Source: Bacillota bacterium (GTDB lineage Bacteria > Bacillota > SHA-98 > Ch115 > JABLXJ01). From it: 64,000 nt of DNA. Below are positions 1 through 64,000 of this stretch, piece by piece. The notes beneath the pieces are model-generated. The model ran no database searches, was not told the DNA's origin, and saw only the letters and a program-made list of their open reading frames with translations. Made by a program: the position numbers and the translations under genes. The first letter of the stretch is position 1. Every line of letters starts with the position of its first letter. The DNA is taken from assembly GCA_013178125.1 (NCBI GenBank), contig JABLXJ010000017.1, forward strand, positions 1-64,000, written 5' to 3'.

Positions 1-85
1 GCTATGCCTCAGGGGGTGGCCAGACCTGCCCCTGCCAACCTAAGGCCATTGTCTCAGGAAAGCCCCAAAACTTCAAGTCCTGGGC

Positions 86-213
86 TGTGGATATGGCGCA
101 TCTGTGGACTTATGGATAACCCCTTCGGGGTTACCCACAGGGTCCACAGATGCTTGGACAACGCTACGCGTTGACCACATACCCACAGCCCCGGCGACGA
201 CTATTTATTCACA
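86..213. promoter_or_regulatory. Cluster of DnaA-box-like 9-mers around a long hairpin
   Basis: Several 9-mers resemble the DnaA box TTATCCACA or its complement with one or two mismatches: TGTGGATAT (86-94), TGTGGACTT (103-111), TTACCCACA (131-139), ATACCCACA (179-187) and TTATTCACA (205-213). Positions 101-150 also form an imperfect hairpin whose tip is AACCCC-TTC-GGGGTT and whose outer arms are ATCTGTGGAC and GTCCACAGAT. None is a perfect box and no dnaA or dnaN gene is nearby, so an origin is not claimed. It may be a DnaA-binding regulatory cluster or a plain terminator hairpin. Confidence 0.3.
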
Positions 214-270
214 GGTATATTTCTTGGAGTCTATTGTGATCTCAGCTAAATTATACGAGGGGGTGGATAT

Positions 271-573
271 ATGGAAGCGCGTATTTCCTCTAAAGGACAG
301 ATAACTCTACCTTCGAAAGTCCGGCGCCAATTAAAAATCCATACTGGCGATACCCTATTAATGAGAGCGGTGGGCAAAAACAGTCTCATACTGGAGGTAC
401 GGAGAAAGTCACTAGTCGAAAAGAGGGAAGCAAGTGATGATGTAATAACCTCCACCGCCGGCATATGGAAAGATAGGGAAGATATTGATGGAGATTACAT
501 TAGAAGGCTGCGCCAGTCTGATAATAACCGCATCGAGGGATTGTTGACTCTACAGCCTTATGGCTGTCTATGA
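271..573 (+). CDS. AbrB/SpoVT-type DNA-binding protein
   Basis: A protein of 100 residues. The first 45 residues form a typical swapped-hairpin AbrB domain: an N-terminal SSKGQITLP motif, then KVRRQLKI and GDTLLM. Such proteins bind DNA as dimers and act as transition-state regulators or as antitoxins. The ATG follows a GGGGGTGG ribosome site, which supports this start. The C-terminal half is acidic and unrecognised and could bind a toxin. No PIN-domain or other toxin gene follows; the next 630 bases hold no gene. It could therefore be a solitary regulator or an orphan antitoxin. Confidence 0.75.
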   Translation: MEARISSKGQITLPSKVRRQLKIHTGDTLLMRAVGKNSLILEVRRKSLVEKREASDDVITSTAGIWKDREDIDGDYIRRLRQSDNNRIEGLLTLQPYGCL

Positions 574-596
574 TCCTGCGGCCCACCGGGTCTCCC

Positions 597-652
597 TGGC
601 CCTCAGAATCCCTCACGATCCCTCAGGATCCCTCAGCATCTCAGCATCTCCA
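597..652. repeat. Short tandem repeat, unit about 10-11 bp
   Basis: About four to five imperfect copies of a GATCCCTCAG-like unit lie in tandem just after the AbrB-type gene. The unit resembles the CCCAGG-type short repeats expanded inside the neighbouring coding genes. Confidence 0.6.
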
Positions 653-1203
653 CTACCTTCTTAAGACTAATCGCCCGCAATAGTCATTCCACCTGGCCAT
701 ACTATAGGAAACATATAAATCCAGCCCCTGCGAGAATAGCTGCAGGCAGCGTAGGCGGCTTTTGGACGCCTTATAGGTGCCTTATGAGCGCTCTACGAGG
801 GTCCTATGAACGCTTTACGAGCCTTTCACAAGCGGCTCTAGCCTTTCTGGCTTTAATGCTACTTTAATCTACCTCTGCTAAATTGGAGCAAATAGTGGAT
901 ATCGTGCACGCATGCATGCGAACGTGGCGCGCGGACAGGCTATGCGGCCATTCCGTGCGGCTATGCCGTCCGGTCACGCCATGCGGTCATACATATGCGC
1001 GGCGATGCCGGGGTACCGGTCACCGGCGTACCGGTGTAAATATATTGAATGTATAGCAAATCTTTCATTGCATATAGTATGGCACGCAAAATATACAATG
1101 GTATGCAGGCATACAATGATATGCATCATAGATTAGGACATCATGGATCAGGATATATATCATAATAGCATGATAGCATGTCACAGCAAGGGAGTCCTCT
1201 AAC
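653..1203. other. Long non-coding stretch upstream of murT
   Basis: No convincing gene is seen. The middle part (about 900-1035) is rich in short palindromes and repeated ATGCGG and ACCGGT words. The part from about 1060 to 1180 is AT-rich with repeated ATATGCA/ATACAATG words and a possible -10 hexamer (CATAAT) before murT. Small frames here have no ribosome site and look like chance. Confidence 0.5.
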
Positions 1204-2760
1204 ATGCGGTTATGGCTCGCGATAATCGTCGGAAAGATATGCGCCTTTGCAAGCCGGCTCCTTAAGCGAGGAGGTGGCTCATCCCTCCCGGGTTCCCTGG
1301 CGCGCCGCATAGAGCCGCACATACTGGTCCGGCTTCTCGAGAAGGCGGGCCCGGCCCTGACTTCTATTATCATCACAGGGTCCAATGGGAAGACGACCAC
1401 AGCCAGGATGGTAGCCGAGGTCCTGCAGCATAACGGATTACGTATCGTATGGAACAGGTCGGGCGCAAATATGGTGAGTGGGATCATCTCAGCCCTCATC
1501 GAAAGGTGCGATATCTGGGGGAGGCTTTCCGCAGATGCTGCTGTATTCGAAGTGGACGAGGCAAATCTAAGGCATGTGGTGGCCGCCATAAGACCAAGAA
1601 TCATCCTGGTGACCAACTGCTTCAGAGACCAGCTGGATCGCTACGGGGAGGTGGATACGACCCTCGGGCTCATCCGCGCGGCCATCGAGGATGCCCCTGC
1701 AGGAAGCCTCCTCCTCTTAAACGCCGACGACCCCCTGGTCGCAAGCCTTGCCTCCAGGAGCAGGTGCAAGACCATGTTTTACGGGATCGAGGGCCTCGAT
1801 CTGGCTCTGGACCTGGCTTGCGGTCACGCCCCGGGTCACGCCCAGGCGGGCCGTGTCCCGGATATGAATCTGTCCCACGACGCCCGGAGCTGTCCAAACT
1901 GCGGGGCATACTATGAATATTCCCTTATCACATATGGCCACCTCGGCAAGTATCGATGCCCGAGGTGCCTCTCTTCACGCCCTGCACCCGATTTTCTGGC
2001 TTTGAACGTGGTGGCCCAAGGGGCTCATGGATTTACCTTCACCGTGGGGTTCGAACACGACCTGGAACACGACCCTGTCAGGGCATCGCTCGGGCTTCCA
2101 GGCCTCTATAACGTCTACAATTGCCTTGCAGCCGTCGCCTGCTGTCTCCTGCTCGATATTCCCAGGAGGATCATAGAAGAAGGGATCGCGAGGTCATCCA
2201 GCGCTTTCGGGAGGATGGAGACCATACCGGTCGGGGACAGAAATGTCCTTCTCGCCCTTGTAAAGAACCCGGTGGGGTTCAGTGAGGTGATCCGGACAAT
2301 AGTATCGGAAGCATCGGAAATACCGGGGGTGCGAAGGAGGCTGGAGGCGCCGGGGATACAGGGGACTCAGGAGACTCAGGGGGCGCTCGGGGCGCCGCGG
2401 GCCCCCAGCAAAACCCTCATGGTCTGCCTGAACGACAACTTTGCAGACGGCAGGGATATTTCATGGATCTGGGATGTAGACATGGAGCGGCTCTCAAGGA
2501 ATCCTTCATTTGTCCGGAGCATAGTCGCCTCGGGCACGAGGGCCGAGGATATGGCCCTTCGCCTAAAGTATGCAGGAATAGATCAGGAGAAGATATACAT
2601 CGAGCCTGACCTCGATAAAGCGCTCGAACTCGGCCTCAGGAACCTGGCACCAGGCGAGACCCTCTACGTCCTCCCTACATATACGGCCCTACTTGAGGTC
2701 AGGGAGCACATAAGGCGAAGGAGGGATGCCAGCCATGCCAGGGAATTCTGGAGGGCGTAG
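1204..2760 (+). CDS. murT: Mur ligase family protein, MurT type
   Basis: MurT is the ATP-dependent subunit of the MurT/GatD enzyme, which amidates the D-glutamate of lipid II to isoglutamine. This protein of 518 residues shows the P-loop TGSNGKTTT near residue 60, a Mur ligase central domain, a four-cysteine zinc ribbon (CPNCG ... CPRCL, about residues 230-258) and the C-terminal DUF1727 region with the motif CLNDNFADGRDISWIWD. It is longer than usual, about 430-460 residues, partly through a low-complexity GTQETQGALGAP insertion near residue 390. The amidotransferase partner gatD normally follows in the same operon, but here a convergent histidine kinase follows and its 3' end overlaps this gene by 72 bases. 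The partner must be elsewhere or be absent. Confidence 0.85.
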   Translation: MRLWLAIIVGKICAFASRLLKRGGGSSLPGSLARRIEPHILVRLLEKAGPALTSIIITGSNGKTTTARMVAEVLQHNGLRIVWNRSGANMVSGIISALIERCDIWGRLSADAAVFEVDEANLRHVVAAIRPRIILVTNCFRDQLDRYGEVDTTLGLIRAAIEDAPAGSLLLLNADDPLVASLASRSRCKTMFYGIEGLDLALDLACGHAPGHAQAGRVPDMNLSHDARSCPNCGAYYEYSLITYGHLGKYRCPRCLSSRPAPDFLALNVVAQGAHGFTFTVGFEHDLEHDPVRASLGLPGLYNVYNCLAAVACCLLLDIPRRIIEEGIARSSSAFGRMETIPVGDRNVLLALVKNPVGFSEVIRTIVSEASEIPGVRRRLEAPGIQGTQETQGALGAPRAPSKTLMVCLNDNFADGRDISWIWDVDMERLSRNPSFVRSIVASGTRAEDMALRLKYAGIDQEKIYIEPDLDKALELGLRNLAPGETLYVLPTYTALLEVREHIRRRRDASHAREFWRA

Positions 2761-4425
2761 ATGGGACCCGCCCTTGCCCCCGCTCCAACCCCGGCACCCG
2801 GTTTCCTTGAATAGCGGCAGGGTCACCTTGAAGGCGCTGCCCCTGCCGGGCTCGCTCTCTACAGTGATATTGCCACCGTGGAGTTCGGCAATGGTCTTCG
2901 CTATGGATAGGCCCAGCCCGGTCCCGCCCGTCGCCTCGGCGCCCCTGCAGCCGGAATCAGCGCGCGCTCGCGACCTGTCTACCCTGTAGAACCGGTCGAA
3001 TATCTTCGGCAGCTCCTCGGGGGGAATCCCCGGCCCTGTATCCCTAACCACAACGCAGGCGAAGTCGCCTTCGGCATATGTCTCGATGTATGTCTCAATG
3101 CTCACCTTCCCGCCCGGAGGTGTATATTTTACTGCATTATCGATGAGGTTTATGAACATCCGCATGAGCTGGGACCTGTCCCCCTCCACCACCACAGCCC
3201 CGGGTTCCCAGGATTCCCAAGGTTCCCGGGGTTTCCAGGATTCCCATGCTCTCAAAGCCTCCGGGGCTTCCAGGGCTATCCCCTTTGACGCGGCGAGCCT
3301 GACCCCATAATCGAACACCTCGCCCATGAAACCGTCAATGTCGACTGGCTCGAGATTCAGCCGGACCTGCCGGAAATCCGCCCGCGCAAAGAACAAGAGG
3401 TCATCCACGATACGAGAGAGCCTCATGGCCTCATCCCGTATGCTCGACAGGGCCATGCGATACCCGTCCATGGTGGGCCCGGGGTCCCTCAGCGCCACAT
3501 CCGAAGTGCTTCTTATCACTGTGAGAGGCGTGCGGAGCTCATGCGATACATCGGCCGTGAACTGTCGCTCCCTCTGGAACTGTTCGTCCAGGCGGCTCAG
3601 CATCTCGTCAAATGTGCGGGCCAGGCGCCCGAGCTCATCGTCGACGCTGACGCCCTGCAGATTCAGCCTGAGGCTCAGGTCCTCAGCGGTAATCTTGCGC
3701 GCAGTCCGCGTAATCGTGTCGATTGGCGCGAGGGCTCGCCACGCCATGAGGTAGCCGCTTATCCCGGCGAAGACCAGGGCCGACAGTATGAGAGAGGCAA
3801 GTATGAGGCGCAGGCGCGCCAGGGTCGATTCCAGGGAATAGAGGGAACGTCCGACGACCACCACGCCGACCCGCCTGCCATTCACCTCGAGAGGCGCGCT
3901 AAGAAAGCGAAGGCTCTCCCTGTCCTCGATCTTCACTGTGCCAAAGAGGGTATTCCCATGGATGGCAGGGCCGACAACATCTGGCCCAACGGGCAGGACC
4001 CTGCTCGAGAACCCCGAGGATATCTTGAGATCCCCGGCCGTATCCAGGACAACGAAGGGAATGCTCACCGATGCAGGGGGCGCATTCCGATTCTCCAGGC
4101 CACCCAGATTTCCGGGGTGATTTATGACATCCTCCATGATCGCGAGCCCGCCCGGGACGATCTTGACGGCCGCTTCGACCTGGGCAGCCTTTGCCTGCAA
4201 AGTCGCGTCAAGGTCGCTGCAAAGACTCCTTTCCATGGAAATATACACAAGGATGCTGAAGCCAATGAGGATGGCCGCGAGCAGAAAGACGTACCAGCCT
4301 GTAAGACGGACGCGTATGCTTCTGAGCTTCGCCACCAGCTTCTTTGTTGCCGGCCTTATGCTTAGCCCTGTGTTTAGCCTTGCGCCTAGCCTTGTGCCTA
4401 TACCAAATCTGTCCACCCGGCCCAT
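2689..4425 (-). CDS. Membrane sensor histidine kinase, two-component system
   Basis: A kinase of 578 residues with two membrane helices (about 45-65 and 205-230) around an extracytoplasmic sensor domain, then HAMP, a HisKA domain with SHELRTP (phospho-acceptor His near residue 295), and a HATPase domain with NLIDNAVKYT, DTGPGIP and GGTGLGLSI. It is cotranscribed after the OmpR-type regulator at 4538-5239, its likely phosphorylation target. The ATG follows GGGGGTAG. Between the HisKA and ATPase motifs it has an odd W/E/P-rich insertion (RAWESWKPREPWESWEP) made by short tandem repeats, and another repeat-like stretch lies near the N-terminus. The last 24 codons overlap the end of murT on the other strand. 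Confidence 0.9.
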   Translation of the reverse strand: MGRVDRFGIGTRLGARLNTGLSIRPATKKLVAKLRSIRVRLTGWYVFLLAAILIGFSILVYISMERSLCSDLDATLQAKAAQVEAAVKIVPGGLAIMEDVINHPGNLGGLENRNAPPASVSIPFVVLDTAGDLKISSGFSSRVLPVGPDVVGPAIHGNTLFGTVKIEDRESLRFLSAPLEVNGRRVGVVVVGRSLYSLESTLARLRLILASLILSALVFAGISGYLMAWRALAPIDTITRTARKITAEDLSLRLNLQGVSVDDELGRLARTFDEMLSRLDEQFQRERQFTADVSHELRTPLTVIRSTSDVALRDPGPTMDGYRMALSSIRDEAMRLSRIVDDLLFFARADFRQVRLNLEPVDIDGFMGEVFDYGVRLAASKGIALEAPEALRAWESWKPREPWESWEPGAVVVEGDRSQLMRMFINLIDNAVKYTPPGGKVSIETYIETYAEGDFACVVVRDTGPGIPPEELPKIFDRFYRVDRSRARADSGCRGAEATGGTGLGLSIAKTIAELHGGNITVESEPGRGSAFKVTLPLFKETGCRGWSGGKGGSHLRPPEFPGMAGIPPSPYVLPDLK

Positions 4426-4429
4426 CTAC

Positions 4430-4505
4430 CCCCTACCCACCCTTCTCCCTTCTCTCTTCTCTCTTCTGCCTTCTGCCCAGCCCTCTACCCGTCCTCCTGC
4501 CCAGC
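4430..4505. repeat. Homopurine/homopyrimidine repeat between the regulator and kinase genes
   Basis: The plus strand reads almost only C and T with repeated CTTCTCTCTTCTGCC-like words. On the coding (minus) strand this is a G/A tract ending in the ribosome site of the kinase. Such a tract could slip or form triplex DNA; that effect is inference. Confidence 0.6.
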
Positions 4506-4537
4506 CCTGGGCCACCCCATCCACCGGCTCTACTAAA

Positions 4538-5239
4538 CTAATCCGCGCCTGTGCCTGTAGTCGAAGACGGACCCGCGGAAAGCCGGTAGCCCTCGCCGCG
4601 GACCGTCTCCAGGAGCCTGCGCTCAAAACCCTCATCGATCTTCCTTCTTAAATAACGGATATACACATCTACCAGATTGGAATTTGGGACGAAATCATAC
4701 CCCCAGACGTGCTCCTCGATGCCCCCCCGGGTTACCACCTGGTTGGGGTGGCGCATGAGATACTCCAGTATGCGGTATTCCGTCCCCGAAAGCTGAATCC
4801 TTTTACCCCCGCGCACGGCCTCATGCGTGGAGGTATCCAGGACCAGGTCCGCCACAACTAAATTCTCGGGCTTCAAATCCCTCCCCCTGCGGAGGAGCGC
4901 CCGCAGGCGTGCAATGAGCTCATCAAAAGAGAAAGGCTTGGTAAGGTAATCGTCAGCGCCTGCATTCAGGCCCATCACCTTGTCGGTCACCTCATCCTTG
5001 GCAGTCAACATCAGAATTGGGGTCCGGTTGCCCTCCTCCCTGAGTCTCTGGCACACTGTCAGTCCATCCATCTCCGGCAGCATTAGATCGAGGATGATAA
5101 CGTCGTACTCGGAGCATGATGCACGTTCATACGCAGCCGCCCCATCATATACGGCATCGACGGTGAAGCCCTCGTTCTCGAGCCCCTTCTTGATAACAGA
5201 TGCAAGTTTCACCTCATCCTCAACTAATAAGACAAGCAT
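4538..5239 (-). CDS. OmpR/PhoB-family response regulator
   Basis: A protein of 233 residues with an N-terminal receiver domain (acidic pair near residues 7-8, phospho-acceptor Asp51 in ILDLMLPEMDG, and the conserved lysine in TKPFSFDEL) and a C-terminal winged helix DNA-binding domain ending RYLRRKID ... VRGEGYRL. The start chosen is the ATG with AGGAGG six bases upstream; a longer frame exists but lacks a site. It is the first gene of a two-gene operon with the histidine kinase. The closest recognisable type is the CusR/MprA/PhoP-like class, and the ligand cannot be deduced. Confidence 0.92.
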   Translation of the reverse strand: MLVLLVEDEVKLASVIKKGLENEGFTVDAVYDGAAAYERASCSEYDVIILDLMLPEMDGLTVCQRLREEGNRTPILMLTAKDEVTDKVMGLNAGADDYLTKPFSFDELIARLRALLRRGRDLKPENLVVADLVLDTSTHEAVRGGKRIQLSGTEYRILEYLMRHPNQVVTRGGIEEHVWGYDFVPNSNLVDVYIRYLRRKIDEGFERRLLETVRGEGYRLSAGPSSTTGTGAD

Positions 5240-5545
5240 TGCCGGCCTCCTGAACACTTTGGGCATCCTGAACACTTTAACTCTCGCGCCGGGAAGCCCC
5301 CACGCTGGGGACCCCCATGCTAGGCAGCATATAAGGGTTATTGTGAACTAGGTCGCGTTCCTAATGCGGAAAATGAGCTAAGCTCCATAAACTCGATAGG
5401 CTCTCCAAACCCCTATGATCAGGCATCTATGACCTATAATTATATAATTATAGCATGTAAAGATTAAACCAACATTAAAAATTACTGCTCTTTCCTGAGC
5501 TTCAAAATATTTCTTTTTTAGGCCCCCTAGTGGGAGGAGGCCAAC
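5240..5545. other. Intergenic region between divergent genes
   Basis: About 300 bases that must hold the promoters of the two-component operon (minus) and of the glycosyltransferase (plus). The right half is AT-rich. I see no clear operator or RNA gene. Confidence 0.4.
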
Positions 5546-6967
5546 TTGCCGCGTCGAATATCTCGAACATCCTCTCCCCTCGGGCGACGGGTGGTGAAAG
5601 GAATGTATCCATCGGAATTTGGACGAAAGCTTCTTGATCTCGTGGTTCTCATCCTCTGGATCGTGATCGTGGCTGCGCTGGTAAGGCTCAAGCTTCACCA
5701 GCTCAACTTTTTACGCAACGATCCTGTATTTGAGTCCTACAGCCTGCTAACCACGTCCTATTTGCTCTCCAGGATCCTCTGCCTACTCTTCTACCATCCC
5801 TATCACCCTTACCATTCCGGGCATCCTGGGCACCTCAGGCGAAGGACGGAACAAAAAGAACAAAAAGCGGAGGTCTCCTGTGATTTCTGCCCCTCTGTAA
5901 CAATTGTAATTCCCACGATGAATGAAGAAAAGGCCATTTTCGGGACGATCGAGGCCTGCTGCAGCCTGGATTACCCGGAGGATCGCCTTGAGATCATCGT
6001 TATTAATGATGGTTCGAGGGATGGAACCTGGCGGGAGATCGCTCGCGCCATGGATATATTCCCTCAGGTGAAAGCGGTGAATTGGACAGCCAACCGCGGC
6101 AAGCGCGCCGGAATGGTGGAAGGTATACGCCGGTCCCAGTCAGAGATAATCGTATTCATAGATTCTGATAGCGTCGTCGAGCCGGGCTCCCTAAAGGCAC
6201 TCGTCCAGCCCTTCGTGGACTCCAATGTGGCCGCAGTTGTAGGGCATGCCGATGTTCTAAACAAAGACCGCAACCTTCTCACGAGGATGCAGGCCGTCAG
6301 GTATTTTATCTCTTTCCGGATCATGAAGGCATCCGAGAGCGTCTTCAATAGTGTCACCTGCTGCTCAGGCTGCTATTCGGCCTACCGCCGCAACGCAGTG
6401 CTGGGGGTCCTGAATGAATGGCAGAATCAAACCTTCCTCGGGAGGAAGTGCACCTTCGGAGATGACCGGAGCCTGACAAACCTCTTGTTGAGGGAGGGGT
6501 ATTCCCTCTTGTATGTGTCAGAGGCGAGGGTGAAAACCATAGTTCCCGAGACATGGCGTGGGTATTTCAAACAACAACTGAGGTGGAAAAAATCCTGGTT
6601 TCGAGAGAGCCTCATTGCGGTGACTCATATGTGGAGGCGAAACCCCGGGGCATCGATACCATACTACCTCTCGGTCTTATTTACGTTCTGCTCACCGCTT
6701 GTGCTTGTGCGCTCGCTCGTCTTGAGCGCCGCTTCCAGGTGGGGCTATCTCGGCGGGCTCGCGATCCTTGGGGCGCTCTATGGGTTATATTACAGAATTC
6801 ACAGGCGGGATGGGCTCTGGCCGTACGCCTTTGTATTTGTCTTCTTGAACGCGTTTGTATTCTCGTGGCAGATCTACCAGGCCATCCTGACCTCGACCAA
6901 CACCAGCTGGGGCACAAGACAGGTGAGACAGGCCTTGAACACCAAGGCGGTGGAGGCGGAGCGTTAG
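5546..6967 (+). CDS. Processive family 2 glycosyltransferase, membrane-bound
   Basis: A polymerising GT2 of the NodC/hyaluronan-synthase/PgaC type, 473 residues. It adds sugars from a nucleotide-sugar donor to a growing chain at the cytoplasmic membrane. Visible motifs are VIPTMNEE, NDGSRDGT, FIDSDS (the metal-binding DxD), GDDRSLT and QQLRW (acceptor and processivity motif). One helix precedes the catalytic domain and several follow it. The TTG start has GGGAGGAGG five bases upstream; an ATG at 5603 is the alternative. A His/Tyr/Pro repeat stretch (YHPYHPYHSGHPGH) sits before the catalytic domain. A stub of a UDP-sugar dehydrogenase follows at once, suggesting a former polysaccharide operon. 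Donor and polymer are unknown. Confidence 0.85.
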   Translation: MPRRISRTSSPLGRRVVKGMYPSEFGRKLLDLVVLILWIVIVAALVRLKLHQLNFLRNDPVFESYSLLTTSYLLSRILCLLFYHPYHPYHSGHPGHLRRRTEQKEQKAEVSCDFCPSVTIVIPTMNEEKAIFGTIEACCSLDYPEDRLEIIVINDGSRDGTWREIARAMDIFPQVKAVNWTANRGKRAGMVEGIRRSQSEIIVFIDSDSVVEPGSLKALVQPFVDSNVAAVVGHADVLNKDRNLLTRMQAVRYFISFRIMKASESVFNSVTCCSGCYSAYRRNAVLGVLNEWQNQTFLGRKCTFGDDRSLTNLLLREGYSLLYVSEARVKTIVPETWRGYFKQQLRWKKSWFRESLIAVTHMWRRNPGASIPYYLSVLFTFCSPLVLVRSLVLSAASRWGYLGGLAILGALYGLYYRIHRRDGLWPYAFVFVFLNAFVFSWQIYQAILTSTNTSWGTRQVRQALNTKAVEAER

Positions 6968-6971
6968 ATCG

Positions 6972-7226
6972 TTTCGATCCATGTACCTCTTTTGGAGAGC
7001 GAGATCCCTGGATTTCTATGATAGGTTCATCGAGCTCGCAAGCGATATCAACAGCAACATGCCCAGGCATGTTGTGGCAAAGATCAGCCATTCCTTAAAT
7101 AGGCACCGGAAGAGCATAAACGGGGCAAGGATACTCATCCTGGGCGTGGCGTATAAGAGAGATGTTGACGATACAAGAGAGTCCCCTGCCCTTGAGATAT
7201 ACCGGTTGCTCGTGCAGGATGGCTAA
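6972..7226 (+). pseudogene. C-terminal remnant of a UDP-N-acetylhexosamine/UDP-glucose dehydrogenase
   Basis: The frame from 6981 encodes about 80 residues that match the C-terminal UDP-binding part of WecC/WbpA-type dehydrogenases: YLFWRARSLDFYDRFIELA, then NSNMP and ILGVAYKRDVDDTRESPA. The NAD-binding and catalytic cysteine domains, about 300 residues, are missing. The expected Asp-Pro just before YLFW is present in another frame (GATCCA at 6977-6982), so there is also a frameshift at the junction. The remnant begins within a few bases of the stop of the glycosyltransferase. It looks like the scar of a deletion. Confidence 0.75.
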
Positions 7227-7299
7227 ATAGTAATGAGATACCCGGCCTTTCGACCGGGCACAAGGGTTGAACAAGAGCCTTAATAAAACTTCATCTGAC

Positions 7300-7376
7300 A
7301 CAAGGGGGGCCTTCCTTCTCCCGAAGCCCCTTCTACTCCTTGTTACACCGTTACACCATTATACGGACGCTACTCG
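7300..7376 (-). repeat. Dispersed repeat R1, copy 1
   Basis: Read on the minus strand this starts GAGTAGCGTCCGTATAATG and continues GGAGTAGAAGGGGC and GAAGGAAGG. A clearly homologous copy stands in the opposite orientation at 51308-51380. The sequence recalls terminal regions of IS256-type elements, but no transposase is attached. It marks the junction between the GC-rich left part and the sugar island. Confidence 0.65.
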
Positions 7377-7390
7377 ATCTCAATTCCAGA

Positions 7391-8218
7391 TTATAAGTTG
7401 AGATAATATTCCATCCGTGCCTTAGTTTCACGAGCAATCTCTAAGAGATCATATTCCCAATGTTTGGGACTTAACAACTCAGATGAATATACCCCGTCAA
7501 ATCCCGTGGCCCGGACGGCAGCCACCCATTCTTTTAACGGAATCTTCCCTTCACCCGGGAGAAATCCTCTTAGTTCTTCTTCCACCCACTCTGTCCCTTC
7601 CAAATGCTGAATCCCATCACAGAAGTGAACACCATATATAAGCGAGCTGTCCAATTTCGCAACCTCATCCGGAGTCGTCTCTTCTCCTGCCCACAGGTGC
7701 CAGAAGTCTATCACCATGCCCACATTGTCCCGACCAGCCTCCTGGATTACCTGAAGGCTTTGGGAGAGGGAATGAATAGGCGACCATGCGATCGGTTCCA
7801 ACTGGAATCTTACTCCATTTTGTTTCCCAATATCTGCAATGTCGGCAATATTTCTTGCGGTCAGTTTAAGCACCTCAGACCAGGATCTCCCCTGGAGGCC
7901 GCAAAAAGGAACCAGTTGAATTGTTGGGCATTTTAGAACCTCAGCAACCTCGCAGAGACGCCTAGCCTCGGCAAGAAGCTCTTCACGCTCCCCCGGGTCT
8001 ACACGTTCAACATGTTTCAGTGCATTAAGACAGATGGGTTGAATAGAGTATTTCTCGAACACCGGTAATAGATCCTTGGCGCTGAATCCGCAATCTAGGT
8101 AACGCAAGAGCTTCGAGGTAACGATTTCTAAAGCCTCGTATCCGGCTTCCCTAGCAATTCGGATGTCGGTCCTGATATTGCAATGCATCGTTGTTAATCC
8201 ATGCATAGCGATGACCAT
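7391..8218 (-). CDS. Sugar phosphate isomerase/epimerase-like TIM barrel protein
   Basis: A 275-residue protein of the xylose-isomerase-like TIM barrel (AP-endonuclease 2) superfamily, which includes IolE, IolI, hydroxypyruvate isomerase and ketose 3-epimerases. Visible metal-site candidates are QLEPIAW, IDFWH, VHFCDG and YSSELL, which give the usual Glu, Asp, His and Glu set. The ATG chosen has GGGAGG eight bases upstream. It follows the NDP-sugar epimerase with only 18 bases between them, so the two are cotranscribed. The substrate cannot be assigned; an inosose, an uronate-derived ketose or a hydroxypyruvate are possible. Confidence 0.8.
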   Translation of the reverse strand: MVIAMHGLTTMHCNIRTDIRIAREAGYEALEIVTSKLLRYLDCGFSAKDLLPVFEKYSIQPICLNALKHVERVDPGEREELLAEARRLCEVAEVLKCPTIQLVPFCGLQGRSWSEVLKLTARNIADIADIGKQNGVRFQLEPIAWSPIHSLSQSLQVIQEAGRDNVGMVIDFWHLWAGEETTPDEVAKLDSSLIYGVHFCDGIQHLEGTEWVEEELRGFLPGEGKIPLKEWVAAVRATGFDGVYSSELLSPKHWEYDLLEIARETKARMEYYLNL

Positions 8219-8236
8219 AAATATACCTCCCAAATT

Positions 8237-9226
8237 TCATACTTTCTCTTCTTTTCCCACTCCAGCCCCGTAAATTTCTTGTTGAGAGATTTTCTCCTTT
8301 TCCAAATCACCAGATTCAATCCACTCCTTAATGCTTCTGATGGAATCAGCTAGAGTAAAGCAAGGTTTAAAGCCGATCAACCTCTCAGCTTTTGACATAT
8401 CGAAGGCGATCTCTCCTCCTTGCGCCATGCTCCATGGATAACCATATTCTACTTCGATACCAGGTACCATGCTCTTGACAATTTCGGCAAATTCGAACCC
8501 CCTGGTTGGCCCGGGGCCACAGCAATTAAAAGCTTCCCCAACCGCCTTGGGATGCTCCGCAACGGCGATATGCATTCGCGCAACGTCCCGAATATCAACA
8601 TAATGACACAGTTCATCTGGTGAGAAATGCGGGATCTGAACTAGCTTCCCTTCCGCTAACTGTTGAGCAAATTCACGCCAGCTACGCCCCCCTCCCCGTC
8701 CACGCGAACCAATTACGGCCGTCACTCGTAATATGGTTACTGGCACGGCATATTGCTTGTAGTAGGTCATCGCCAACAATTCCTGCATATACTTAGTAGT
8801 CGAATACATGTCCTTGGGCCGACAAGGATGATTCTCATCCACTGGCATGTAGTCAGGGGGGGTAAATTTAGTAGCTGGATACCATTCATAAGCTGAGATG
8901 CTGCTTGTCAAGACAAACCTATCCACCTTAGCATTACGGGCATATTCTAGCATATTCTGACACCCATTTATATTTACGCGAACCATTTGCAGAGGGTCAC
9001 CCGTATCGCCAGGTAAAGAAGCAATATGCATGATACAATCAAAAAATCTACCCGCTAAAGCCCGTTCCAAAGCTTCTCTGTCAGTGAAGTCTGCTTGAAT
9101 GAAAGAAACTTTTTCGTCTGGGATAGTGCGCCCCAACGCCGTTACTTCTTTCCCAATTTCTATTAACTGCCGTACCACTTCACGGCCAATAAATCCCGTT
9201 CCACCAGTTACAAGCACCTTATTCAT
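8237..9226 (-). CDS. NAD-dependent epimerase/dehydratase, extended SDR
   Basis: A protein of 329 residues with an N-terminal Rossmann motif TGGTGFIG, an ASLPG/TSSISAYEW region with the catalytic serine, and the pair YSTTKYMQE (Tyr-xxx-Lys). It belongs to the extended short-chain dehydrogenases that act on nucleotide sugars or on free sugars and uronates. The ATG at 9226 has GGAGGTG about ten bases upstream; the longer frame runs into repeat DNA and is rejected. The gene is downstream of the LacI regulator and upstream of a TIM barrel isomerase, so an NAD-linked sugar or uronate oxidation or epimerisation is likely. Confidence 0.82.
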   Translation of the reverse strand: MNKVLVTGGTGFIGREVVRQLIEIGKEVTALGRTIPDEKVSFIQADFTDREALERALAGRFFDCIMHIASLPGDTGDPLQMVRVNINGCQNMLEYARNAKVDRFVLTSSISAYEWYPATKFTPPDYMPVDENHPCRPKDMYSTTKYMQELLAMTYYKQYAVPVTILRVTAVIGSRGRGGGRSWREFAQQLAEGKLVQIPHFSPDELCHYVDIRDVARMHIAVAEHPKAVGEAFNCCGPGPTRGFEFAEIVKSMVPGIEVEYGYPWSMAQGGEIAFDMSKAERLIGFKPCFTLADSIRSIKEWIESGDLEKEKISQQEIYGAGVGKEEKV

Positions 9227-9249
9227 GATATACTCACACCTCCAACGCA

Positions 9250-9315
9250 TGGTTATATGGTTATTCGGTCCCATTTTCATTCTCTTTGGTACTCTATAGC
9301 GGCATGGGGGGTCTA
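9250..9315. repeat. Dispersed repeat R2, diverged copy
   Basis: It shares CATTTTCATTCTCT, then a 17-base spacer, then CATGGGGGGTCTA with the copy at 22411. It lies behind the stop of the LacI gene, but separated from it by the mini-element at 9322-9374. Confidence 0.55.
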
Positions 9316-9321
9316 TCCAAC

Positions 9322-9374
9322 CGACATTTCGCGCTCCTCATACCCCCGAGAGGGATGGGTGCAAAATGTAGGTC
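9322..9374. mobile_element. Miniature element with IS1634-like inverted ends
   Basis: The left end GACATTTCGCGCTCCTCAT and the right end GGGTGCAAAATGTAGGTC match the left (GTACATTTCGCACCCCTCAT) and right (GGGTGCGAAATGTAGGTC) ends of the complete insertion sequence at 51423-53366. Only about 20 bases lie between the ends. It looks like an internally deleted derivative of that element. The pair can also fold as a hairpin behind the LacI gene. Confidence 0.6.
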
Positions 9375-9390
9375 TGAAGTGAACCACGTC

Positions 9391-10413
9391 TTATGAAGAT
9401 TCGCGAACTATTAACGCCGGCTTGAGGATTATATCCACGAATTCATCAGGAGACCGGTTACCCTCAATTATCTCTACAAGTATTTCCGCACCCTGTCGCC
9501 CAATTGAGTAACGCGGATGATCGATGGTTGTTAGAGAGGTCGGAAGACAACTCGCAAATTCGATATCGTCATAACCTACAATTGCAACATCACTCGGGAT
9601 GACAAGGCCTGCTTCCTTTATTGCGCGTATCGCACCCATTGCTACATAATCGCTAAAGCATAGAACTGATATAGGCGGAGAAACACTTTGAAGGATGTTT
9701 GTCATATTCTTGTAGCCGGCTTCAAGATTTATGTTTTCGAAGGCTATATGTGATTCATCCAAGTATATCCCACCCTCTTCCAACGCTTTCCTATATCCTG
9801 CAAGACGGTCTCGTGCATTGCATATAGACATGGGACCACAGAGGAAGAAGATGGGGCGCTCTTTGTATTTATCTATTATATGCCTAGCAGCTAGATAACC
9901 GCCCAGGACGTCATCGTTCACAACGTAGTTTGCATTAATCCCTTCTAGCTTCCGACACAAAAACACAACGGGAACCTTCATATGGAGTAAATCCCTAATA
10001 TGATCTGCTTCCTTCTCAACCGGCACGATGAGGAGGCCGTCTACCCGCTTTTCTAAAAGAACCTTTACAGCATCCTTCTCGAGTTTAGGATCTTCTTCAG
10101 TATTACAAAGAATCATTTGGTAGCCCCTGTCTCTCAGAACATCTTCAATTCCCTTTATAACTCGAGCAAAATATGGGTTAGCATTATCAGATACTATCAC
10201 ACCAACTGTTTTCGTAGAGTTTTGTCGAAGATTAGAAGCTAAGATGTTTCGGGTGTATCCCAGCCGCTCCGCTATTGCCTTAATCCTAGTTCTAGTCTCC
10301 TCTTTTATCTCGGGCTTATCAGCAAGTGCCCTGGATACTGTATTGACCGATACCTTCGCTCTACGGGCGATGTCTTTCATGGTAGGCCGTTTAACTTTCC
10401 AGTTCAGTGCCAC
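9391..10413 (-). CDS. LacI-family transcriptional regulator
   Basis: A repressor-type protein of 340 residues. The helix-turn-helix MKDIARRAKVSVNTVSRAL is near the N-terminus, followed by the hinge and a periplasmic-binding-protein-like sensor domain (VGVIVSDNANPYFA, VDGLLIVPV, IVGYDDIEFA). The GTG at 10413 has GGAGGGGAG seven bases upstream and is preferred over the longer frame. Its promoter region carries two ATCGAT-centred palindromes (10471-10480, 10523-10534) related to those at 14698-14709 and 32669-32680. This suggests autoregulation and control of the two long minus-strand operons of the island. The effector sugar is unknown. Confidence 0.88.
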   Translation of the reverse strand: MALNWKVKRPTMKDIARRAKVSVNTVSRALADKPEIKEETRTRIKAIAERLGYTRNILASNLRQNSTKTVGVIVSDNANPYFARVIKGIEDVLRDRGYQMILCNTEEDPKLEKDAVKVLLEKRVDGLLIVPVEKEADHIRDLLHMKVPVVFLCRKLEGINANYVVNDDVLGGYLAARHIIDKYKERPIFFLCGPMSICNARDRLAGYRKALEEGGIYLDESHIAFENINLEAGYKNMTNILQSVSPPISVLCFSDYVAMGAIRAIKEAGLVIPSDVAIVGYDDIEFASCLPTSLTTIDHPRYSIGRQGAEILVEIIEGNRSPDEFVDIILKPALIVRESS

Positions 10414-10470
10414 TAGATAACTCCCCTCCACGACCAATGAGAAATATGGACAGGTCAAATGTTATATAGA

Positions 10471-10534
10471 TGATCGATTAGATAACGTCATACCTATATA
10501 GTTTATCGATATTAACCATCACGTTATCGATTAA
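10471..10534. promoter_or_regulatory. Candidate LacI operators before the regulator gene
   Basis: TGATCGATTA (10471-10480) and GTTATCGATTAA (10523-10534) share the ATCGAT centre. The block TTAACCATCACGTTATCGAT (10512-10531) parallels TTAACCGTAACGTGATCGAT near 14687 and TTAACCATAACGTGATCGAT near 32658. Confidence 0.5.
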
Positions 10535-10627
10535 ATCTTTGCTTCTTAAATTAGACGAAATGTTGAGGGTTCCTGCAAACCTATTAAGAAAAATTGCGAA
10601 AGAAGCTAAATATAGCCTAAGCTATGA

Positions 10628-11512
10628 CTATGACCAAAACATGTTTAGGGCGTTCTGCCCTAATATGAGATCCTTGTGTGCCTCCGGTATGGAGAAACAC
10701 CCTTTTCTAAACATTTCGAGACTCTGTTGGTACGTGCACTTCGCAAGTATTCCAGGGTAATCCGAACCCCACATGAGCTTCTCAGGCCCCAACCTTCTGT
10801 ACGCCTCCATTATGTATTCGCAAGCCCTAACATAGGGATATTCATCTTCAGGAAAGGCTGCAGGCATGGCAGATAACTCCATCCAAACGTTTTTACGGAG
10901 AGCGAGTTCCACTATATCAACCCAGTCATCATACGGCGGATTGCCCAAATGACAAATTATAAATCGAATCCGACGGTATCTCATGACGAGGTTTTTCAAC
11001 GATCTTCTATCCTGAGGACGAGACAGATGAATCATCACTGGCAACTCAAGATCATTACAGCATGACCAAATGGGTTCAAGGTTAGGGCTGTCCAATGCCT
11101 CACCTGGCTGACATTGGAAAGCGCTTTCGGTCTCTATCTTGAGTCCGCGAAAACCCGAGTATGTTACTAACTTTATTAGATCCTCTCTTGCCTCGGCTCC
11201 TTTTAGAACATCCACCAGTGCTATGGCCCTCAACCTATCCCCATATAAGTCACATGCCTGGCGAACATACTCATTATGGTACCCGTAAAGGACATTTGGC
11301 ACTAAAAGGGCTTTGTCCACTCCACACCAATCCATGTGAGCAATTAACGTCTCTACCGTGCTATTACTTTTCTCAAAGGATGGAGGCAGAAATTGGACAA
11401 CTCGATTCCCTATTTTTACCCTGCCGTGCTCAGTCGAAGTTATGGGGGCTCCATCCTTTATACCTGCTATTCTTTCGAATACATGGACATGTACATCAAC
11501 TACGGTCATCAT
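10628..11512 (-). CDS. Amidohydrolase family protein, lactonase-like
   Basis: A 294-residue TIM barrel metal hydrolase of the amidohydrolase-2 group. It shows the N-terminal metal motif DVHVHVF, later MIHLSRP and ICHLGNP, and the C-terminal WGSDYP with the catalytic aspartate. This group contains sugar lactonases such as L-fuconolactonase and also decarboxylases. It ends an operon with an SDR dehydrogenase, an HpcH-type aldolase and an Ldh2-type dehydrogenase, so hydrolysis of a sugar lactone made by the SDR is a reasonable inference. The ATG at 11512 has AGGAG nine bases upstream. Confidence 0.78.
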   Translation of the reverse strand: MMTVVDVHVHVFERIAGIKDGAPITSTEHGRVKIGNRVVQFLPPSFEKSNSTVETLIAHMDWCGVDKALLVPNVLYGYHNEYVRQACDLYGDRLRAIALVDVLKGAEAREDLIKLVTYSGFRGLKIETESAFQCQPGEALDSPNLEPIWSCCNDLELPVMIHLSRPQDRRSLKNLVMRYRRIRFIICHLGNPPYDDWVDIVELALRKNVWMELSAMPAAFPEDEYPYVRACEYIMEAYRRLGPEKLMWGSDYPGILAKCTYQQSLEMFRKGCFSIPEAHKDLILGQNALNMFWS

Positions 11513-11577
11513 CAATCACTTCTCCTGGGGAGTTAGTTGTATCGCCAGCTCTCCATCTTGATATAAGCCGATCTGGA

Positions 11578-12378
11578 CTATTGTCCGAAAGCATTCAGCG
11601 CCAAAAGCTCCTGGTCAGTATAGAAGGGCAAGGGGCGAAGATGAAGGCCACCATCGATGACTATATGAGCTCCTGTAGTATAGCCGCTGAGTTTGTCCGA
11701 AAGAAGGACGACTGCCTGTGCCCCAACATCCTCGATCCTTCCTGGACGTCTTAAGGGAATCTGGCTAATCAAAGTCTCCCGAACTTGATCTGTCATTCCC
11801 GCCACAAGTCGGGTGGGGAAATATCCCGGTATGAGGGTATTAACTCGAATACCATAAGGCGCAAGTTCGATTGCCAGCACTTCCGCAAAGACCTTAAGGC
11901 CGGTCTTGGATACCCGGTAGGAAGTCTCTTGATAAAGCGGATTAAGCATAGCGGTCGAGCCGATGATGAGAATACTGCCCTGCCTCCTTTCAATCATGTG
12001 CCGGGAGACCTCCCGGCAGGCCCAAACACACGCTGAGAGATTGGTATTGATTGTTTTCATCCAAGATTCTGTGGTTAGTTTGGTAATGGGCTCGTGCCAA
12101 CTCCATGCCGCGTTGTTGATATACATATCGAGATGCCCCAACGAAGAGATAGCTGTCCTAACCATCTCATTTACCTGGTCCTCTTGGCTCACATCAGTCG
12201 AGATGGCTACCACCTTGACACCCAGTGCACGTAATTCGTCCAGCGCTGCGGGGTCCGGTTTACGGCTCGCCACCGCCAGGTTCACTCCCTCCTGGGCCAA
12301 TGCCATAGAAATGCCGAATCCGATCCCGCTAGCGCCGCCCGTGATCAAAGCCGTTTTCCCTCTCAATCCTGTATCCAT
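11578..12378 (-). CDS. Short-chain dehydrogenase/reductase (SDR), copy 1
   Basis: A classical SDR of 266 residues: cofactor motif TGGASGIG, then NNAAW, a catalytic Ser in IIGSTAM, and YRVSKTG (Tyr-xxx-Lys). The residue after the second strand is basic (SRKPD), which suggests NADP or mixed use. It is clearly a paralogue of the SDR at 17712-18527; both have WACREVS followed by ERRQGSILI. It lies 58 bases behind the aldolase gene. Likely role: oxidation of a sugar or its lactol in the island pathway. Confidence 0.88.
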   Translation of the reverse strand: MDTGLRGKTALITGGASGIGFGISMALAQEGVNLAVASRKPDPAALDELRALGVKVVAISTDVSQEDQVNEMVRTAISSLGHLDMYINNAAWSWHEPITKLTTESWMKTINTNLSACVWACREVSRHMIERRQGSILIIGSTAMLNPLYQETSYRVSKTGLKVFAEVLAIELAPYGIRVNTLIPGYFPTRLVAGMTDQVRETLISQIPLRRPGRIEDVGAQAVVLLSDKLSGYTTGAHIVIDGGLHLRPLPFYTDQELLALNAFGQ

Positions 12379-12436
12379 AAGCCTCTACTCCTCTACTCCT
12401 TGTATCGTATAGTACTTGGCTACTATTTTCGGACCG

Positions 12437-13291
12437 CTAGCTATTCGCTTGTTGGTCACTACCGTCTGCACTCACGGTCGCGCGCTGGTGATAACAAGGT
12501 GTATTATAACATTGCCGGCAGAAAAACTCTCTCAATCCCTGGACGATTTGCCGACCCTGGCTCAAAATCATCACAACCTCGTTGCCCACCCAGAAGAATC
12601 TCATTCCTGCGCTTATCCACTTGGCAATAAGGTCTAAATCAAAGAGGGCTATGCCCGAGACGACCCTATGCTCTCTGCATTTGTCCACCACTTCCTGAAT
12701 CAACGAAACTACCTTCTCGTCGGTAAACTCACATGGCCGACCGACCGACAAAGAGAGATCGACGGGCCCAACAAAGGCTACATCCACTCCGGGAACAGAG
12801 ATAATGCTGTCTATGTCTCTCACTGCAGCTTCGCTTTCAATCTGGACTACTAACATTATTGAGTTATTGGCGCGATCAACGAACTCCTGTGCATTGATAT
12901 CGCGGTATCCTACCGACGGACCTCCAACCGCCAGACCTCTTCGCCCCTTCGGGTGATACCTTATCATGTCGAGGACCTCAAGCACCTGGTCTCTGCTTGT
13001 TACCCTCGGGACTACAATACCCTGAGCTCCTTGATCGAGGGGACGGCATATGACATTATAGTCTATTTCAGGCACCCTGACGAAGGGAGCGATACCACTA
13101 AGTCTAGCGACCCTGATAATCCCCGCAACCTCACTCAAATCTATCGCCGTATGCTCCTGGTCAATCATTATGTAATCAAATCCTGCTGCCGCATAGATCT
13201 CTGCAATCGCAGGCGACCTCATCTCATTGACCTCGCTACCTATCACCAACCCTCCTGAAGCGAGGGCCTGTCTAATCTGTTCTATATTCAC
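12437..13291 (-). CDS. HpcH/HpaI-family aldolase
   Basis: A class II pyruvate aldolase of 284 residues. Family members cleave 2-keto-3-deoxy acids to pyruvate and an aldehyde. Seen here are FDYIMIDQEHTAIDLSE (catalytic His region), FVRVPE, GAQGIVVPRV, and the metal-binding region VVQIESEAAV ... VDVAFVGPVDLS. The C-terminus is longer than usual and reads like out-of-context sequence after QGLREFF. The GTG start has GAGGAGG seven bases upstream, and only 12 bases separate it from the Ldh2-type gene. Substrate: a 2-keto-3-deoxy sugar acid is likely. Confidence 0.85.
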   Translation of the reverse strand: MNIEQIRQALASGGLVIGSEVNEMRSPAIAEIYAAAGFDYIMIDQEHTAIDLSEVAGIIRVARLSGIAPFVRVPEIDYNVICRPLDQGAQGIVVPRVTSRDQVLEVLDMIRYHPKGRRGLAVGGPSVGYRDINAQEFVDRANNSIMLVVQIESEAAVRDIDSIISVPGVDVAFVGPVDLSLSVGRPCEFTDEKVVSLIQEVVDKCREHRVVSGIALFDLDLIAKWISAGMRFFWVGNEVVMILSQGRQIVQGLREFFCRQCYNTPCYHQRATVSADGSDQQANS

Positions 13292-13303
13292 CTATTTACC
13301 TCC

Positions 13304-14365
13304 TCAACCCCAAATGAGTTCATCTTCTAATCCGAGATCCATTGCCAATCCTTTAAGACTACTTAGGGTCGCTTCGCCTAGAACAATTCCATGAACCTTC
13401 GCCTTTTCCTCCCTTTCATGCTCCATCTCTCCAGGTAGATATATCCTCTCCACTCCTTCAGCTTTAGGGGAATTCCTGATCTGTCTTATCAGGGCATCCA
13501 TGCGGGCCTTGTAATCGTGGATAGGCATAAGGGCACCTACATCAATTGCTATAAATGTGAAGCCTTCGTTGCAAGGATGCTCGAAGTCTCTTACCCAACA
13601 ACCTATATCTTTGGTCACTGCCGCACCGGTCATGACGCCTGCTAAGATCTCTACCATCAGGGCTAAACCGTAGCCTTTGTGACCTGCAAACGGGACGAGT
13701 GCACCACCTCTGAGAAACTCCCAGGGGTCCGTAGTAGGATTACCCGCTGCGTCAACTAACCAGCCTTCAGGGATACTCTTACCTTCTTCCCTGGCGACAT
13801 TTATCTTGCCTCCCGCCGCTACACTCATAGCTATGTCCAGGACTATCGGCTTTTCCTCTCCCGCGGGAGCCGCATAGGCAAATGGGTTATTCCCTATTAC
13901 CCTGCCAGCTGCACCGGTTACGGTCATATTTATATCTACATTGCTCATCGCTAGGCCTATCATATCTTCCTCGGCCATCATCATGGCATAGTATGCTGCC
14001 GCACCGAAGTGCATCCCATTTCTTACACCTACGATCCCGATGCCACACTTCTTTGCTTTTTCTATGGCGATCTTCGTAGCCTTGTATGCTGTTACGACCC
14101 CCATCCCGGCATTCCCATCTACGATGGCCCAAGCAGGGCCCTCACGAACGATTTCAATATTCGCCTTGGGGTTCATCCCACCACCTCTGATCTGCTTGAC
14201 ATAGGTCCGAAGGGCAACTGTCCCGTGAGAACTTACGCCTCTCATATCTGCTGCGACCAAGACCTTGGACGCAATACGAGCATCTTCGGAACCAAGGCCT
14301 GCCCTTTCTAGCATCTTGATACAGAAATCCGTGAGCCGTTCTACGTTAACTGTTAAGGTTGACAC
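13304..14365 (-). CDS. Ldh2/malate-lactate dehydrogenase family oxidoreductase
   Basis: A 353-residue NAD(P)-dependent dehydrogenase of the Ldh2 family, unrelated in fold to classical lactate dehydrogenases. It shows ADMRGVSSHG (catalytic His), GVRNGMHFGAAAYYA, NNPFAYAAP, VLDIAMSV and FAGHKGYGLALMVE. Relatives include malate, ureidoglycolate and 2,3-diketo-L-gulonate reductases. The GTG start follows GGAGGAGGAG. It is the first gene of the operon that runs through aldolase, SDR and amidohydrolase; a candidate LacI operator lies about 330 bases upstream. Confidence 0.88.
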   Translation of the reverse strand: MSTLTVNVERLTDFCIKMLERAGLGSEDARIASKVLVAADMRGVSSHGTVALRTYVKQIRGGGMNPKANIEIVREGPAWAIVDGNAGMGVVTAYKATKIAIEKAKKCGIGIVGVRNGMHFGAAAYYAMMMAEEDMIGLAMSNVDINMTVTGAAGRVIGNNPFAYAAPAGEEKPIVLDIAMSVAAGGKINVAREEGKSIPEGWLVDAAGNPTTDPWEFLRGGALVPFAGHKGYGLALMVEILAGVMTGAAVTKDIGCWVRDFEHPCNEGFTFIAIDVGALMPIHDYKARMDALIRQIRNSPKAEGVERIYLPGEMEHEREEKAKVHGIVLGEATLSSLKGLAMDLGLEDELIWG

Positions 14366-14450
14366 TTCTCTCCTCCTCCTGCTGATTCTAATCTGAGTTC
14401 ATCGGTGGGACCCTGACCCCATTACTCTAAACTCGTAATATATGTCGCAC

Positions 14451-14640
14451 CTAGAGGAGTACCTTGTAAAGCCATTCCTCTGCGTCCCTACGCGAAAACG
14501 GTTTAGGATTGTTTAGCATGTCGCTGCGATCCGAACAATCAGCCCATATTTCATCTATCTGGTCCCGGCTGACTATGGAACTATCGAAGTGAGAGGGAAT
14601 CCCTATCTTGTTACTAGCTAAAGTGAAGATTTGCTCTGCA
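14451..14640 (-). pseudogene. C-terminal remnant of an iron-containing alcohol dehydrogenase
   Basis: The minus strand encodes about 60 residues that look like the extreme C-terminus of an Fe-ADH: AEQIFTLASNKIGIPSHF, later DMLNNPKPFSRRDAEEW, then a stop. An in-frame TGA stands a few codons upstream and no start or ribosome site is present. A complete Fe-ADH lies at 18541-19725, so this is a relic of a second gene, or of a former neighbour. Confidence 0.65.
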
Positions 14641-14684
14641 GCGGATCAGGCCTTATTTTCATCATGGCTTCCCGAAAGTAATAA

Positions 14685-14770
14685 TGTTAACCGTAACGTG
14701 ATCGATCATGTTTATCATTTTCATATTTCTACGCTACCGTTAGATTTTCCTTCTTCCACCGAAGATTTTT
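14685..14770. promoter_or_regulatory. Operator and upstream region of the Ldh2-aldolase operon
   Basis: GTGATCGATCAT (14698-14709) is a near-perfect palindrome preceded by TTAACCGTAAC. The following stretch (CATATTTCTAC ... GATTTTCCTTCTT) is also shared with 32656-32740, so a whole promoter module appears to be duplicated. The remnant at 14451-14640 lies between it and the Ldh2-type gene. Confidence 0.55.
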
Positions 14771-14776
14771 AAATCC

Positions 14777-15727
14777 TCACTTAACGTTCACTGGGAACCT
14801 GGGTGGTCGTCCGTTAAGTACCGCCACCACATCTTCCGCCGCAGCTTTCACCATACGGGCCTGGGCCTCCCTGGTGTTGTACCCTACATGGGGCGTAGCT
14901 ATCACATTTTCCATTATCACTAAAGGATCATTAGGTTCACAAGGTTCCCTCCAATGTACATCTAATGCGGCGCCTGCTATCAGCTTCTTCTCTAAAGCAT
15001 GCATAAGAGCTTCCCTCTCAACAACCGGCCCTCTACTGGTATTCACTAGATAAGCTGTAGGTTTCATACGCCTCAATAAGTCGGCGTTTATGAGTCCCCG
15101 AGTGTCATCTCTCAGCGGCACATGGATACTTACTATATCCGAGATTTCCATGAGATGTTCAAGCGAAACATATTCTACACCCCACTTCTCGGCAAAATCT
15201 GAGTCCCTCACTACGTCGAAGACGACAATCCTGGAACCGAAAGGCTTCAGCCTCTTGATAACTTCATGTCCTATGCATCCCATTCCTACTATTCCGACCG
15301 TACTACTAGAAAGTTCGGTTGCTACCGGCTGTTTCCATATCCCTTTTTTCATGCTTGAGTCGAGCTGAGGAATCTGTCTACAAAGCGACAACATCAATCC
15401 CAACGTCATTTCGGCCACGGCGGGACTATTAGCTCCAGGGGTATTTGTAATAGTTATGCCAGCTAAGGTAGCAGCAGCTAAGTCTATCGCATCGGTCCCG
15501 GTACCCAAACGTGCTATGACCTTAAGCTTTTTTGCCGCCATAAGTACGCGTTCCGAATATTTTTCCCCTCCAGCGATAACGGCATCCGCATCCCGCAAGG
15601 CATCGATCAATTCCTCCTCAGGTTCCCACCTCAAGGATTTGACGCCTACCTCGCAGTTATTGGATTCCAAGTAGTGCCTACCTTCTTCAGTCAAATAACT
15701 TTCGGTAAATATTACTTTGAATCGCAA
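14777..15727 (-). CDS. D-isomer-specific 2-hydroxyacid dehydrogenase
   Basis: A 316-residue NAD-dependent dehydrogenase of the SerA/GhrB family. It shows the entry motif ARLGTGTDAIDL, the nucleotide motif GIVGMGCIG, an NTSRGPVV region with the catalytic Arg, GAALDVHWREP, and ATPHVGY with the catalytic His. It lacks the C-terminal ACT regulatory domain of true phosphoglycerate dehydrogenases. The TTG start has GGAGG nine bases upstream. It is the last gene of the operon coming from the Fe-ADH, SDR, Zn-ADH and cyclase genes; it probably reduces a 2-keto acid such as hydroxypyruvate or glyoxylate. Confidence 0.88.
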   Translation of the reverse strand: MRFKVIFTESYLTEEGRHYLESNNCEVGVKSLRWEPEEELIDALRDADAVIAGGEKYSERVLMAAKKLKVIARLGTGTDAIDLAAATLAGITITNTPGANSPAVAEMTLGLMLSLCRQIPQLDSSMKKGIWKQPVATELSSSTVGIVGMGCIGHEVIKRLKPFGSRIVVFDVVRDSDFAEKWGVEYVSLEHLMEISDIVSIHVPLRDDTRGLINADLLRRMKPTAYLVNTSRGPVVEREALMHALEKKLIAGAALDVHWREPCEPNDPLVIMENVIATPHVGYNTREAQARMVKAAAEDVVAVLNGRPPRFPVNVK

Positions 15728-15820
15728 CTAGTTCATCCTCCAATACCACCATAGATATTTCAGGAATCGCTCTCTACACACTTTGAAATTATCAAAAAGA
15801 CATTCGTAGAATTAAACCCT

Positions 15821-16525
15821 TTAATCGCCTTCCGCCAGGACTGTACATGGGGAGCTATCAAGCCCAACAACTAAAAAGGGAACTACATATACTCTTTTTA
15901 TAGTCTTTAAAAGTCCCAAATCTAAACTGAGGTTTAAGTCCTCAATAAGCAAAACAGCTTTGGGTCCCTCTTTCCGAAATAATACCTTGTGGGACTCTAT
16001 ACCTTCCTCCATGTAAGCTGAAGAAGCAAAGGATATTGAGTCAATACCGACCGCTCGTAACTTTGGGAAACGGTTTGACGCCAAGTACCTGGCTGCATCA
16101 AGCGATAGGCCGGGGTTTCGGTCTCGGTAACGAACCGGGTCGGCTAGTCGGTACTTTGTAAACCCGGTCCGGATAAGTAATATGTCGCATTCTGCCATTT
16201 CTCTTTCAGAAGCCATTAAATCCTCAATGGTAATTAATTTGGCATCAGCTTTTGGTATGTCCTTTATATATGGACGATCAAAAATAAAATAATTAATATC
16301 AAGGTCGGTTATTGATTTGCCATTTGGTATCATGTGACCTGGAGCGTCCACATGGGTCCCCGCATGATTCCAGGATGTATAGTAAAATGAATTCGCCACA
16401 TCCCCATTTTTTAATGACTCATCATTGACAAAATGAAGTGGTTTTCGCCCACCTGGTGTTGGCGTATCTTCAGTAAGGGGAAAAGAAATTAAAACAAATA
16501 TATTTATTCCTCCCTCCATTCGCAA
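15821..16525 (-). CDS. Cyclase/kynurenine-formamidase-like metal hydrolase
   Basis: A protein of the cyclase family with the signature NHAGTHVDAPGH, which binds zinc or manganese. Members hydrolyse N-formylkynurenine, isatin or sugar-derived amides and lactones. Up to 234 residues are open, but the conserved N-terminus (ISFPLTEDTP) would start at residue 9. A GGAGGGAGG site stands seven bases before an ATA codon at 16501, while the upstream ATGs have no site of their own. Initiation at an AUA codon, or from an ATG inside the ribosome site, has to be considered. It sits between the Zn-ADH and hydroxyacid dehydrogenase genes, so an action on a lactone or ester of the island pathway is possible. 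Confidence 0.8.
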   Translation of the reverse strand: MRMEGGINIFVLISFPLTEDTPTPGGRKPLHFVNDESLKNGDVANSFYYTSWNHAGTHVDAPGHMIPNGKSITDLDINYFIFDRPYIKDIPKADAKLITIEDLMASEREMAECDILLIRTGFTKYRLADPVRYRDRNPGLSLDAARYLASNRFPKLRAVGIDSISFASSAYMEEGIESHKVLFRKEGPKAVLLIEDLNLSLDLGLLKTIKRVYVVPFLVVGLDSSPCTVLAEGD

Positions 16526-16603
16526 ATTAATCTTAGGTTTCGCAAAAGCACAATGATAAACAGGTCCCTCACAAGCCTAATAAACATAATAGCATTCACT
16601 TCT

Positions 16604-17626
16604 TTATGTATTAAATATAAGATGTACCTTGATGGCACCTGAATGTTTATCAGCGGCTACTTGAAATGCCCTGTTAATCTCAGCGAGACTGAAACGATGG
16701 GTAATAACTCTAGTAAAATCTACCATATGATCTTCAATAAGGCGGGTTGCCATTTCGTAGTCGGAATAAATACCACCCTGTCCGTAACAAAGAGAACCCA
16801 TAATCTCCAATTCCCTGTCTATAAGCTGATCCAACCTTACAGGCACGGAATTACTGTAACTCCCAACCAGTATTATCTTCCCCCCTTTTCGTACTGAAAT
16901 CAAGGCTTGATTTAAGGCCCTTTCTGACGCAGTAGTCTCAATTACCACTGAGAATTGGTTCCTAGGAGGTTCGTCCTGACTTAACAAATAGATCTTTTTT
17001 ATACCGAACGCTTGCGCTACTTCTGCCTGATGAAGATACTTCACCATACAGGAGGGTCTTAATCCCAAGGCATAAGCTACTGCAATCGAAAACAAGCCAA
17101 TTGTTCCTCCACCGATAATAAGAATATCTTCGGGATAATCAATGGCAGCCCGACGGAGAGCATGGCAAGCGACGGCAAGCGGTTCGACCAGTGCACCTTC
17201 TTCAAAAGAAAGATTGCTGGAAAGGGGGAAAATTAATCCAGCATCGACCAAGGCATACTCTCCGTATCCACCATGGCAGACGTTAGACAAAAACTCCCAC
17301 TGTTCACACAATTGATATAACCCACAACGACAAAACCGGCAATTCCCACAATGACGAAACGCTTTGACAATTACTCTTTCACCCTCTTGAACCCCATCTA
17401 CACTGGAGCCAACCTGCGCCACCACTCCACTGAACTCGTGGCCATCAGTATATTTGGGGGGAGGGAATTCCCCCTTAAACCGTTTAAGGTCGCCACCGCA
17501 AATTCCACTTTGAAATACCTTAATAAGAACCTTTCTTTCATCAACTTGCGGTACAGGGTTTTCAACCAGATCAATAAGCCCGGGCTTACTATAAACAGCG
17601 GCCTTCATCTTTTCAGGCATTAACAT
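16604..17626 (-). CDS. Zinc-dependent medium-chain alcohol dehydrogenase
   Basis: A 340-residue GroES-like dehydrogenase of the sorbitol/threonine dehydrogenase type. Catalytic zinc ligands are visible in SGICGGDL and GHEFSGVV; the structural zinc set is CGNCRFCRCGLYQLC; the NAD site is IIGGGTIGLFS. It oxidises a secondary alcohol of a polyol, sugar acid or amino acid. The ATG at 17626 has GGAG six bases upstream. It follows the second SDR gene with about 85 bases between. Confidence 0.88.
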   Translation of the reverse strand: MLMPEKMKAAVYSKPGLIDLVENPVPQVDERKVLIKVFQSGICGGDLKRFKGEFPPPKYTDGHEFSGVVAQVGSSVDGVQEGERVIVKAFRHCGNCRFCRCGLYQLCEQWEFLSNVCHGGYGEYALVDAGLIFPLSSNLSFEEGALVEPLAVACHALRRAAIDYPEDILIIGGGTIGLFSIAVAYALGLRPSCMVKYLHQAEVAQAFGIKKIYLLSQDEPPRNQFSVVIETTASERALNQALISVRKGGKIILVGSYSNSVPVRLDQLIDRELEIMGSLCYGQGGIYSDYEMATRLIEDHMVDFTRVITHRFSLAEINRAFQVAADKHSGAIKVHLIFNT

Positions 17627-17711
17627 CAAATACTCCCCCTGGCATTCGTTTCTCTAAATCTTTGCTCTCATTGCTCCCACATCGATATATAATAGTGGAT
17701 ATAGATGAAAC

Positions 17712-18527
17712 TTATAAGTTCAATCGCTCTATAGCTTCTTTTGTGGTATGTGTAATGGTTTGGGGCCTCAGCCTGTAGCCACCATCAATGACAATATCAG
17801 CCCCGGTAGTATAGGAACTCACCTTATCTGATAATAATAAGGCGGCTGCCGCCCCACATTCGTCAGGCTGACCCAAGCGTCCAATAGGAATACTCGACAA
17901 AAGCGACTCTTTAAGAACAGGGTCGTTCATGACAATATCCAAGTTCTGCGAGGACATCTTTGTGTACATTATGCCGGGAGATAATACGTTTACCCTGATA
18001 CCGAATGGCGCCAATTCGATCGCCAAGTTCTCAGCATACGCTTTGAGGCCCACCTTCGTAATTCTGTAAGAACTCTCCTGGTATGCCGGATGAAACTGAA
18101 TTGTAGATGAAACGATCAAGATACTACCTTGACGTCTCTCTATCAAATGTTTAGATACTTCTCTGCATGCCCATATACATGAAGATAGGTTTGTGTCTAA
18201 TGTCTTCCTCCAATTCTCAGTAGTGATTTTAGTCACGGACTCATGCCAAAAGTTAGCTGAGTTATTTACGTAAAAGTCGAGATGGCCGAATATTCCTATA
18301 GCCTCCCTTACCATGTTGACAACTTGTGACTCAGTGCTAACATCAACACAAAGCCGATATGCCTTTATTCCACATCCCTCAATCTCCTGGACGGTTTCGT
18401 GTTCAGGGTTGCGGCTCGCTATGGCAATATTTACCCCCTCTCGGGCTAGGGCCATGGCGATTGCCTTTCCTATGCCTCGCCCGCCGCCGGTTATCAAAGC
18501 ATTCTTTCCTCTTAACCCTAAATCCAT
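17712..18527 (-). CDS. Short-chain dehydrogenase/reductase (SDR), copy 2
   Basis: A 271-residue SDR with TGGGRGIG, VNNSAN, a catalytic Ser in IVSSTIQ and YRITKVG. It is a paralogue of the SDR at 11578-12378, with long conserved stretches including WACREVSKHLIERRQGSIL. The ATG has AGGAGGG nine bases upstream and begins 13 bases after the Fe-ADH stop. The pair may act on epimeric substrates or in successive steps. Confidence 0.88.
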   Translation of the reverse strand: MDLGLRGKNALITGGGRGIGKAIAMALAREGVNIAIASRNPEHETVQEIEGCGIKAYRLCVDVSTESQVVNMVREAIGIFGHLDFYVNNSANFWHESVTKITTENWRKTLDTNLSSCIWACREVSKHLIERRQGSILIVSSTIQFHPAYQESSYRITKVGLKAYAENLAIELAPFGIRVNVLSPGIMYTKMSSQNLDIVMNDPVLKESLLSSIPIGRLGQPDECGAAAALLLSDKVSSYTTGADIVIDGGYRLRPQTITHTTKEAIERLNL

Positions 18528-18540
18528 AATGATATCCCTC

Positions 18541-19725
18541 CTATCCTAATGCTCTAATGAAAAGATCTTTCAGATCAGCTTTCGTAGCTTCCCGCCCATT
18601 CATATGAGTTCCACCATCTTCATACGCATGTTCCACATAGGTTTCAAGAAACTTCAAGAAATGCTCTCGAGGCACCCCGGCGGCAACTATACTCTGAGGC
18701 AAGTTGAGAGCGACTTGAAGCTCCCTAACCTTATCAATCAGCTTTTGAACACTTTCTTGCTCGGTTACACCCTCGATCCCCAAAATCCGAGCTACGTCAG
18801 CATAGCGATGGGAAAGAGCTGGAATGTTAAACTCCATGCACACTGGCATGAAAATACTCAACGTAGCACCGTGGGGGACCCCGTATTGAGCACTCAATAT
18901 GTGACCTAGACTGTGCATGATGCCTGCCCCAGCGTTGGCTAGTGCAATGCCCGCTAAGCAAGATGCGTTATGCACCTTGGCCCTGGCTTCTAAATCAGCG
19001 CCGTCTCTATAAGCGCGAAGTAGGTATCGAAAGAGGAGATAAATAGCGTACAGAGCAACTGCATCTGTATAGTCAGTTGCAAGCTTCGTTGTATAGGCCT
19101 CCAAAGCGTGGCTAAACGCATCAAAACCTGTGTTTGCCGTGATCTTCGGTGGCATAGTGGCTGGAATCGTGGGGTCAAGAATGGCCACGTCAGGAATCTG
19201 CTCAGGGTACCCCATACCAATTTTCCGATGGGGAATCTTACGACGGTCAGTAACTACTGCGTAAGGTGTTACCTCGGAACCTGTTCCGCTGGTGGATGGT
19301 ATGGCAACAAGACGGGAAGTATTCTTCAGTCGGGGTAAAGCAGGTTGAGCTCTTAAAGTGTCAAAATCCAGTTCCGGATATGCACTCCAGGTCCTACCAG
19401 CCTTGGCGGCATCAATTACTGATCCCCCGCCAAGGGCGACTATAAGATCTGGGGAAATATTTAGTACAAAATCTTTTAACCTTGCAACAGTCTCCAGGCT
19501 TGGGTCGGGCTCTACACCTTTATAGATCGAAACTGAATAACCGCCTTTTTTCAGTATACCAACCACCTTGTCTACTAAACCAAGTAATTCCATATTATGG
19601 TCCGTAACAACAACAGCCTTATCTCCCGAGAGTTCCCCAAGAACCTGCAAGGCTCCCTGACCAAATACAATCTTTTCTCGTGGTGTAATAAAAGAACTAA
19701 TTTCTATTTCCTGCAGATCTCCCAT
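18541..19725 (-). CDS. Iron-containing alcohol dehydrogenase
   Basis: A 394-residue group III dehydrogenase. It shows the cofactor motif GGGSVIDAAK, IPSTSGTGSEVTPYAVVTD, and metal ligands in GFDAFSHALEAY and the later HSLGH and GVPHG. Relatives include lactaldehyde reductase (FucO), 1,3-propanediol and butanol dehydrogenases. The ATG at 19725 has GGGGGTGG upstream; the GTG at 19743 is the alternative. It heads the run SDR, Zn-ADH, cyclase, hydroxyacid dehydrogenase. A role in reducing the aldehyde released by the aldolase is inferred. Confidence 0.9.
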   Translation of the reverse strand: MGDLQEIEISSFITPREKIVFGQGALQVLGELSGDKAVVVTDHNMELLGLVDKVVGILKKGGYSVSIYKGVEPDPSLETVARLKDFVLNISPDLIVALGGGSVIDAAKAGRTWSAYPELDFDTLRAQPALPRLKNTSRLVAIPSTSGTGSEVTPYAVVTDRRKIPHRKIGMGYPEQIPDVAILDPTIPATMPPKITANTGFDAFSHALEAYTTKLATDYTDAVALYAIYLLFRYLLRAYRDGADLEARAKVHNASCLAGIALANAGAGIMHSLGHILSAQYGVPHGATLSIFMPVCMEFNIPALSHRYADVARILGIEGVTEQESVQKLIDKVRELQVALNLPQSIVAAGVPREHFLKFLETYVEHAYEDGGTHMNGREATKADLKDLFIRALG

Positions 19726-19798
19726 AGTTATTGCCACCCCCACTTATTTCTTTGAAGTGCGGCCTTGTCTGCTTTCCTTTGAGCCTATTGCATAAACA

Positions 19799-19824
19799 GG
19801 GCCTCAACCAACCAAGTGAGGCCC
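19799..19824 (-). terminator. Hairpin behind the GH116-like gene
   Basis: GGGCCTCA and TGAGGCCC form a perfect 8-bp stem with a 10-base loop. It lies 100 bases behind the stop of the glycosidase gene and before the Fe-ADH start. The following bases on the minus strand (TGTTTAT) are only weakly U-rich, so it may be an attenuator or processing hairpin instead. Confidence 0.5.
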
Positions 19825-19928
19825 CGCTTTTGGGCTAAAGTTGGACCTATATGGCGACTTGTCAACCGATTCCGCCATCAAAGTGGAGTGAATTTTTTGC
19901 CTCTCCCTTTATGCAATCAATGAACCTC

Positions 19929-22346
19929 CTAACTACTCCTTTTCCCAGCATTAATAACCCGATCTACTAAGCCTCCAGTGTCAACCGGTCCTCGCAGATC
20001 CTTGCCTTCCATTGCCGCAGGTAGGCTCCAAAGTATCATGTTCTGATAATAGTCCGCACCGAAAACTCGTTCACCGGTGTCGGCATCTCCCCTAAAGATG
20101 TTGGGCTGGTCCCAGGTCAGACCCTGTTTGCAAACTATATTATGCCAGCAACGACGCGCCAGCTCCAACCCAAACTCCTTTTCACCGTTATACATGTAAG
20201 TCATGGCCAGCATCAATACCTCTGGCGGGAACATGCTGTAAGGACCGTAACCCTTGACAGAGGTGACGCTACCGTCCGAATTGGCATAATTAACCGCTCC
20301 ATGCCGAGTTAGGGCTATATTCGCCCGTTTGATGGTAGCCAGCGTGGTTTTCACCCTGTCAGGTCGAAACACACCTGAAAGGCCGTGAAATCTTGCCATC
20401 CACTCTCCATCTAATTGGTAGCCAAATATCAAATCAGCCTTACGATCAGTTTCCGGCTCATAATAATTCAGGTAGTATTCTCCGGCCCACATCTTGTTCT
20501 CCATAGATTTGCTACCTTCTCCTAACCACTGGCGGCACTGAGCTGCAAATTCCTTATCACCCACGGCCTCGGCCATCCGCTCCGCCATTCTCAGGTTTGC
20601 GAGATGGATTCCTCCAACATGAGCCACCATCCCACTCCACTCCGGTTCTGGCGCCTCAAACCACTCCGAACCCACATTTCCGCTGGGCATGCTTATGACT
20701 TGATCTCCCATCTCGTATTCGGGACGCAGATTCATGGTGAATATGGTGTTCTTCTTAACGGAGGGATAGAACTCCCGGACTATTTTTTCATCGCCGGTCC
20801 GTAGCCAGAGACGGTCAACCATATCCACATAACATGGACCATTAAGCGTTGTTTGATACCCCGCCGTAGGGTAAACCATTTCTATAGGTCCTGTTCTGCC
20901 CGTACAACCACCAAAGATCCACGGCGCTGCCCCATCTGAAAACTGATATGCCTTGTACCCGCGCAGAGTAGATAGTGCCAATTCAGGGAAGAAATAGACC
21001 AATGGGATGTTGCCGTAAAAACTACAAGGTATGCACTCAATCTGGGGGCAACCACGAGGGCACTCGATCATACCGTAAAGCCCATCCTCCGGCCGACACC
21101 AATCCCCTATGGGGAATTCGGCCACAGCCCATAGGCCATCTTCGGTAATCAAGTGGAGAATGTTAACCAGGGAGTCCCGTAGCCACCCGGGGAGTTCGGA
21201 TGCAGTGTAGACCGCCTCCTGCCAGGCCAGGATCCGCTTCAATAGATCCCCATGGTCTTTAGCTAGGATCTCGGCTGCTTCCAGTGCACCCTTGTACCGA
21301 GTAGCATACATATGCGTGTAGTAATTGGCCGAAGCCGCGTACCGATCCTTCTCCCGCTCTATGGCCGGGAGGGCCACGGGTCCTAGAGTTCCGCTGCCCT
21401 TCCACTTGGGACTGTACCAAGCCAGGATGAAACGTACTACCCTGGTCTCACCAGGAGACAACGCAAAGTCCACAGCCACAGAAGCACCTGGGTGATCCGC
21501 AGCGGCAGTCGGCAAGGCGCTAGCGATCTTGGCCCAGGCAGCCCCGTCATTCCCTAAAGCCCCTCCAATCCGCAGCTTCTCTTCACCGACTACCCCCAGG
21601 GCATAGCTGGACTGTTTTGTGGTTACAGTCACCCCGCTGAACTGGCCAGTAACCTCTTTCCGTTCAAATTGCGTGGTTCCCGCTTCAACCTCGTCCGGTC
21701 CCGGGAACGAAAACACAATGGCACCCTGCTGGGCTACATCACTGGTGTTACGAAGCTGCACTTCAAATACAGCACCTGGGAGCAGTGACGCCTCGATATC
21801 CCCCGGGATAAAGGGTGCCCATGCCCGGAGACCAACACTTATCGGCGCATCCATCTCATATTCTAAATCCGCTACAGGGTAATGCCCCCAGTAATGAATA
21901 TCCTTGACGGTTTGAACCCCCACTAGGTCAAGATCTGGAGGGGCGTAGCCCGGCTTCCCCCAGGGGCTGGGCGCCGGTTCGAGGGTATTGAGATTAATAG
22001 CCGTATCATGATATGTTTTGGTCTGTTTGGTAGTGAATACCCAGGTTTGTCCACCCACGCTCATCCCTAAGAAGGGCAGGTTAATTGGTCCGCCTCGGGG
22101 GATGTGAGAATTGAAAATCGTGCTATAGCCGAAAAGTCCACTGGTTTCAAGGTCAATGCATCCAGTATCGATAGCCCCCAGCGGCATACCGCTTACCACG
22201 TGACTATCCCTTCGGTAGATCACCCCACTTACTGGTCTTGAGAATCCTTCTGCAAAAAACTCTACCCACTCCTGCGCGGGCAAATCCATTGGGAAAAGCG
22301 AACTAGTGTCGTTCTTTCTGGCGCAATATTCTACTCTGTTACTCAT
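19929..22346 (-). CDS. GH116-like glycoside hydrolase (GBA2/DUF608 type)
   Basis: A large protein of 805 residues without a signal peptide. The N-terminal half has the beta-sandwich start GMPLGAIDTGCIDLE; the C-terminal half is an alpha-barrel with ELPGWLRDSLVN, CSFYGNIPLVYFFPELALS, and later WARFHGLSG-like sequence. Family GH116 enzymes are retaining beta-glucosidases, beta-xylosidases and glucosylceramidases. In characterised members the acid/base Asp lies in a DQLxGxW motif; here the same place reads YQLDGEW, so the acid may be moved or lost. It is cytoplasmic, so it would act on an imported glycoside, perhaps brought in by the MFS carrier or the ABC importer upstream. Confidence 0.82.
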   Translation of the reverse strand: MSNRVEYCARKNDTSSLFPMDLPAQEWVEFFAEGFSRPVSGVIYRRDSHVVSGMPLGAIDTGCIDLETSGLFGYSTIFNSHIPRGGPINLPFLGMSVGGQTWVFTTKQTKTYHDTAINLNTLEPAPSPWGKPGYAPPDLDLVGVQTVKDIHYWGHYPVADLEYEMDAPISVGLRAWAPFIPGDIEASLLPGAVFEVQLRNTSDVAQQGAIVFSFPGPDEVEAGTTQFERKEVTGQFSGVTVTTKQSSYALGVVGEEKLRIGGALGNDGAAWAKIASALPTAAADHPGASVAVDFALSPGETRVVRFILAWYSPKWKGSGTLGPVALPAIEREKDRYAASANYYTHMYATRYKGALEAAEILAKDHGDLLKRILAWQEAVYTASELPGWLRDSLVNILHLITEDGLWAVAEFPIGDWCRPEDGLYGMIECPRGCPQIECIPCSFYGNIPLVYFFPELALSTLRGYKAYQFSDGAAPWIFGGCTGRTGPIEMVYPTAGYQTTLNGPCYVDMVDRLWLRTGDEKIVREFYPSVKKNTIFTMNLRPEYEMGDQVISMPSGNVGSEWFEAPEPEWSGMVAHVGGIHLANLRMAERMAEAVGDKEFAAQCRQWLGEGSKSMENKMWAGEYYLNYYEPETDRKADLIFGYQLDGEWMARFHGLSGVFRPDRVKTTLATIKRANIALTRHGAVNYANSDGSVTSVKGYGPYSMFPPEVLMLAMTYMYNGEKEFGLELARRCWHNIVCKQGLTWDQPNIFRGDADTGERVFGADYYQNMILWSLPAAMEGKDLRGPVDTGGLVDRVINAGKRSS

Positions 22347-22410
22347 TATACATTCAACTCCTGTCTATTAGATTTAGTCGATAAATTATACTCCGCAATA
22401 ATTACCTACC

Positions 22411-22480
22411 CCGAAAATGACCCAACTGCTTCCAGAGACATTTTCATTCTCTGTGGCGCCGCGCCAGCGCATGGGGGTCT
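22411..22480. repeat. Dispersed repeat R2, copy A
   Basis: It begins GAAAATGACCCAACTGCTTC and ends CATGGGGGTCT, with TTTTCATTCTCT in the middle and a GGCGCCGCG core. It ends 12 bases from the stop of the MFS gene (minus strand). Confidence 0.75.
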
Positions 22481-22492
22481 AATCTGAACTGA

Positions 22493-23824
22493 TTACCCTA
22501 TGCTCCAAGAAACTGTAGCCCTATCACCCTCCCAAAGTCTTGGAACGAAAACCGTTAGTGATATTACCCTTAGTAGAGTCGAAAGAATGAATAGAACATG
22601 ATACTGAGTTAAAGGGGCACCATTGCTTGAGATTATAATGCCCCTTATAAGGGGCTGAACAGCCTCGGCAATAACCCCTCCAACCACGAATGCCACGGCA
22701 TTAGCTAATGCGACCACCACCCCGTATGTTGCAAAGTAAGAACTATGACTGTCGCTAGGGACAGTCTTCATCAGCAAATTCATTTGAGCCAAATCCATAC
22801 CCGCACCGACCGCCCCGCCAAGCAGATTTGCCGCTACCACGGGAAACGGGTTAGACCTCGAACTTAACACCCAGAAGATAGGCATACTGATGGAAGCCTT
22901 CATCAACCAATTGATCACCCGTTTGCTACCGAAGTTATCAATCCAACGACCTACCAACCCAAGAAGCACTATAGAACTTACTGATGGAATGATCTGCAAA
23001 AGAAAATAGACATATGAATACTTGAGCCTTAATTCCTCGAGAGCATACACAGGGCAAAACGGGGCCACGATTCCAAAAGCGAACGATGTAAATGACCAAA
23101 ATACTAATAGCTGACGAAAATCCTGATCTCCAAAGGGAACAAGTATACCCGAGATACCTTTTATGATTCCAGCAGGCTCCCGAAATACGGGCTCATTCAC
23201 TTTTAGATAACAGGCTATATCTGCTATTCCAAATAAGGATGCTACTCCAAAGACCAATCCGAAATTTGAAAAACCCGAGTGCCTGTCAAGGTAGTATCCT
23301 ACCGCTAAGGCGGTTATACTACCTGCAATCGTTGCAGATCTTACTCGACTGGCGAAAAACCTCCCTCTAATCTCGGTCGGGATCAAGTCGGTTACCCACG
23401 AAAGATAACAGACCTGTCCTGCCGACCCCAAGCATGATGCAAAAAACACCAGTGCACATAACATAATAAGGGTTAGGGATGCACCTAAAGTGCTAACTTC
23501 GAACGCCAGAAAAGCTACGACGACCCATAAGAACCTGCTTGGAAAGAAAAATCTAAGAAAGACTTTTCTCCGGCTACCCGAGCATCTAAGAGCCCACGCC
23601 CCAATAAACATGAAGATAGCAGCGATAGCAGGTAAAGCCGTTAGAAATCCATATATAGAATCGCTAGCTCCAAGTTTCCTTACAAAGCCGGTAAAGGCCA
23701 CACCGCCTGACACGGGACTAAATATATTGGATAGAATGCCGGATAAATAGACCCATATGAGGCTATTGTTATTTCCCCTATTTATCGTTATTGAGATTTT
23801 TGTCAAGGTATCGAACAATTTCAT
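22493..23824 (-). CDS. MFS transporter
   Basis: A major facilitator carrier of 443 residues with about twelve hydrophobic segments. The loop between helices 2 and 3 reads RCSGSRRK, and a second conserved block is WVTDLIPTEIRGRFFASR. This block resembles the group of MFS proteins often found beside glycoside hydrolases in anaerobes. The ATG at 23824 has AGGA eight bases upstream; the frame extends a further 50 codons upstream but that part does not look like protein. It lies between the secreted protein and the GH116-like gene and probably moves a sugar or glycoside. Confidence 0.82.
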   Translation of the reverse strand: MKLFDTLTKISITINRGNNNSLIWVYLSGILSNIFSPVSGGVAFTGFVRKLGASDSIYGFLTALPAIAAIFMFIGAWALRCSGSRRKVFLRFFFPSRFLWVVVAFLAFEVSTLGASLTLIMLCALVFFASCLGSAGQVCYLSWVTDLIPTEIRGRFFASRVRSATIAGSITALAVGYYLDRHSGFSNFGLVFGVASLFGIADIACYLKVNEPVFREPAGIIKGISGILVPFGDQDFRQLLVFWSFTSFAFGIVAPFCPVYALEELRLKYSYVYFLLQIIPSVSSIVLLGLVGRWIDNFGSKRVINWLMKASISMPIFWVLSSRSNPFPVVAANLLGGAVGAGMDLAQMNLLMKTVPSDSHSSYFATYGVVVALANAVAFVVGGVIAEAVQPLIRGIIISSNGAPLTQYHVLFILSTLLRVISLTVFVPRLWEGDRATVSWSIG

Positions 23825-24069
23825 AAGCTTCGTCCTAAATTGGTTTACCTTGAGGAGCAGGACCCCCAAAACCGCATAAGATCTTATTTTAGCTCTTCTC
23901 CAATATTCCCGTTCACTAAAGCACTTCCACACCACCGTTGAGGGTCCAACCATACCTGGAGATGTATACATCACGGCTAGAGAAAAACCTGTTCGCTCCC
24001 GTAAGATCTCAGAGTGAAATTTAATTCATTTAAATCCCCCTACGTCGTTGGACTCCCCCCTGACGACGG

Positions 24070-25347
24070 CTATTTAAGGGGAATGATTTGGATTGTTGGT
24101 GCTGTCGTGCTTTCAATCTGGAGTTGATCCCCGGGTGACATGAGAATGTCAACGCCTGGGGCAACCGAGTAGTCTACCATCCGACCAGAGCGGAGCAATT
24201 TCACGCTGGAAACAGTGCCGCCAACCACGCGTACCGTGGCGGAATAGAGACGTTGGGTGTAGATGAACTGCCCAGCGCTGGTCGTAACTTCTCTAATATT
24301 TGCCGGCTTACCCGCCCACGTGACTTGATTCGTCGGGGTCCTTGCCTTATCTGTCACGTTCTGGTCTAGGTCAAAAGAAGAGTCTTCAGGAATGATATGG
24401 ATCTGATTCCCTTCGGCAGATTCATCGAAGATAAGCATGCGTCCAGCAGCGAAAGGTTTGTTGCTCGGCCGCGGCAGAAGTTGGATTACATTATTCTTGC
24501 CCGAAATCTCGATGCCAGTCACATCACTTGCCCCCTGGTCCACGCCAATGGCTAACCAAAGGGTATTCCTGACGCTCTGCTCACCCAGTTTCAGGAGCGT
24601 GCTCTTATCAGCGTTCGTATGGAGGTGAAGAACTTCCAGATTGTTATTGGCGAAAGTACCAATGGTCTCCATAACGGTCTTGAAGTTCAGGTTGCCGAAA
24701 AAGCGGAAAGTATTGTGTACAATAGGAGCTGCCGTACCGTCAAAGATCAGGCCCGTCCCGCCCTGGCGTTCGCCGGGCGTGAAGGGATGCGGATCGGCCA
24801 TGCCCTGGCAATGAATCTCTGTCTCCACGAAGATCGGAAAGTTGTCGATAGGTACCGGCTTCTCGGGCCTGATCCTCATAGCCGCGCCTAGCCCGCCATA
24901 GACCAGGATACCAAGGTGATACTCGCAATTCATACTCGAATCGATGACCAGAAGGTCTTTATCAGCCGGCCCTATCCAGTTGAGGACGTATACGCCCCCG
25001 TCAACCCGGAAGTCCTGAGCAGGTGGAAAGTGGATGGTGTCCTGAATGTGGTATACCGCCCCCCCGCCATAGCCACCCTTGACGTAGAGATCGCTCCCCG
25101 TCAGCACGGCATAATCGAGTGCTTCCTGCCACCCAGAGGTCTTGGTTCCCGGGGTATCGGGGCCGAAGTCACCGCTACCGTCATAGGCCAATATCACATA
25201 GGGATGTTCCGGGGCCGACGTTGTCTCGGATGGGTATGCTAAGGCTGCAGCCTGCAATGTCCAGTCAACAAAGGCTACCAAGACTCCCAAAGCCAACACC
25301 AGTAGACAGGGCCTATATACGATCCTGGATACCCATCTCCATAACAT
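24070..25347 (-). CDS. Secreted right-handed beta-helix-like protein
   Basis: A 425-residue exported protein. Residues 12-36 form a signal peptide-like hydrophobic stretch (LLVLALGVLVAFVDWTLQAAA) followed by the mature start. The body resembles pectate-lyase-3/GH28-type beta-helix proteins: a YDGSGDFGPDTPGTKTSGWQ-like start, then many short beta repeats with asparagines (NNLEVLHLHTN, GKNNVIQLLP). No catalytic residue set can be identified. The ATG has GGGGAG seven bases upstream. Placed directly behind the ABC importer genes, it is likely to bind or cut a polysaccharide outside the cell. Confidence 0.6.
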   Translation of the reverse strand: MLWRWVSRIVYRPCLLVLALGVLVAFVDWTLQAAALAYPSETTSAPEHPYVILAYDGSGDFGPDTPGTKTSGWQEALDYAVLTGSDLYVKGGYGGGAVYHIQDTIHFPPAQDFRVDGGVYVLNWIGPADKDLLVIDSSMNCEYHLGILVYGGLGAAMRIRPEKPVPIDNFPIFVETEIHCQGMADPHPFTPGERQGGTGLIFDGTAAPIVHNTFRFFGNLNFKTVMETIGTFANNNLEVLHLHTNADKSTLLKLGEQSVRNTLWLAIGVDQGASDVTGIEISGKNNVIQLLPRPSNKPFAAGRMLIFDESAEGNQIHIIPEDSSFDLDQNVTDKARTPTNQVTWAGKPANIREVTTSAGQFIYTQRLYSATVRVVGGTVSSVKLLRSGRMVDYSVAPGVDILMSPGDQLQIESTTAPTIQIIPLK

Positions 25348-25396
25348 GTTAACACTCCCCTTTCTAGAGTGGGCTTCTAGAACCCCTCACGGCCTC

Positions 25397-26305
25397 TCAT
25401 CCCTTTAACATACCACTGAGCTGTATTCCCCTGGTAAACTGCTCTTGTACCAAAAAATAGAATACAACCAAGGGAACTATCATAAGAACGGCTCCTGCTG
25501 TCTGAATCGGAACGGCCGGTAGATTAGGATTAATCAACGCCCCAAGGAGAACAATGCCTATTGTCATCGTGTATTTTTCCCATGAGTGCAAATAAACCAA
25601 GGGTCCGAAGAAGTCGTTATACGTTCCCGCTACATGAAAGATGGCAACTGTGACTAAAGCTGGTTTAGCCAATGGCAAGACAACCCGCCAAAATATGGTG
25701 AAGTAGCTTCCACCATCCAAGAGGACAGCTTCATCTAGCTCTCTTGGAATGGTGCGGAAAAACTGCCTCAGGAGAAATACAAAAAACGCATTGAGGCCGA
25801 AATAACTGGGTACGATAAACGGACGAAAAGTATCAACCCAGCCCAGCCTATTAAAGATTAAGTATTGTGGGATCAGCAGAACCTGTGGCGGAAGCATCAA
25901 CGTGGCAATAACTAGCACAAAAACAAACTGTCTACCCGGAAATCGCAGGCGAGCCAAGGGGTAGGCTACTGCTGCACAACTCAGCACTTGTCCAACTAAC
26001 GAGAAAACAACAATAATCAGGCTGTTTTTGGCCAGCAGAAAGACATTTACAGCCCGGAAGGCGTTGATATAGTTCTCCACGGTTATGGGATTCGGTATCC
26101 ATGCCATAGGAGCAATAACCCACTGTCCTTGTGTTTTCAATGAAGTAGATAGCATATATAGAAAGGGAGCAACTATAGCCACACCGCCAAGCGCGAGTAC
26201 GATTTGCAGGCACACTTCCTGCGCTAGGCTTCTCCTTCGTATTGAGGGCTCTCGCCCCTCGCCAGTGTTAGTCCTTGTTTTTTCTGTAATTATTGTCCTC
26301 TCCAT
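25397..26305 (-). CDS. Carbohydrate ABC transporter permease, MalG/UgpE type
   Basis: A 302-residue inner-membrane protein with six helices and the EAA loop in ELDEAVLLDGGSYFTIFWRVVLPLAKP, which docks on the ATPase. The N-terminal 30 residues are charged. It pairs with the permease at 26451-27377 and the binding protein at 27525-28862 as a CUT1-type importer for oligosaccharides or polyols. No ATPase gene is present in the cluster; such systems often share a common MsmK/UgpC-type ATPase coded elsewhere. Confidence 0.9.
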   Translation of the reverse strand: MERTIITEKTRTNTGEGREPSIRRRSLAQEVCLQIVLALGGVAIVAPFLYMLSTSLKTQGQWVIAPMAWIPNPITVENYINAFRAVNVFLLAKNSLIIVVFSLVGQVLSCAAVAYPLARLRFPGRQFVFVLVIATLMLPPQVLLIPQYLIFNRLGWVDTFRPFIVPSYFGLNAFFVFLLRQFFRTIPRELDEAVLLDGGSYFTIFWRVVLPLAKPALVTVAIFHVAGTYNDFFGPLVYLHSWEKYTMTIGIVLLGALINPNLPAVPIQTAGAVLMIVPLVVFYFLVQEQFTRGIQLSGMLKG

Positions 26306-26450
26306 CTGGATAACCCACCACCTTCATTGAGATGTCAAATTAAATCATATCCAATTTCGACAGTGAGGAACAACCAGAGCCCGCCAAAAGACAATATCGT
26401 CTTACTCCTCCGCCGCGCTTAAATCTCTACCTTCAACAAGGCGCGAAGAC

Positions 26451-27377
26451 CTACCAACCCTTCCCACCGGTCTCATAATAAACCCAACGGTTTGAAGTCA
26501 TGAGAAGAAGAAGGCTCAAAATCATCGTAACTGCGAGCAGACTCCAAGCCAGAGATGATGCATAACCTAGCCGAAAGTATTCAAAGGCTTGATAATACAA
26601 GTATAGGACCACGAGTCGGGTGGCCCCAGCCGGGCCGCCTTGGGTCAAGATATAGACTTGCGTAAAAGACTGTAAAGCTCCAATAACTCCCAAAATCAAA
26701 TTAAAAAGAATAACCGGAGTCATCATGGGCAGAGTTATTTTCCTAAAAGTTTGCCACGCACCCGCCCCGTCAATCTGAGCGACCTCATATAACTCCCGAG
26801 GTACATTGGATCGGCCCGCCAAGAAAATAAGCACCATATTGCCTATTGTCCAATATCCCATCAAAATCAAAGCAGGTAAAGCCCAATGCGCGTCTTGAAG
26901 CCAAGCCGGACCCTGAATACCGATTCTTCTAAGAACTGCATTGACCATTCCATCCTTTGCCCATACCGCACCCTGTACCATGGTTGCAGCGGTTCCAGCG
27001 AGCATAGCAGGTAGATAATAAATTGCTCGCCATAAACGAGTTACCCTTTTGACGTTATATAGGATCAATGCGACAGCTAAGCCCAGGAGCTGTGTGTAGA
27101 CTATCCCAATGACCGCGTAGATCCCCGTCACCCGCCAAGTATGCCAAAAGTTTGGGTCATATACCATACGCGTTAAATTGGCCATCCCTATAAAACGTGG
27201 CGGACTGAAGACGTCGTACTCCATGAAAATAAGGATGAACGAAACTGTAAAAGGTATAAGAATAAAAGCAGAAAACCCTATAATATACGGCAGCAAAAAG
27301 ATCAAAGCAGCTCTCCGCTCTGCTCCCTTTAATGTAAGCTTTCGCCGTCGTTCCCCTTTCGCCCGAGGAAACTTCAT
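26451..27377 (-). CDS. Carbohydrate ABC transporter permease, MalF/UgpA type
   Basis: A 308-residue permease with six helices and the EAA loop YEVAQIDGAGAWQTFRKITL. The first 25 residues are basic and cytoplasmic. The ATG at 27377 has AAGGAG eight bases upstream. It stands between the substrate-binding protein and the second permease. Confidence 0.9.
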   Translation of the reverse strand: MKFPRAKGERRRKLTLKGAERRAALIFLLPYIIGFSAFILIPFTVSFILIFMEYDVFSPPRFIGMANLTRMVYDPNFWHTWRVTGIYAVIGIVYTQLLGLAVALILYNVKRVTRLWRAIYYLPAMLAGTAATMVQGAVWAKDGMVNAVLRRIGIQGPAWLQDAHWALPALILMGYWTIGNMVLIFLAGRSNVPRELYEVAQIDGAGAWQTFRKITLPMMTPVILFNLILGVIGALQSFTQVYILTQGGPAGATRLVVLYLYYQAFEYFRLGYASSLAWSLLAVTMILSLLLLMTSNRWVYYETGGKGW

Positions 27378-27446
27378 GGTGCCCACTCCTTAATGCGATA
27401 GATTAGGTTGTATGAATAGTCAATGTGGATAGTGAAGATTAGGAGG

Positions 27447-27496
27447 GGCTGGCACCCCCTCAGGAAATTCCTATTCCCTGCACTCAGGTGCCAGCC
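27447..27496 (-). other. Hairpin between binding-protein and permease genes
   Basis: GGCTGGCACC and GGTGCCAGCC form a perfect 10-bp stem with a 30-base loop that itself holds AGGAAATTCCT. Such hairpins behind a binding-protein gene usually stabilise its mRNA or stop part of the transcription, so the binding protein is made in excess. No U-tract follows. Confidence 0.6.
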
Positions 27497-27524
27497 TGCA
27501 ATGGCCTACAAACCAACTTTCTTC

Positions 27525-28862
27525 TTACTGACTGATAATCCTGTTAACATCCTCCACGGCTGCTTTCAGGACGGCCTTCAAATCTGCATGGGGGTCCTCA
27601 AGAGCTGGGACAAAGCGATCCACGAGCGCCTTGTCGATTTCTCGATTATTTGGATGAACCATCTCTGGCTTGGAGACTCGCCGTATCTTATCATTCTGCC
27701 ACAGATCTAATAAGTTAACTGCGGAGGTCATTTTCTCTGCAACGAATTTCCGAACGGTGTCAGACAACATAGCGTCATTACGGCTCACCGGGTGACCACC
27801 AGAGAGGAAGAACTTGATCTGGGTATCCTTGCTGACCAAGACCTTCACAAACTCGAAGGCCTCTTTAGGATATTTACAGGTCCTGGATACACCCCAACCG
27901 TCACCGCCGACTACACACACATCGCGACCCCCAATCGGCTTCGGAGTCAGATAAGAACAATTCCATTTATCCTTGAAGCTCGGATCTTGCTGCAAAGCGG
28001 GAAGGATTACCGTCGGGAGCCATGGCCCGCAGAAATCCGCCGCACACGTATTCTGAAGCAGTGGCTGTGAACCTGCAGGCGGAACAGCTTGTTTGGAAAG
28101 AGGCAAGCTGATCTTGTACTTCCAAATCAGATCATGCATGAACTGTAAGGCCTTTAGCCCCTCCGGTCCTCCAAAGGTGGCACGCTTCCCGCTCTTGTCG
28201 GTTATATCCGCACCTTGAGCCAAGAGAAGCTGACGAAACTGCATCCGTACCCAATGCATGTCCGATCCTGATGGGGTCGGGAACCGCATACGGTATCCTT
28301 CTCGGATGATCCTACCACTGCTATCATACTTTGTTGTCTTCTTACCCCACTCGATCAATCCGTCCCAGGTAGTGGGGAATTTGTCTATACCGGCCTCCTT
28401 GGCAAAATCGGTTCGGTAGTAGATCATGTCACCCCCGCCGAACATAGGTACAAGCATCTGTCTATCCTGCTGGTCATAGAATATCTCATTAAATCCGGGG
28501 GGATTCTGATCGAGATCGTCGCTAAGGATACTACGGTCGATCTCTCGAAACACGCCTTTCGCGATTAGAGGAGGTACCCACTGCGGATTGGCGTACATCA
28601 CGTCTGGTAATTTTCCCGCTGCGGCAGCAGTCAGTATTCTCTGCACTGCGGCGTCCCACGGAACATATTCGCTAACAACTTTTACACCAGGATGCGTGGC
28701 TTCATATTGCTTAATTACCTCCGTGACTATGGGATTGAACCAGGGCCCATGGCAGTGCCACAAGGTTATGGTCACCTTGGGCGCCGCCTGTACAACCGCG
28801 AGACCGGATATCAGCAACAGCAAAACCAATAGTCCACTAAGAAGTATTGACAGCTTTTTCAT
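27525..28862 (-). CDS. Carbohydrate ABC transporter substrate-binding protein
   Basis: A 445-residue extracellular solute-binding protein of the cluster 1 (MalE/UgpB) family. The N-terminus is a signal peptide (KKLSILLSGLLVLLLLISGLA) ending in AVVQAA; no lipobox cysteine is seen, so anchoring is uncertain. Typical features are ITLWHCHGPW, VVSEYVPW, and KLPDVMYAN. The ligand cannot be deduced. The gene leads the ABC genes and has GAGGAGG before its ATG. Confidence 0.9.
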   Translation of the reverse strand: MKKLSILLSGLLVLLLLISGLAVVQAAPKVTITLWHCHGPWFNPIVTEVIKQYEATHPGVKVVSEYVPWDAAVQRILTAAAAGKLPDVMYANPQWVPPLIAKGVFREIDRSILSDDLDQNPPGFNEIFYDQQDRQMLVPMFGGGDMIYYRTDFAKEAGIDKFPTTWDGLIEWGKKTTKYDSSGRIIREGYRMRFPTPSGSDMHWVRMQFRQLLLAQGADITDKSGKRATFGGPEGLKALQFMHDLIWKYKISLPLSKQAVPPAGSQPLLQNTCAADFCGPWLPTVILPALQQDPSFKDKWNCSYLTPKPIGGRDVCVVGGDGWGVSRTCKYPKEAFEFVKVLVSKDTQIKFFLSGGHPVSRNDAMLSDTVRKFVAEKMTSAVNLLDLWQNDKIRRVSKPEMVHPNNREIDKALVDRFVPALEDPHADLKAVLKAAVEDVNRIISQ

Positions 28863-28874
28863 GGCAAACCCTCC

Positions 28875-29048
28875 TCATTCATAGAAGCTATTCGGGAAAT
28901 CCTCATGCATATCAAGCATACATAACCCTTGATACTTCCCTGTTACTAGATCATCTTCACCATTTCGCCTAAGAACTTCTACCGACTTCCCCCTACTAAA
29001 TCTAGTTATCGTCCTATTCCAACTAGCTAGCATAACTATCCTCGCCAT
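28875..29048 (-). CDS. Possible small ORF before the binding-protein gene
   Basis: A 57-codon frame starts at an ATG that overlaps an AAAGGAGGTG site and ends 13 bases before the binding-protein start. The product begins MARIVMLASWNRTITRF, is basic in its first half and has no recognised domain. The site is too close to the ATG for efficient use, so it could be a leader peptide or chance. Confidence 0.25.
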   Translation of the reverse strand: MARIVMLASWNRTITRFSRGKSVEVLRRNGEDDLVTGKYQGLCMLDMHEDFPNSFYE

Positions 29049-29212
29049 CACCTCCTTTGTTTCTCCCAAAACCCAGCCTAAATTACCAAATTTTTCTACA
29101 AAACCTACCACCTATCGCCTCCTCCTAGGCTGGGAGCTAAGTATTTTCATTTTACCAATACCCTCGCCATATAAATCTCACTCTCTCATTAATAATATCC
29201 CGGGCAACATAC
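29049..29212. other. Short intergenic region before the ABC genes
   Basis: About 160 bases between the Gfo/Idh gene and the small ORF. AT-rich; it could hold a separate promoter for the importer genes. No operator resembling the ATCGAT palindromes is seen. Confidence 0.35.
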
Positions 29213-30394
29213 CTAATCCTCGCTCGGCAACACCTTGTAGTGTGGCGGTATTATTTCTTCTTTGAGAGGCAAATCCACCCAAGCCCCGGTCTCCATCGAT
29301 TTATATACTGCACACATAACCTCTATAGCCCGAGCCCCATCCTCTCCGGAAACCAAAGGCTCCTCATCGTTAATCAAACAATTCATAAAGTGCCTTGTCA
29401 TATTCTCGTAGTTATTGGGGTATCTTGGGGGCACAATCGGAACCCACCGTTTTTGCACCGGTCTATTGATCACATCCTCCACCCAGAATAACTGCGGCCA
29501 TCTGTAGTTCTTGATTATCTCGGGCAGGTCCTCAAAGTTGTAATCCTTGTTAGTAAAGACAGCCATCGGAACGCTCTGGAACGGATTTGTTCCGTCACTT
29601 GATGTATAAATAGTACCCTCAACTCCATAAAGCTCCGTAACCTGGGAACTAACTGGCGAAAACCTATTGCAGCTGACGCATCCATACGAACCATTTTCGA
29701 ATTCCATTAAGACCCAAACTGTGTCATCACATAGAGTGTAGGAGTCTGGCATAGCAAGCCGCTTGGCAACTCCTGTTACCCTTTTAACCTTGCTACCAAC
29801 AAGCCAGGTCAAGAGGTCTATAGCGTGGGCTCCTGTATCGGGAAGAGCTGCCCCTCCTGCGACTTCACAGTTCAGACGAAAATCGGTCTTTGCCACGTTG
29901 TTCTGATAGAGATACCAGTGCTCATGCAGAGAAGAACGCGCCATCAAAACCTTCCCGATAACCCCCTGATCGATAAGTTGCTTAGCCCATTGATTCTGCG
30001 TCCAGAACCGCCGGTCACACCCAACCATGAGCTTAACCTTGTTTTCCCTGCAAGCATTTACTATATCCCAGGCTTCCCTGTTCGTTATAGCCATGGGCTT
30101 CTCGACTACAACATGAAGCCCCGCCTTAGCTGCTGCAACAGCCTGGTTTCTATGGACGTTGTTAGGCGTTGCTATGATCACCGCATCGAGGCCCTCAGCC
30201 TTCTCATACATCTCGTGATAATCGGTGAACCAGTATTTTGCACCCCATCTATCCGCCGCGCTCTTTGCTGTATCCGGATTCACATCGCATACCGCTACAA
30301 GCTCGGCACCCGGTGTCCTTTGTATGGAAGGGAAATGGGCCAGCTCAGCTATGCTTCCGCATCCCAAAACTGCAAAGCCGTATTTTCTGCTCAA
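29213..30394 (-). CDS. Gfo/Idh/MocA-family oxidoreductase
   Basis: A 393-residue NAD(P)-dependent sugar or inositol dehydrogenase. It shows the Rossmann motif GCGSIAELAHFPS, VVEKPMAI with the conserved Lys, and DTGAHAIDLL with the catalytic His. A TTG at 30394 with GGAGG eight bases upstream is the preferred start. It comes directly behind the PfkB kinase and inositol-phosphate synthase genes, so oxidation of an inositol or an inositol-like sugar derivative is a natural guess. Confidence 0.88.
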   Translation of the reverse strand: MSRKYGFAVLGCGSIAELAHFPSIQRTPGAELVAVCDVNPDTAKSAADRWGAKYWFTDYHEMYEKAEGLDAVIIATPNNVHRNQAVAAAKAGLHVVVEKPMAITNREAWDIVNACRENKVKLMVGCDRRFWTQNQWAKQLIDQGVIGKVLMARSSLHEHWYLYQNNVAKTDFRLNCEVAGGAALPDTGAHAIDLLTWLVGSKVKRVTGVAKRLAMPDSYTLCDDTVWVLMEFENGSYGCVSCNRFSPVSSQVTELYGVEGTIYTSSDGTNPFQSVPMAVFTNKDYNFEDLPEIIKNYRWPQLFWVEDVINRPVQKRWVPIVPPRYPNNYENMTRHFMNCLINDEEPLVSGEDGARAIEVMCAVYKSMETGAWVDLPLKEEIIPPHYKVLPSED

Positions 30395-30420
30395 AAACAG
30401 TACCTCCCTCGCAAGGTTTC

Positions 30421-31341
30421 TCACGTCAATTCCTTTAACTTTAACCTAGATTCAATATCCTTCAATTTCGGCATCCGATCCGCTCTCACTCCGCCAGTGC
30501 CCTCACATACATGCAACGCCACGGCTGAGGCAAATCTCATAGATCTTTCCACATCACCGGATTTCATGTACTCGACCAAGAAACCGGCTGAGAACGAGTC
30601 CCCGGCTCCTGTCGTATCTACCACCTTCCCGCTTAAGGCCGGGACCTGGTAGATTCTATCCTTCTCAGCCCCTACTGAGCCCCTCTCCCCGAGAGTTATT
30701 ACACCCACCTTCGCCCCCCACTCCACGAAGAGCTTAGCGACATCCACAGCATACTCGGGCCCGGTTCCAAGCAGGTGGCGACAATCCTCGATGCTTGCGC
30801 GTATTATGTCGAATAGGCCTATGAATTCCCTTAACTTATCCGGGTGCCTCTTTTCTTCTTCCGTCGGATGCTTGCTGGAGTGGGCCCCCCCGTAACCCCC
30901 GAGGTCTACGGCAAGGGTCGCTCCCAACTTTCTGAGCTCCTTTATTGTCTCAACCGGCACGTCCCAATCCATCGTGCACACGTAAAAGAATCTAGCTGCC
31001 CGATACGATTCCGGTATGTCTTCGAAAACTATTGCTGGAGCTCTCTTAGGATACGTTATCTGTTTATCGCCAGACTGAAAGTACGTTAAAATGCTAGTCG
31101 TGGTATCCGCTCCTCTATTAACAATCCCCCTGGTATCGACGCCCGCATCTATAAATGGTTTGAGGAGTTCTCGGGGCATATCCGAACCTATAAGGGTGAC
31201 TACGCCCACCTTCGCCCCCAGAGTTGCCGCCACCACAGAGGAATAGGCAACCGGGCTTCCCAATACAGGGCCTATAGTCCTATCAGGGTACTGAATCATC
31301 TCCTTGACTATATGCCCGACTGTGACAAGATCCGGAACCAA
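30421..31341 (-). CDS. PfkB-family carbohydrate kinase
   Basis: A 306-residue ribokinase-like kinase with the anion-hole and catalytic motif DTTGAGDSFSAGFL. It uses ATP to phosphorylate a sugar or polyol. It begins at a TTG with AGGGGAAGG upstream, ten bases after the inositol-phosphate synthase gene. In some archaea a PfkB protein is a myo-inositol 3-kinase, which would connect it to its neighbour; ribose, fructose or 2-keto-3-deoxygluconate are other options. Confidence 0.88.
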   Translation of the reverse strand: MVPDLVTVGHIVKEMIQYPDRTIGPVLGSPVAYSSVVAATLGAKVGVVTLIGSDMPRELLKPFIDAGVDTRGIVNRGADTTTSILTYFQSGDKQITYPKRAPAIVFEDIPESYRAARFFYVCTMDWDVPVETIKELRKLGATLAVDLGGYGGAHSSKHPTEEEKRHPDKLREFIGLFDIIRASIEDCRHLLGTGPEYAVDVAKLFVEWGAKVGVITLGERGSVGAEKDRIYQVPALSGKVVDTTGAGDSFSAGFLVEYMKSGDVERSMRFASAVALHVCEGTGGVRADRMPKLKDIESRLKLKELT

Positions 31342-31350
31342 GGCCTTCCC

Positions 31351-32421
31351 CTACCTCTCTCTCTTGCCCTCTATGAACTCGTTCAGCATCTCGAGCGCCT
31401 CTACGTCTACTACCTGCATTGGAGGATGCTTGGTCAGATATGCCGATGCAGAAGTTAGTACCCCTCCTATTCCCCTATCGAGAGCCAATTTCAAACACCG
31501 AATGGCGTCGGCTATGGTCCCGCCGAAGTTTGGACTATCTTCAACCTCAAGTGTAGCTTCAAAACGCAGGGGAGCGTCTCCGAAGTTCGACGCGATAAAG
31601 TAGAATTTCGTTGTCTTGCGATCCTTCATCAGCGGCACATAGGCAAAACCTGCAGATATTTCAGCTTCGTATGGAATCAGCGACGTAAGGGCCTCTGTCT
31701 TTGTCAGTTCTTTACTCTTCCCACGTTTAACTAGGTTGGCAAAATCAGTATTGCCAGCATAATTCAACTGGTAAGATTTCTTTATCTTTATTCCTCGATC
31801 TTGGAAAAGTTTGATAAGAGCCCTATGAATGATTGTTCCGCCAAGTTGGCTTTTAACATCGTCACCTATCAGGGGGACGTTCTTCTTTACCGCTGCTTCC
31901 TGGTATTCTTTGCTGCAAACTATTAATTCAGGCATTCCATTCATATACCCCAAGCCCACCTCCTTGATAGCGATATCAGCATAGAACCTGGCTGCCTCTG
32001 CCGAGCCGGTGGGCAGGAAATTCAGCAAAATCTCGGCTCCGCTATCCCGCAATACCTTCGCTACATCACACGGCTTCTCATCGGATACTTCATAAAACTC
32101 CCTGAGGTGATCGGGGGCACCGTCGAGCACGGGACCCATCATAACCTTTACGTTTGTAGGCCTTACCTTCACGTCTGGATAGACGTAAGCACAATTTGGC
32201 GCGGAAAATATCGCTTCAGCTAAATCTTTCCCTACTTTATTCCTAGCGATATCGAAAGCCGCAACCGGTACTATATCAGATACCTTGTACCCACCGATTA
32301 CCGGGTGCATTAGTCCAACCGTACCTTCGGGATCGACCTGACGATAATACTCTAAACCCTGGATAAACGAGCTTGCACAATTGCCAACACCGACTATAGC
32401 CACTTTAATTTCCTTAGACAC
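31351..32421 (-). CDS. Inositol-3-phosphate synthase family protein
   Basis: A 356-residue protein of the archaeal/actinobacterial type of inositol-phosphate synthase (Ino1), which turns glucose 6-phosphate into inositol 3-phosphate using bound NAD. It shows VGVGNCASSFIQGLEYY, NFLPTGS, DDVKSQLGGT, and the conserved LNYAGNTDFANL. The GTG at 32421 has GGGAGG nine bases upstream. A biosynthetic enzyme at the head of a sugar-uptake operon is unexpected; it may serve synthesis of an inositol solute or work in reverse on a phosphorylated cyclitol. A LacI-type operator lies about 250 bases upstream. Confidence 0.88.
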   Translation of the reverse strand: MSKEIKVAIVGVGNCASSFIQGLEYYRQVDPEGTVGLMHPVIGGYKVSDIVPVAAFDIARNKVGKDLAEAIFSAPNCAYVYPDVKVRPTNVKVMMGPVLDGAPDHLREFYEVSDEKPCDVAKVLRDSGAEILLNFLPTGSAEAARFYADIAIKEVGLGYMNGMPELIVCSKEYQEAAVKKNVPLIGDDVKSQLGGTIIHRALIKLFQDRGIKIKKSYQLNYAGNTDFANLVKRGKSKELTKTEALTSLIPYEAEISAGFAYVPLMKDRKTTKFYFIASNFGDAPLRFEATLEVEDSPNFGGTIADAIRCLKLALDRGIGGVLTSASAYLTKHPPMQVVDVEALEMLNEFIEGKRER

Positions 32422-32655
32422 GTTGTATTTCCTCCCCATGTAAAATGCCTACATTACTCCGGAAAATCTCGGGATTAGACCTCCCCATATTGAAGTATTT
32501 AAGAGGTCTCATCCCTTAGCTCCATTCCCATCCCACTATAAACGCCACGCATACGAATATGCATGTGCCACCATAATTAATCGTCTAAAGGAGAAACATA
32601 AAAATTATGCGAGATAACAAGGTGATATCGACAACAATGTTGATTTTGCTTTGAT

Positions 32656-32740
32656 GTTAACCATAACGTGATCGATCACATTTGTTATTTATATATTTCT
32701 ACCCTCTAATGGATTTTCCTTCTTTCGCTGAAAAATTTTC
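32656..32740. promoter_or_regulatory. Operator and promoter module of the inositol-phosphate synthase operon
   Basis: GTGATCGATCAC (32669-32680) is a perfect 12-bp palindrome preceded by TTAACCATAAC. The following 60 bases (ATATATTTCTACCCTCTAAT, then GGATTTTCCTTCTTTC) parallel those at 14685-14770. It fits an operator just downstream of a minus-strand promoter. Confidence 0.6.
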
Positions 32741-32824
32741 TTGCCGCGCATAACCCCAGGGATGGGTCTGTCAGCTAAGCCGCTACCTGACCGCACCAAT
32801 ACCTATGCCATTCGCCGTTTTATA
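32738..32824. repeat. Dispersed repeat R3, copy 1
   Basis: About 87 bases highly similar to 61571-61657. Shared words include GCCGCGCATAACC or ACCGCGCATAACC, CAGGGATGGGT, GCACCAATACCT and CCATTC. Both copies stand upstream of minus-strand genes. Confidence 0.75.
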
Positions 32825-32971
32825 CCCCAGGGCCGTAAGTACACAGAAGGCATTAGCACCATCTTTTGACCAGCTCATCCCCGCTAACTTCTGCTGCCCC
32901 GTCACCCAAAGGTCTATATCCCGGTCGTATTCCTACTCCGATACTCAAAATTATTGGCAAGAAAACAAAAA

Positions 32972-32993
32972 GCCCAGCCTAAAGAGGCCGGGC
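32972..32993 (-). terminator. Rho-independent terminator
   Basis: On the minus strand GCCCGGCCT-CTTT-AGGCTGGGC is followed by TTTTTGTTTT. The gene it served is now only the remnant at 33014-33154. Confidence 0.85.
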
Positions 32994-33013
32994 GATAAAA
33001 ATCAATATTCAAA

Positions 33014-33154
33014 TCACACCCGTGGGATATAATCAATAGCGTATTTCAACGCTCGTTCCCTTGCCGAATCATTTAGTTCCCCCAGATTCTCTCCGTGAAA
33101 TTCAATAATCTTGCCTTTATATAATGCAGGAATGTTCAGTATGGTGTCTAATAA
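33014..33154 (-). pseudogene. C-terminal remnant of an unidentified protein
   Basis: An open minus-strand stretch of 46 codons reads LDTILNIPALYKGKIIEFHG, later ARERALKYAIDYIPRV, then a stop directly followed by a good terminator. The composition is protein-like, but there is no start, and a stop lies just upstream. The family is not recognised. Confidence 0.45.
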
Positions 33155-33386
33155 TTACGTCAGAAGGAGACCCTCTATTCACCATTTTCTTATCATAGGG
33201 GTAAGAGGTCGACCGTGGAGAAATCCCAAAAAGCCATTTCTAAGGCAGTTAGATTAAGAAATAAATGGTTGTTGACACCATGGAGAGGCGTCATATTGGT
33301 ATTGTCTAGCCCTTAGCCCTTTCACTCATACTAGGCTATATCATCAGTATTGTCAGCATCGCATCCTCACCGACAACGGGATCTAA
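33155..33386. other. Gene-free stretch in the remnant zone
   Basis: No gene seen. GGTGTC at about 33136 and GACACC at about 33277 stand in inverted orientation 135 bases apart and could be the ends of a decayed element, but this is weak. Confidence 0.3.
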
Positions 33387-33542
33387 AACAACGGGATCCA
33401 GTTTTCCGAGATTCCGATCAAAGGAATACAGTTACCGGTTAAGCCTAATTATAGGGTGAAAATCCGCGACGTCGTTTTGGAGCCGGAAGCGTTCAAACTT
33501 GGCGATACGGTCTCAGTCAGAATATTTGATACAAACCGATAG
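33387..33542 (+). pseudogene. Short orphan coding remnant
   Basis: 51 codons are open and read QFSEIPIKGIQLPVKPNYR, then VKIRDVVLEPEAFKLGDTV, then SVRIFDTNR and a stop. This looks like the end of a beta-rich protein. No start codon with a ribosome site is present. Just before it, ACAACGGGATC is repeated twice. Confidence 0.35.
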
Positions 33543-33562
33543 ATGGCGCGGAACCGATGAAC

Positions 33563-33662
33563 ATGGTCCTCTATCCGGTCGCTTGGGACCATGCGAGGGA
33601 GCAGCGAGACCGGCCGCTTGCCACTAATAATAAGGTGGCGGGGCCGGTTTTGATATTTTTTA
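33563..33662 (+). terminator. Two leader hairpins, the second followed by a T-tract
   Basis: Hairpin one pairs CATGGTCC with GGACCATG. Hairpin two pairs ACCGGCC and GCCAC with GTGGC and GGCCGGT around TAATAATAAG and is followed by TTTTGATATTTTTT. The second is a strong Rho-independent terminator. Since the small ORF and lipoprotein gene start only 70 bases later, it could also work as an attenuator or riboswitch expression platform. I recognise no known aptamer. Confidence 0.7.
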
Positions 33663-33730
33663 GGTCGGTATTATGCTATTGTTACGTTTCATGGGGTAAC
33701 GAGAATTCGTGCCACATCGAGGAGGTGGTT

Positions 33731-33817
33731 ATGCCGCCAGAGCGCCAGGAAATAAAAATAAATAACAAGTCGATCCCATTTATTAAATTTAGACTTACGA
33801 GGAGGGGAAGAAGATGA
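33731..33817 (+). CDS. Small ORF coupled to the lipoprotein gene
   Basis: A 28-codon ORF starts at an ATG with GAGGAGGTGG directly upstream and ends with a TGA that overlaps the lipoprotein ATG (ATGA). The product, MPPERQEIKINNKSIPFIKF followed by RLTRRGRR, is basic and has no recognised domain. The strong ribosome site and the stop/start overlap suggest it is translated and drives or gates translation of the lipoprotein. Confidence 0.5.
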   Translation: MPPERQEIKINNKSIPFIKFRLTRRGRR

Positions 33818-35352
33818 ATAGTCCTTCTTTCATTGTGACGAAGCGTATAGCATTCCCATGTCTCGGACTCTTGCTCATAGTCCTTGGGCTATCAGGTTGT
33901 TTTGGAGGTGGAGGAGGTGGTGGTGCAAGCCCGAAAGGAACCGTAACAGGCTATGTCTCAGAGGTCGACACAAGCACACCTCTGAGGATTGAACTGACGT
34001 TTATGGGTTCTTCCCCGGGAGTTGCCGGTGCAACAGTTACACTAGTGGGGACCAACAAGGTCGCGCAGACAACAAATGTAGGCAAGTTTAACCTCAGCAA
34101 CATAAGCCCAGGAACCTATGACCTTGCAATCCAGAAAATTGGGTGGCCGTCTGTTAAAGTCTATGGTGTGACTGTGGAAGCTAGTAAAACCAAAGAACTT
34201 GCGCTCAGGATGGTGAAACCGGGACAAACCGCTCCTCCTGAAACCATCGCCCCGACCGTATCTATCAACTGTCCATCAACGGTCTCAGGGAGTGCCGATA
34301 TTTCAATAACCGCCAATGATGCAAGCGGCATCTTTGGGGTTGCTTTGTTCATGGATGAAAATCAGGAACCGATACAGGGCTGGGGTTTCGATGGAAGTAC
34401 CATAGCGTCATCCCTCACTTGGACGTGGGACACTATCACCCCGCCAAATCCAGATTCTTACGGAATCGGATGGCACAACGGAGAGCATACCTTGACTGTT
34501 ATGGCTTTAGACAATAATCATAATGCAGCGTTCAGGTCTATTACCGTAAATGTCAACAACCCAACTGAGGGCGGGGATCTGCCCACAGCTCCCACAAACC
34601 TGACAGCTATGATGGTGACTGCTCACTATTCTGTATTTAGTACTCCTACTCCCTTCGGCCCCATGGTGCGAGGGATGAAGTCCCAAAAGCGTTTGGGTAT
34701 CTTCGATGTCTCAGGCATCAAGTCGAGGATTGGTACCAAGGGTACACCCGCCGGTTCTGATTCAATAATAATATGCTCTTTGGACTGGAATTATGGTAGC
34801 CCGAATGTACTTGGCTTCAAGGTCTACCGGGACGGCGTATGCATCGGCGATGTTCCAAACAATCGAAGCCCCTGGCCAGATAGTTCTCCAAAGCTGTCCC
34901 CTGGTCAAAAGGTGGAATACAAGGTATCGGGCTATAACCGTTCCGGCGAGGGTCCCAAGAGCGCTTCGGTGCAGAGAACGCCCCTATCACCGCTTCGTGG
35001 GGTTGCGCTCGTAAGCCCGGCGGACGGGAACTCAACGTCATCTACCCCGACCTTTAGCTGGGGAAGCGTACCTGGTGCAGAAGGCTACCTCATTGAGGTA
35101 ATGGATGCAGCTCATAATTCGATGTGGGCGGGGTATACGAGAGGCGAAACTTCAGTAACTTATGGCGACTCGAATCATACAATCGGAAGTCAGGCTCAGC
35201 CTTTAACGTCGGGGGTACAATACACCTGGTATGTCATGGCAGCGGCAACAACGCCTGATATTCCAGATAACCCGAATTGGGATACATGGCAGCCTGATGC
35301 GGTATCTATATCAGCTTCCGAGGAATGGGCATTCACAGTTGGGCCGCAATAA
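33814..35352 (+). CDS. Surface lipoprotein with carboxypeptidase-regulatory and fibronectin-III-like domains
   Basis: A 512-residue exported protein. A signal peptide ends in the lipobox LSGC (Cys near residue 29), followed by a glycine linker. Next comes a carboxypeptidase-regulatory-like fold (about 43-135: VAGATVTLVGTN, GKFNLSNISPGTYDL), then an Ig-like domain (APTVSINCPSTVSGSADI to about 250), then a fibronectin-III-like domain (APTNLTAMM ... LDWNYGS ... VYRDGV ... KVSGYNRSGEG) and a final FN3-like part (SPADGNSTSSTPTFSW). It probably binds cell-wall or extracellular polymers. The ATG has GGAGG eight bases upstream and overlaps the stop of the 28-codon ORF. A terminator-like hairpin follows at 35360. 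Confidence 0.8.
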   Translation: MNSPSFIVTKRIAFPCLGLLLIVLGLSGCFGGGGGGGASPKGTVTGYVSEVDTSTPLRIELTFMGSSPGVAGATVTLVGTNKVAQTTNVGKFNLSNISPGTYDLAIQKIGWPSVKVYGVTVEASKTKELALRMVKPGQTAPPETIAPTVSINCPSTVSGSADISITANDASGIFGVALFMDENQEPIQGWGFDGSTIASSLTWTWDTITPPNPDSYGIGWHNGEHTLTVMALDNNHNAAFRSITVNVNNPTEGGDLPTAPTNLTAMMVTAHYSVFSTPTPFGPMVRGMKSQKRLGIFDVSGIKSRIGTKGTPAGSDSIIICSLDWNYGSPNVLGFKVYRDGVCIGDVPNNRSPWPDSSPKLSPGQKVEYKVSGYNRSGEGPKSASVQRTPLSPLRGVALVSPADGNSTSSTPTFSWGSVPGAEGYLIEVMDAAHNSMWAGYTRGETSVTYGDSNHTIGSQAQPLTSGVQYTWYVMAAATTPDIPDNPNWDTWQPDAVSISASEEWAFTVGPQ

Positions 35353-35359
35353 TGAAAGC

Positions 35360-35384
35360 GGGGGCCGAGGGTATCTCAGCCCCC
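35360..35384 (+). terminator. Terminator-like hairpin behind the lipoprotein gene
   Basis: GGGGGC(C)GAG and CTC(A)GCCCCC pair around GGTAT. It lies just after the stop codon; the following TTGCTTCC is only weakly T-rich. Confidence 0.6.
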
Positions 35385-35423
35385 TTGCTTCCACACTTTC
35401 GGAGTAAGCCAGATACCCCCAAG

Positions 35424-35849
35424 CTACCAGGCAACCCAGGGACGAACCTTGCGAGCGCGCAGAAAAGCGACAGAGGCACCATGGCGATCCCCAGGAGAGA
35501 AGCTTGTGACATGGACCATGCGAATGCGTAGAGTCCGCCCATCAGTGGTCGGTAGCACCACTTTGTGGTCTGTCCGTAATAGATACCCACCATCCAGACT
35601 CTGTGCAACTGCCTTCTTAACTGCCTTCTTTGTTTCCTTCTGAGCAGGATTGTTGGGAGATGGCTTCCGGACCACCTCCCGCCATCCATCAGATTCGAAT
35701 TCGTCCAGCCACTCATTCCGTTCTGCTTGACGCGTGGCCACAAATCCAGCCCCGAGAAGATCCTGAATGGTCGTGCGGTTAACCCAGCCAGGCATGGCAT
35801 GGTCCGAGGCTGATGACACAAGCCGGTTGAGGGTCATTACCCATGTCAA
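35424..35849 (-). CDS. Hypothetical protein, possibly a remnant
   Basis: A minus-strand frame of up to 141 residues with protein-like composition: IQDLLGAGFVATRQAERNEW, LDEFESDGWREVVRKPSP, an alanine/lysine-rich stretch, then TTDGRTLRIRMVHVTSFSPG. No start with a ribosome site is apparent (TTG first, ATG at 35837 next) and the family is not recognised. It may be the C-terminal end of a larger former gene. Confidence 0.35.
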   Translation of the reverse strand: MTWVMTLNRLVSSASDHAMPGWVNRTTIQDLLGAGFVATRQAERNEWLDEFESDGWREVVRKPSPNNPAQKETKKAVKKAVAQSLDGGYLLRTDHKVVLPTTDGRTLRIRMVHVTSFSPGDRHGASVAFLRARKVRPWVAW

Positions 35850-36026
35850 GATATGCAGTCGCTGTCGTCAAATACACTCCTCCAAACGGTGCAGTGAGAT
35901 ATTAGTTATGGTTACAAGCGCCGAAATCAGGTATAAAATGGTCCGTTTGAGAGAAAATTAGTGAGGAATACCAAATTATGCTGACACAAGATGATTGATA
36001 AGATATAACAATTCCTGAAGGATGGG

Positions 36027-37655
36027 ATGGGCGTGCTTGAGAAACTATGGCGGCTTCTCTTCCGACGAAGGCAGCGCAGGCGGGACTCGGGGCAAGCTCG
36101 GTCAAGCCCGGCTAAGGGACGGATATCCTCCAAGCTACAGGTCAACCATGAGAGGATCAAAGCTGCATTCGGAAATAGCCCCGATCTGGTATTACGGTAT
36201 CTAGAGATCGGTGATCAAGGGAAGATTTCGGCGCTTGTCGTTCACATAGATGGCCTTTGCGATAAGCGACTGGTCTCGGAGGCGATAATCGAGCAAGTCA
36301 CCGACATAAATAACAAATGGGGCAACCCAAAACAGGCGTACGTGGATCTCAAGGACCGCATTCTTTCCGCTAGCGGCGTCAGGGAAGTCGATTCGCTCGA
36401 TGAATTCATCAACCATGTCACCTGCGGGGATTGCGGAATTTTGGTCGATGGCATCACGAGGGGATTAGCTTGCGATACACGCGCTTGGGAGCATAGGGGC
36501 GTAGAGGAGCCAACCACCGAGTCCACTATTAGAGGTTCGAAAGAAGGGTTTGTTGAGTCGCTGCGCACAAATACCAGCCTCTTGCGCCGTAGAATCAAGG
36601 ATTCCAGACTTTGGATCGAGGAGCTAAAGATCGGGCGCATAAGCAAGACAAGCGTTGCTATCGTATATATTTCAGGAGTGGCCGATGACAAGATCGTGAA
36701 GGAGGTCAGAAATCGGCTCAGGAAGATCGACGTCGACAGCATCCAGGAAAGCGGCCATCTCGAGGAATTTATTGAAGATGCGCCGTTTTCTCCTTTCCCG
36801 ACAATCCTGCGCACTGAGCGGCCTGATAGAGTAACAGGAGCCCTATTAGAAGGTAGGATCGCGCTTCTTACAGATGGCACTCCATTCGCCCTTATCGTCC
36901 CGGCCACGTTTACCATGTTCATCACTGCCCCTGAGGACTATTACGAGCGATATTTTATCGGGTCTGCAATAAGACTCCTAAGGATAGCATCGTTCTTTAT
37001 TTCCTTGACCCTACCGTCGCTATACGTAGCTGTAACGACCTTCCACCAAGAGCTGCTACCCACTCCTCTCATATTGAGCATCGCAGCTCAAAGGGAAGGT
37101 ATACCGTTTCCAGCTGTGGTCGAGGCGATGATAATGGAGTTGATTTTTGAGGTCTTGCGTGAAGCCGGAGTCCGTTTGCCCAGGCTAGTCGGTCCGGCTG
37201 TCAGCATAATAGGTGGCCTGGTGCTCGGGGAGGCGGCGATGCGTGCAGGCCTGGCATCCCCGGCGATGGTGATGGTTGTGGCGTTCACGGGGATCGCTTC
37301 GTTCGCCAACCCGGTGTTTAGCCTCGCTATCGGTGTGCGTCTCCTGCGCTTCTTACTGTTAGTTCTGGCGGGATCATTAGGGCTGTTCGGTGTAGAGGCC
37401 GGGATGCTTGCCTTGTTGATTCATCAGATCACTTTGCGATCATTTGGAGTGCCGTACTTAGAACCCTTAGCTCCGGTGGTATTTTCAGATCTCAAGGACG
37501 CCTTGTTACGAGCCCCATGGTGGGCTCTTAATACCCGGCCCAAGTTCGTTGGCAAGAAAGAGCCAACAAGACAAGCCCCTGGCCTCAGGCCGAAGCCACC
37601 CTCTCGCGAGGAGAAAGAGGTTCATCACTTGGAAGGTAAGGAGGGCGGCAAATGA
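36027..37655 (+). CDS. gerKA: Spore germination protein, GerA family (A subunit)
   Basis: The A subunit of a germinant receptor in the spore inner membrane. 542 residues. The N-terminal hydrophilic half (to about 290) ends in LTDGTPFALIVPATF, a family hallmark; then four to five membrane segments follow, including SLTLPSLYVAVTTFHQELLP and LVGPAVSIIGGLVLGEAA. The first 40 residues are very basic. The gene overlaps gerKB by four bases (ATGA), giving the usual A-B-C order. The receptor responds to a small nutrient that cannot be read from sequence. The exact start is a little uncertain (ATG 36027 or GTG 36033). Confidence 0.93.
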   Translation: MGVLEKLWRLLFRRRQRRRDSGQARSSPAKGRISSKLQVNHERIKAAFGNSPDLVLRYLEIGDQGKISALVVHIDGLCDKRLVSEAIIEQVTDINNKWGNPKQAYVDLKDRILSASGVREVDSLDEFINHVTCGDCGILVDGITRGLACDTRAWEHRGVEEPTTESTIRGSKEGFVESLRTNTSLLRRRIKDSRLWIEELKIGRISKTSVAIVYISGVADDKIVKEVRNRLRKIDVDSIQESGHLEEFIEDAPFSPFPTILRTERPDRVTGALLEGRIALLTDGTPFALIVPATFTMFITAPEDYYERYFIGSAIRLLRIASFFISLTLPSLYVAVTTFHQELLPTPLILSIAAQREGIPFPAVVEAMIMELIFEVLREAGVRLPRLVGPAVSIIGGLVLGEAAMRAGLASPAMVMVVAFTGIASFANPVFSLAIGVRLLRFLLLVLAGSLGLFGVEAGMLALLIHQITLRSFGVPYLEPLAPVVFSDLKDALLRAPWWALNTRPKFVGKKEPTRQAPGLRPKPPSREEKEVHHLEGKEGGK

Positions 37656-38770
37656 GTGCGCCACGCAAAATCGAAGGCGGGAAGATATCAGCGAGGCAAC
37701 TTACAGCAATGCTGGTGTTAAGTCGGATAGCGGTAATTACTATCATATTTCCCATGATAACAGGAATCCAGGTTCCGCAGGACGCCTGGATTGCTAGTTT
37801 GCTCGGGATGCTCGTATCAATACCTTTAGTGTTATTAATGGTGTATTTAGGCTTGAAGTTCCCCGATAAGACAATCATTGAATGCAGCGAGGCGCTTCTG
37901 GGCAAGTATTTCGGAAAGCTTTTGGGGTTTATCTTGGTAGCGTACTGGATAAGCATCACTTCTAATGTAGCAAGAGCGCTCGGAGAGGCCTACACCATAG
38001 CCATAATGCCAGAAACGCCGATACTGGTCTTTATGGTTGTGATGGTGCTCCTGGCGGCCAACGCTGCCAGATGTGGCCTCGAGGTGGTCGGCCGGATGGG
38101 CGAGCATAGCATGTGGATCGTCCTCTTTTTCTTGATACTTATGTTCATCCTCCCCTATGATGAAATGAATTTCAAGAACCTGGCCCCGGTTCTATCTCGG
38201 GGCTTTCGCCCGCTTCTAGAGCCAGCGGGAACAGCTGCCTCCTTTTTCATGCAGTTTATCGTCCTGGGCATGGTGTTGCCCTACCTTAACAAGCCAAAGG
38301 ATGCAACGCGATTCTCTGTATATGCGATCTTGATCAGCGGGTTGTTGATGACATGGTTTACAGTAGCTTTGGTGGCGGTCTTCGGGACAACGGTATCGGG
38401 GCTGGCGCTGCCGGCTTACAGCCTGGGCAGGATGATAAGCATCGCCAATTTCCTGGAGAGGATCGAGGCCATCACAATGGGGGCATGGACGCTGAGCACC
38501 GGGATCAAGCTCGCACTGTTCTTATGGGCAAGCGCTGTAGGATTGGCGCAACTGTTTGGCATCTCTCGATACCAGCCGCTCGTGTATCCACTGGGGGCAA
38601 TAGTCGTTGCGTTCGGTATCTTATTCTTTGAAAACTTTGTAGATATACATCGCTTCTTTGAATTTAGGAATTGGGGAATCTATTCCCTCGTTATCACACT
38701 GGGCACAATGGCTATTTTATACCTGGCCGCTCTTGTGCGAAGCAAGCTCCCGCCTCATATGAGGAGGTGA
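37652..38770 (+). CDS. gerKB: Spore germination protein, GerB family permease (B subunit)
   Basis: An integral membrane protein of 372 residues with ten predicted helices, of the amino acid-polyamine-organocation transporter superfamily. It shows the family start GKISARQLTAMLVLSRIA and the loop YDEMNFKNLAPVL. B subunits form the germinant-binding pocket. The gene starts in an ATGA overlap with gerKA and ends in the GAGGAGGTGA that serves as the ribosome site of gerKC. Confidence 0.93.
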   Translation: MSAPRKIEGGKISARQLTAMLVLSRIAVITIIFPMITGIQVPQDAWIASLLGMLVSIPLVLLMVYLGLKFPDKTIIECSEALLGKYFGKLLGFILVAYWISITSNVARALGEAYTIAIMPETPILVFMVVMVLLAANAARCGLEVVGRMGEHSMWIVLFFLILMFILPYDEMNFKNLAPVLSRGFRPLLEPAGTAASFFMQFIVLGMVLPYLNKPKDATRFSVYAILISGLLMTWFTVALVAVFGTTVSGLALPAYSLGRMISIANFLERIEAITMGAWTLSTGIKLALFLWASAVGLAQLFGISRYQPLVYPLGAIVVAFGILFFENFVDIHRFFEFRNWGIYSLVITLGTMAILYLAALVRSKLPPHMRR

Positions 38771-38775
38771 ACCCG

Positions 38776-40011
38776 ATGCCAACAGGACAAGTTCTCAGAG
38801 TGGGTGCTATTATCCTGCTCATAGTGATAATGACCACTATGACCGGATGCTGGAACCGTAGAGAAATCGAGACCCTTGGCTTTGTCCTGGCAGTTGGTAT
38901 TGACCAAGCTAGAGAGGAAGGTAAGGTTCAGCTAACGGTTCAGGTAGCAAAGCCCTTTGCTATAGGAGTCGGGGGACAAGCAGGAGGGGGAGGAGGAGCT
39001 ATGCAAGAGAAGCCCTTCTGGGTCGTAAGCAGCACGGGATATACAGTGTTTGAAGCGGTGCGGAATTTCCTCTCCCAATCGCCACGGCGGCTGTGTTGGG
39101 GACATAACCGGTTTATTCTGATAGGCGAGGAACTTGCTCGAAAAGGCGTTCAGGATGTTCTGGATGTTTTTGTGCGTGATGGCGAACCGCGCTGGCGGGC
39201 GTGGATAGTGGTGGCGAAGGGCGCCAGGGCGTCGGATCTTTTGGAGACCGAGTTTGAGCTAGAAAGAATGCCTGCAGAAGCAGCCATGGGCATAATTCAA
39301 GGTAGCCGGATGGGGTTATCCACAATTGGCGAAAGCATGTTGATAGATTTCCTCCAAAAGCTCGAGGAAGAGGGAATAGATCCAATTGCCACCCGCGCGG
39401 AGATCGTCCCCAGGCCACAAAAATTCGATATTAGAGGGGAGTTAAAGAGGGAGAAAATAGGCGCGTCAGCCAGAATAACCGGGGCTGCGGTCTTCAAAGA
39501 CGACAAGCTGGTGGGCTGGCTCAACAAGCCGGAGACCAGAGGGTTCAACTGGGTCATGGGTAAAGTGAGGAGCGGTATCATTGTGATCAAAAAGCCCGGT
39601 GAAGAGGACAGGTTCATAGGGCTTGAGATCCTGAGGGCAAAAGGCGGGTTCAAACCCGAAATCAAGGACGGCAGGGTTTCGGTCACCGTAAGGGTTGAGG
39701 CTGAAGCTAATGTAGGCGATATACAGGGGTTCCTCGATCCGCTCGAGTCCCCAGAAGTGTGGGCCAGTATGGAACGAAGGATGGCTGCTGTGATCAAGAA
39801 TGAGATTATGGCTGCTGTGGCCAAAGCGCAAGAGCTCAACTCCGATATATTCGGCTTCGGTGCCGAACTGAACCGGAGAAACCCTGAAAAATGGGCTGAA
39901 CTCAAAGATCGGTGGGATGAAGAATTCCCCCGTGTGGATGTCCAGGTGGAAGTCAAGGCTAAATTGAGACGATCAGGCCTGGTAATAAGGAGCACGAGGA
40001 TCAAGAGGTAG
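38776..40011 (+). CDS. gerKC: Spore germination lipoprotein, Ger(x)C family (C subunit)
   Basis: The lipoprotein subunit of the germinant receptor, 411 residues. The signal peptide ends at TMTGC, so Cys near residue 17-18 carries lipid; then WNRREIETLGFVLAVGIDQ follows, typical for GerC. Later parts with GEPRWRAWIVVAKG, GAAVFKDDKLVGWLN and IKNEIMAAVAKAQELNSD match the three-domain fold. The ATG at 38776 with GGAGGTG six bases upstream is the true start; the longer frame runs inside gerKB. Confidence 0.93.
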   Translation: MPTGQVLRVGAIILLIVIMTTMTGCWNRREIETLGFVLAVGIDQAREEGKVQLTVQVAKPFAIGVGGQAGGGGGAMQEKPFWVVSSTGYTVFEAVRNFLSQSPRRLCWGHNRFILIGEELARKGVQDVLDVFVRDGEPRWRAWIVVAKGARASDLLETEFELERMPAEAAMGIIQGSRMGLSTIGESMLIDFLQKLEEEGIDPIATRAEIVPRPQKFDIRGELKREKIGASARITGAAVFKDDKLVGWLNKPETRGFNWVMGKVRSGIIVIKKPGEEDRFIGLEILRAKGGFKPEIKDGRVSVTVRVEAEANVGDIQGFLDPLESPEVWASMERRMAAVIKNEIMAAVAKAQELNSDIFGFGAELNRRNPEKWAELKDRWDEEFPRVDVQVEVKAKLRRSGLVIRSTRIKR

Positions 40012-40028
40012 CTCGGGAGGGACCGCCT

Positions 40029-40247
40029 GTGTCAGTTGTATTGCTCGTTATCTCGTTTATCGCAATCGTTGCCTATGAGGCGCCTGATATTATTCGAGAG
40101 AGGCAATGGGGAGAACTTGCGCTATTTATTGTTCTTGTGCTTCTCGGGTTTACGATCAGCCTCCTCCAGGCCATCGGGATGACGGTTCCCAACCCGGTCA
40201 AGGGCATCGAGTCTCTCACGGAAAGGATAGCAAGGCTCTTTCAGTAG
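40029..40247 (+). CDS. Small two-helix membrane protein, germinant-receptor D subunit-like
   Basis: A protein of 72 residues with two membrane segments (VVLLVISFIAIVAYEA and ELALFIVLVLLGFTISLLQA) and a short C-terminal cytoplasmic tail. D subunits of this size and topology, coded at the end of gerA-type operons, are known from Bacillus spores where they modulate germination. The GTG has GGGAGG eight bases upstream and stands 17 bases behind gerKC. The D-subunit identity rests on size, topology and position, not on sequence identity. Confidence 0.7.
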   Translation: MSVVLLVISFIAIVAYEAPDIIRERQWGELALFIVLVLLGFTISLLQAIGMTVPNPVKGIESLTERIARLFQ

Positions 40248-40285
40248 CGTTTAGACTGCCAAGTTACATGTGAAGTGAAGGGTTG

Positions 40286-40879
40286 ATGGCTATGAATATG
40301 CTTAAGTGGGATATGGCACCCGAAGAGCTCGCTCAACTTATTTGGCGGCTATACTGGGACGAAGAATTGAGCCAGGAGCTTGTGGCAGCGCGGTTGGGTT
40401 GTTCCCGCACATGGATCTATAGACTCATGAAGAGGTTCTGCATACCAACGCGGACGCAGAGTCAAGCAATACGAACAGCTATTAAGCATGAACGGATAGA
40501 CTTCAAACAGTTAAGACAAAAAGGAATCGCCACTATGAGGGAGGAGGTCAGAAAAGGCTTACGCAAATGGAACCGCCCCGGAAAGTATAAATCCAAGATA
40601 GCTGCCCTGGAGAAGAAAATGGGGCAGTCCCTTAAAGAGATTTTCCGTTCACTCTATTGGGATGAGGGTATGAGTTGCCAGGAGATCGCCGAGTACTTAA
40701 ACAAGGTAATGGCCGAGCTTCCAGGCAAGCCATTTAAGGTCTGCAAAACATATGCAAGCAAAGGGTTGAGGAGATTTGGTATCGCAAGAAGAAGTACCAG
40801 CGAGGCGACGAAACTTGCGATGAGCAAACTACCGCCCGATAGGAAAGCAAGAGTAGGCAGGCGGGGACATAGAAATTGA
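40286..40879 (+). CDS. Protein with two helix-turn-helix modules
   Basis: A basic protein of about 197 residues with two copies of the same module. Copy one: IWRLYWDEELSQELVAARLG then CSRTWIYRLMKRFCIPTRTQ. Copy two: IFRSLYWDEGMSCQEIAEYL, a variable spacer, then TYASKGLRRFGIARRSTSEA. Each looks like a homeodomain-like or sigma-region-4-like helix-turn-helix. The middle and the C-terminal tail are lysine/arginine-rich. It may be a DNA-binding regulator of the germination genes or derive from a homing-nuclease-associated protein. Start: ATG 40286 or 40292, with GAAGGG upstream. Confidence 0.55.
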   Translation: MAMNMLKWDMAPEELAQLIWRLYWDEELSQELVAARLGCSRTWIYRLMKRFCIPTRTQSQAIRTAIKHERIDFKQLRQKGIATMREEVRKGLRKWNRPGKYKSKIAALEKKMGQSLKEIFRSLYWDEGMSCQEIAEYLNKVMAELPGKPFKVCKTYASKGLRRFGIARRSTSEATKLAMSKLPPDRKARVGRRGHRN

Positions 40880-40915
40880 CATTCTCCCCTGAATTTATTC
40901 CGGGGAGAATGTCAA
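40876..40915 (+). other. Perfect 14-bp inverted repeat
   Basis: TTGACATTCTCCCC and GGGGAGAATGTCAA pair perfectly around a 12-base loop. It sits at the stop of the double-HTH gene. No T-tract follows. The arm resembles hairpins at ends of IS200/IS605-type elements, so it could be the scar of such an element or a bidirectional terminator. Confidence 0.6.
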
Positions 40916-41042
40916 CATATAACCACGCGGGTCAGCCAGCCTGCCCATGAACAAGATGCTTCCTGAACGGAGATCGCGAATTAGGAAAACGAACGGTCGG
41001 TCTGCGTTGTATCAAAAGGCGAGGCTTTTTTTCTGTTTGCAC

Positions 41043-41071
41043 TTGCGCATACCTAGTAACGATGCTATAAA
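41043..41071 (+). promoter_or_regulatory. Candidate sigma-A promoter of the giant kinase gene
   Basis: TTGCGC and TATAAA are separated by 17 bases, and the TTG start of the gene lies about 50 bases downstream. Confidence 0.45.
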
Positions 41072-41119
41072 ATAAATAAGATTGTAAGCTGCTTCAGCTT
41101 AAGCGGGGAGTTTGAAACG

Positions 41120-44100
41120 TTGGATGATGATAAAGTGGTCTTTGAAGAAACATGTCCGGACAACGGTAATTGTCTTTCGGAGGTAGGCGCTGCAAACGCT
41201 GTGCCGTTCCGACAGTATCTCCAGCTGCAAGAAATGTCGCCGGGGGTATTTTTGCGCCTTGCTGTGCAATTAGCGGCAATTCTTTCCCGGTTGCACCGGG
41301 AAGGCGTCATCCTCGGTAACCTGAACCCGGATATCTTGTTAATCAGCCGGCGGGACGATAAGGTGTATTTGGTAGACTCTAGCCGCGCAACGAAACCGGA
41401 TACTGATCCCAAGGCCCTATTCTATCTTGCACCGGAACAGACCGGCCGTTTGAACCGGCCGGTAGACCTGCGGGCAGACCTGTTTTCCTTAGGTGTAATC
41501 TTTTATGAAATGTTGACGGGCCGGCTGCCTGTGGGGGGCAAAAACAGATTGGAATGGTTCCATAACTTGGTGGCCGGGAATATTAGACCTCCCCACCAGG
41601 TGGACAAGCAAATCCCGGCGGTTCTTTCCGACATCGTGATGAAATGCCTGGCCAGGGACCCGGACAACAGGTATCAAAGCGCTGAAGGTATAAAAAGGGA
41701 TTTATGGCGATGCCTTGAGGAATGGGAACAGCAGAAAAGCATCACCCCTTTTAAGATCGGTCAACACGACGTTCCCGCCGCATTTCATCTTTCAGCCGAG
41801 TTTTACGGCAGAGAACGGGAGCTGCGACTCCTGCAGGCGGCCTTGGAAAGGGTTGGCCGCGGCCCGGCTGAAATCGTTTTTGTTGCAGGTCAAGCGGGGA
41901 TCGGCAAGACAAGGCTGATCCAACAGTTTAGCAAGCAGGTTCAAAAAAAGCAGGGATTTTTCATCAGCGGGAAGTTCCAGTCTCTCAAGAGTAAGGCTCC
42001 CTATGGGCCTATAATTGAAGCCTTTGAGAAGTTATTTCAGTGGCTCATGAGCCGAAGCCAGGAAGAAGTAACCGCCTGGCAAGAGAGAATTCTCGCGCAA
42101 CTGGGCGCCAATGTTTACCTGGTCACGGCATTAATGCCGTACGTCGAGCGGCTGGTGGGCGAGCAGCCAAAAGTGGAGGCCATTTCAAGCGTGGAGGCCA
42201 GGGAGCGCCTCTTCTATGCCCTTTCTCAGTTGCTCCAGTTGTTCGCCCAAAAAGATGCGCCTTTGGTGCTTTTCCTCGACGACTTGCACTGGGCCGACCC
42301 CGGGTCTTTAAAGATTCTGGAATCAATTTTCCTGGAACACGAGGTCCGCCACCTTTTGCTGATAGGCACCTACCGGGAGGAAGAAGTGCCGTCAGGTCAT
42401 ATTTTAAGGGAAACTATCCAGGCAATGGAACGGGAGGCGAACAGGTTCAGGACAATCAGCTTGTCCCCCCTCGACCCCTGCGAAGTAGAGGAGTTTGTTG
42501 CAGCCAGTCTTTGCTGCAGCGGGGAAGAAGCAAGGCCACTCGCCGGGTTCGTTTATCAAAAGACCGGGGGTAATCCGCTTTTTGTAAGAGAATTGCTCCA
42601 AGTCATGTACAAAAAAGAGTTAATTTTACCCAGGCCCGGCGGCGGTGGCTGGCAGTGGGACCTGCGTCAAATAGAACAAACTGAAATTGCCGGCGACATA
42701 GTCAGTTTTCTGGTGGGGAAAATTACGCTGCTGCCCGACGAGAGCAAAAACCTCCTGCGATTCGCCGCCTGTATCGGGAATACGTTTGACACACCGTTGC
42801 TAGCACAAGTTTCCGGTCAACCCGCCACCATTATCGAAGAGCGTTTGAGTGATTGCATTAGGGAAGGGTTAATCCAGAAAGTCGATGGGCAAGTTTACAG
42901 TTTCGTTCACGACCGGGTTCACCAGGCGGCATATCTCTTAACCCCCGGTGAAGAAAAAAAGGCTATCCACTATCGCCTGGGCTGTTTAATGCTGGGGGGA
43001 GGGGAGGGATCCCCGGGAATAAAGCAAGAGTTCGACCCGCCAGCTTTCTTTACGGCAGTTAACCACTTAAACCTGGGGATAGAATTACTAATCAAAAACA
43101 ATGAAAGAATCCGCGGCGCAGAACTGAATCTCCTGGCGGGGAAAAGGGCCAAGCAGGCTTCAGCTTTCGCTACCGCACTAAAGTACCTCGAGACAGGACT
43201 GGGCCTGCTAGAAGAGAAGTGCTGGGAAACCCACTATCCTTTGACGTTTCAACTGCACCTTGAGCATCTGGAATGCCGGTACCTCTGCGGCTATTATGCT
43301 GAAGCAGAGGAACTCTACCAGGAGCTGTTGAAAAAAGCCCGGAGTAAGTTGGATAGAACGCAACTGCATTTAGTCGCCATTTTGTTCGCTACCAAGAACG
43401 ACTTTGATACCAGGGCTATCAACGTGGGGTTACAGGGGCTGCGGGAACTTGGACATGATCTACCGGCAAAACCCTCCACGCTTTACATTGTCCGGGAGTT
43501 GATCAAGGTCAAGAGGCTGATAAAAAAGATAGGGATTGACCGGATAGCGGAACTGCCGCCGGCGCGCGGTGAGGAAGTTCAGGCGGTTTTGAACCTACTG
43601 GTCGCCATCTCCCCGTGCGCCTATAACAATAACGAGGACCTATTATTTGCCATTGCCCTGAAAATCTGTGAACTTTCTTTACGGTACGGCCATTTTGCCC
43701 ATTCCGCCTCCGGTTATATGACCCTGGCCATGGTGAGTATTATCCGCCTGAAGGACTTTCAAACCGGGGTTCCCCTGGGAAAGATAGCCCTGGCCCTGGC
43801 GGAGCGGTACGGGACGCCGGACGAGAAATATATCATCAACTTTTTATACGGGACATTTTTCCTCCCCTGGCTGGAACACACCCAGCAGGGCGAATCGTAC
43901 CTGGAAAGGGCAAAGGAGGGCAGCCTGGTTCTCCGCGATTTCACCTATGCTGGATATGCCATGACCTTTTTGCTTGTTTCAAAGCACTTCCGGGGCGTGC
44001 CGCTGCAGGAACTGGCGGAGCAAATCCGGGAGTATTTCCAGTTCGCGTCGAAGGTAAAAGACCCCTATTTCCCCTGCTTCCTGACTATATACCGACAACT

Positions 44101-47053
44101 GGTCCTTAACCTGCAGGGTTTGACCCGGGGACCGGATAGTTTCAGTGACGATACTTTCGATGAAGAAGGATTCATTCGGGGAGATACAGGTTACCAAATC
44201 AGGGAAAAAGAACTCTTTGACTACTACCTTTGCAAGAACCAGGTTTACTACCTCCTGGGTAATTATGACCGGGCCCTGCCCCTGTTAAAGGAGGCCGAAC
44301 GGTTGACAAGGCTGTACTTTGGCGAAGTCTATCTTGCCGATCATGTATTCTATTATTGCCTGACTATTACAGCAGCGTATCACACCTTCTCGATCAGGAA
44401 AAAAACGGCGTTCTGGCTGTTACTGCTGAAAAAACACCGTCAAATGAAGCAGTGGGCCCGGCGCTGCCCGGCCAATTTCGAGCACAAACACTTGTTGATC
44501 GCAGCGGAGATGGCCCGCATACGCCGGCAAAACGAAAAGGCTGCCCTGCTCTATGATCAGGCTATCTGGTCGGCGAGAACCCACCGCTTTATCCAGAATG
44601 CCGCCATTGCCAGCGAGTGCGCAGCCAAATTCTACTTTTCCAGGGGATTAACCGACTTGGCCCAGAAATACATACGAGATGCCTATGAGGGCTATCGCAC
44701 CTGGGGCGCACAGATAAAAACGGAGCAGCTTCGATCCCAATACCCCTGGCTGGCAGGAGAAGAAGAGGGCCGGGCAGCGGTCTCCGGTTCGGAAGCACCG
44801 CCCGCTTTGATAAGCCCCGACCTGTCACAAATGGTGGACATGGAAGCCATTTTCCGGGCCGCCCAGCTTCTGTCCGGGGAAATCATTCTGGAAGACTTGT
44901 TGAAAAAGATGATGGAAACGGTTATGCAAGACGCCGGCGCCAGCCGGGGGGCCCTGCTCCTCCCGAAAGGCGAACACTTGTACATAGAAGCTCGAGTAGA
45001 AACCGGCCCAAATGAAATAAACATCGAAGTCCCGCAGTCCGTCCCCCTGGAAGAGTGCGACCTTTTACCGCGCTCGGTGGTCAATTACGTGGCCAGGACC
45101 GGCGAAACTGTAGTTCTCGACAACGCGGCCGAAACGGGTATGTTTGTGGATGACCCTTATGTGGCCAGCAGGCTCACGTCTTCGGTTCTTTGCCTGCCGA
45201 TTGTTGGAAAGGGGAAAACGGTTGGCGTCCTCTACCTGGAAAACAGCCTGTCCACAGGCGCCTTTACACCGGAGCGGGTGGAAATCTTGAGGCTGTTGTC
45301 GTCCCAGATGGCCATTTCTATCGAAAACGCCCGTTTGTATGCGGACCTGGAACAATCCCGGGACCGGTTGTCCAGGTGGAACCAGATGCTGGAACAAACA
45401 GTGGCTGAAAGAACCAGGGAACTGAAACAAATCAATGAGCAGCTCACGAGGGCAAGAGATGCCGCTGATGCGGCCAACCGCGCCAAAAGCGACTTCTTGG
45501 CGATCATGAGCCACGAAATACGTACCCCCATGCACGGCGTCATCGGCATGACCGAACTCCTGCTTCAAACACCCCTCGATCAAGAACAGCGGGAATACGC
45601 ATCCGTCATCCGGGAGTCCTCCGAACTATTGTTGACGGTTATTAATGATATCCTCGACTTCAGCAAGATTGAAGAAGGCAAGTTCAAATTAGAATCCGCA
45701 AACTTCTGCCTCCCGGCGGTGGGGAAAAACGTCCTGGCCGCCGTGGCGCCCAAAGCGCGCAGCAAGGGGATTGTTCTACGATCTTATCTCGCACCTGAAA
45801 TACCCGCCCTACTCCGCGGCGACCCGATGCGCCTGAGCCAGGTGCTCTTGAACTTAATGAGCAATGCCGTCAAGTTTACTGAACAGGGTGAAGTAACGCT
45901 CCGGGCTTTCCTGGAAAGAGAGGAACCGGATCATGTGACCGTTCGTTTTGAGGTGCAGGACACCGGCATAGGCATACCCTCACAGGCTCAGCAGTTTTTG
46001 TTCCAACCCTTCTACCAGGTCGATCTTGCGACGACCCGCAGGCACGGTGGCACCGGCCTGGGCCTCGCCATCTGCAAGCGTCTGGTGGAACTGATGCACG
46101 GGCAAATCGGCTTTGAAAGCGCCGCAGGGCGGGGGTCCACTTTCTGGTTTACCATACCCTTCCAGCGGGGCAGTGCAGAAGTTGAACCTGTTGACAGGTA
46201 TATTACCGCTGACGTGGCTTCAATGCGACTACAAGGGAAAGACAAATCTGGCACCGTCCTGGTGGTGGAGGATAATGTCATTAATCAGAAATTAATCGTC
46301 TCCCAATTGAAGAAGCTGGGCCTGTCCGCCGAAATCGCCTGCAACGGCAGGGAGGGGGTGGAGGCTTATTCCCGGGCTACTTATACCCTTGTCTTCATGG
46401 ATTGCCAGATGCCCGTGATGGACGGTTACGAAGCGGCCAGGGCAATCCGTAGCCTGGAGGCTACCAAGGGGCGAAGAACCCCCATAATTGCGACGACAGC
46501 CGGCGTCATGTCAGGGGAAGGGGAAAAGTGTTTAAGCGCCGGGATGGATGATTTCCTCAGCAAACCGATCAGGATGGAGGATCTGCAAAAGGTGCTGGCA
46601 CACTGGTTGCCTGATTCCGGTGTGACTATGGAAGAAGGCGCGCGGTGCATTAAAAGGATGGAAAGCCGGGTGGTGGATTCCTTCATATCAACATTTGTTG
46701 ATGCCACCAGGCGTAACGAATTCGGGGAAATGATAGGAGGGGATGGGGATTTTCTTATTGATCTAATAGAAACCTTTTTGCGGGATATGCCCGCAAAGCT
46801 GGCCTCACTCCGGGAGGCTCTCAAACAGAAGGATGCCGCAACTTTGCGCCTGCAGGCCCACGGGATGAAATCAAGCGGTTACTTGTTGGGCATCACCGGT
46901 TTTGCAGGCTTATGCCAAGAATTGGAGAGCACGGCCTCGGCCGGCGAGCTGGATGCGGCAGAAGAGCTCATGATGGTAATCGAGGCAAAGTACGGGCGGC
47001 TTGAGGAAGAGATGTTAGCCTTTCTTGAGGACGCTAAACAATGGCTCCATTGA
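41120..47053 (+). CDS. Giant hybrid protein: pseudokinase, ATPase, GAF, histidine kinase, receiver, HPt
   Basis: A 1977-residue signalling protein. Order: C-lobe of a Ser/Thr kinase (about 40-205), AAA-type ATPase with P-loop GQAGIGKTR (about 255), Asp box [15 protein letters not shown], a long helical-repeat region (about 600-1220), GAF (about 1240-1415), coiled coil, HisKA with [11 protein letters not shown] (His1465), HATPase ([27 protein letters not shown]), receiver (VVEDN; Asp1761 in [11 protein letters not shown]) and HPt (His1914 in AHGMKSSG). The kinase part lacks the N-lobe; the HRD-type motif is replaced by ILGNLNPD and DFG by VDSS, so it is a pseudokinase. TTG start with GGGGAG nine bases upstream. 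The protein probably relays phosphate within itself and then to the convergent response regulator. No membrane segment is seen. Confidence 0.9.
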
Positions 47054-47054
47054 T

Positions 47055-47759
47055 TTACTGATGGTGAAACTTGTATCCTATCCCCCTTACGGTGATGATA
47101 TAACGGGGTTTGGAGGGATCCAGCTCTATTTTCTTACGGAGCCTGTTAACGTGAACCATTACCGTCCGGTAGTCAGCATTGTACTTAAACTGCCATACCG
47201 ATTCTAGCAACTGGTGATAAGAAAATACCCGGTTGGGGTTTTGCGCCAGCAGGGCGAGAAGCTCGAACTCTTTATTAGTAAGGGCGACCGGCGAGCCGCC
47301 TACTGAAACCGTGCGGCTGGAGAGATCTATTTCCAGGCCGGGATAAGCAAGTACTTCTTTTTGCCCTGGGGGTTGACAGACTATGTGTTGCAGGAGACCC
47401 CGGCGCAAGTTCGCCTTTACCCGGGCAATCAATTCTTTTGGGTTGAAGGGTTTGACTATGTAGTCGTCTCCACCGACGCCCAGGCCCAGCACGATATCTG
47501 AAGAGTCTCTCTTGGATGTTAGAAATATAATCGGGACGTTATTTCCCTTACGTATTTCACGGCAAACCTCGATGCCGTCAAGGTCAGGCAAAAGTATGTC
47601 CAGGATAATCAAGTCCGGCTCATGGGCACGGACCAGCTCAAAGACGCTGCCACCGTCCCCGGCGGCGATCACCTGAAAACCCTCTCGCACCAGGTGATGC
47701 TCAACCACCTTCCTTACCACAGCTTCATCGTCAACCACTAAAATCTTTTCTCCAGCCAT
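47055..47759 (-). CDS. OmpR/PhoB-family response regulator
   Basis: A 234-residue regulator. Receiver domain: VVDDEAVVRKVVEHHL, phospho-acceptor Asp in LIILDILLPDLDG, and VKPFNPKEL; C-terminal winged helix with FELLALLAQNPNRVFS, VMVHVNRLRKKIE and VRGIGYKF. ATG at 47759 with AGGGA six bases upstream. Its 3' end abuts that of the giant hybrid kinase with one base between the stops. The kinase ends in an HPt domain, the usual donor to a separate receiver, so the two are likely partners. Confidence 0.92.
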   Translation of the reverse strand: MAGEKILVVDDEAVVRKVVEHHLVREGFQVIAAGDGGSVFELVRAHEPDLIILDILLPDLDGIEVCREIRKGNNVPIIFLTSKRDSSDIVLGLGVGGDDYIVKPFNPKELIARVKANLRRGLLQHIVCQPPGQKEVLAYPGLEIDLSSRTVSVGGSPVALTNKEFELLALLAQNPNRVFSYHQLLESVWQFKYNADYRTVMVHVNRLRKKIELDPSKPRYIITVRGIGYKFHHQ

Positions 47760-48098
47760 GAGCATTCCCTGCCCGATTATGCTTTTATGATTGTGTTTTT
47801 ATAATCATATTCTCCTTAAAAGAGACATCTCCTCTTTCCCCGGTTCGCTAGTGACAAAGCACACGAAGGAGGGCCTTCTGGACCAGGGATATACAGGTCT
47901 TCCAAAATTACGGAAATTTGAGAAAAACGTTAGTGAAAGTTTAAGTCTGTTTAAAAGAGGTTAATTTGAAGTTGTTATAATCAATACTGAGTGGTGTAGA
48001 TCCATGTCACTTCAGGATCCTGTGTGCGTCAGGAGAAGACAACGCATCGGTCCCACTGTACAAGCTTGTAAGTCCTATTAGGATTGGGAGGTTAAGGT
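47760..48098. other. Upstream region of the actin-bactofilin cluster
   Basis: About 340 bases. A candidate extended -10 promoter TGTTATAAT ends at 47981, about 115 bases before the actin-like gene. The ribosome site GGGAGG precedes its ATG. No iteron array of the parC type was found. Confidence 0.45.
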
Positions 48099-49169
48099 AT
48101 GACAAAATTAGTCGGTTTGGATGTAGGTTATGGCTTTGTAAAAGCTACTGATGGAGAGTCCGGCTATTCTTTCCCCAGCGTGGTGGGTGAAGGCCATAAC
48201 AAGCCCACGTTTAGTACAAGAACTAGCCATACGCTCGATGATCTAAAAATCGGAATGGGGCAAAAGTTGTATTTCGTCGGCAAAGCCGCCATAAGACACT
48301 CGAAGTTTGTTTACCGCGACCTTTCCTACACGCGCGCCACGGGAGAGGATTTTGAAATTCTCTTTTACAGCGCCTTGAGTTTGTTCTGTCACAATCGCAC
48401 TAATGAATTTAAGGTAGTGACAGGCCTTCCGGTGGAGAGAATACATTTGGCCAAGGATCTCCAAACGCGGGTTAGGGGCGAGAGGACTATCAAGACGCTT
48501 CGCGGAGGGGAAATCCAGGATACCAGGGTTTATGTTTCCGAGGTAGAAATAGTGCCCCAGCCACTGGGAACTTACTGGTCTCAATTTCTCAACCTGGAAG
48601 GAGAAGAGGCAGCGGTTCCCCTGGAGGGCCTGACCGGGATCATTGACATTGGCTTCCGGACGACCGATCTGGTCGCAATAGAAGACGGCGAATACATATC
48701 GGAAAAAAGCAAATCGCTGTCGGTAGGTTTGGCCACAGCCTATAGCGATGTCGGCTCAAATCTGGCTACGGAATATGGGTTGGAAAAAGAGAGTTACGCC
48801 CTTGACGGCGCTATCATTAAGCGCAAAATTAATGTTTCGGGGCAAACGCTTGACATTACCGATATTGTCGCGAATGCCTTCGAGAAGCTGGCTACAAATA
48901 TTCTGGTGGAGATTAACTCCCAGTGGAGGTGTCCCGATTTCGATAATCTGATTCTAACCGGCGGCGGCGGGCAGGCCGTTAGTTCTTACCTGCTGCCGCA
49001 TCTGTCACAAGCAAAACTGGCCGCCGACCCCATCACCGCCAACTGCCGCGGCTATCTAGCTTGGGGCAACCGGTTGTGGAAATCCCCGGGCACCGGCGAA
49101 GAAGCTCAAGCTCAAGCCTGGGCTCAAGCTCAAGCTCAGGCTCAGGCTCAGGCCGAACAAGATTCTTAG
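48099..49169 (+). CDS. Actin-like ATPase of the ParM/Alp type
   Basis: A 356-residue protein of the actin/Hsp70 fold, closest in appearance to ParM/StbA and archaeal Ta0583-like actins. Phosphate-1 motif GLDVGYGFVKATDG near the N-terminus; phosphate-2 LTGIIDIGFRTTDLV (about 180-195); adenosine motif LILTGGGGQAV (about 290). It probably forms ATP-dependent filaments. The last 25 residues are an unusual Ala-Gln repeat coded by tandem GCTCAA/GCTCAG hexamers (about 49090-49152), a likely flexible tail. It is the first gene of a plus-strand run with two bactofilins and an M23 peptidase, which points to cell shape or envelope work rather than plasmid partition. Confidence 0.85.
   Translation: MTKLVGLDVGYGFVKATDGESGYSFPSVVGEGHNKPTFSTRTSHTLDDLKIGMGQKLYFVGKAAIRHSKFVYRDLSYTRATGEDFEILFYSALSLFCHNRTNEFKVVTGLPVERIHLAKDLQTRVRGERTIKTLRGGEIQDTRVYVSEVEIVPQPLGTYWSQFLNLEGEEAAVPLEGLTGIIDIGFRTTDLVAIEDGEYISEKSKSLSVGLATAYSDVGSNLATEYGLEKESYALDGAIIKRKINVSGQTLDITDIVANAFEKLATNILVEINSQWRCPDFDNLILTGGGGQAVSSYLLPHLSQAKLAADPITANCRGYLAWGNRLWKSPGTGEEAQAQAWAQAQAQAQAQAEQDS
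49090..49152 (+). repeat. Hexanucleotide repeat in the actin-like gene
   Basis: Tandem GCTCAA/GCTCAG units encode the Ala-Gln tail. Such repeats can change copy number by slippage and so alter tail length. Confidence 0.75.
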
Positions 49170-49181
49170 GGTGATTCCTTG

Positions 49182-49769
49182 ATGAGGGTAGCGAATTTAT
49201 TGACCAACATTTTCAATGCAGGAACCTCGTGCGAAAATCACGGTTTAATTGAAATCAACGGTGTCGTTAACGGCATGATTCGTAAGGGAAATAGCGTGCT
49301 GATTAATCCTTCCGGCCGTTTTTACGGCAAAATCGAGGCCAAGAACCTTGAGATTGCCGGCGTGGTACAGGGCGACGTGGAGGCCGAAACCCTGGTGATT
49401 CATTCTTCCGGGCAGCTGTATTACGACAGACTAAACTGCAAGTACCTGTCCGTTAAAGATGGAGGTGCGCTGATTAACAGGGGCGGGAGCGAAAGCGAGA
49501 AAGCAAGCTATGCAGAGGGGGAGGAGTATCCGGGCAATACCACTCCAACTGGCGATGTCAGGGAGACTGACGATGGGAACCTTTACGAAAACTCGGCGGA
49601 CTCCAACAGTGAACTGTTAGATGATGCGCCCGGACCCAACGGGCAGCACGGGCAGAACGACGATATTCAAGAAGCAATACCGCTGCCAGAGAAGACACGC
49701 GCTTTGCAGGTAGACGAGCAGAGGCCGCTTCCCAATTGCAGACAGCCCCACTTTTACATTAGTTACTGA
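49182..49769 (+). CDS. Bactofilin family protein, long form
   Basis: A 195-residue polymer-forming bactofilin. Residues about 15-100 show the right-handed beta-helix repeat pattern with glycine and hydrophobic spacing: ENHGLIEINGVVNGMIRKGN, LEIAGVVQGDVEAETLVIHS. The C-terminal 90 residues are acidic, disordered and unlike other bactofilins, and may be a docking tail. The ATG at 49182 has AGGGTG upstream and lies 12 bases behind the actin-like gene. Confidence 0.85.
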   Translation: MRVANLLTNIFNAGTSCENHGLIEINGVVNGMIRKGNSVLINPSGRFYGKIEAKNLEIAGVVQGDVEAETLVIHSSGQLYYDRLNCKYLSVKDGGALINRGGSESEKASYAEGEEYPGNTTPTGDVRETDDGNLYENSADSNSELLDDAPGPNGQHGQNDDIQEAIPLPEKTRALQVDEQRPLPNCRQPHFYISY

Positions 49770-49812
49770 GTGTAGGTTCCTTGATTTGCGCCAGTTTACC
49801 AGCACGTTCCAC

Positions 49813-49862
49813 GACTTACGGTGTTGCGCTCCGGGGACGGCGCGCCGCAAGCACCGTAAGTC
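49813..49862. other. Strong hairpin between bactofilin and peptidase genes
   Basis: GACTTACGGTG-TTGCG pairs with CGCAA-G-CACCGTAAGTC, with one bulged base and a GC-rich loop. Only A-runs follow. It could stop transcription partially, stabilise the mRNA or be a REP-like element. The gap of about 200 bases also holds repeated CGAACTTAC words near 49887. Confidence 0.6.
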
Positions 49863-49977
49863 CTGAAAAAGTGGCGATAGTCTTCGAACTTACACTCGAA
49901 CTTACGCTTAGAGTTATTAGCAATAACTTCGAAATTGAACACAGCAACTGCATTTTAGGGGTCTAGGCGATGACTAA

Positions 49978-50976
49978 ATGAAAAAAGGCAGACCTAAGCA
50001 TAAGGTACACTTGACACTGCTCATTATCCCTAATTATTACGGTAGGGTGACCAATTTAAGAATTCCCGGCTGGGTTTTGAAAATGGCGGTGGGGACTGCG
50101 ATTGCCATACTGGCTGTAAGTACACATTTGTTCGTTTCCAACCTGCAACTACGCCCTAAGGCTAAAAACTATGAAAAACTCAAAGCTGGCAATCGGCGGC
50201 AACAACAGGAGATCATGCGGCTCAAACAAGAAGCGGAGATTATTCTGGATAAAATACAGGCTCTGGAGGAACTGGACAGGCAAGTGCGAGAATTGGTGGA
50301 CCTTCCACCTAGAAAAGGCACAAGCTTTCTAGATGAGGGAGCGGGTTCGGTAGGGGGCGGTGACATCCCCGGCGGTATTCCCGGCGCGGTGGATAGTCCA
50401 CCGCGAAATCCCCAGGGGGAAGAGGCCCCGAGTTCAGCCAGAGCCCTTGATTCTAGCGTAGATGAATGGTCAAAAGTATTGCGAGAGGTTGCCACGGACT
50501 TTGACGGGTTGAATTCATTGCTGGAACAACAGGTGGCCAATCTGGAAAGGTTGAAAACGGTCGTTATTTCCCGCCGCCAATATCTGGCAGCCCTTCCCAC
50601 GAGGTGGCCTGTACGGGGTATCATCACTTCCAGGTTTGGCTATCGTAAGTCGCCTTTTGGCGGAGGAAAAGAGTTTCATGATGGGCTGGATATTGCCGCC
50701 AACATGAGTACCCCAATCGTTGCGGCAGGTAGTGGCCGGATTATATTTACTGGCTGGCTTGCCGGTTACGGCCGTACCGTAATCCTCGATCATGGGTACG
50801 GTTACCGGACCCAATACTCCCACGCTTCTTCCATTCTGGTTAAGAAGGGCCAAAGGGTCAAAAAAGGCGACGCTATTGCCAGAGTAGGTTCCACCGGTAG
50901 GAGTACGGGTCCCCACCTGCATTTTATGGTTTCAGTAAACGGAAAGCTGGTTGATCCGCTTGAGGTGCTACCGTAG
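49978..50976 (+). CDS. Membrane-anchored M23-family peptidoglycan endopeptidase
   Basis: A 332-residue protein. Cytoplasmic basic start, one membrane helix (about 35-58: VLKMAVGTAIAILAVSTHLF), a coiled coil (about 60-110), a linker, and a C-terminal LytM/M23 domain (about 205-330) with the zinc motifs FHDGLDIA (HxxxD) and HLHF (HxH). M23 enzymes cut peptide cross-links of peptidoglycan. Bactofilin-M23 pairs control cell shape in other bacteria (for example CcmA with Csd1 in Helicobacter). A bactofilin gene stands on each side here. Confidence 0.9.
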   Translation: MKKGRPKHKVHLTLLIIPNYYGRVTNLRIPGWVLKMAVGTAIAILAVSTHLFVSNLQLRPKAKNYEKLKAGNRRQQQEIMRLKQEAEIILDKIQALEELDRQVRELVDLPPRKGTSFLDEGAGSVGGGDIPGGIPGAVDSPPRNPQGEEAPSSARALDSSVDEWSKVLREVATDFDGLNSLLEQQVANLERLKTVVISRRQYLAALPTRWPVRGIITSRFGYRKSPFGGGKEFHDGLDIAANMSTPIVAAGSGRIIFTGWLAGYGRTVILDHGYGYRTQYSHASSILVKKGQRVKKGDAIARVGSTGRSTGPHLHFMVSVNGKLVDPLEVLP

Positions 50977-51005
50977 AGTTTGGTAGAGGAAGGGGTTTAA
51001 GTGGT

Positions 51006-51308
51006 ATGCGTGGCAAAGAAAAAACGACTCCGGCCGACAGAATCGACATTTTGATTGCTCCGGAAACACATTTCCGGGGCAAGATTGTGTCCCGTGGCAC
51101 CCTGCGGATTGACGGCCAGGTAGAGGGGGAAATCTCAACCGAGGGAGATGTCATGATCGGCGAAAGCGGGCGGGTCTTGGCTCAGATTCAGGCCAGGAAC
51201 ATTCTCGTTGCCGGTAAGGTGAAAGGAAACCTTATACCTGCCGGCCGCATCGAAATAGCTGCTACCGCCAGTCTAGAGGGGAATATTCAGGTGGAACTAG
51301 CTCAATAG
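51006..51308 (+). CDS. Bactofilin family protein, short form
   Basis: A canonical bactofilin of 100 residues: ILIAPETHFRGKIVSRGTLR, then IDGQVEGEISTEGDVMIG, VLAQIQARNILVAGKVKGN and SLEGNIQVELAQ. It forms non-polar beta-helix filaments. It is the last gene of the morphogenesis cluster; its stop codon directly touches dispersed repeat R1. Confidence 0.92.
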   Translation: MRGKEKTTPADRIDILIAPETHFRGKIVSRGTLRIDGQVEGEISTEGDVMIGESGRVLAQIQARNILVAGKVKGNLIPAGRIEIAATASLEGNIQVELAQ

Positions 51309-51380
51309 AGTAGCGTCCGTATAATGTTGTAAGAAGGAGTAGAAGGGGCCCGGGAAGAAGGAAGGGCCACCCCTCCTCTG
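51308..51380 (+). repeat. Dispersed repeat R1, copy 2
   Basis: It starts GAGTAGCGTCCGTATAATG and continues GGAGTAGAAGGGGC and GAAGGAAGG, homologous to the inverted copy at 7300-7376. It begins at the stop of the second bactofilin and ends about 45 bases before the insertion sequence. Confidence 0.65.
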
Positions 51381-51422
51381 GTAGATAAATAATTGAACAA
51401 AAACATCACCGCGTTCTTTCTT

Positions 51423-53366
51423 GACGTACATTTCGCACCCCTCATGGGCGCGCGGTGATATTTTTTGAGGTCGCATGTAAAGATGAAACATTTTAGTGAC
51501 AATTATACACTTATAGGGTTATTTGGTATATATTTACTTGTACTTTCCCCTGCTTTTATGTACAATGGAGGCGGGGGTGTTTCCTATGGTTCCATCCTTG
51601 AAGATATTTCACGCTGGGCCCGCTCCTCTTATCTCGGCATTGTTCGATGCCCTTGGGATCAGTAAGACTCTGGATTCTGTCCTTGCCTGGGACGAGACTC
51701 AGTGTAAGCTGCCTCCATCTATACGTATTAAGGCTCTTGTGATAAACATCCTTGCCGGCAAAACGCCACTCTACAACGTTGAACGGTTCTTCAAGTTCCA
51801 GGATACGGAGAACCTCCTGGGCCAGGGCGTAACTTGTGAAGACCTAAATGATGATTGTCTTGCCAGGGCTTTGGATATGCTTGTTGAAGCTAACCCCAAG
51901 AAGGTTACCTCAACAATCATGCTAACCGCTCTTGCAATAGAGGACATCGTGCTGAACCGGATTCACGCCGACACAACCTCCATCTCGGTCTATGGCGAAT
52001 ACCAGCACGATGAGGAAGAAGAGGACTCTAGCCCCTTTATCCGCCTTCTCAGGGGACATAGCAAAGATCACCGTCCAGACCTTCTCCAGCTCAAGGTGGG
52101 GCTTGGAGTAACCCAGGATGGTATCCCTGTAATCGGCGAGCCTCTAAGTGGGAATGTGGACGACAAGACATGGAACAACGACTTCATCAAGACGATGGCC
52201 GCCCACTTGGACAAGGTTGACCTTACCAAGGTAATTTACGTGGCTGACTCAAGTGTGGTGACAAAAGATAACCTGGAGGAGATCGCCAAGCAGAGGCTTC
52301 TTGTGGTATCGCGATTCCCTGCGACCTTTACCCTCGAAGGCGAGCTTAAGGAACTGGCGTGGGAGAAGAACGAATGGATTGAGGTTGGAAAGCTGTGTAG
52401 CGCAAGGGATGGAGCGGCTTACAGAAAGGCGGCGTCATACAAGGTTCAAGCATTCACGAGGGAGCTCTATGGGCGCCTTTACAACTTTGTAGTAGTCTAT
52501 TCAACAGCATTAGACAAGAGAAAGGTCAAAGCCCTGGATAGACGCATTGAAGAGCTCCATAAGGATCTAACCACAGCAGCCAAAGAGATACAGGCGAAGG
52601 AGTTTGCGTGTAAACCAGATGCCAGTGTGGCTTTAGAAGAGTTTCTGGCCAAGCATGCTAATGACTTCTACCCAATGTCAGCTGAAGTTATCGAAGAAAC
52701 CCGGCCGAAGAAGCGTGCCAAAAAGGGACGGCCCAAGAAAGACGAAGTTGTGGAACTGGAAACGGTCTATAGGATTCGGCCAGTCATCGGGGCACTCAGC
52801 GAGTCTGCGGTAAAGCGGGCAAGGGAACGCAATAACTGCTTTGTGCTGATAACGAATGATTTGCTGATGGAGCCTCCCGATGTGTTACGGGAGTATAAGG
52901 AGCAGATAGGGGTAGAGACGTCGTTCAAGTTCCTGAAGGACCCGACATATCTTGATGCGATTTATCTGAAGAAGGAGAGCAGGATAGAGGCGCTGGCATA
53001 TGTTCTACTCATGGCGCTCTTGATACACCGGATATTGCAACGAAGGGTACGGAAGGCCTTAGAAACTGAGGGTAGTCACATAGTGGTAGCTGGGGGAGTG
53101 AAGACTACGGCACCCACCGGGAACCGGATACTGGAGCTCCTGGCTCCGTATCAGGTATTATGTGCCAAGGAGGGAGATCGGGAGTACCGGGTAATTCAAG
53201 AGATCCCGAACGAAGAGCCGCTGGAAAGGATACTAAGGCTTGCAGGTTTTACTCAGGACATATACGTAGTCGTCCGTCCGAGCCCGTATCAGCGTGAGTG
53301 AAGAGATAAAAAATGATTCCGGGGAAAAACAAGAAACATCAGGGGTAAGGGTGCGAAATGTAGGTC
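51423..53366 (+). mobile_element. IS1634-type insertion sequence
   Basis: Inverted ends GAC-G-TACATTTCGCACCC (51423-51440) and GGGTGCGAAATGTA-G-GTC (53349-53366) enclose a single transposase gene. The element is about 1.94 kb and looks complete. Target duplications are not obvious by eye. Confidence 0.8.
51586..53301 (+). CDS. IS1634-family transposase
   Basis: A DDE transposase of about 571 residues. Catalytic acids are likely in RIHADTTSISVYG (first Asp), VIYVADSSVVTKDNL (second Asp) and KEQIGVETSFKFLKDP (Glu). A charged KKRAKKGRPKKDE segment lies between the second Asp and the Glu. The ATG at 51586 has GGGGGTG six bases upstream; ATG 51565 is an alternative. The frame is uninterrupted, so the enzyme may be active. 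Confidence 0.9.
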   Translation: MVPSLKIFHAGPAPLISALFDALGISKTLDSVLAWDETQCKLPPSIRIKALVINILAGKTPLYNVERFFKFQDTENLLGQGVTCEDLNDDCLARALDMLVEANPKKVTSTIMLTALAIEDIVLNRIHADTTSISVYGEYQHDEEEEDSSPFIRLLRGHSKDHRPDLLQLKVGLGVTQDGIPVIGEPLSGNVDDKTWNNDFIKTMAAHLDKVDLTKVIYVADSSVVTKDNLEEIAKQRLLVVSRFPATFTLEGELKELAWEKNEWIEVGKLCSARDGAAYRKAASYKVQAFTRELYGRLYNFVVVYSTALDKRKVKALDRRIEELHKDLTTAAKEIQAKEFACKPDASVALEEFLAKHANDFYPMSAEVIEETRPKKRAKKGRPKKDEVVELETVYRIRPVIGALSESAVKRARERNNCFVLITNDLLMEPPDVLREYKEQIGVETSFKFLKDPTYLDAIYLKKESRIEALAYVLLMALLIHRILQRRVRKALETEGSHIVVAGGVKTTAPTGNRILELLAPYQVLCAKEGDREYRVIQEIPNEEPLERILRLAGFTQDIYVVVRPSPYQRE

Positions 53367-53558
53367 TTGAAGATATATGCAACGGGCCTCGTATTCGTAT
53401 AACAACCGGGATGAAGAGCTTACCGTGGATATTTGGCCTGGGTACCCGATGTTACAGCTATATGTGTTGGGCGCATAAAGTTCAAGTGAAGAAGGGCAAG
53501 GCATAAGAGGCATGGTCTTCCTGGGAGTATAGGAGTTACCTTTGAAAAGGGACAAAAA

Positions 53559-53613
53559 ATAGTCTAAGATTCCTTTGAAAACCTTTAGTTAGAAGGGAGG
53601 AATCTTAGACTAT
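53559..53613 (+). other. Perfect 16-bp inverted repeat over a start site
   Basis: ATAGTCTAAGATTCCT and AGGAATCTTAGACTAT pair perfectly around 23 bases. The right arm covers the ribosome site GGGAGG and the first bases of the ATG of the transposase remnant. In a transcript reading in from outside this would hide the start, a known protection of insertion sequences. Confidence 0.65.
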
Positions 53614-53907
53614 GTATACCGATACTATTGTATAACAAAACGCAAAGAATATCGAAGGTATTTTAAGGAAGTTCGTTGAACAGGCTGATACCAAGAGAAA
53701 GAATAGCGAGCTGAATGTTGATTCAGTAGAGGGCTTGATGGAGGAGGCTATCTCCGCAATCACTAAAATTGTCTTAGATATCGGAGGGGCTGTTCTCGCT
53801 GAGGTAGGGCCCGAGAATGACAAAAAAGCATATTGTCCCACCTGTGGCAGGAAGCTGCCCGGCTCAATACCAAGTTTTTCTGCAACACCCGGGCTCGCGG
53901 GCCTTTA
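53612..53907 (+). pseudogene. Broken transposase N-terminus
   Basis: The frame from ATG 53612 is stopped by a TAA at codon 8 and then stays open for about 90 codons: NAKNIEGILRKFVEQADTK, EGLMEEAISAITKIVLDIGG, and a zinc-ribbon start CPTCGRKLPG, before it ends at 53907. The layout (helical N-terminus then Cys pair) fits an ISKra4/ISLre2-like transposase, but the catalytic domain is missing. A hairpin at 53913-53955 follows. Confidence 0.5.
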
Positions 53908-53912
53908 ATTGT

Positions 53913-53955
53913 AGCCCCTGCATTCCATCCACCTCGGGAAAGGAATACAGGGGCT
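53913..53955 (-). terminator. Hairpin behind the chimeric ABC gene
   Basis: AGCCCCTG-ATTCC pairs with GGAAT-CAGGGGCT with one mismatch. It lies 12 bases after the stop of the minus-strand ABC chimera. The following sequence on that strand is A/T-rich without a clean U-run. Confidence 0.55.
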
Positions 53956-53966
53956 CTGTTGTGAAC

Positions 53967-54551
53967 CTATATCGTATAAGACGAGATCCCCAGAAGAGTC
54001 AGGCCATTATTTACAATAGCGAGAAGCATAATCCCTAGGAAAGTCCCAATAACGGTTCCGCTACCGCCGAAGACGCTCGCTCCCCCAAGGAAGACCGCGG
54101 CAATGACGTTCAGCTCCTGACCGACTATTTTGAGGGTCATAATTACGACTACATACTCAACGACTTGGGCTATAGCAGTAAAAGAAACATCGGGAGTACC
54201 ACCCAGGATGAGCACAAAGAGCACCCCGACCGCCATGATACCAACGACCGAAAAACTCTTCATCAAATCGAAGATATTCTCCGCGCCAAGGAAACGAGGG
54301 TTAAAGATGGTTATTACCATACCTAAGATGATAATAACCAATGCAAGATAAAACTCGGTTTGTTTAAGTAATCTATTCATATCGGGTTGTAGATTGCCGG
54401 AAATAATCTTTATGAGTGTGGATTTACCTGAGCCGTTTTCCCCAGCTAGGCAGTGGATTTCGCTTTTTCCAATGGAAAAATCGATGCCTTTTAGGGCCTG
54501 AACACCGCCAAAGCTCTTATGGATACCAGTTAAGCGCAAAAAGTCAGCCAT
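53967..54551 (-). pseudogene. Deletion-fused ABC ATPase-permease chimera
   Basis: A continuous 194-codon frame joins parts of two genes. Residues 1-57 are the start of an RbsA/LsrA-type ATPase with Walker A GENGSGKS; at about residue 58 the start of an RbsC/LsrC-type permease ([17 protein letters not shown]) follows directly. A second join at about residue 141 (VVIMTLK to IVGQELN) removes the middle of the permease, which then ends after GISSYTI, short of its normal end. All joins keep the frame. Neither ATPase nor transporter function is possible from this product. The intact equivalent lies at 57224-60201. Confidence 0.8.
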
Positions 54552-54605
54552 TGCCTCAAACCATCTCTCATTTCTTAGCGAAACATGAGGGTATTTTTTA
54601 AAATC

Positions 54606-54654
54606 GTGTGGTTTTCCATACTCCAGGGTATCTCCAGGGTATGGAAAACCACAC
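54606..54654 (-). terminator. Perfect 16-bp hairpin before the chimera
   Basis: GTGTGGTTTTCCATAC and GTATGGAAAACCACAC pair perfectly around 17 bases with a repeated CCAGGGTAT. On the minus strand it is followed by GATTTTAAAAAA. It lies about 100 bases behind the stop of the truncated binding-protein gene. Confidence 0.6.
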
Positions 54655-54680
54655 ACTAAATGAACTAACTTGAAGGCCAA

Positions 54681-54751
54681 CCTAAAAATAACCCAATTGC
54701 TTCCAGGAATATTTTCACTTTCTGCGGCGCCGCAGCGCGGCATGAGGGTCT
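54681..54751. repeat. Dispersed repeat R2, copy B
   Basis: It holds AAAAATAACCCAATTGCTTC, TTTTCACTTTCT, the palindrome CTGCGGCGCCGCAG and CATGAGGGTCT. It ends two bases from the stop of the truncated binding-protein gene. Confidence 0.8.
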
Positions 54752-54753
54752 AC

Positions 54754-55314
54754 TTAAAAATCATAATCTTTAGCGTTATCCTTGGTCACGATCAAGGGTC
54801 TGTCAAACAGGACATTATGCCCCACGACCTTGGCCTTCCCGATTTTCGGAATCTCTACGCCATCAACAATTTTGTTGGCCTTCCCATCGAGAACCATCTT
54901 AGCCAGGTAAGTCATAACATACCCGGCCTCACCCGGATCCCAGAGGATACTATAATCCATGGAACCATCCTCGAGGTATTGAGCAGCTTGCTTCGGAGAG
55001 GTGGTTCCAATAACGGCTACCTTATCTTGCAGACCTTTCTCACGAACCGCCTGGGCTGCCCCTGGCGCACCCTGGCTCCCGAAACATAGGAATCCTTTAA
55101 TATCCGGGTGAGCGGTAAGTATTTCTAAGGCAGTCTGTCGAGCCAAGTTCTGATCTTCGGATACCGGATAACGATCTGCGACCTGGACCAGATTCGGGTA
55201 CTTCTTTTGAGCCAGCTTGAGACCAGCATCCGCCCAAATATTGTGGGCTGGGACGATAAGCGAACCGACGAAGATGACAAATACTGACTCACCGGAGATC
55301 AATTGCATTTTCAA
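54754..55314 (-). pseudogene. N-terminally truncated sugar-binding protein
   Basis: The frame codes for 186 residues that equal the second half of a ribose/autoinducer-2-type binding protein: VPAHNIWADAGLKLAQKKYP, GFLCFGSQGAPGAAQAVREK, GTTSPKQAAQYLEDGSMDYS, and FDRPLIVTKDNAKDYDF. Signal peptide and first lobe are missing; the ATG at 55314 falls in the middle of the ancestral protein and overlaps nothing useful. Together with the chimera it shows that the whole transporter operon was shortened by deletions. Confidence 0.75.
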
Positions 55315-55315
55315 C

Positions 55316-56299
55316 CTACGATTTCAATCCCAGATCACGTATCAGTTCAATAACGGCTGGCACGTCGTTCTTGAACTGAAGCAGGTCAATTTCCTTTTCA
55401 AGCAGCCTTTGGGCTAACCCCATTAGAGTCCCGAACATTTTCAGGCTCTGCTCAATGACCTGGACACCGTCTTCGCGGTAGGGGTAAGTATCAAGCGTCC
55501 ACCAGTCGTCAAATGACGTTCTAAGCATCCAGTAAAACAGCTCCACGAATTCCCAAGTATGTACCGTTCCGAGAATGAGGTCGTCGTCTGCGAAACGGAA
55601 GCAGTCGTTCAGGTGAAATCCATGCAGTGCGTTTCGCCTCATTGCCAGGAGTGCCATCTCGGCCAGATTTTCATAAGCCATCAGCGAGTGTCCTGTATCG
55701 ATTATGACCCCAAGATTGGGATTTCCTACTTCACTGATGGCAACGAGACAGGTTCCCATGTTTCCAAGGTGGCTATGCGTTCTCGGTTCCCTTAACTTGT
55801 ATTCAATGCTTACTCGAATATCTGGACGATAATCTGAAATCTCCTTCAGGGAGTTTATCAGGTTGTCCCACGCCCTCCTATAATCTGTTTGGAATACGTA
55901 ATCATATCCATCATGCCCTAACCAGAGCAGAATCCGGCCGGCACCGAGTTCAGCAGCAATATCCATACTCTTCTGGGACACTTCAATAGCCCTTTTCCTA
56001 ATACGATCATCTGCTGAAGCCAATGCACCGTATTTCCAAGAGCGGTCTGTGAACACATCTACCTGTACACAAGATGTCCTTAACCCGGCAGCATTCATTA
56101 ATTCTTTGACTTCATCCGTACTCTCGAACTGAGCGGGATAAAGGAATTCTAACCCGGCCAATCCCTCTATTTCCCCGGCCGTTGCAATAGCTTCTCTCAG
56201 GTCCACTTGGTCCACATATCCGCCCGGCACAAACCGATCCAAGCGTCTGGAGAATGGGGTCAAATTGGTTGAAAACAAGAAAGTAGTTTCTGCAGACAA
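55316..56299 (-). CDS. Sugar isomerase-like TIM barrel protein
   Basis: A 327-residue member of the xylose-isomerase-like superfamily. Metal-site candidates: RVSIEYKLREPRTHS (Glu), GVIIDTGHS (Asp and His), HGFHLNDC (His) and WWTLDTYPYRED (Asp). It resembles the group of RhaI-like and related ketose/aldose isomerases. TTG start with AGGAG nine bases upstream. The end meets the truncated binding-protein frame. It is cotranscribed with the epimerase at 56352-57206 and the ABC importer. Confidence 0.8.
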   Translation of the reverse strand: MSAETTFLFSTNLTPFSRRLDRFVPGGYVDQVDLREAIATAGEIEGLAGLEFLYPAQFESTDEVKELMNAAGLRTSCVQVDVFTDRSWKYGALASADDRIRKRAIEVSQKSMDIAAELGAGRILLWLGHDGYDYVFQTDYRRAWDNLINSLKEISDYRPDIRVSIEYKLREPRTHSHLGNMGTCLVAISEVGNPNLGVIIDTGHSLMAYENLAEMALLAMRRNALHGFHLNDCFRFADDDLILGTVHTWEFVELFYWMLRTSFDDWWTLDTYPYREDGVQVIEQSLKMFGTLMGLAQRLLEKEIDLLQFKNDVPAVIELIRDLGLKS

Positions 56300-56351
56300 G
56301 GAGATCCTCTCCTCCCTTTTTTCTTTCTCCCTCTAATTAATCGGCCTCAGA

Positions 56352-57206
56352 CTATAGCTGCGAAAGTTTCTTCTTTATGAACTCTAACCCCTCTCTAGCA
56401 AGCACATCAGCGCTCGGTGCCAGTTTCCTCCAGATGGGTGTGAGATCAGAAATCGCGGGGATGGGTTCAAAAAACGATTCGATAACAATCCATCCGTCGT
56501 AATTCACTTCCAACAGACCTCGTATGAGTCCATCCCAATCCACGTGGCCAGTTCCAGGTGTCCCGCGGTCATTTTCAGAACAATGAACATGGCCGAGGAA
56601 TTCGCCTGTCTCAACCACGGTGCGGTAAATATCTTTCTCCTCTATGTTCATGTGATAGGTATCCAGGTGGACTTTTACATTGGGTTCTCCGATAGCTTTT
56701 GCCAGGGCGACAGCATCCGCCGCAGTGTTCAAGAAGAATACCTCATATCTATTAAGCGGTTCCAAACCCAATATAACACCTTTCTCGGCCGCATAGCGTG
56801 CTATTTCACGCAAATTGGTAACACTTCGCTCCCACTGTGTAGGGGTTCTTCCCCCCTGGGGACGGAGACCAATTGGGGCGTATAATGCTCCAGTAATAAG
56901 CTGTGCCCCTACATCTGCGGTTAAATCTATACACCGTTTCATATGAGCCATACCTTTTTCGCGTATGCCCGGATTATCCGAAATTATACTCATGTCAGCT
57001 GTAAATCCAGTCCCTGTAACACACTCCATTTGAGTTTCGGCGAGTTTATCCTGCACATAAACGGGGTCGAGAAACTCAAGATGATCCGCAACAAGAGGAA
57101 TTTCTATACCATCGTAGCCCATTTCTTTCAGTTTAGGCAGGTAATCCAGAGCCTGATTATCCATCCGACTCGTCCATGTAAAAACATGCAGTCCAAACTT
57201 TATCAT
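56352..57206 (-). CDS. Ketose 3-epimerase-like sugar phosphate isomerase/epimerase
   Basis: A 284-residue TIM barrel protein. The metal set of the D-psicose/D-tagatose 3-epimerase family is visible: LGLEPLNRYE (Glu), VHLDTYHMNIEE (Asp), HVHCSENDRGTPGTGH (His) and WIVIESFF (Glu). The CSENDRG motif is typical of this family. It probably epimerises a free ketose at C3. The ATG has GGGGAG five bases upstream. Confidence 0.85.
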   Translation of the reverse strand: MIKFGLHVFTWTSRMDNQALDYLPKLKEMGYDGIEIPLVADHLEFLDPVYVQDKLAETQMECVTGTGFTADMSIISDNPGIREKGMAHMKRCIDLTADVGAQLITGALYAPIGLRPQGGRTPTQWERSVTNLREIARYAAEKGVILGLEPLNRYEVFFLNTAADAVALAKAIGEPNVKVHLDTYHMNIEEKDIYRTVVETGEFLGHVHCSENDRGTPGTGHVDWDGLIRGLLEVNYDGWIVIESFFEPIPAISDLTPIWRKLAPSADVLAREGLEFIKKKLSQL

Positions 57207-57223
57207 AAACTCTCCCCATCCTC

Positions 57224-58078
57224 CTACAATGATTGATGATCGAGTTCGTATCCGTTTCCCTCCCGAATAAGTCTATTCTCTTCCTTTCCAACAATCATCC
57301 TCCTGACAACCTCATTTATAGTGGTTTCCCTTGTTTTGAATTCGCCTACTTTCTCCCCTGTCTTAAGCACCATGATGCGATCGGAAACAGCGAACACATG
57401 CTGCATTATATGGCTGATATATATGATAGAAACCCCCGAATCGCGAAGGCGCTTAATCAGCTCAATCAAGCGTGCGGCCTGTTTCACTCCCAGACTGGCC
57501 GTTGGCTCATCCATAATAATGACCCTGGCTTTACAGCCAATGGCTCGCGCGATGGCTATCGACTGCTGTTGCCCTCCCGATAGTGTCCCGACCTTCTTCC
57601 TACAAGAACCTATTGTGACATTCTGGCTTTTCAGGATTTGTTCTGACTCATCGATCATTCGTTGTTTATCAAGAATCCCGAGAAATCGGCCGATCACACC
57701 TCCCCGAGTGGGTTCACGGCCCATGAAGATGTTACCAGCCACCCACATATTCTTACATAGAGCGAAGTCTTGGAATATCATTTCAATGCCCAATCTTCGT
57801 GCATCTAAAGGTGACTTAATATTGGCCTCCCTCCCTTCGAAGAGAATCTTGCCGTTATCGTAGGGCAAGACCCCTTCCAGTATTTTCATAAGTGTTGATT
57901 TCCCGGCGGCGTTATCACCGACAAGACCGAGGACCTCTCCATAATAAAGCTCTAGATTAACATTCTTAAGCGCCTGAACAGCCCCGAAAGACTTCGAGAT
58001 GTTTATCATCTGAACGATAGGTTGCTTTTGGACTTGCTCCTGTTTTTCATCTATAGGTACGCAACTTGTCATATTCAT
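57224..58078 (-). CDS. Sugar ABC transporter ATP-binding protein, single-domain
   Basis: An ATPase of 284 residues (308 from an upstream ATG at 58150 in a four-base overlap with the permease). Walker A GDNAAGKS, Q-loop IFQDFALC, signature LSGGQQQS, Walker B VIIMDEPTASLG, switch His in YISHIMQHV. It has one ATPase domain, like FrcA, rather than the two of RbsA. The ATG at 58078 has AGGTGA seven bases upstream. It energises the ribose-type importer coded just upstream. Confidence 0.92.
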   Translation of the reverse strand: MNMTSCVPIDEKQEQVQKQPIVQMINISKSFGAVQALKNVNLELYYGEVLGLVGDNAAGKSTLMKILEGVLPYDNGKILFEGREANIKSPLDARRLGIEMIFQDFALCKNMWVAGNIFMGREPTRGGVIGRFLGILDKQRMIDESEQILKSQNVTIGSCRKKVGTLSGGQQQSIAIARAIGCKARVIIMDEPTASLGVKQAARLIELIKRLRDSGVSIIYISHIMQHVFAVSDRIMVLKTGEKVGEFKTRETTINEVVRRMIVGKEENRLIREGNGYELDHQSL

Positions 58079-58146
58079 ATAACGCTCACCTCGGCTCAGA
58101 TTCCACACCAGTGATTTTTTAGAGGCTACAAGAGGTTTCAATTGTT

Positions 58147-59148
58147 TCATTCAATGCCTCTATTTGCTCGGGCTGAGTTCCACACTATGGCCGCAACTAG
58201 TATGATACCCATGACGATCCACTGCATGTAGGCCGAGACCTTTAATAACGTCAAACCGTTGCTAAGCACACCAAGAAACAAGGCGCCCACAAACACCCCG
58301 AGCATATTGCCTATGCCGCCTTTCAAATCAATACCCCCCAATATCGCGGCAGTCGCCGCCGTCAGGAAGAAGTTCATGCCCGCGGCGGCTGGTTGGCCGG
58401 AGCCCAGCCGTGAGGTCATAACCACCCCTGTGAGGGCTGCGCAAAAGCCCGCGATCCCATATGTAGCAGTCTTAACGATCTTTACATTTACGCCCGTATA
58501 TCTGGCAGCCTCTTCATTTCCACCTATGGCATAGATGTACTGGCCTAGTTTCGTATTGCTTAAAAAAAGATGCGCAACTACAAAAAGCGCCGCCATTATA
58601 ACCACCGGAAACGGGATGGGGCCGATATAGCCTTGACCGATAAACAAGAACTCGCGTGTCATTCCTTCATAGATCGGATATCCTCTTGTAGTCTCAAACG
58701 TTATGCCCTGCGCGATGAACATCATGGCGAGTGTAGTAATGAAGGGAGGAACTCCCAGGTAGGCTATGATAACCCCGTTTATAAGGCCCACAAATGTCCC
58801 GAGACTAAGTGCTAATAATAAAGATAAGCCCAGGCTGACACCCACCGTGGCAACAAGCCAGGCAACTGTCATCCCCGTAAGTGCCGCAACATTGCCTAAA
58901 GATATATCCATTCCGCCCGAAAGGACTGTGATCCCGAAACCCACCGCCATAATGCTAGTCAACGATATCTGGCGGAAGATATTTAAAAGGTTATATGCTG
59001 TAAAAAAGCCATCCGTAGCAATGGATAAGACAACAGAAAGTACGATTAGGCCGATCCCGAGGCCAATCAACGGGTTGATTCTAAGAGAGAATCTCCTCAC
59101 TTGCGCCGATTCAATAGTCGGTAATTCTTGAGCTTCCGTAGACGTCAT
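58147..59148 (-). CDS. Sugar ABC transporter permease, RbsC type
   Basis: A 333-residue inner-membrane protein with eight to ten helices. Family motifs: ILSGGMDISLGNVAALTGM, AYLGVPPFITTLAMMF, YAIGGNEEAARYTGVNV and ILGGIDLKGGIGNMLGVFVG. The ATG at 59148 with GGTGAG six bases upstream is preferred over 59178. It lies between the binding protein and ATPase genes. Confidence 0.92.
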   Translation of the reverse strand: MTSTEAQELPTIESAQVRRFSLRINPLIGLGIGLIVLSVVLSIATDGFFTAYNLLNIFRQISLTSIMAVGFGITVLSGGMDISLGNVAALTGMTVAWLVATVGVSLGLSLLLALSLGTFVGLINGVIIAYLGVPPFITTLAMMFIAQGITFETTRGYPIYEGMTREFLFIGQGYIGPIPFPVVIMAALFVVAHLFLSNTKLGQYIYAIGGNEEAARYTGVNVKIVKTATYGIAGFCAALTGVVMTSRLGSGQPAAAGMNFFLTAATAAILGGIDLKGGIGNMLGVFVGALFLGVLSNGLTLLKVSAYMQWIVMGIILVAAIVWNSARANRGIE

Positions 59149-59197
59149 ATTACTCTCACCACCTGTATCGGAAGGCATTTGGAAACATCATCTAGAC

Positions 59198-59230
59198 GCT
59201 CCTCGAGGCAAGAGAATTGCCCCGAGGAGC
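59198..59230 (-). other. Hairpin between binding-protein and permease genes
   Basis: GCTCCTCG and GGCAA pair with TTGCC and CGAGGAGC. It lies about 25 bases behind the binding-protein stop and without a U-run. The position fits a hairpin that keeps binding-protein mRNA high, as seen in the other importer operon. Confidence 0.65.
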
Positions 59231-59256
59231 ATAAACTCCACTCTAGCTTCTTCGAT

Positions 59257-60201
59257 CTACTTGACAAATTTGTTTACATTGTCTATGGTCACAAGAAGCG
59301 TCGGTACTTCAATGAACTTATCAACCCGTTCACCCTTTACTACCTTGAGCGCTGTCTCCACGGCAAGGCGTCCCATATTAACCGGTTGCTGAGCCACGGT
59401 GGCAGCATAACCGCTTTTTTCCTTAATTGCCGCGATGGCCTCTCCCGTGGCGTCTACACCCACGAAGATTATCTCCTTATTCCTTCCCACGTCCTTGGCC
59501 GCTTTCCAGAAAGGTATCGTGAGCACGTCAGCAACCCCAAACACAGCATCGAATTTGGGGTAAGCGGTCAATATGTCTTCTGCCTGGGCGTAAGTATCAG
59601 GAGGCAGCTTGCCCACCTGCTCAGTAATAATTCTTATTCCAGGATAATCCTTCAAGGCAAGCTTCAGTCCTTCAACACGTTTCCTAGTTGCCTCATGCTG
59701 CGGATAACCGATAACTACCAAATCACCCTTTCCGTTGAGTTGTTTAGCTATATACTTTCCGGCTATTCTGCCTACGCTCAAGTTGTTGCTGGCCACAAGG
59801 CTCACCACTTCTTCGCCTACAACTGCAGTATCAACACCGATTACCGGGATATTGGCTCTCTTTGCCTCCCTCACGGCCGGAGCAAGCGCAGTAGGGTCAG
59901 CCGGTGGAAGCAAAATCACATCCACCCCCGCAGCAATGAAAGATTCAATTTGACCTATCTGTTCCGTTGGATTCTGGTGCGATTCTGCGTAGATGAGCTT
60001 AACATTAGGGTGTTCTGCTACTGCTTCCCTCACGCCCTTGGCAACATCCGCCCAGAATTCCTGGCCGATGTACGGGATCGCTATTCCGATGGTGATCTTA
60101 TCTTTAGCAACTCCTGCACCCGCAACCATACTCATAGACAACAATAAAATTATGGTAGTCATTATAAACGTCTTGGTACATCGCCTATTTGGACTTCTCA
60201 T
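59257..60201 (-). CDS. Sugar ABC transporter substrate-binding protein, RbsB type
   Basis: A 314-residue exported protein. Signal peptide about 1-32 (TTIILLLSMSMVAGAGVA), no lipobox. Mature part: ITIGIAIPYIGQEFWADVAK, AAGVDVILLPPADPTALAPA, VIGVDTAVVGE, FVGVDATGEAIAAI. Ligand probably a pentose, hexose or polyol. First transporter gene of the operon; a LacI-type operator lies upstream at 60386-60412. Confidence 0.9.
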   Translation of the reverse strand: MRSPNRRCTKTFIMTTIILLLSMSMVAGAGVAKDKITIGIAIPYIGQEFWADVAKGVREAVAEHPNVKLIYAESHQNPTEQIGQIESFIAAGVDVILLPPADPTALAPAVREAKRANIPVIGVDTAVVGEEVVSLVASNNLSVGRIAGKYIAKQLNGKGDLVVIGYPQHEATRKRVEGLKLALKDYPGIRIITEQVGKLPPDTYAQAEDILTAYPKFDAVFGVADVLTIPFWKAAKDVGRNKEIIFVGVDATGEAIAAIKEKSGYAATVAQQPVNMGRLAVETALKVVKGERVDKFIEVPTLLVTIDNVNKFVK

Positions 60202-60385
60202 TACTCATACCCCCCCGATAGTTCAGTACCATGGGCTATTCATTATTCGGTTTTTCAGACCTACCAGCCTGGCCGGCATTCATCTCCCCTTTCCATAGAA
60301 TCTTCTGTCAGTTCAACTCATCTACCGAATATCGAATTTTCACTAATGGGACTCCAGCAATCCAATGGCTTTTGTTTTGGTTTTC

Positions 60386-60412
60386 GCAATCGATTGTGCA
60401 ATCCTTTTCATA
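60386..60412. promoter_or_regulatory. Candidate operator of the second LacI regulator, copy 1
   Basis: GCAATCGATTGTGC with CAATCGATTG as a perfect 10-bp palindrome, followed by AATCCTTTTCAT. The same 26 bases stand at 61498-61523 at the start of the LacI gene. This copy is upstream of the importer operon. Confidence 0.65.
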
Positions 60413-60446
60413 AAACGGAGTAATAAAGCTCTATAAATCTGTTTTC

Positions 60447-61484
60447 TCATGAAGGCGGACATGTCGAACCTCGAACAATCAACTCCACTGGCAGAACCAT
60501 ACTTGTCTGTTTTTTTCGCGTACCTCTAATCTTTTGCACGAGGAGTCTAACGGCAACCTTTCCCATGTCAGAAATCGGCTGTCTTATCGTTGTAAGGGGA
60601 GGATTGCTGAGCCTTGAAAGCGGTACATCATCATAGCCAACGATAGACACATCTTGTGGAACCCTCAACTGCAATTCTCTCGCCGCGCTCATTACTCCGA
60701 CGGCTATAAGATCCGAGCCAGCAATTATAGCAGTGGGACGATTGATTGTCGAAAGCACTCTCAATCCGGCGTTATAGCCGTCATCAAAAGACTCACAACC
60801 AAAGACTATCCACTTATCGTTGGAAGGCAAACCATTTTCTTTGATGAAATCATAATAAGCGGATGAACGCTGTCGAATGGTTATGAGGGTAGGATTTCCT
60901 GTGATCATCCCTATCTCCCTATGTCCGAGGTTAGCTAGATATTCCATAGCCATGCGACACCCGGACTCATTATTACTCATGACAATGTCAACGCCCATAT
61001 CCGGGATGTATCGGTCTATTAATATCATCGGAATTTGCAGATTAGTTAGAAACTGTACAGCTTCTTTGTTGTCCCCTGATGCGGCGAAAACGACTCCATC
61101 CATACGCTTTTCGGCCAGAACCCGGGCATACGATAATTCCTTTTGCTTGCTGTTTGCAGTATTACATAGTAACACATTATAGCCTTGTTTCAGACTCTCG
61201 TTCTCCACTCCCCAGGCAATCTCGGAAAAGAAAGGGTTCCTCAGGTCAGGTAATACCAATCCTATCGTCTGAGTGGATTTATTACGGAGGCTCCTTGCCA
61301 TCGCATTAGGCGTGAATCCAAGCTTTTTAATGGCAGCGAGTACCCTTTTCTTAGTATCATCATTTACGGGGACTTTTCCGGATAGGGTACGGGATACCGT
61401 ACTCGAGGAAACCCCAGCCTCTTGTGCCACATCCGCTATAGTCAAACGTCTACTATTATTACCCTCAGCCAAGTTACCACCCAT
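60447..61484 (-). CDS. LacI-family transcriptional regulator
   Basis: A regulator of about 345 residues with the helix-turn-helix TIADVAQEAGVSSSTVSRTL, a hinge, and a sugar-binding domain (IGLVLPDLRNPFFSEIA, MDGVVFAASGD, VSIVGYDDVPLSRL). It is upstream of the importer operon on the same strand. The start is uncertain: an ATG at 61523 gives 358 residues but overlaps the 26-base operator; ATG 61484 or a later TTG is more usual in length. It is likely autoregulatory and controls the importer. Confidence 0.88.
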   Translation of the reverse strand: MGGNLAEGNNSRRLTIADVAQEAGVSSSTVSRTLSGKVPVNDDTKKRVLAAIKKLGFTPNAMARSLRNKSTQTIGLVLPDLRNPFFSEIAWGVENESLKQGYNVLLCNTANSKQKELSYARVLAEKRMDGVVFAASGDNKEAVQFLTNLQIPMILIDRYIPDMGVDIVMSNNESGCRMAMEYLANLGHREIGMITGNPTLITIRQRSSAYYDFIKENGLPSNDKWIVFGCESFDDGYNAGLRVLSTINRPTAIIAGSDLIAVGVMSAARELQLRVPQDVSIVGYDDVPLSRLSNPPLTTIRQPISDMGKVAVRLLVQKIRGTRKKQTSMVLPVELIVRGSTCPPS

Positions 61485-61497
61485 AGGTATAATTGTT

Positions 61498-61523
61498 GCA
61501 ATCGATTGTGCAATCCTTTTCAT
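61498..61523. promoter_or_regulatory. Candidate operator of the second LacI regulator, copy 2
   Basis: GCAATCGATTGTGC followed by AATCCTTTTCAT, identical over 26 bases to 60386-60412. It overlaps the longest possible start of the LacI gene. Confidence 0.6.
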
Positions 61524-61570
61524 GATATATATTTCGACTTTGATTCTATATTTCCTGCATGGTCTAAAAA

Positions 61571-61657
61571 AATCTTACCGCGCATAACCTCAGGGATGGG
61601 TTTGTCAGTTACGCCGCTGCCTGATCGCACCAATACCTGTTCCATTCCCCGTTATAT
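61571..61657. repeat. Dispersed repeat R3, copy 2
   Basis: Homologous to 32738-32824 over about 87 bases (ACCGCGCATAACCTCAGGGA, GCACCAATACCTGTTCC). It lies between the transglutaminase-like gene and the LacI gene. Confidence 0.75.
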
Positions 61658-61784
61658 CATTTGCCTTCTCCACAAGGTTATTGCCGCGTATTCACAGTTT
61701 ATCCTATGCATATTGTAATTGTAATCCTGGATCGACGGTTTCCTCGCCTCCAGAGAGCCGAATTTCTTATACCTTTAAACTTAG

Positions 61785-61858
61785 CCTGAAAATGACCCAG
61801 TTGTTTTCAGAAGAGACATCTTCATTCTCTGCGGCGCCGCAGCGCGGCATGAGGGTCT
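61785..61858. repeat. Dispersed repeat R2, copy C
   Basis: It holds CTGAAAATGACCCAGTTG and TTTTCAG (a 7-bp hairpin), TCTTCATTCTCT, the palindrome CTGCGGCGCCGCAG and CATGAGGGTCT. Its last base is the first base of the reverse-strand stop codon of the transglutaminase-like gene. Confidence 0.8.
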
Positions 61859-63846
61859 TATGATGACTTGTTTATGTAAAACTCCCCTGCCTCACCTGTC
61901 TGTATTGACTGGAATCTACCCTGAATCGTGTTGCCCTGGATGACGCCCTGGAATTCATAGGCAATCCCCATTACAGTCATCCGGAAGTTTAGCTGGTTGC
62001 CCTGAACCTGGCCTTCAAGCGGGCCTGACCCTTGAGCGGGGGGAACGAGGTCGAACATAAACTGTCCCCTAATACTGGCCCCGTTCTGTTGCAGCATGAT
62101 CATCACATACCCCGTCTTTCCCGCGGCGGGGCCCTTCGTAATGAGCACCGTTCCACGATACGTCCCGCTCAAGTCTGCCACAGGAGGAAGAGATTGCTGG
62201 GCGGCCTGGGGTTGCGGGATTTGTTGTTGTGACGCAGCTGAACCCGTGGGGAGCTTATATCCCCACCTTTGGAGGACGTCCGCGTCGAGCCGCGGAAGCT
62301 CGGGACTGCTCACGCCTTGCCGCCACATCTCCCGCAAATCTACGAGAAAATGGGGCTTCTCGTTGAGATCCTTGGGAAGGTTCTTCTGTCCGATCTTTAC
62401 CGCTTCCTCGAAGGTAACGGACTTGCCTACGGCCGCGCCGGCCACCCCGGTGGTCTCTACGGGCAGGATCTGGCCGCTCGGAAGTTCTATGAGAGGATAA
62501 ACGTGCCCGGGAATCACTAAAAGATATGCTCTGAGACCGACAGCCTCACATGCCGCGGCATAGGTGATTGCCAGGTCAACGCAGGTGCCCGAGCGGTCGC
62601 GCAGCACATCACGAGGGTACTTGATATCCTGGCCACCTGAATACTCCACAAGAAAGCCCGAGGGCGTCTGATAGGAGATGCCGTGGGCTACTTCCAGATC
62701 ATACAGCGCCTTACAGTACGTGAGTGCATCATCGTCGCTCGAGGAGGCTGCCGCGCCTCCGGCTAGCTGGCTTGCCATCCCGGCGAAAGCCTTGACCGGG
62801 TCATCCAACCTTGTAACGAATGCGGCAAGCAGCGGTGCATTCGAGAAGTTGTCCGTCCACGTTCCGGTGTTTTCCTCAGGGAGTATGTTGGAGAATTCAA
62901 ATTGGTTAATGCCAAGTATGGATATCCTTGCGGAATCCGAGTCTCTATAGACGTGGCCAGCTTCATCCTTGTAGCTATATTCCACTTCGAGGTCGACAGG
63001 CGTCTCTGTCCGCAGTTCTGCAGCCTTTGGGGAAATTATGGGGTAATAGAGGTCAACGACCGTCCCGCCGGGGACGATGGTCGAGTATTTGCTGGAAGGA
63101 GACCAGTCAGCATACCCGCTTATTCTATACCTTACCTCAAGGTCGCGGACGCTGCTCTTGCCTGTATTCATGAAGACGGTCTTGGCCGCCCAGAAGGTCC
63201 CGTTCCCGATCTGTTTGTTTCCATATACCTTGTAGACTGACGCCGCAATTCGTGGCTTGCACTTAAGCTTTACTTCTAGCTGGGGTTTCCCAAGGACCTG
63301 CGGGATTGGCATTGAGAATGTAAGAAGGCCTGAGTCTATACTATACTTGATGTTCGTGGCCTCCTGGGGAAGCCGTATATTATATTTCCCGACCATAAAC
63401 ATTGATCCGAGGGGGAGGATCTGGAGCAGTATCACGCGCTGTCCCTCTTGCCATACCAGCTCCATGTCCCTGCCCATATCCACTTCCCATCTCTGACGTC
63501 TGAGCACAGCTGCCCCTTTGAAGTCCGCGCTCATGACGATCGAGTTGGTAGCATCTTTATATTCCGCCTTCGCATTTTCCACGAAAAAACTCGATCGCCC
63601 CGAGACCACGTCCCTCAGCAGGATATAGGGGCTCGGGTAGAGGCGCTTTATGGCAATGTAATCGGCATTTGCCGGCATCTTCCAGTTGATATCCAGATGG
63701 AGATCGCCGGTGGAAGTAAGGATACCATCCGCGTTGAGTCGGGTTATTTTAAATTGAGGTATTTCTTGGCCCGTTGCAAGACCGGCCCAAAAGAGGAGGA
63801 ACGATAATACAATAACAACGATGGGGAGGAAATGGCCTTTTTTCAT
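61858..63846 (-). CDS. Secreted transglutaminase-like protein
   Basis: An exported protein of 662 residues with a signal peptide (FLPIVVIVLSFLLFWAGLATG). The N-terminal 330 residues form beta-rich domains of unknown type; a transglutaminase/cysteine-protease-like core follows (about 385-500) with the Cys in DRSGTCVDLAITYAAAC and the His in VIPGHVYPLIEL, and an acidic residue in PVETTG. After a Gln/Pro-rich linker (SAASQQQIPQPQAAQQ) comes a C-terminal lipocalin-like beta domain (LSGTYRGTVLI ... FQGVIQGNTIQGRF). Function may be cross-linking, or peptide cutting at the surface. ATG at 63846 with AAGGAAGGTG ten bases upstream; the GTG eight codons earlier overlaps that site. Confidence 0.82.
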   Translation of the reverse strand: MKKGHFLPIVVIVLSFLLFWAGLATGQEIPQFKITRLNADGILTSTGDLHLDINWKMPANADYIAIKRLYPSPYILLRDVVSGRSSFFVENAKAEYKDATNSIVMSADFKGAAVLRRQRWEVDMGRDMELVWQEGQRVILLQILPLGSMFMVGKYNIRLPQEATNIKYSIDSGLLTFSMPIPQVLGKPQLEVKLKCKPRIAASVYKVYGNKQIGNGTFWAAKTVFMNTGKSSVRDLEVRYRISGYADWSPSSKYSTIVPGGTVVDLYYPIISPKAAELRTETPVDLEVEYSYKDEAGHVYRDSDSARISILGINQFEFSNILPEENTGTWTDNFSNAPLLAAFVTRLDDPVKAFAGMASQLAGGAAASSSDDDALTYCKALYDLEVAHGISYQTPSGFLVEYSGGQDIKYPRDVLRDRSGTCVDLAITYAAACEAVGLRAYLLVIPGHVYPLIELPSGQILPVETTGVAGAAVGKSVTFEEAVKIGQKNLPKDLNEKPHFLVDLREMWRQGVSSPELPRLDADVLQRWGYKLPTGSAASQQQIPQPQAAQQSLPPVADLSGTYRGTVLITKGPAAGKTGYVMIMLQQNGASIRGQFMFDLVPPAQGSGPLEGQVQGNQLNFRMTVMGIAYEFQGVIQGNTIQGRFQSIQTGEAGEFYINKSS

Positions 63847-63870
63847 GGAGCAGTTACACCTTCCTTTCAC

Positions 63871-64000
63871 GCCATTGATTATTGATTGCGTAGCCCGCGT
63901 GACGGGGTTCCCGTTAATCAGTTATTCGGTATTCCGGGCATATTTCCTTCGTTTTCTAAAATCCATATTTAAGTGTCAACGACCATGGGGGTGGTGCTTT
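63871..64000. other. Region upstream of the transglutaminase-like gene
   Basis: Holds the presumed minus-strand promoter of that gene. I see no distinct feature. Confidence 0.3.

Follow-up and report, generated by a model that had tools for sequence, protein, structure and literature searches.

As a gene for an actin-like ATPase is followed by genes for a bactofilin, an M23 peptidase and a second bactofilin in a Bacillota genome of 3.48 Mb, we were interested whether actin and bactofilin form a conserved unit and what this unit may do for the cell. The window, meaning the whole stretch of 64,000 nucleotides that was analysed, lies within a contig of 65,181 bp and carries gerA/gerAC genes at 36-40 kb. 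Four plus-strand genes in a row had been described in a sequence-only reading, and all four open reading frames were found at the positions given there.

The first of them (48099..49169, plus strand) encodes a protein of 356 aa that matched the Pfam families ALP_N (2.4e-35) and MreB-like_C (2.7e-18), both above cut-off, and the PHROG family 'partition protein' (5e-56), with no Pfam match to MreB_Mbl. Its nearest solved relative is the ParM of pCBH, followed by Dh-cParM1 and CorM, and the best matches of its AF2 model were ParM structures (6ixw, E 1e-21), again together with Dh-cParM1 and CorM. The motif alignment showed the phosphate-1, phosphate-2 and adenosine motifs all intact and PQP[LV]GT[YF]W as the motif that defines the clade. 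The proposed identity as a ParM/Alp-like actin was thus borne out by both Pfam matches and the fold. The Ala-Gln tail pointed out before is indeed present (49098..49166, plus strand) but private to this genome: in the alignment its conservation fails already within the genus, where another copy ends in ...QVQAESDS, and a conserved Ala-Gln tail was rejected as it occurs in this genome alone. The window genome also has a genuine MreB gene at another place; as MreB was found in 21/21 genomes, the ParM-like actin is an addition, and a replacement of MreB was rejected.

A bactofilin gene adjoins the actin gene in 31 of 33 distinct Bacillota loci and in all seven loci of Halorhodospira (Gammaproteobacteria), a genus of spiral or rod-shaped phototrophs. 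Tepidanaerobacter and Halorhodospira include carriers that are in culture. Genomes with this adjacency have 1-4 bactofilin genes, and the adjacency is far above chance. A genome scan yielded 32 loci, 29 of them with close relatives of the actin; the neighbourhood of one locus (L053) is cut off by a contig end. In two sister genomes (L035 and L048) the actin has been kept and its bactofilin is missing, so that this actin can survive on its own or with a different partner. The actin-bactofilin pairing, in which the actin is chromosomal and ParM-like, had been suspected to be unusual; it was confirmed as real and conserved, and no description of such a gene pair was found in the open-access literature searched. 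The complete four-gene order did not extend across Bacillota as had been considered. It occurs in the window genome, G001 and G003, and also in G125, where bactofilin 2 is shortened to 65 aa; in G126 the order is actin-bactofilin-M23, and in G036 the actin-bactofilin pair is present twice, once together with M23 and kinase genes. As the order was not found beyond close kin, a phylum-wide four-gene order was rejected, and the unit shared across the phylum is the actin with one bactofilin.

In a tree of 62 rows, all bactofilin-linked actins together with the two losses formed one clade (100/100) with a long stem. This clade is nested within solo chromosomal ParM-like proteins, and these are nested within ParM-ParR pairs. 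Sister actins (L069-L082) either stand by themselves or have unrelated genes next to them, and small ParR-like neighbours are seen with more distant relatives. The partner labels can be mapped onto this tree with the fewest possible changes, and the bactofilin-linked clade has a single origin. A plasmid-segregating actin of the ParM type may have lost ParR and parC, become a solo chromosomal gene and then been tied to a bactofilin. The window actin reached only 3.6e-10 and 39 bits with the NCBIfam model FcmB, far below the curated cut-off of 300 bits, and 4e-8 with CorM. As its similarity to pCBH ParM exceeds that to CorM, this looks like an exaptation separate from that of FcmB/CorM, whose sequences were left out of the actin tree. 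On the side of the partner, 30 bactofilins are set apart by one branch (97/82, from few alignment columns). The Halorhodospira bactofilins group outside them with canonical M23-type bactofilins, which tentatively suggests, given the short alignments, that the actin was paired anew after transfer.

Bactofilin 1, the actin partner in the window (49179..49769, plus strand; the listed start is TTG at 49179, with ATG at 49182 as the other candidate), matched PF04519 (2.8e-13, above cut-off), and the top Foldseek match of its AF2 model was the Thermus bactofilin 6ria (prob 1.00, E 0.029). A short amphipathic-looking N-terminus is followed by a beta-helix core and an acidic disordered linker. The acidic tail noted earlier therefore exists as this linker, but the notable part is the conserved end of five residues behind it. 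Whereas the variable linker is almost without conservation among partner bactofilins, their C-terminus reads F-x-x-[ST]-[YF]-COOH (in its widest form F-x-x-[ST/V]-[YF/V/I]), and the window copy ends in FYISY (49752..49766, plus strand), a candidate actin-binding peptide. The motif was present in 28/28 main-clade partners and in 0/52 other bactofilins. In the test as run on unique bactofilin C-termini it was found in 27/37 actin-adjacent proteins and 1/53 others (Fisher 1.2e-13, computed ignoring relatedness); the single match among the latter, L054, in fact adjoins a fragmented actin ORF. The ten adjacent bactofilins without the motif belong to a basal subclade, namely the seven of Halorhodospira, with a conserved end of their own, (F/T)WGR(R/H), as well as L047, L049 and L068. 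Roughly 970 other ORF C-termini gave one unrelated match. At the level of sequence, these counts show the motif to be specific to partner bactofilins.

As actin and bactofilin 1 lie in the same frame, their read-through could be folded as a tethered pair, with the TAG read as Q and an alignment (A4) of in-frame read-through rows plus actin-only rows. In the AF2 model of this one tethered chain, read by pLDDT and strand assignment, residues 551-556 had a pLDDT of about 77 with a beta strand at 551-554, and the linker was disordered (pLDDT 24-30). When bactofilin 1 was modelled alone, from an alignment of different depth, its last five residues had a pLDDT of 65 and no strand, and the linker 45-58. 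The tail strand appeared in the fusion only, but the tail in the control also stood above its own linker in pLDDT. The models suggest that the tail of bactofilin 1 docks on the actin, and it is predicted to become ordered in the presence of actin.

The third gene (49978..50976, plus strand) encodes an M23 peptidase (PF01551, 5.7e-36, above cut-off) with intact catalytic motifs HxxxD and HxH. A hairpin-like cytoplasmic N-terminal stretch is followed by a transmembrane segment, a coiled coil and the M23 domain, with the transmembrane part (a hydrophobic segment) and the coiled coil both read off the sequence; this layout is like that of LmdC, and the earlier description as a membrane-anchored coiled-coil M23 peptidase agrees with it. 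The N-terminal stretch also aligns with the canonical M23 copy of the same genome, which together with its bactofilin lies beside a ParB-like ORF (L025). From layout, zinc ligands and the gene position beside a bactofilin, the protein can be classed as a putative LmdC-like, bactofilin-associated peptidase. In Hyphomonas and Rhodospirillum the bactofilin BacA places the M23 enzyme LmdC (PMC10945521), and as in the window this bactofilin stands beside an M23 protein with short cytoplasmic N-terminus, transmembrane segment and coiled coil. No actin partner has been reported for BacA-LmdC, whereas the window belongs to an actin clade tied to a bactofilin, and unlike BacA-LmdC the Bacillota loci use a dedicated bactofilin paralogue. 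The second, short bactofilin that had been announced was found as well: bactofilin 2 (51006..51308, plus strand) is of the canonical type (PF04519, 3.3e-23, above cut-off), has no tail motif and was placed outside the partner bactofilins in the tree.

These results lead to the following model. Bactofilin 1 would self-polymerise into a membrane-attached, nucleotide-independent scaffold, and its flexible linker would present the FxxSY peptide, which would form a beta strand docked to the actin. The docked tail may recruit, cap or nucleate actin filaments at the membrane, i.e. do for this actin what ParR does for ParM but without DNA, and the actin would supply ATP-driven dynamics. The M23 peptidase might be recruited via its N-terminus in the cytoplasm, in the way BacA recruits LmdC, and would cut peptidoglycan at the scaffold, thereby setting local cell-wall growth and shape. 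A two-polymer scaffold placing a wall hydrolase is the best reading, in which binding, filament behaviour, hydrolase placement and a shape phenotype are what we infer. It is fairly probable that the locus encodes a chromosomal cytoskeletal module in which a ParM-derived actin is tethered to a membrane bactofilin by a C-terminal peptide and places wall hydrolases.

The M23 gene stands beside the actin-bactofilin pair in six Bacillota loci and in Halorhodospira, and the majority of Bacillota loci have actin and bactofilin without it. Homologues of the giant hybrid kinase of the window (41120..47053, plus strand; kinase-like/AAA/TPR/GAF/HisKA/HATPase/REC/Hpt) are more frequent, with ten loci upstream of the actin. 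In addition, a MITE-like repeat (49775..49940), with 49 matching places in the genome, separates bactofilin 1 from the M23 gene, so that the two may not share one transcript. Actin and bactofilin could on these grounds be a general intracellular scaffold, for example for the kinase or another enzyme, with wall shaping incidental and the M23 and bactofilin 2 genes neighbours by chance or local history. We regard this as rather unlikely, as bactofilin-M23 is an established module known from 226 species (PMC10945521) and as the trio recurs in another phylum: the actin is present in 7/9 Halorhodospira species, and all seven carriers have M23-bactofilin-actin in a gene order different from that of the window and with a bactofilin of the canonical M23-type group. 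A search for bactofilins in the two Halorhodospira species without the actin gave no match.

The descent of the actin raises the question whether the module still segregates DNA, with loci of the chromosome or of a plasmid moved by the actin and with the bactofilin standing in for ParR as adaptor. Type II partition systems of the ParM-ParR-parC kind (pCBH, R1, pSK41, SPO1 gp27.9) have an actin of the same family and fold, and as in the window the partner gene follows immediately downstream and the actin is proposed to be contacted by the C-terminus of the partner (structure 4a62, ParR tail with ParM). A bactofilin tail that binds a Par-related protein is also known: in BacNOP-PadC of Myxococcus xanthus the binding site is carried by the C-terminal tail of BacP (in PMC12448750), and the Myxococcus bactofilins together with PadC organise ParB/parS. 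Unlike in the window, the tail there has the motif KKKVVVKK and binds a protein other than an actin. The ParB-like ORF beside the canonical M23-bactofilin pair would fit segregation too, as would the region between regulator and actin, where a conserved block holds GTTA-like words at about 11-bp spacing, readable as remnant parC iterons, and ends in TATAAT. The statistics for the 11-bp periodicity are weak, and a strict parC or Pho-box reading was given up as the repeats are too weak statistically to decide. This block, a conserved non-coding footprint at 47926..47981 (plus strand), was seen in six genomes that also have a response-regulator gene upstream; in the window this is an OmpR-type regulator divergent from the actin (47055..47765, minus strand), kept in G001, G003, G125, G126 and G151. 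The footprint is likely a regulated promoter, and in the lineage of the window the hybrid kinase and the divergent response regulator probably control expression.

Other findings also speak against segregation. Unlike ParM-ParR-parC, the clade is chromosomal, the partner is a bactofilin that fills the ParR slot, no ParR-like gene adjoins the actin at bactofilin-linked loci, and strong parC-like iterons upstream of the actin are missing in most loci, with weak words in the window footprint. Among 72,556 plasmid and 50,697 phage records no relative of the actin was found at an identity of at least 60%, the best plasmid or phage relatives among the matches listed having about 29%, and a scan of viral contigs with the actin as sole query found no relative. 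The concern that such an actin always travels with plasmid partition partners was thus removed, and a plasmid partition relic was rejected as the main reading, with no adjacent ParR and distant plasmid and phage relatives only. As the pair is associated with an M23 peptidase in two phyla, which speaks for the wall, continued DNA segregation appears quite improbable. A role in sporulation had also been considered. Such a role of the pair, e.g. at the engulfing membrane or in forespore shape, finds Spo0A in 20/20 Bacillota genomes tested and the gerA/gerAC genes of the window in its favour but is highly doubtful, since the same actin occurs with bactofilin and M23 in Halorhodospira, where Spo0A was absent in the two genomes tested (0/2), so that sporulation is dispensable and not the common denominator, and since the last element of the upstream footprint is a -10 that looks vegetative.

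The wall-directed scaffold of actin and bactofilin therefore remains the preferred reading. In its full form, dynamic ParM-derived actin and static bactofilin filaments would be coupled by a new C-terminal actin-binding peptide, F-x-x-S-Y/F, and steer a wall hydrolase, with one origin in Bacillota and a transfer to Halorhodospira, where the actin joined a canonical M23-bactofilin pair; for this complete chain of events we see about even chances. The closest precedent is FcmB/FcmC of Nostoc punctiforme, where a ParM-type actin has turned into a shape protein that coexists with MreB and needs its partner for placement at the membrane (PMC12645912). As in the window, a chromosomal actin of ParM descent is encoded beside a partner gene, and the same descent and chromosomal location apply to CorM/CorR of Anabaena (PDB 9rmi, released 2026). 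FcmC is annotated as ParR-like, whereas the window actin is paired with a bactofilin that carries a peptide motif at its C-terminus.

The exaptation of a plasmid-partition actin into shape machinery has been shown only recently, in cyanobacteria. If our reading is true, the Bacillota module would stand as a case of its own, with another kind of partner, and would directly link two cytoskeletons, that of actin and that of bactofilin, which are otherwise investigated separately, and one truncation of the five-residue tail should uncouple both polymers.

Between bactofilin 1 and the M23 peptidase gene lies a MITE-like hairpin repeat (49775-49940), for which a search of the genome gave matches at 49 places; a related copy was detected upstream of the actin gene in G001, a close-kin genome with the same four-gene order. 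Immediately 3' of bactofilin 2, an IS element encoding a DUF4277/DDE transposase was found (51523-53301), and the flank beyond it showed no conservation in G001 or in G003, another such relative. A sugar-ABC transporter ORF at 53967-54743, with the end of a permease joined onto the start of an ATPase, is apparently fused or decayed and is adjoined by intact rbs-like genes.

A bactofilin search of the two actin-less Halorhodospira genomes (G690 and G691) gave no match either. In the window's own genome, a second M23-bactofilin pair, of the canonical type, was located elsewhere (L025, 9543-11249), with a ParB-like ORF near it. The sister actins (loci L069-L082) form a family of solo, chromosomal ParM-like actins with unrelated housekeeping genes as neighbours, and neither ParR nor bactofilin was detected in their surroundings. 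At L081 and L082, the solo actin is followed by an overlapping ORF of 143-147 aa.
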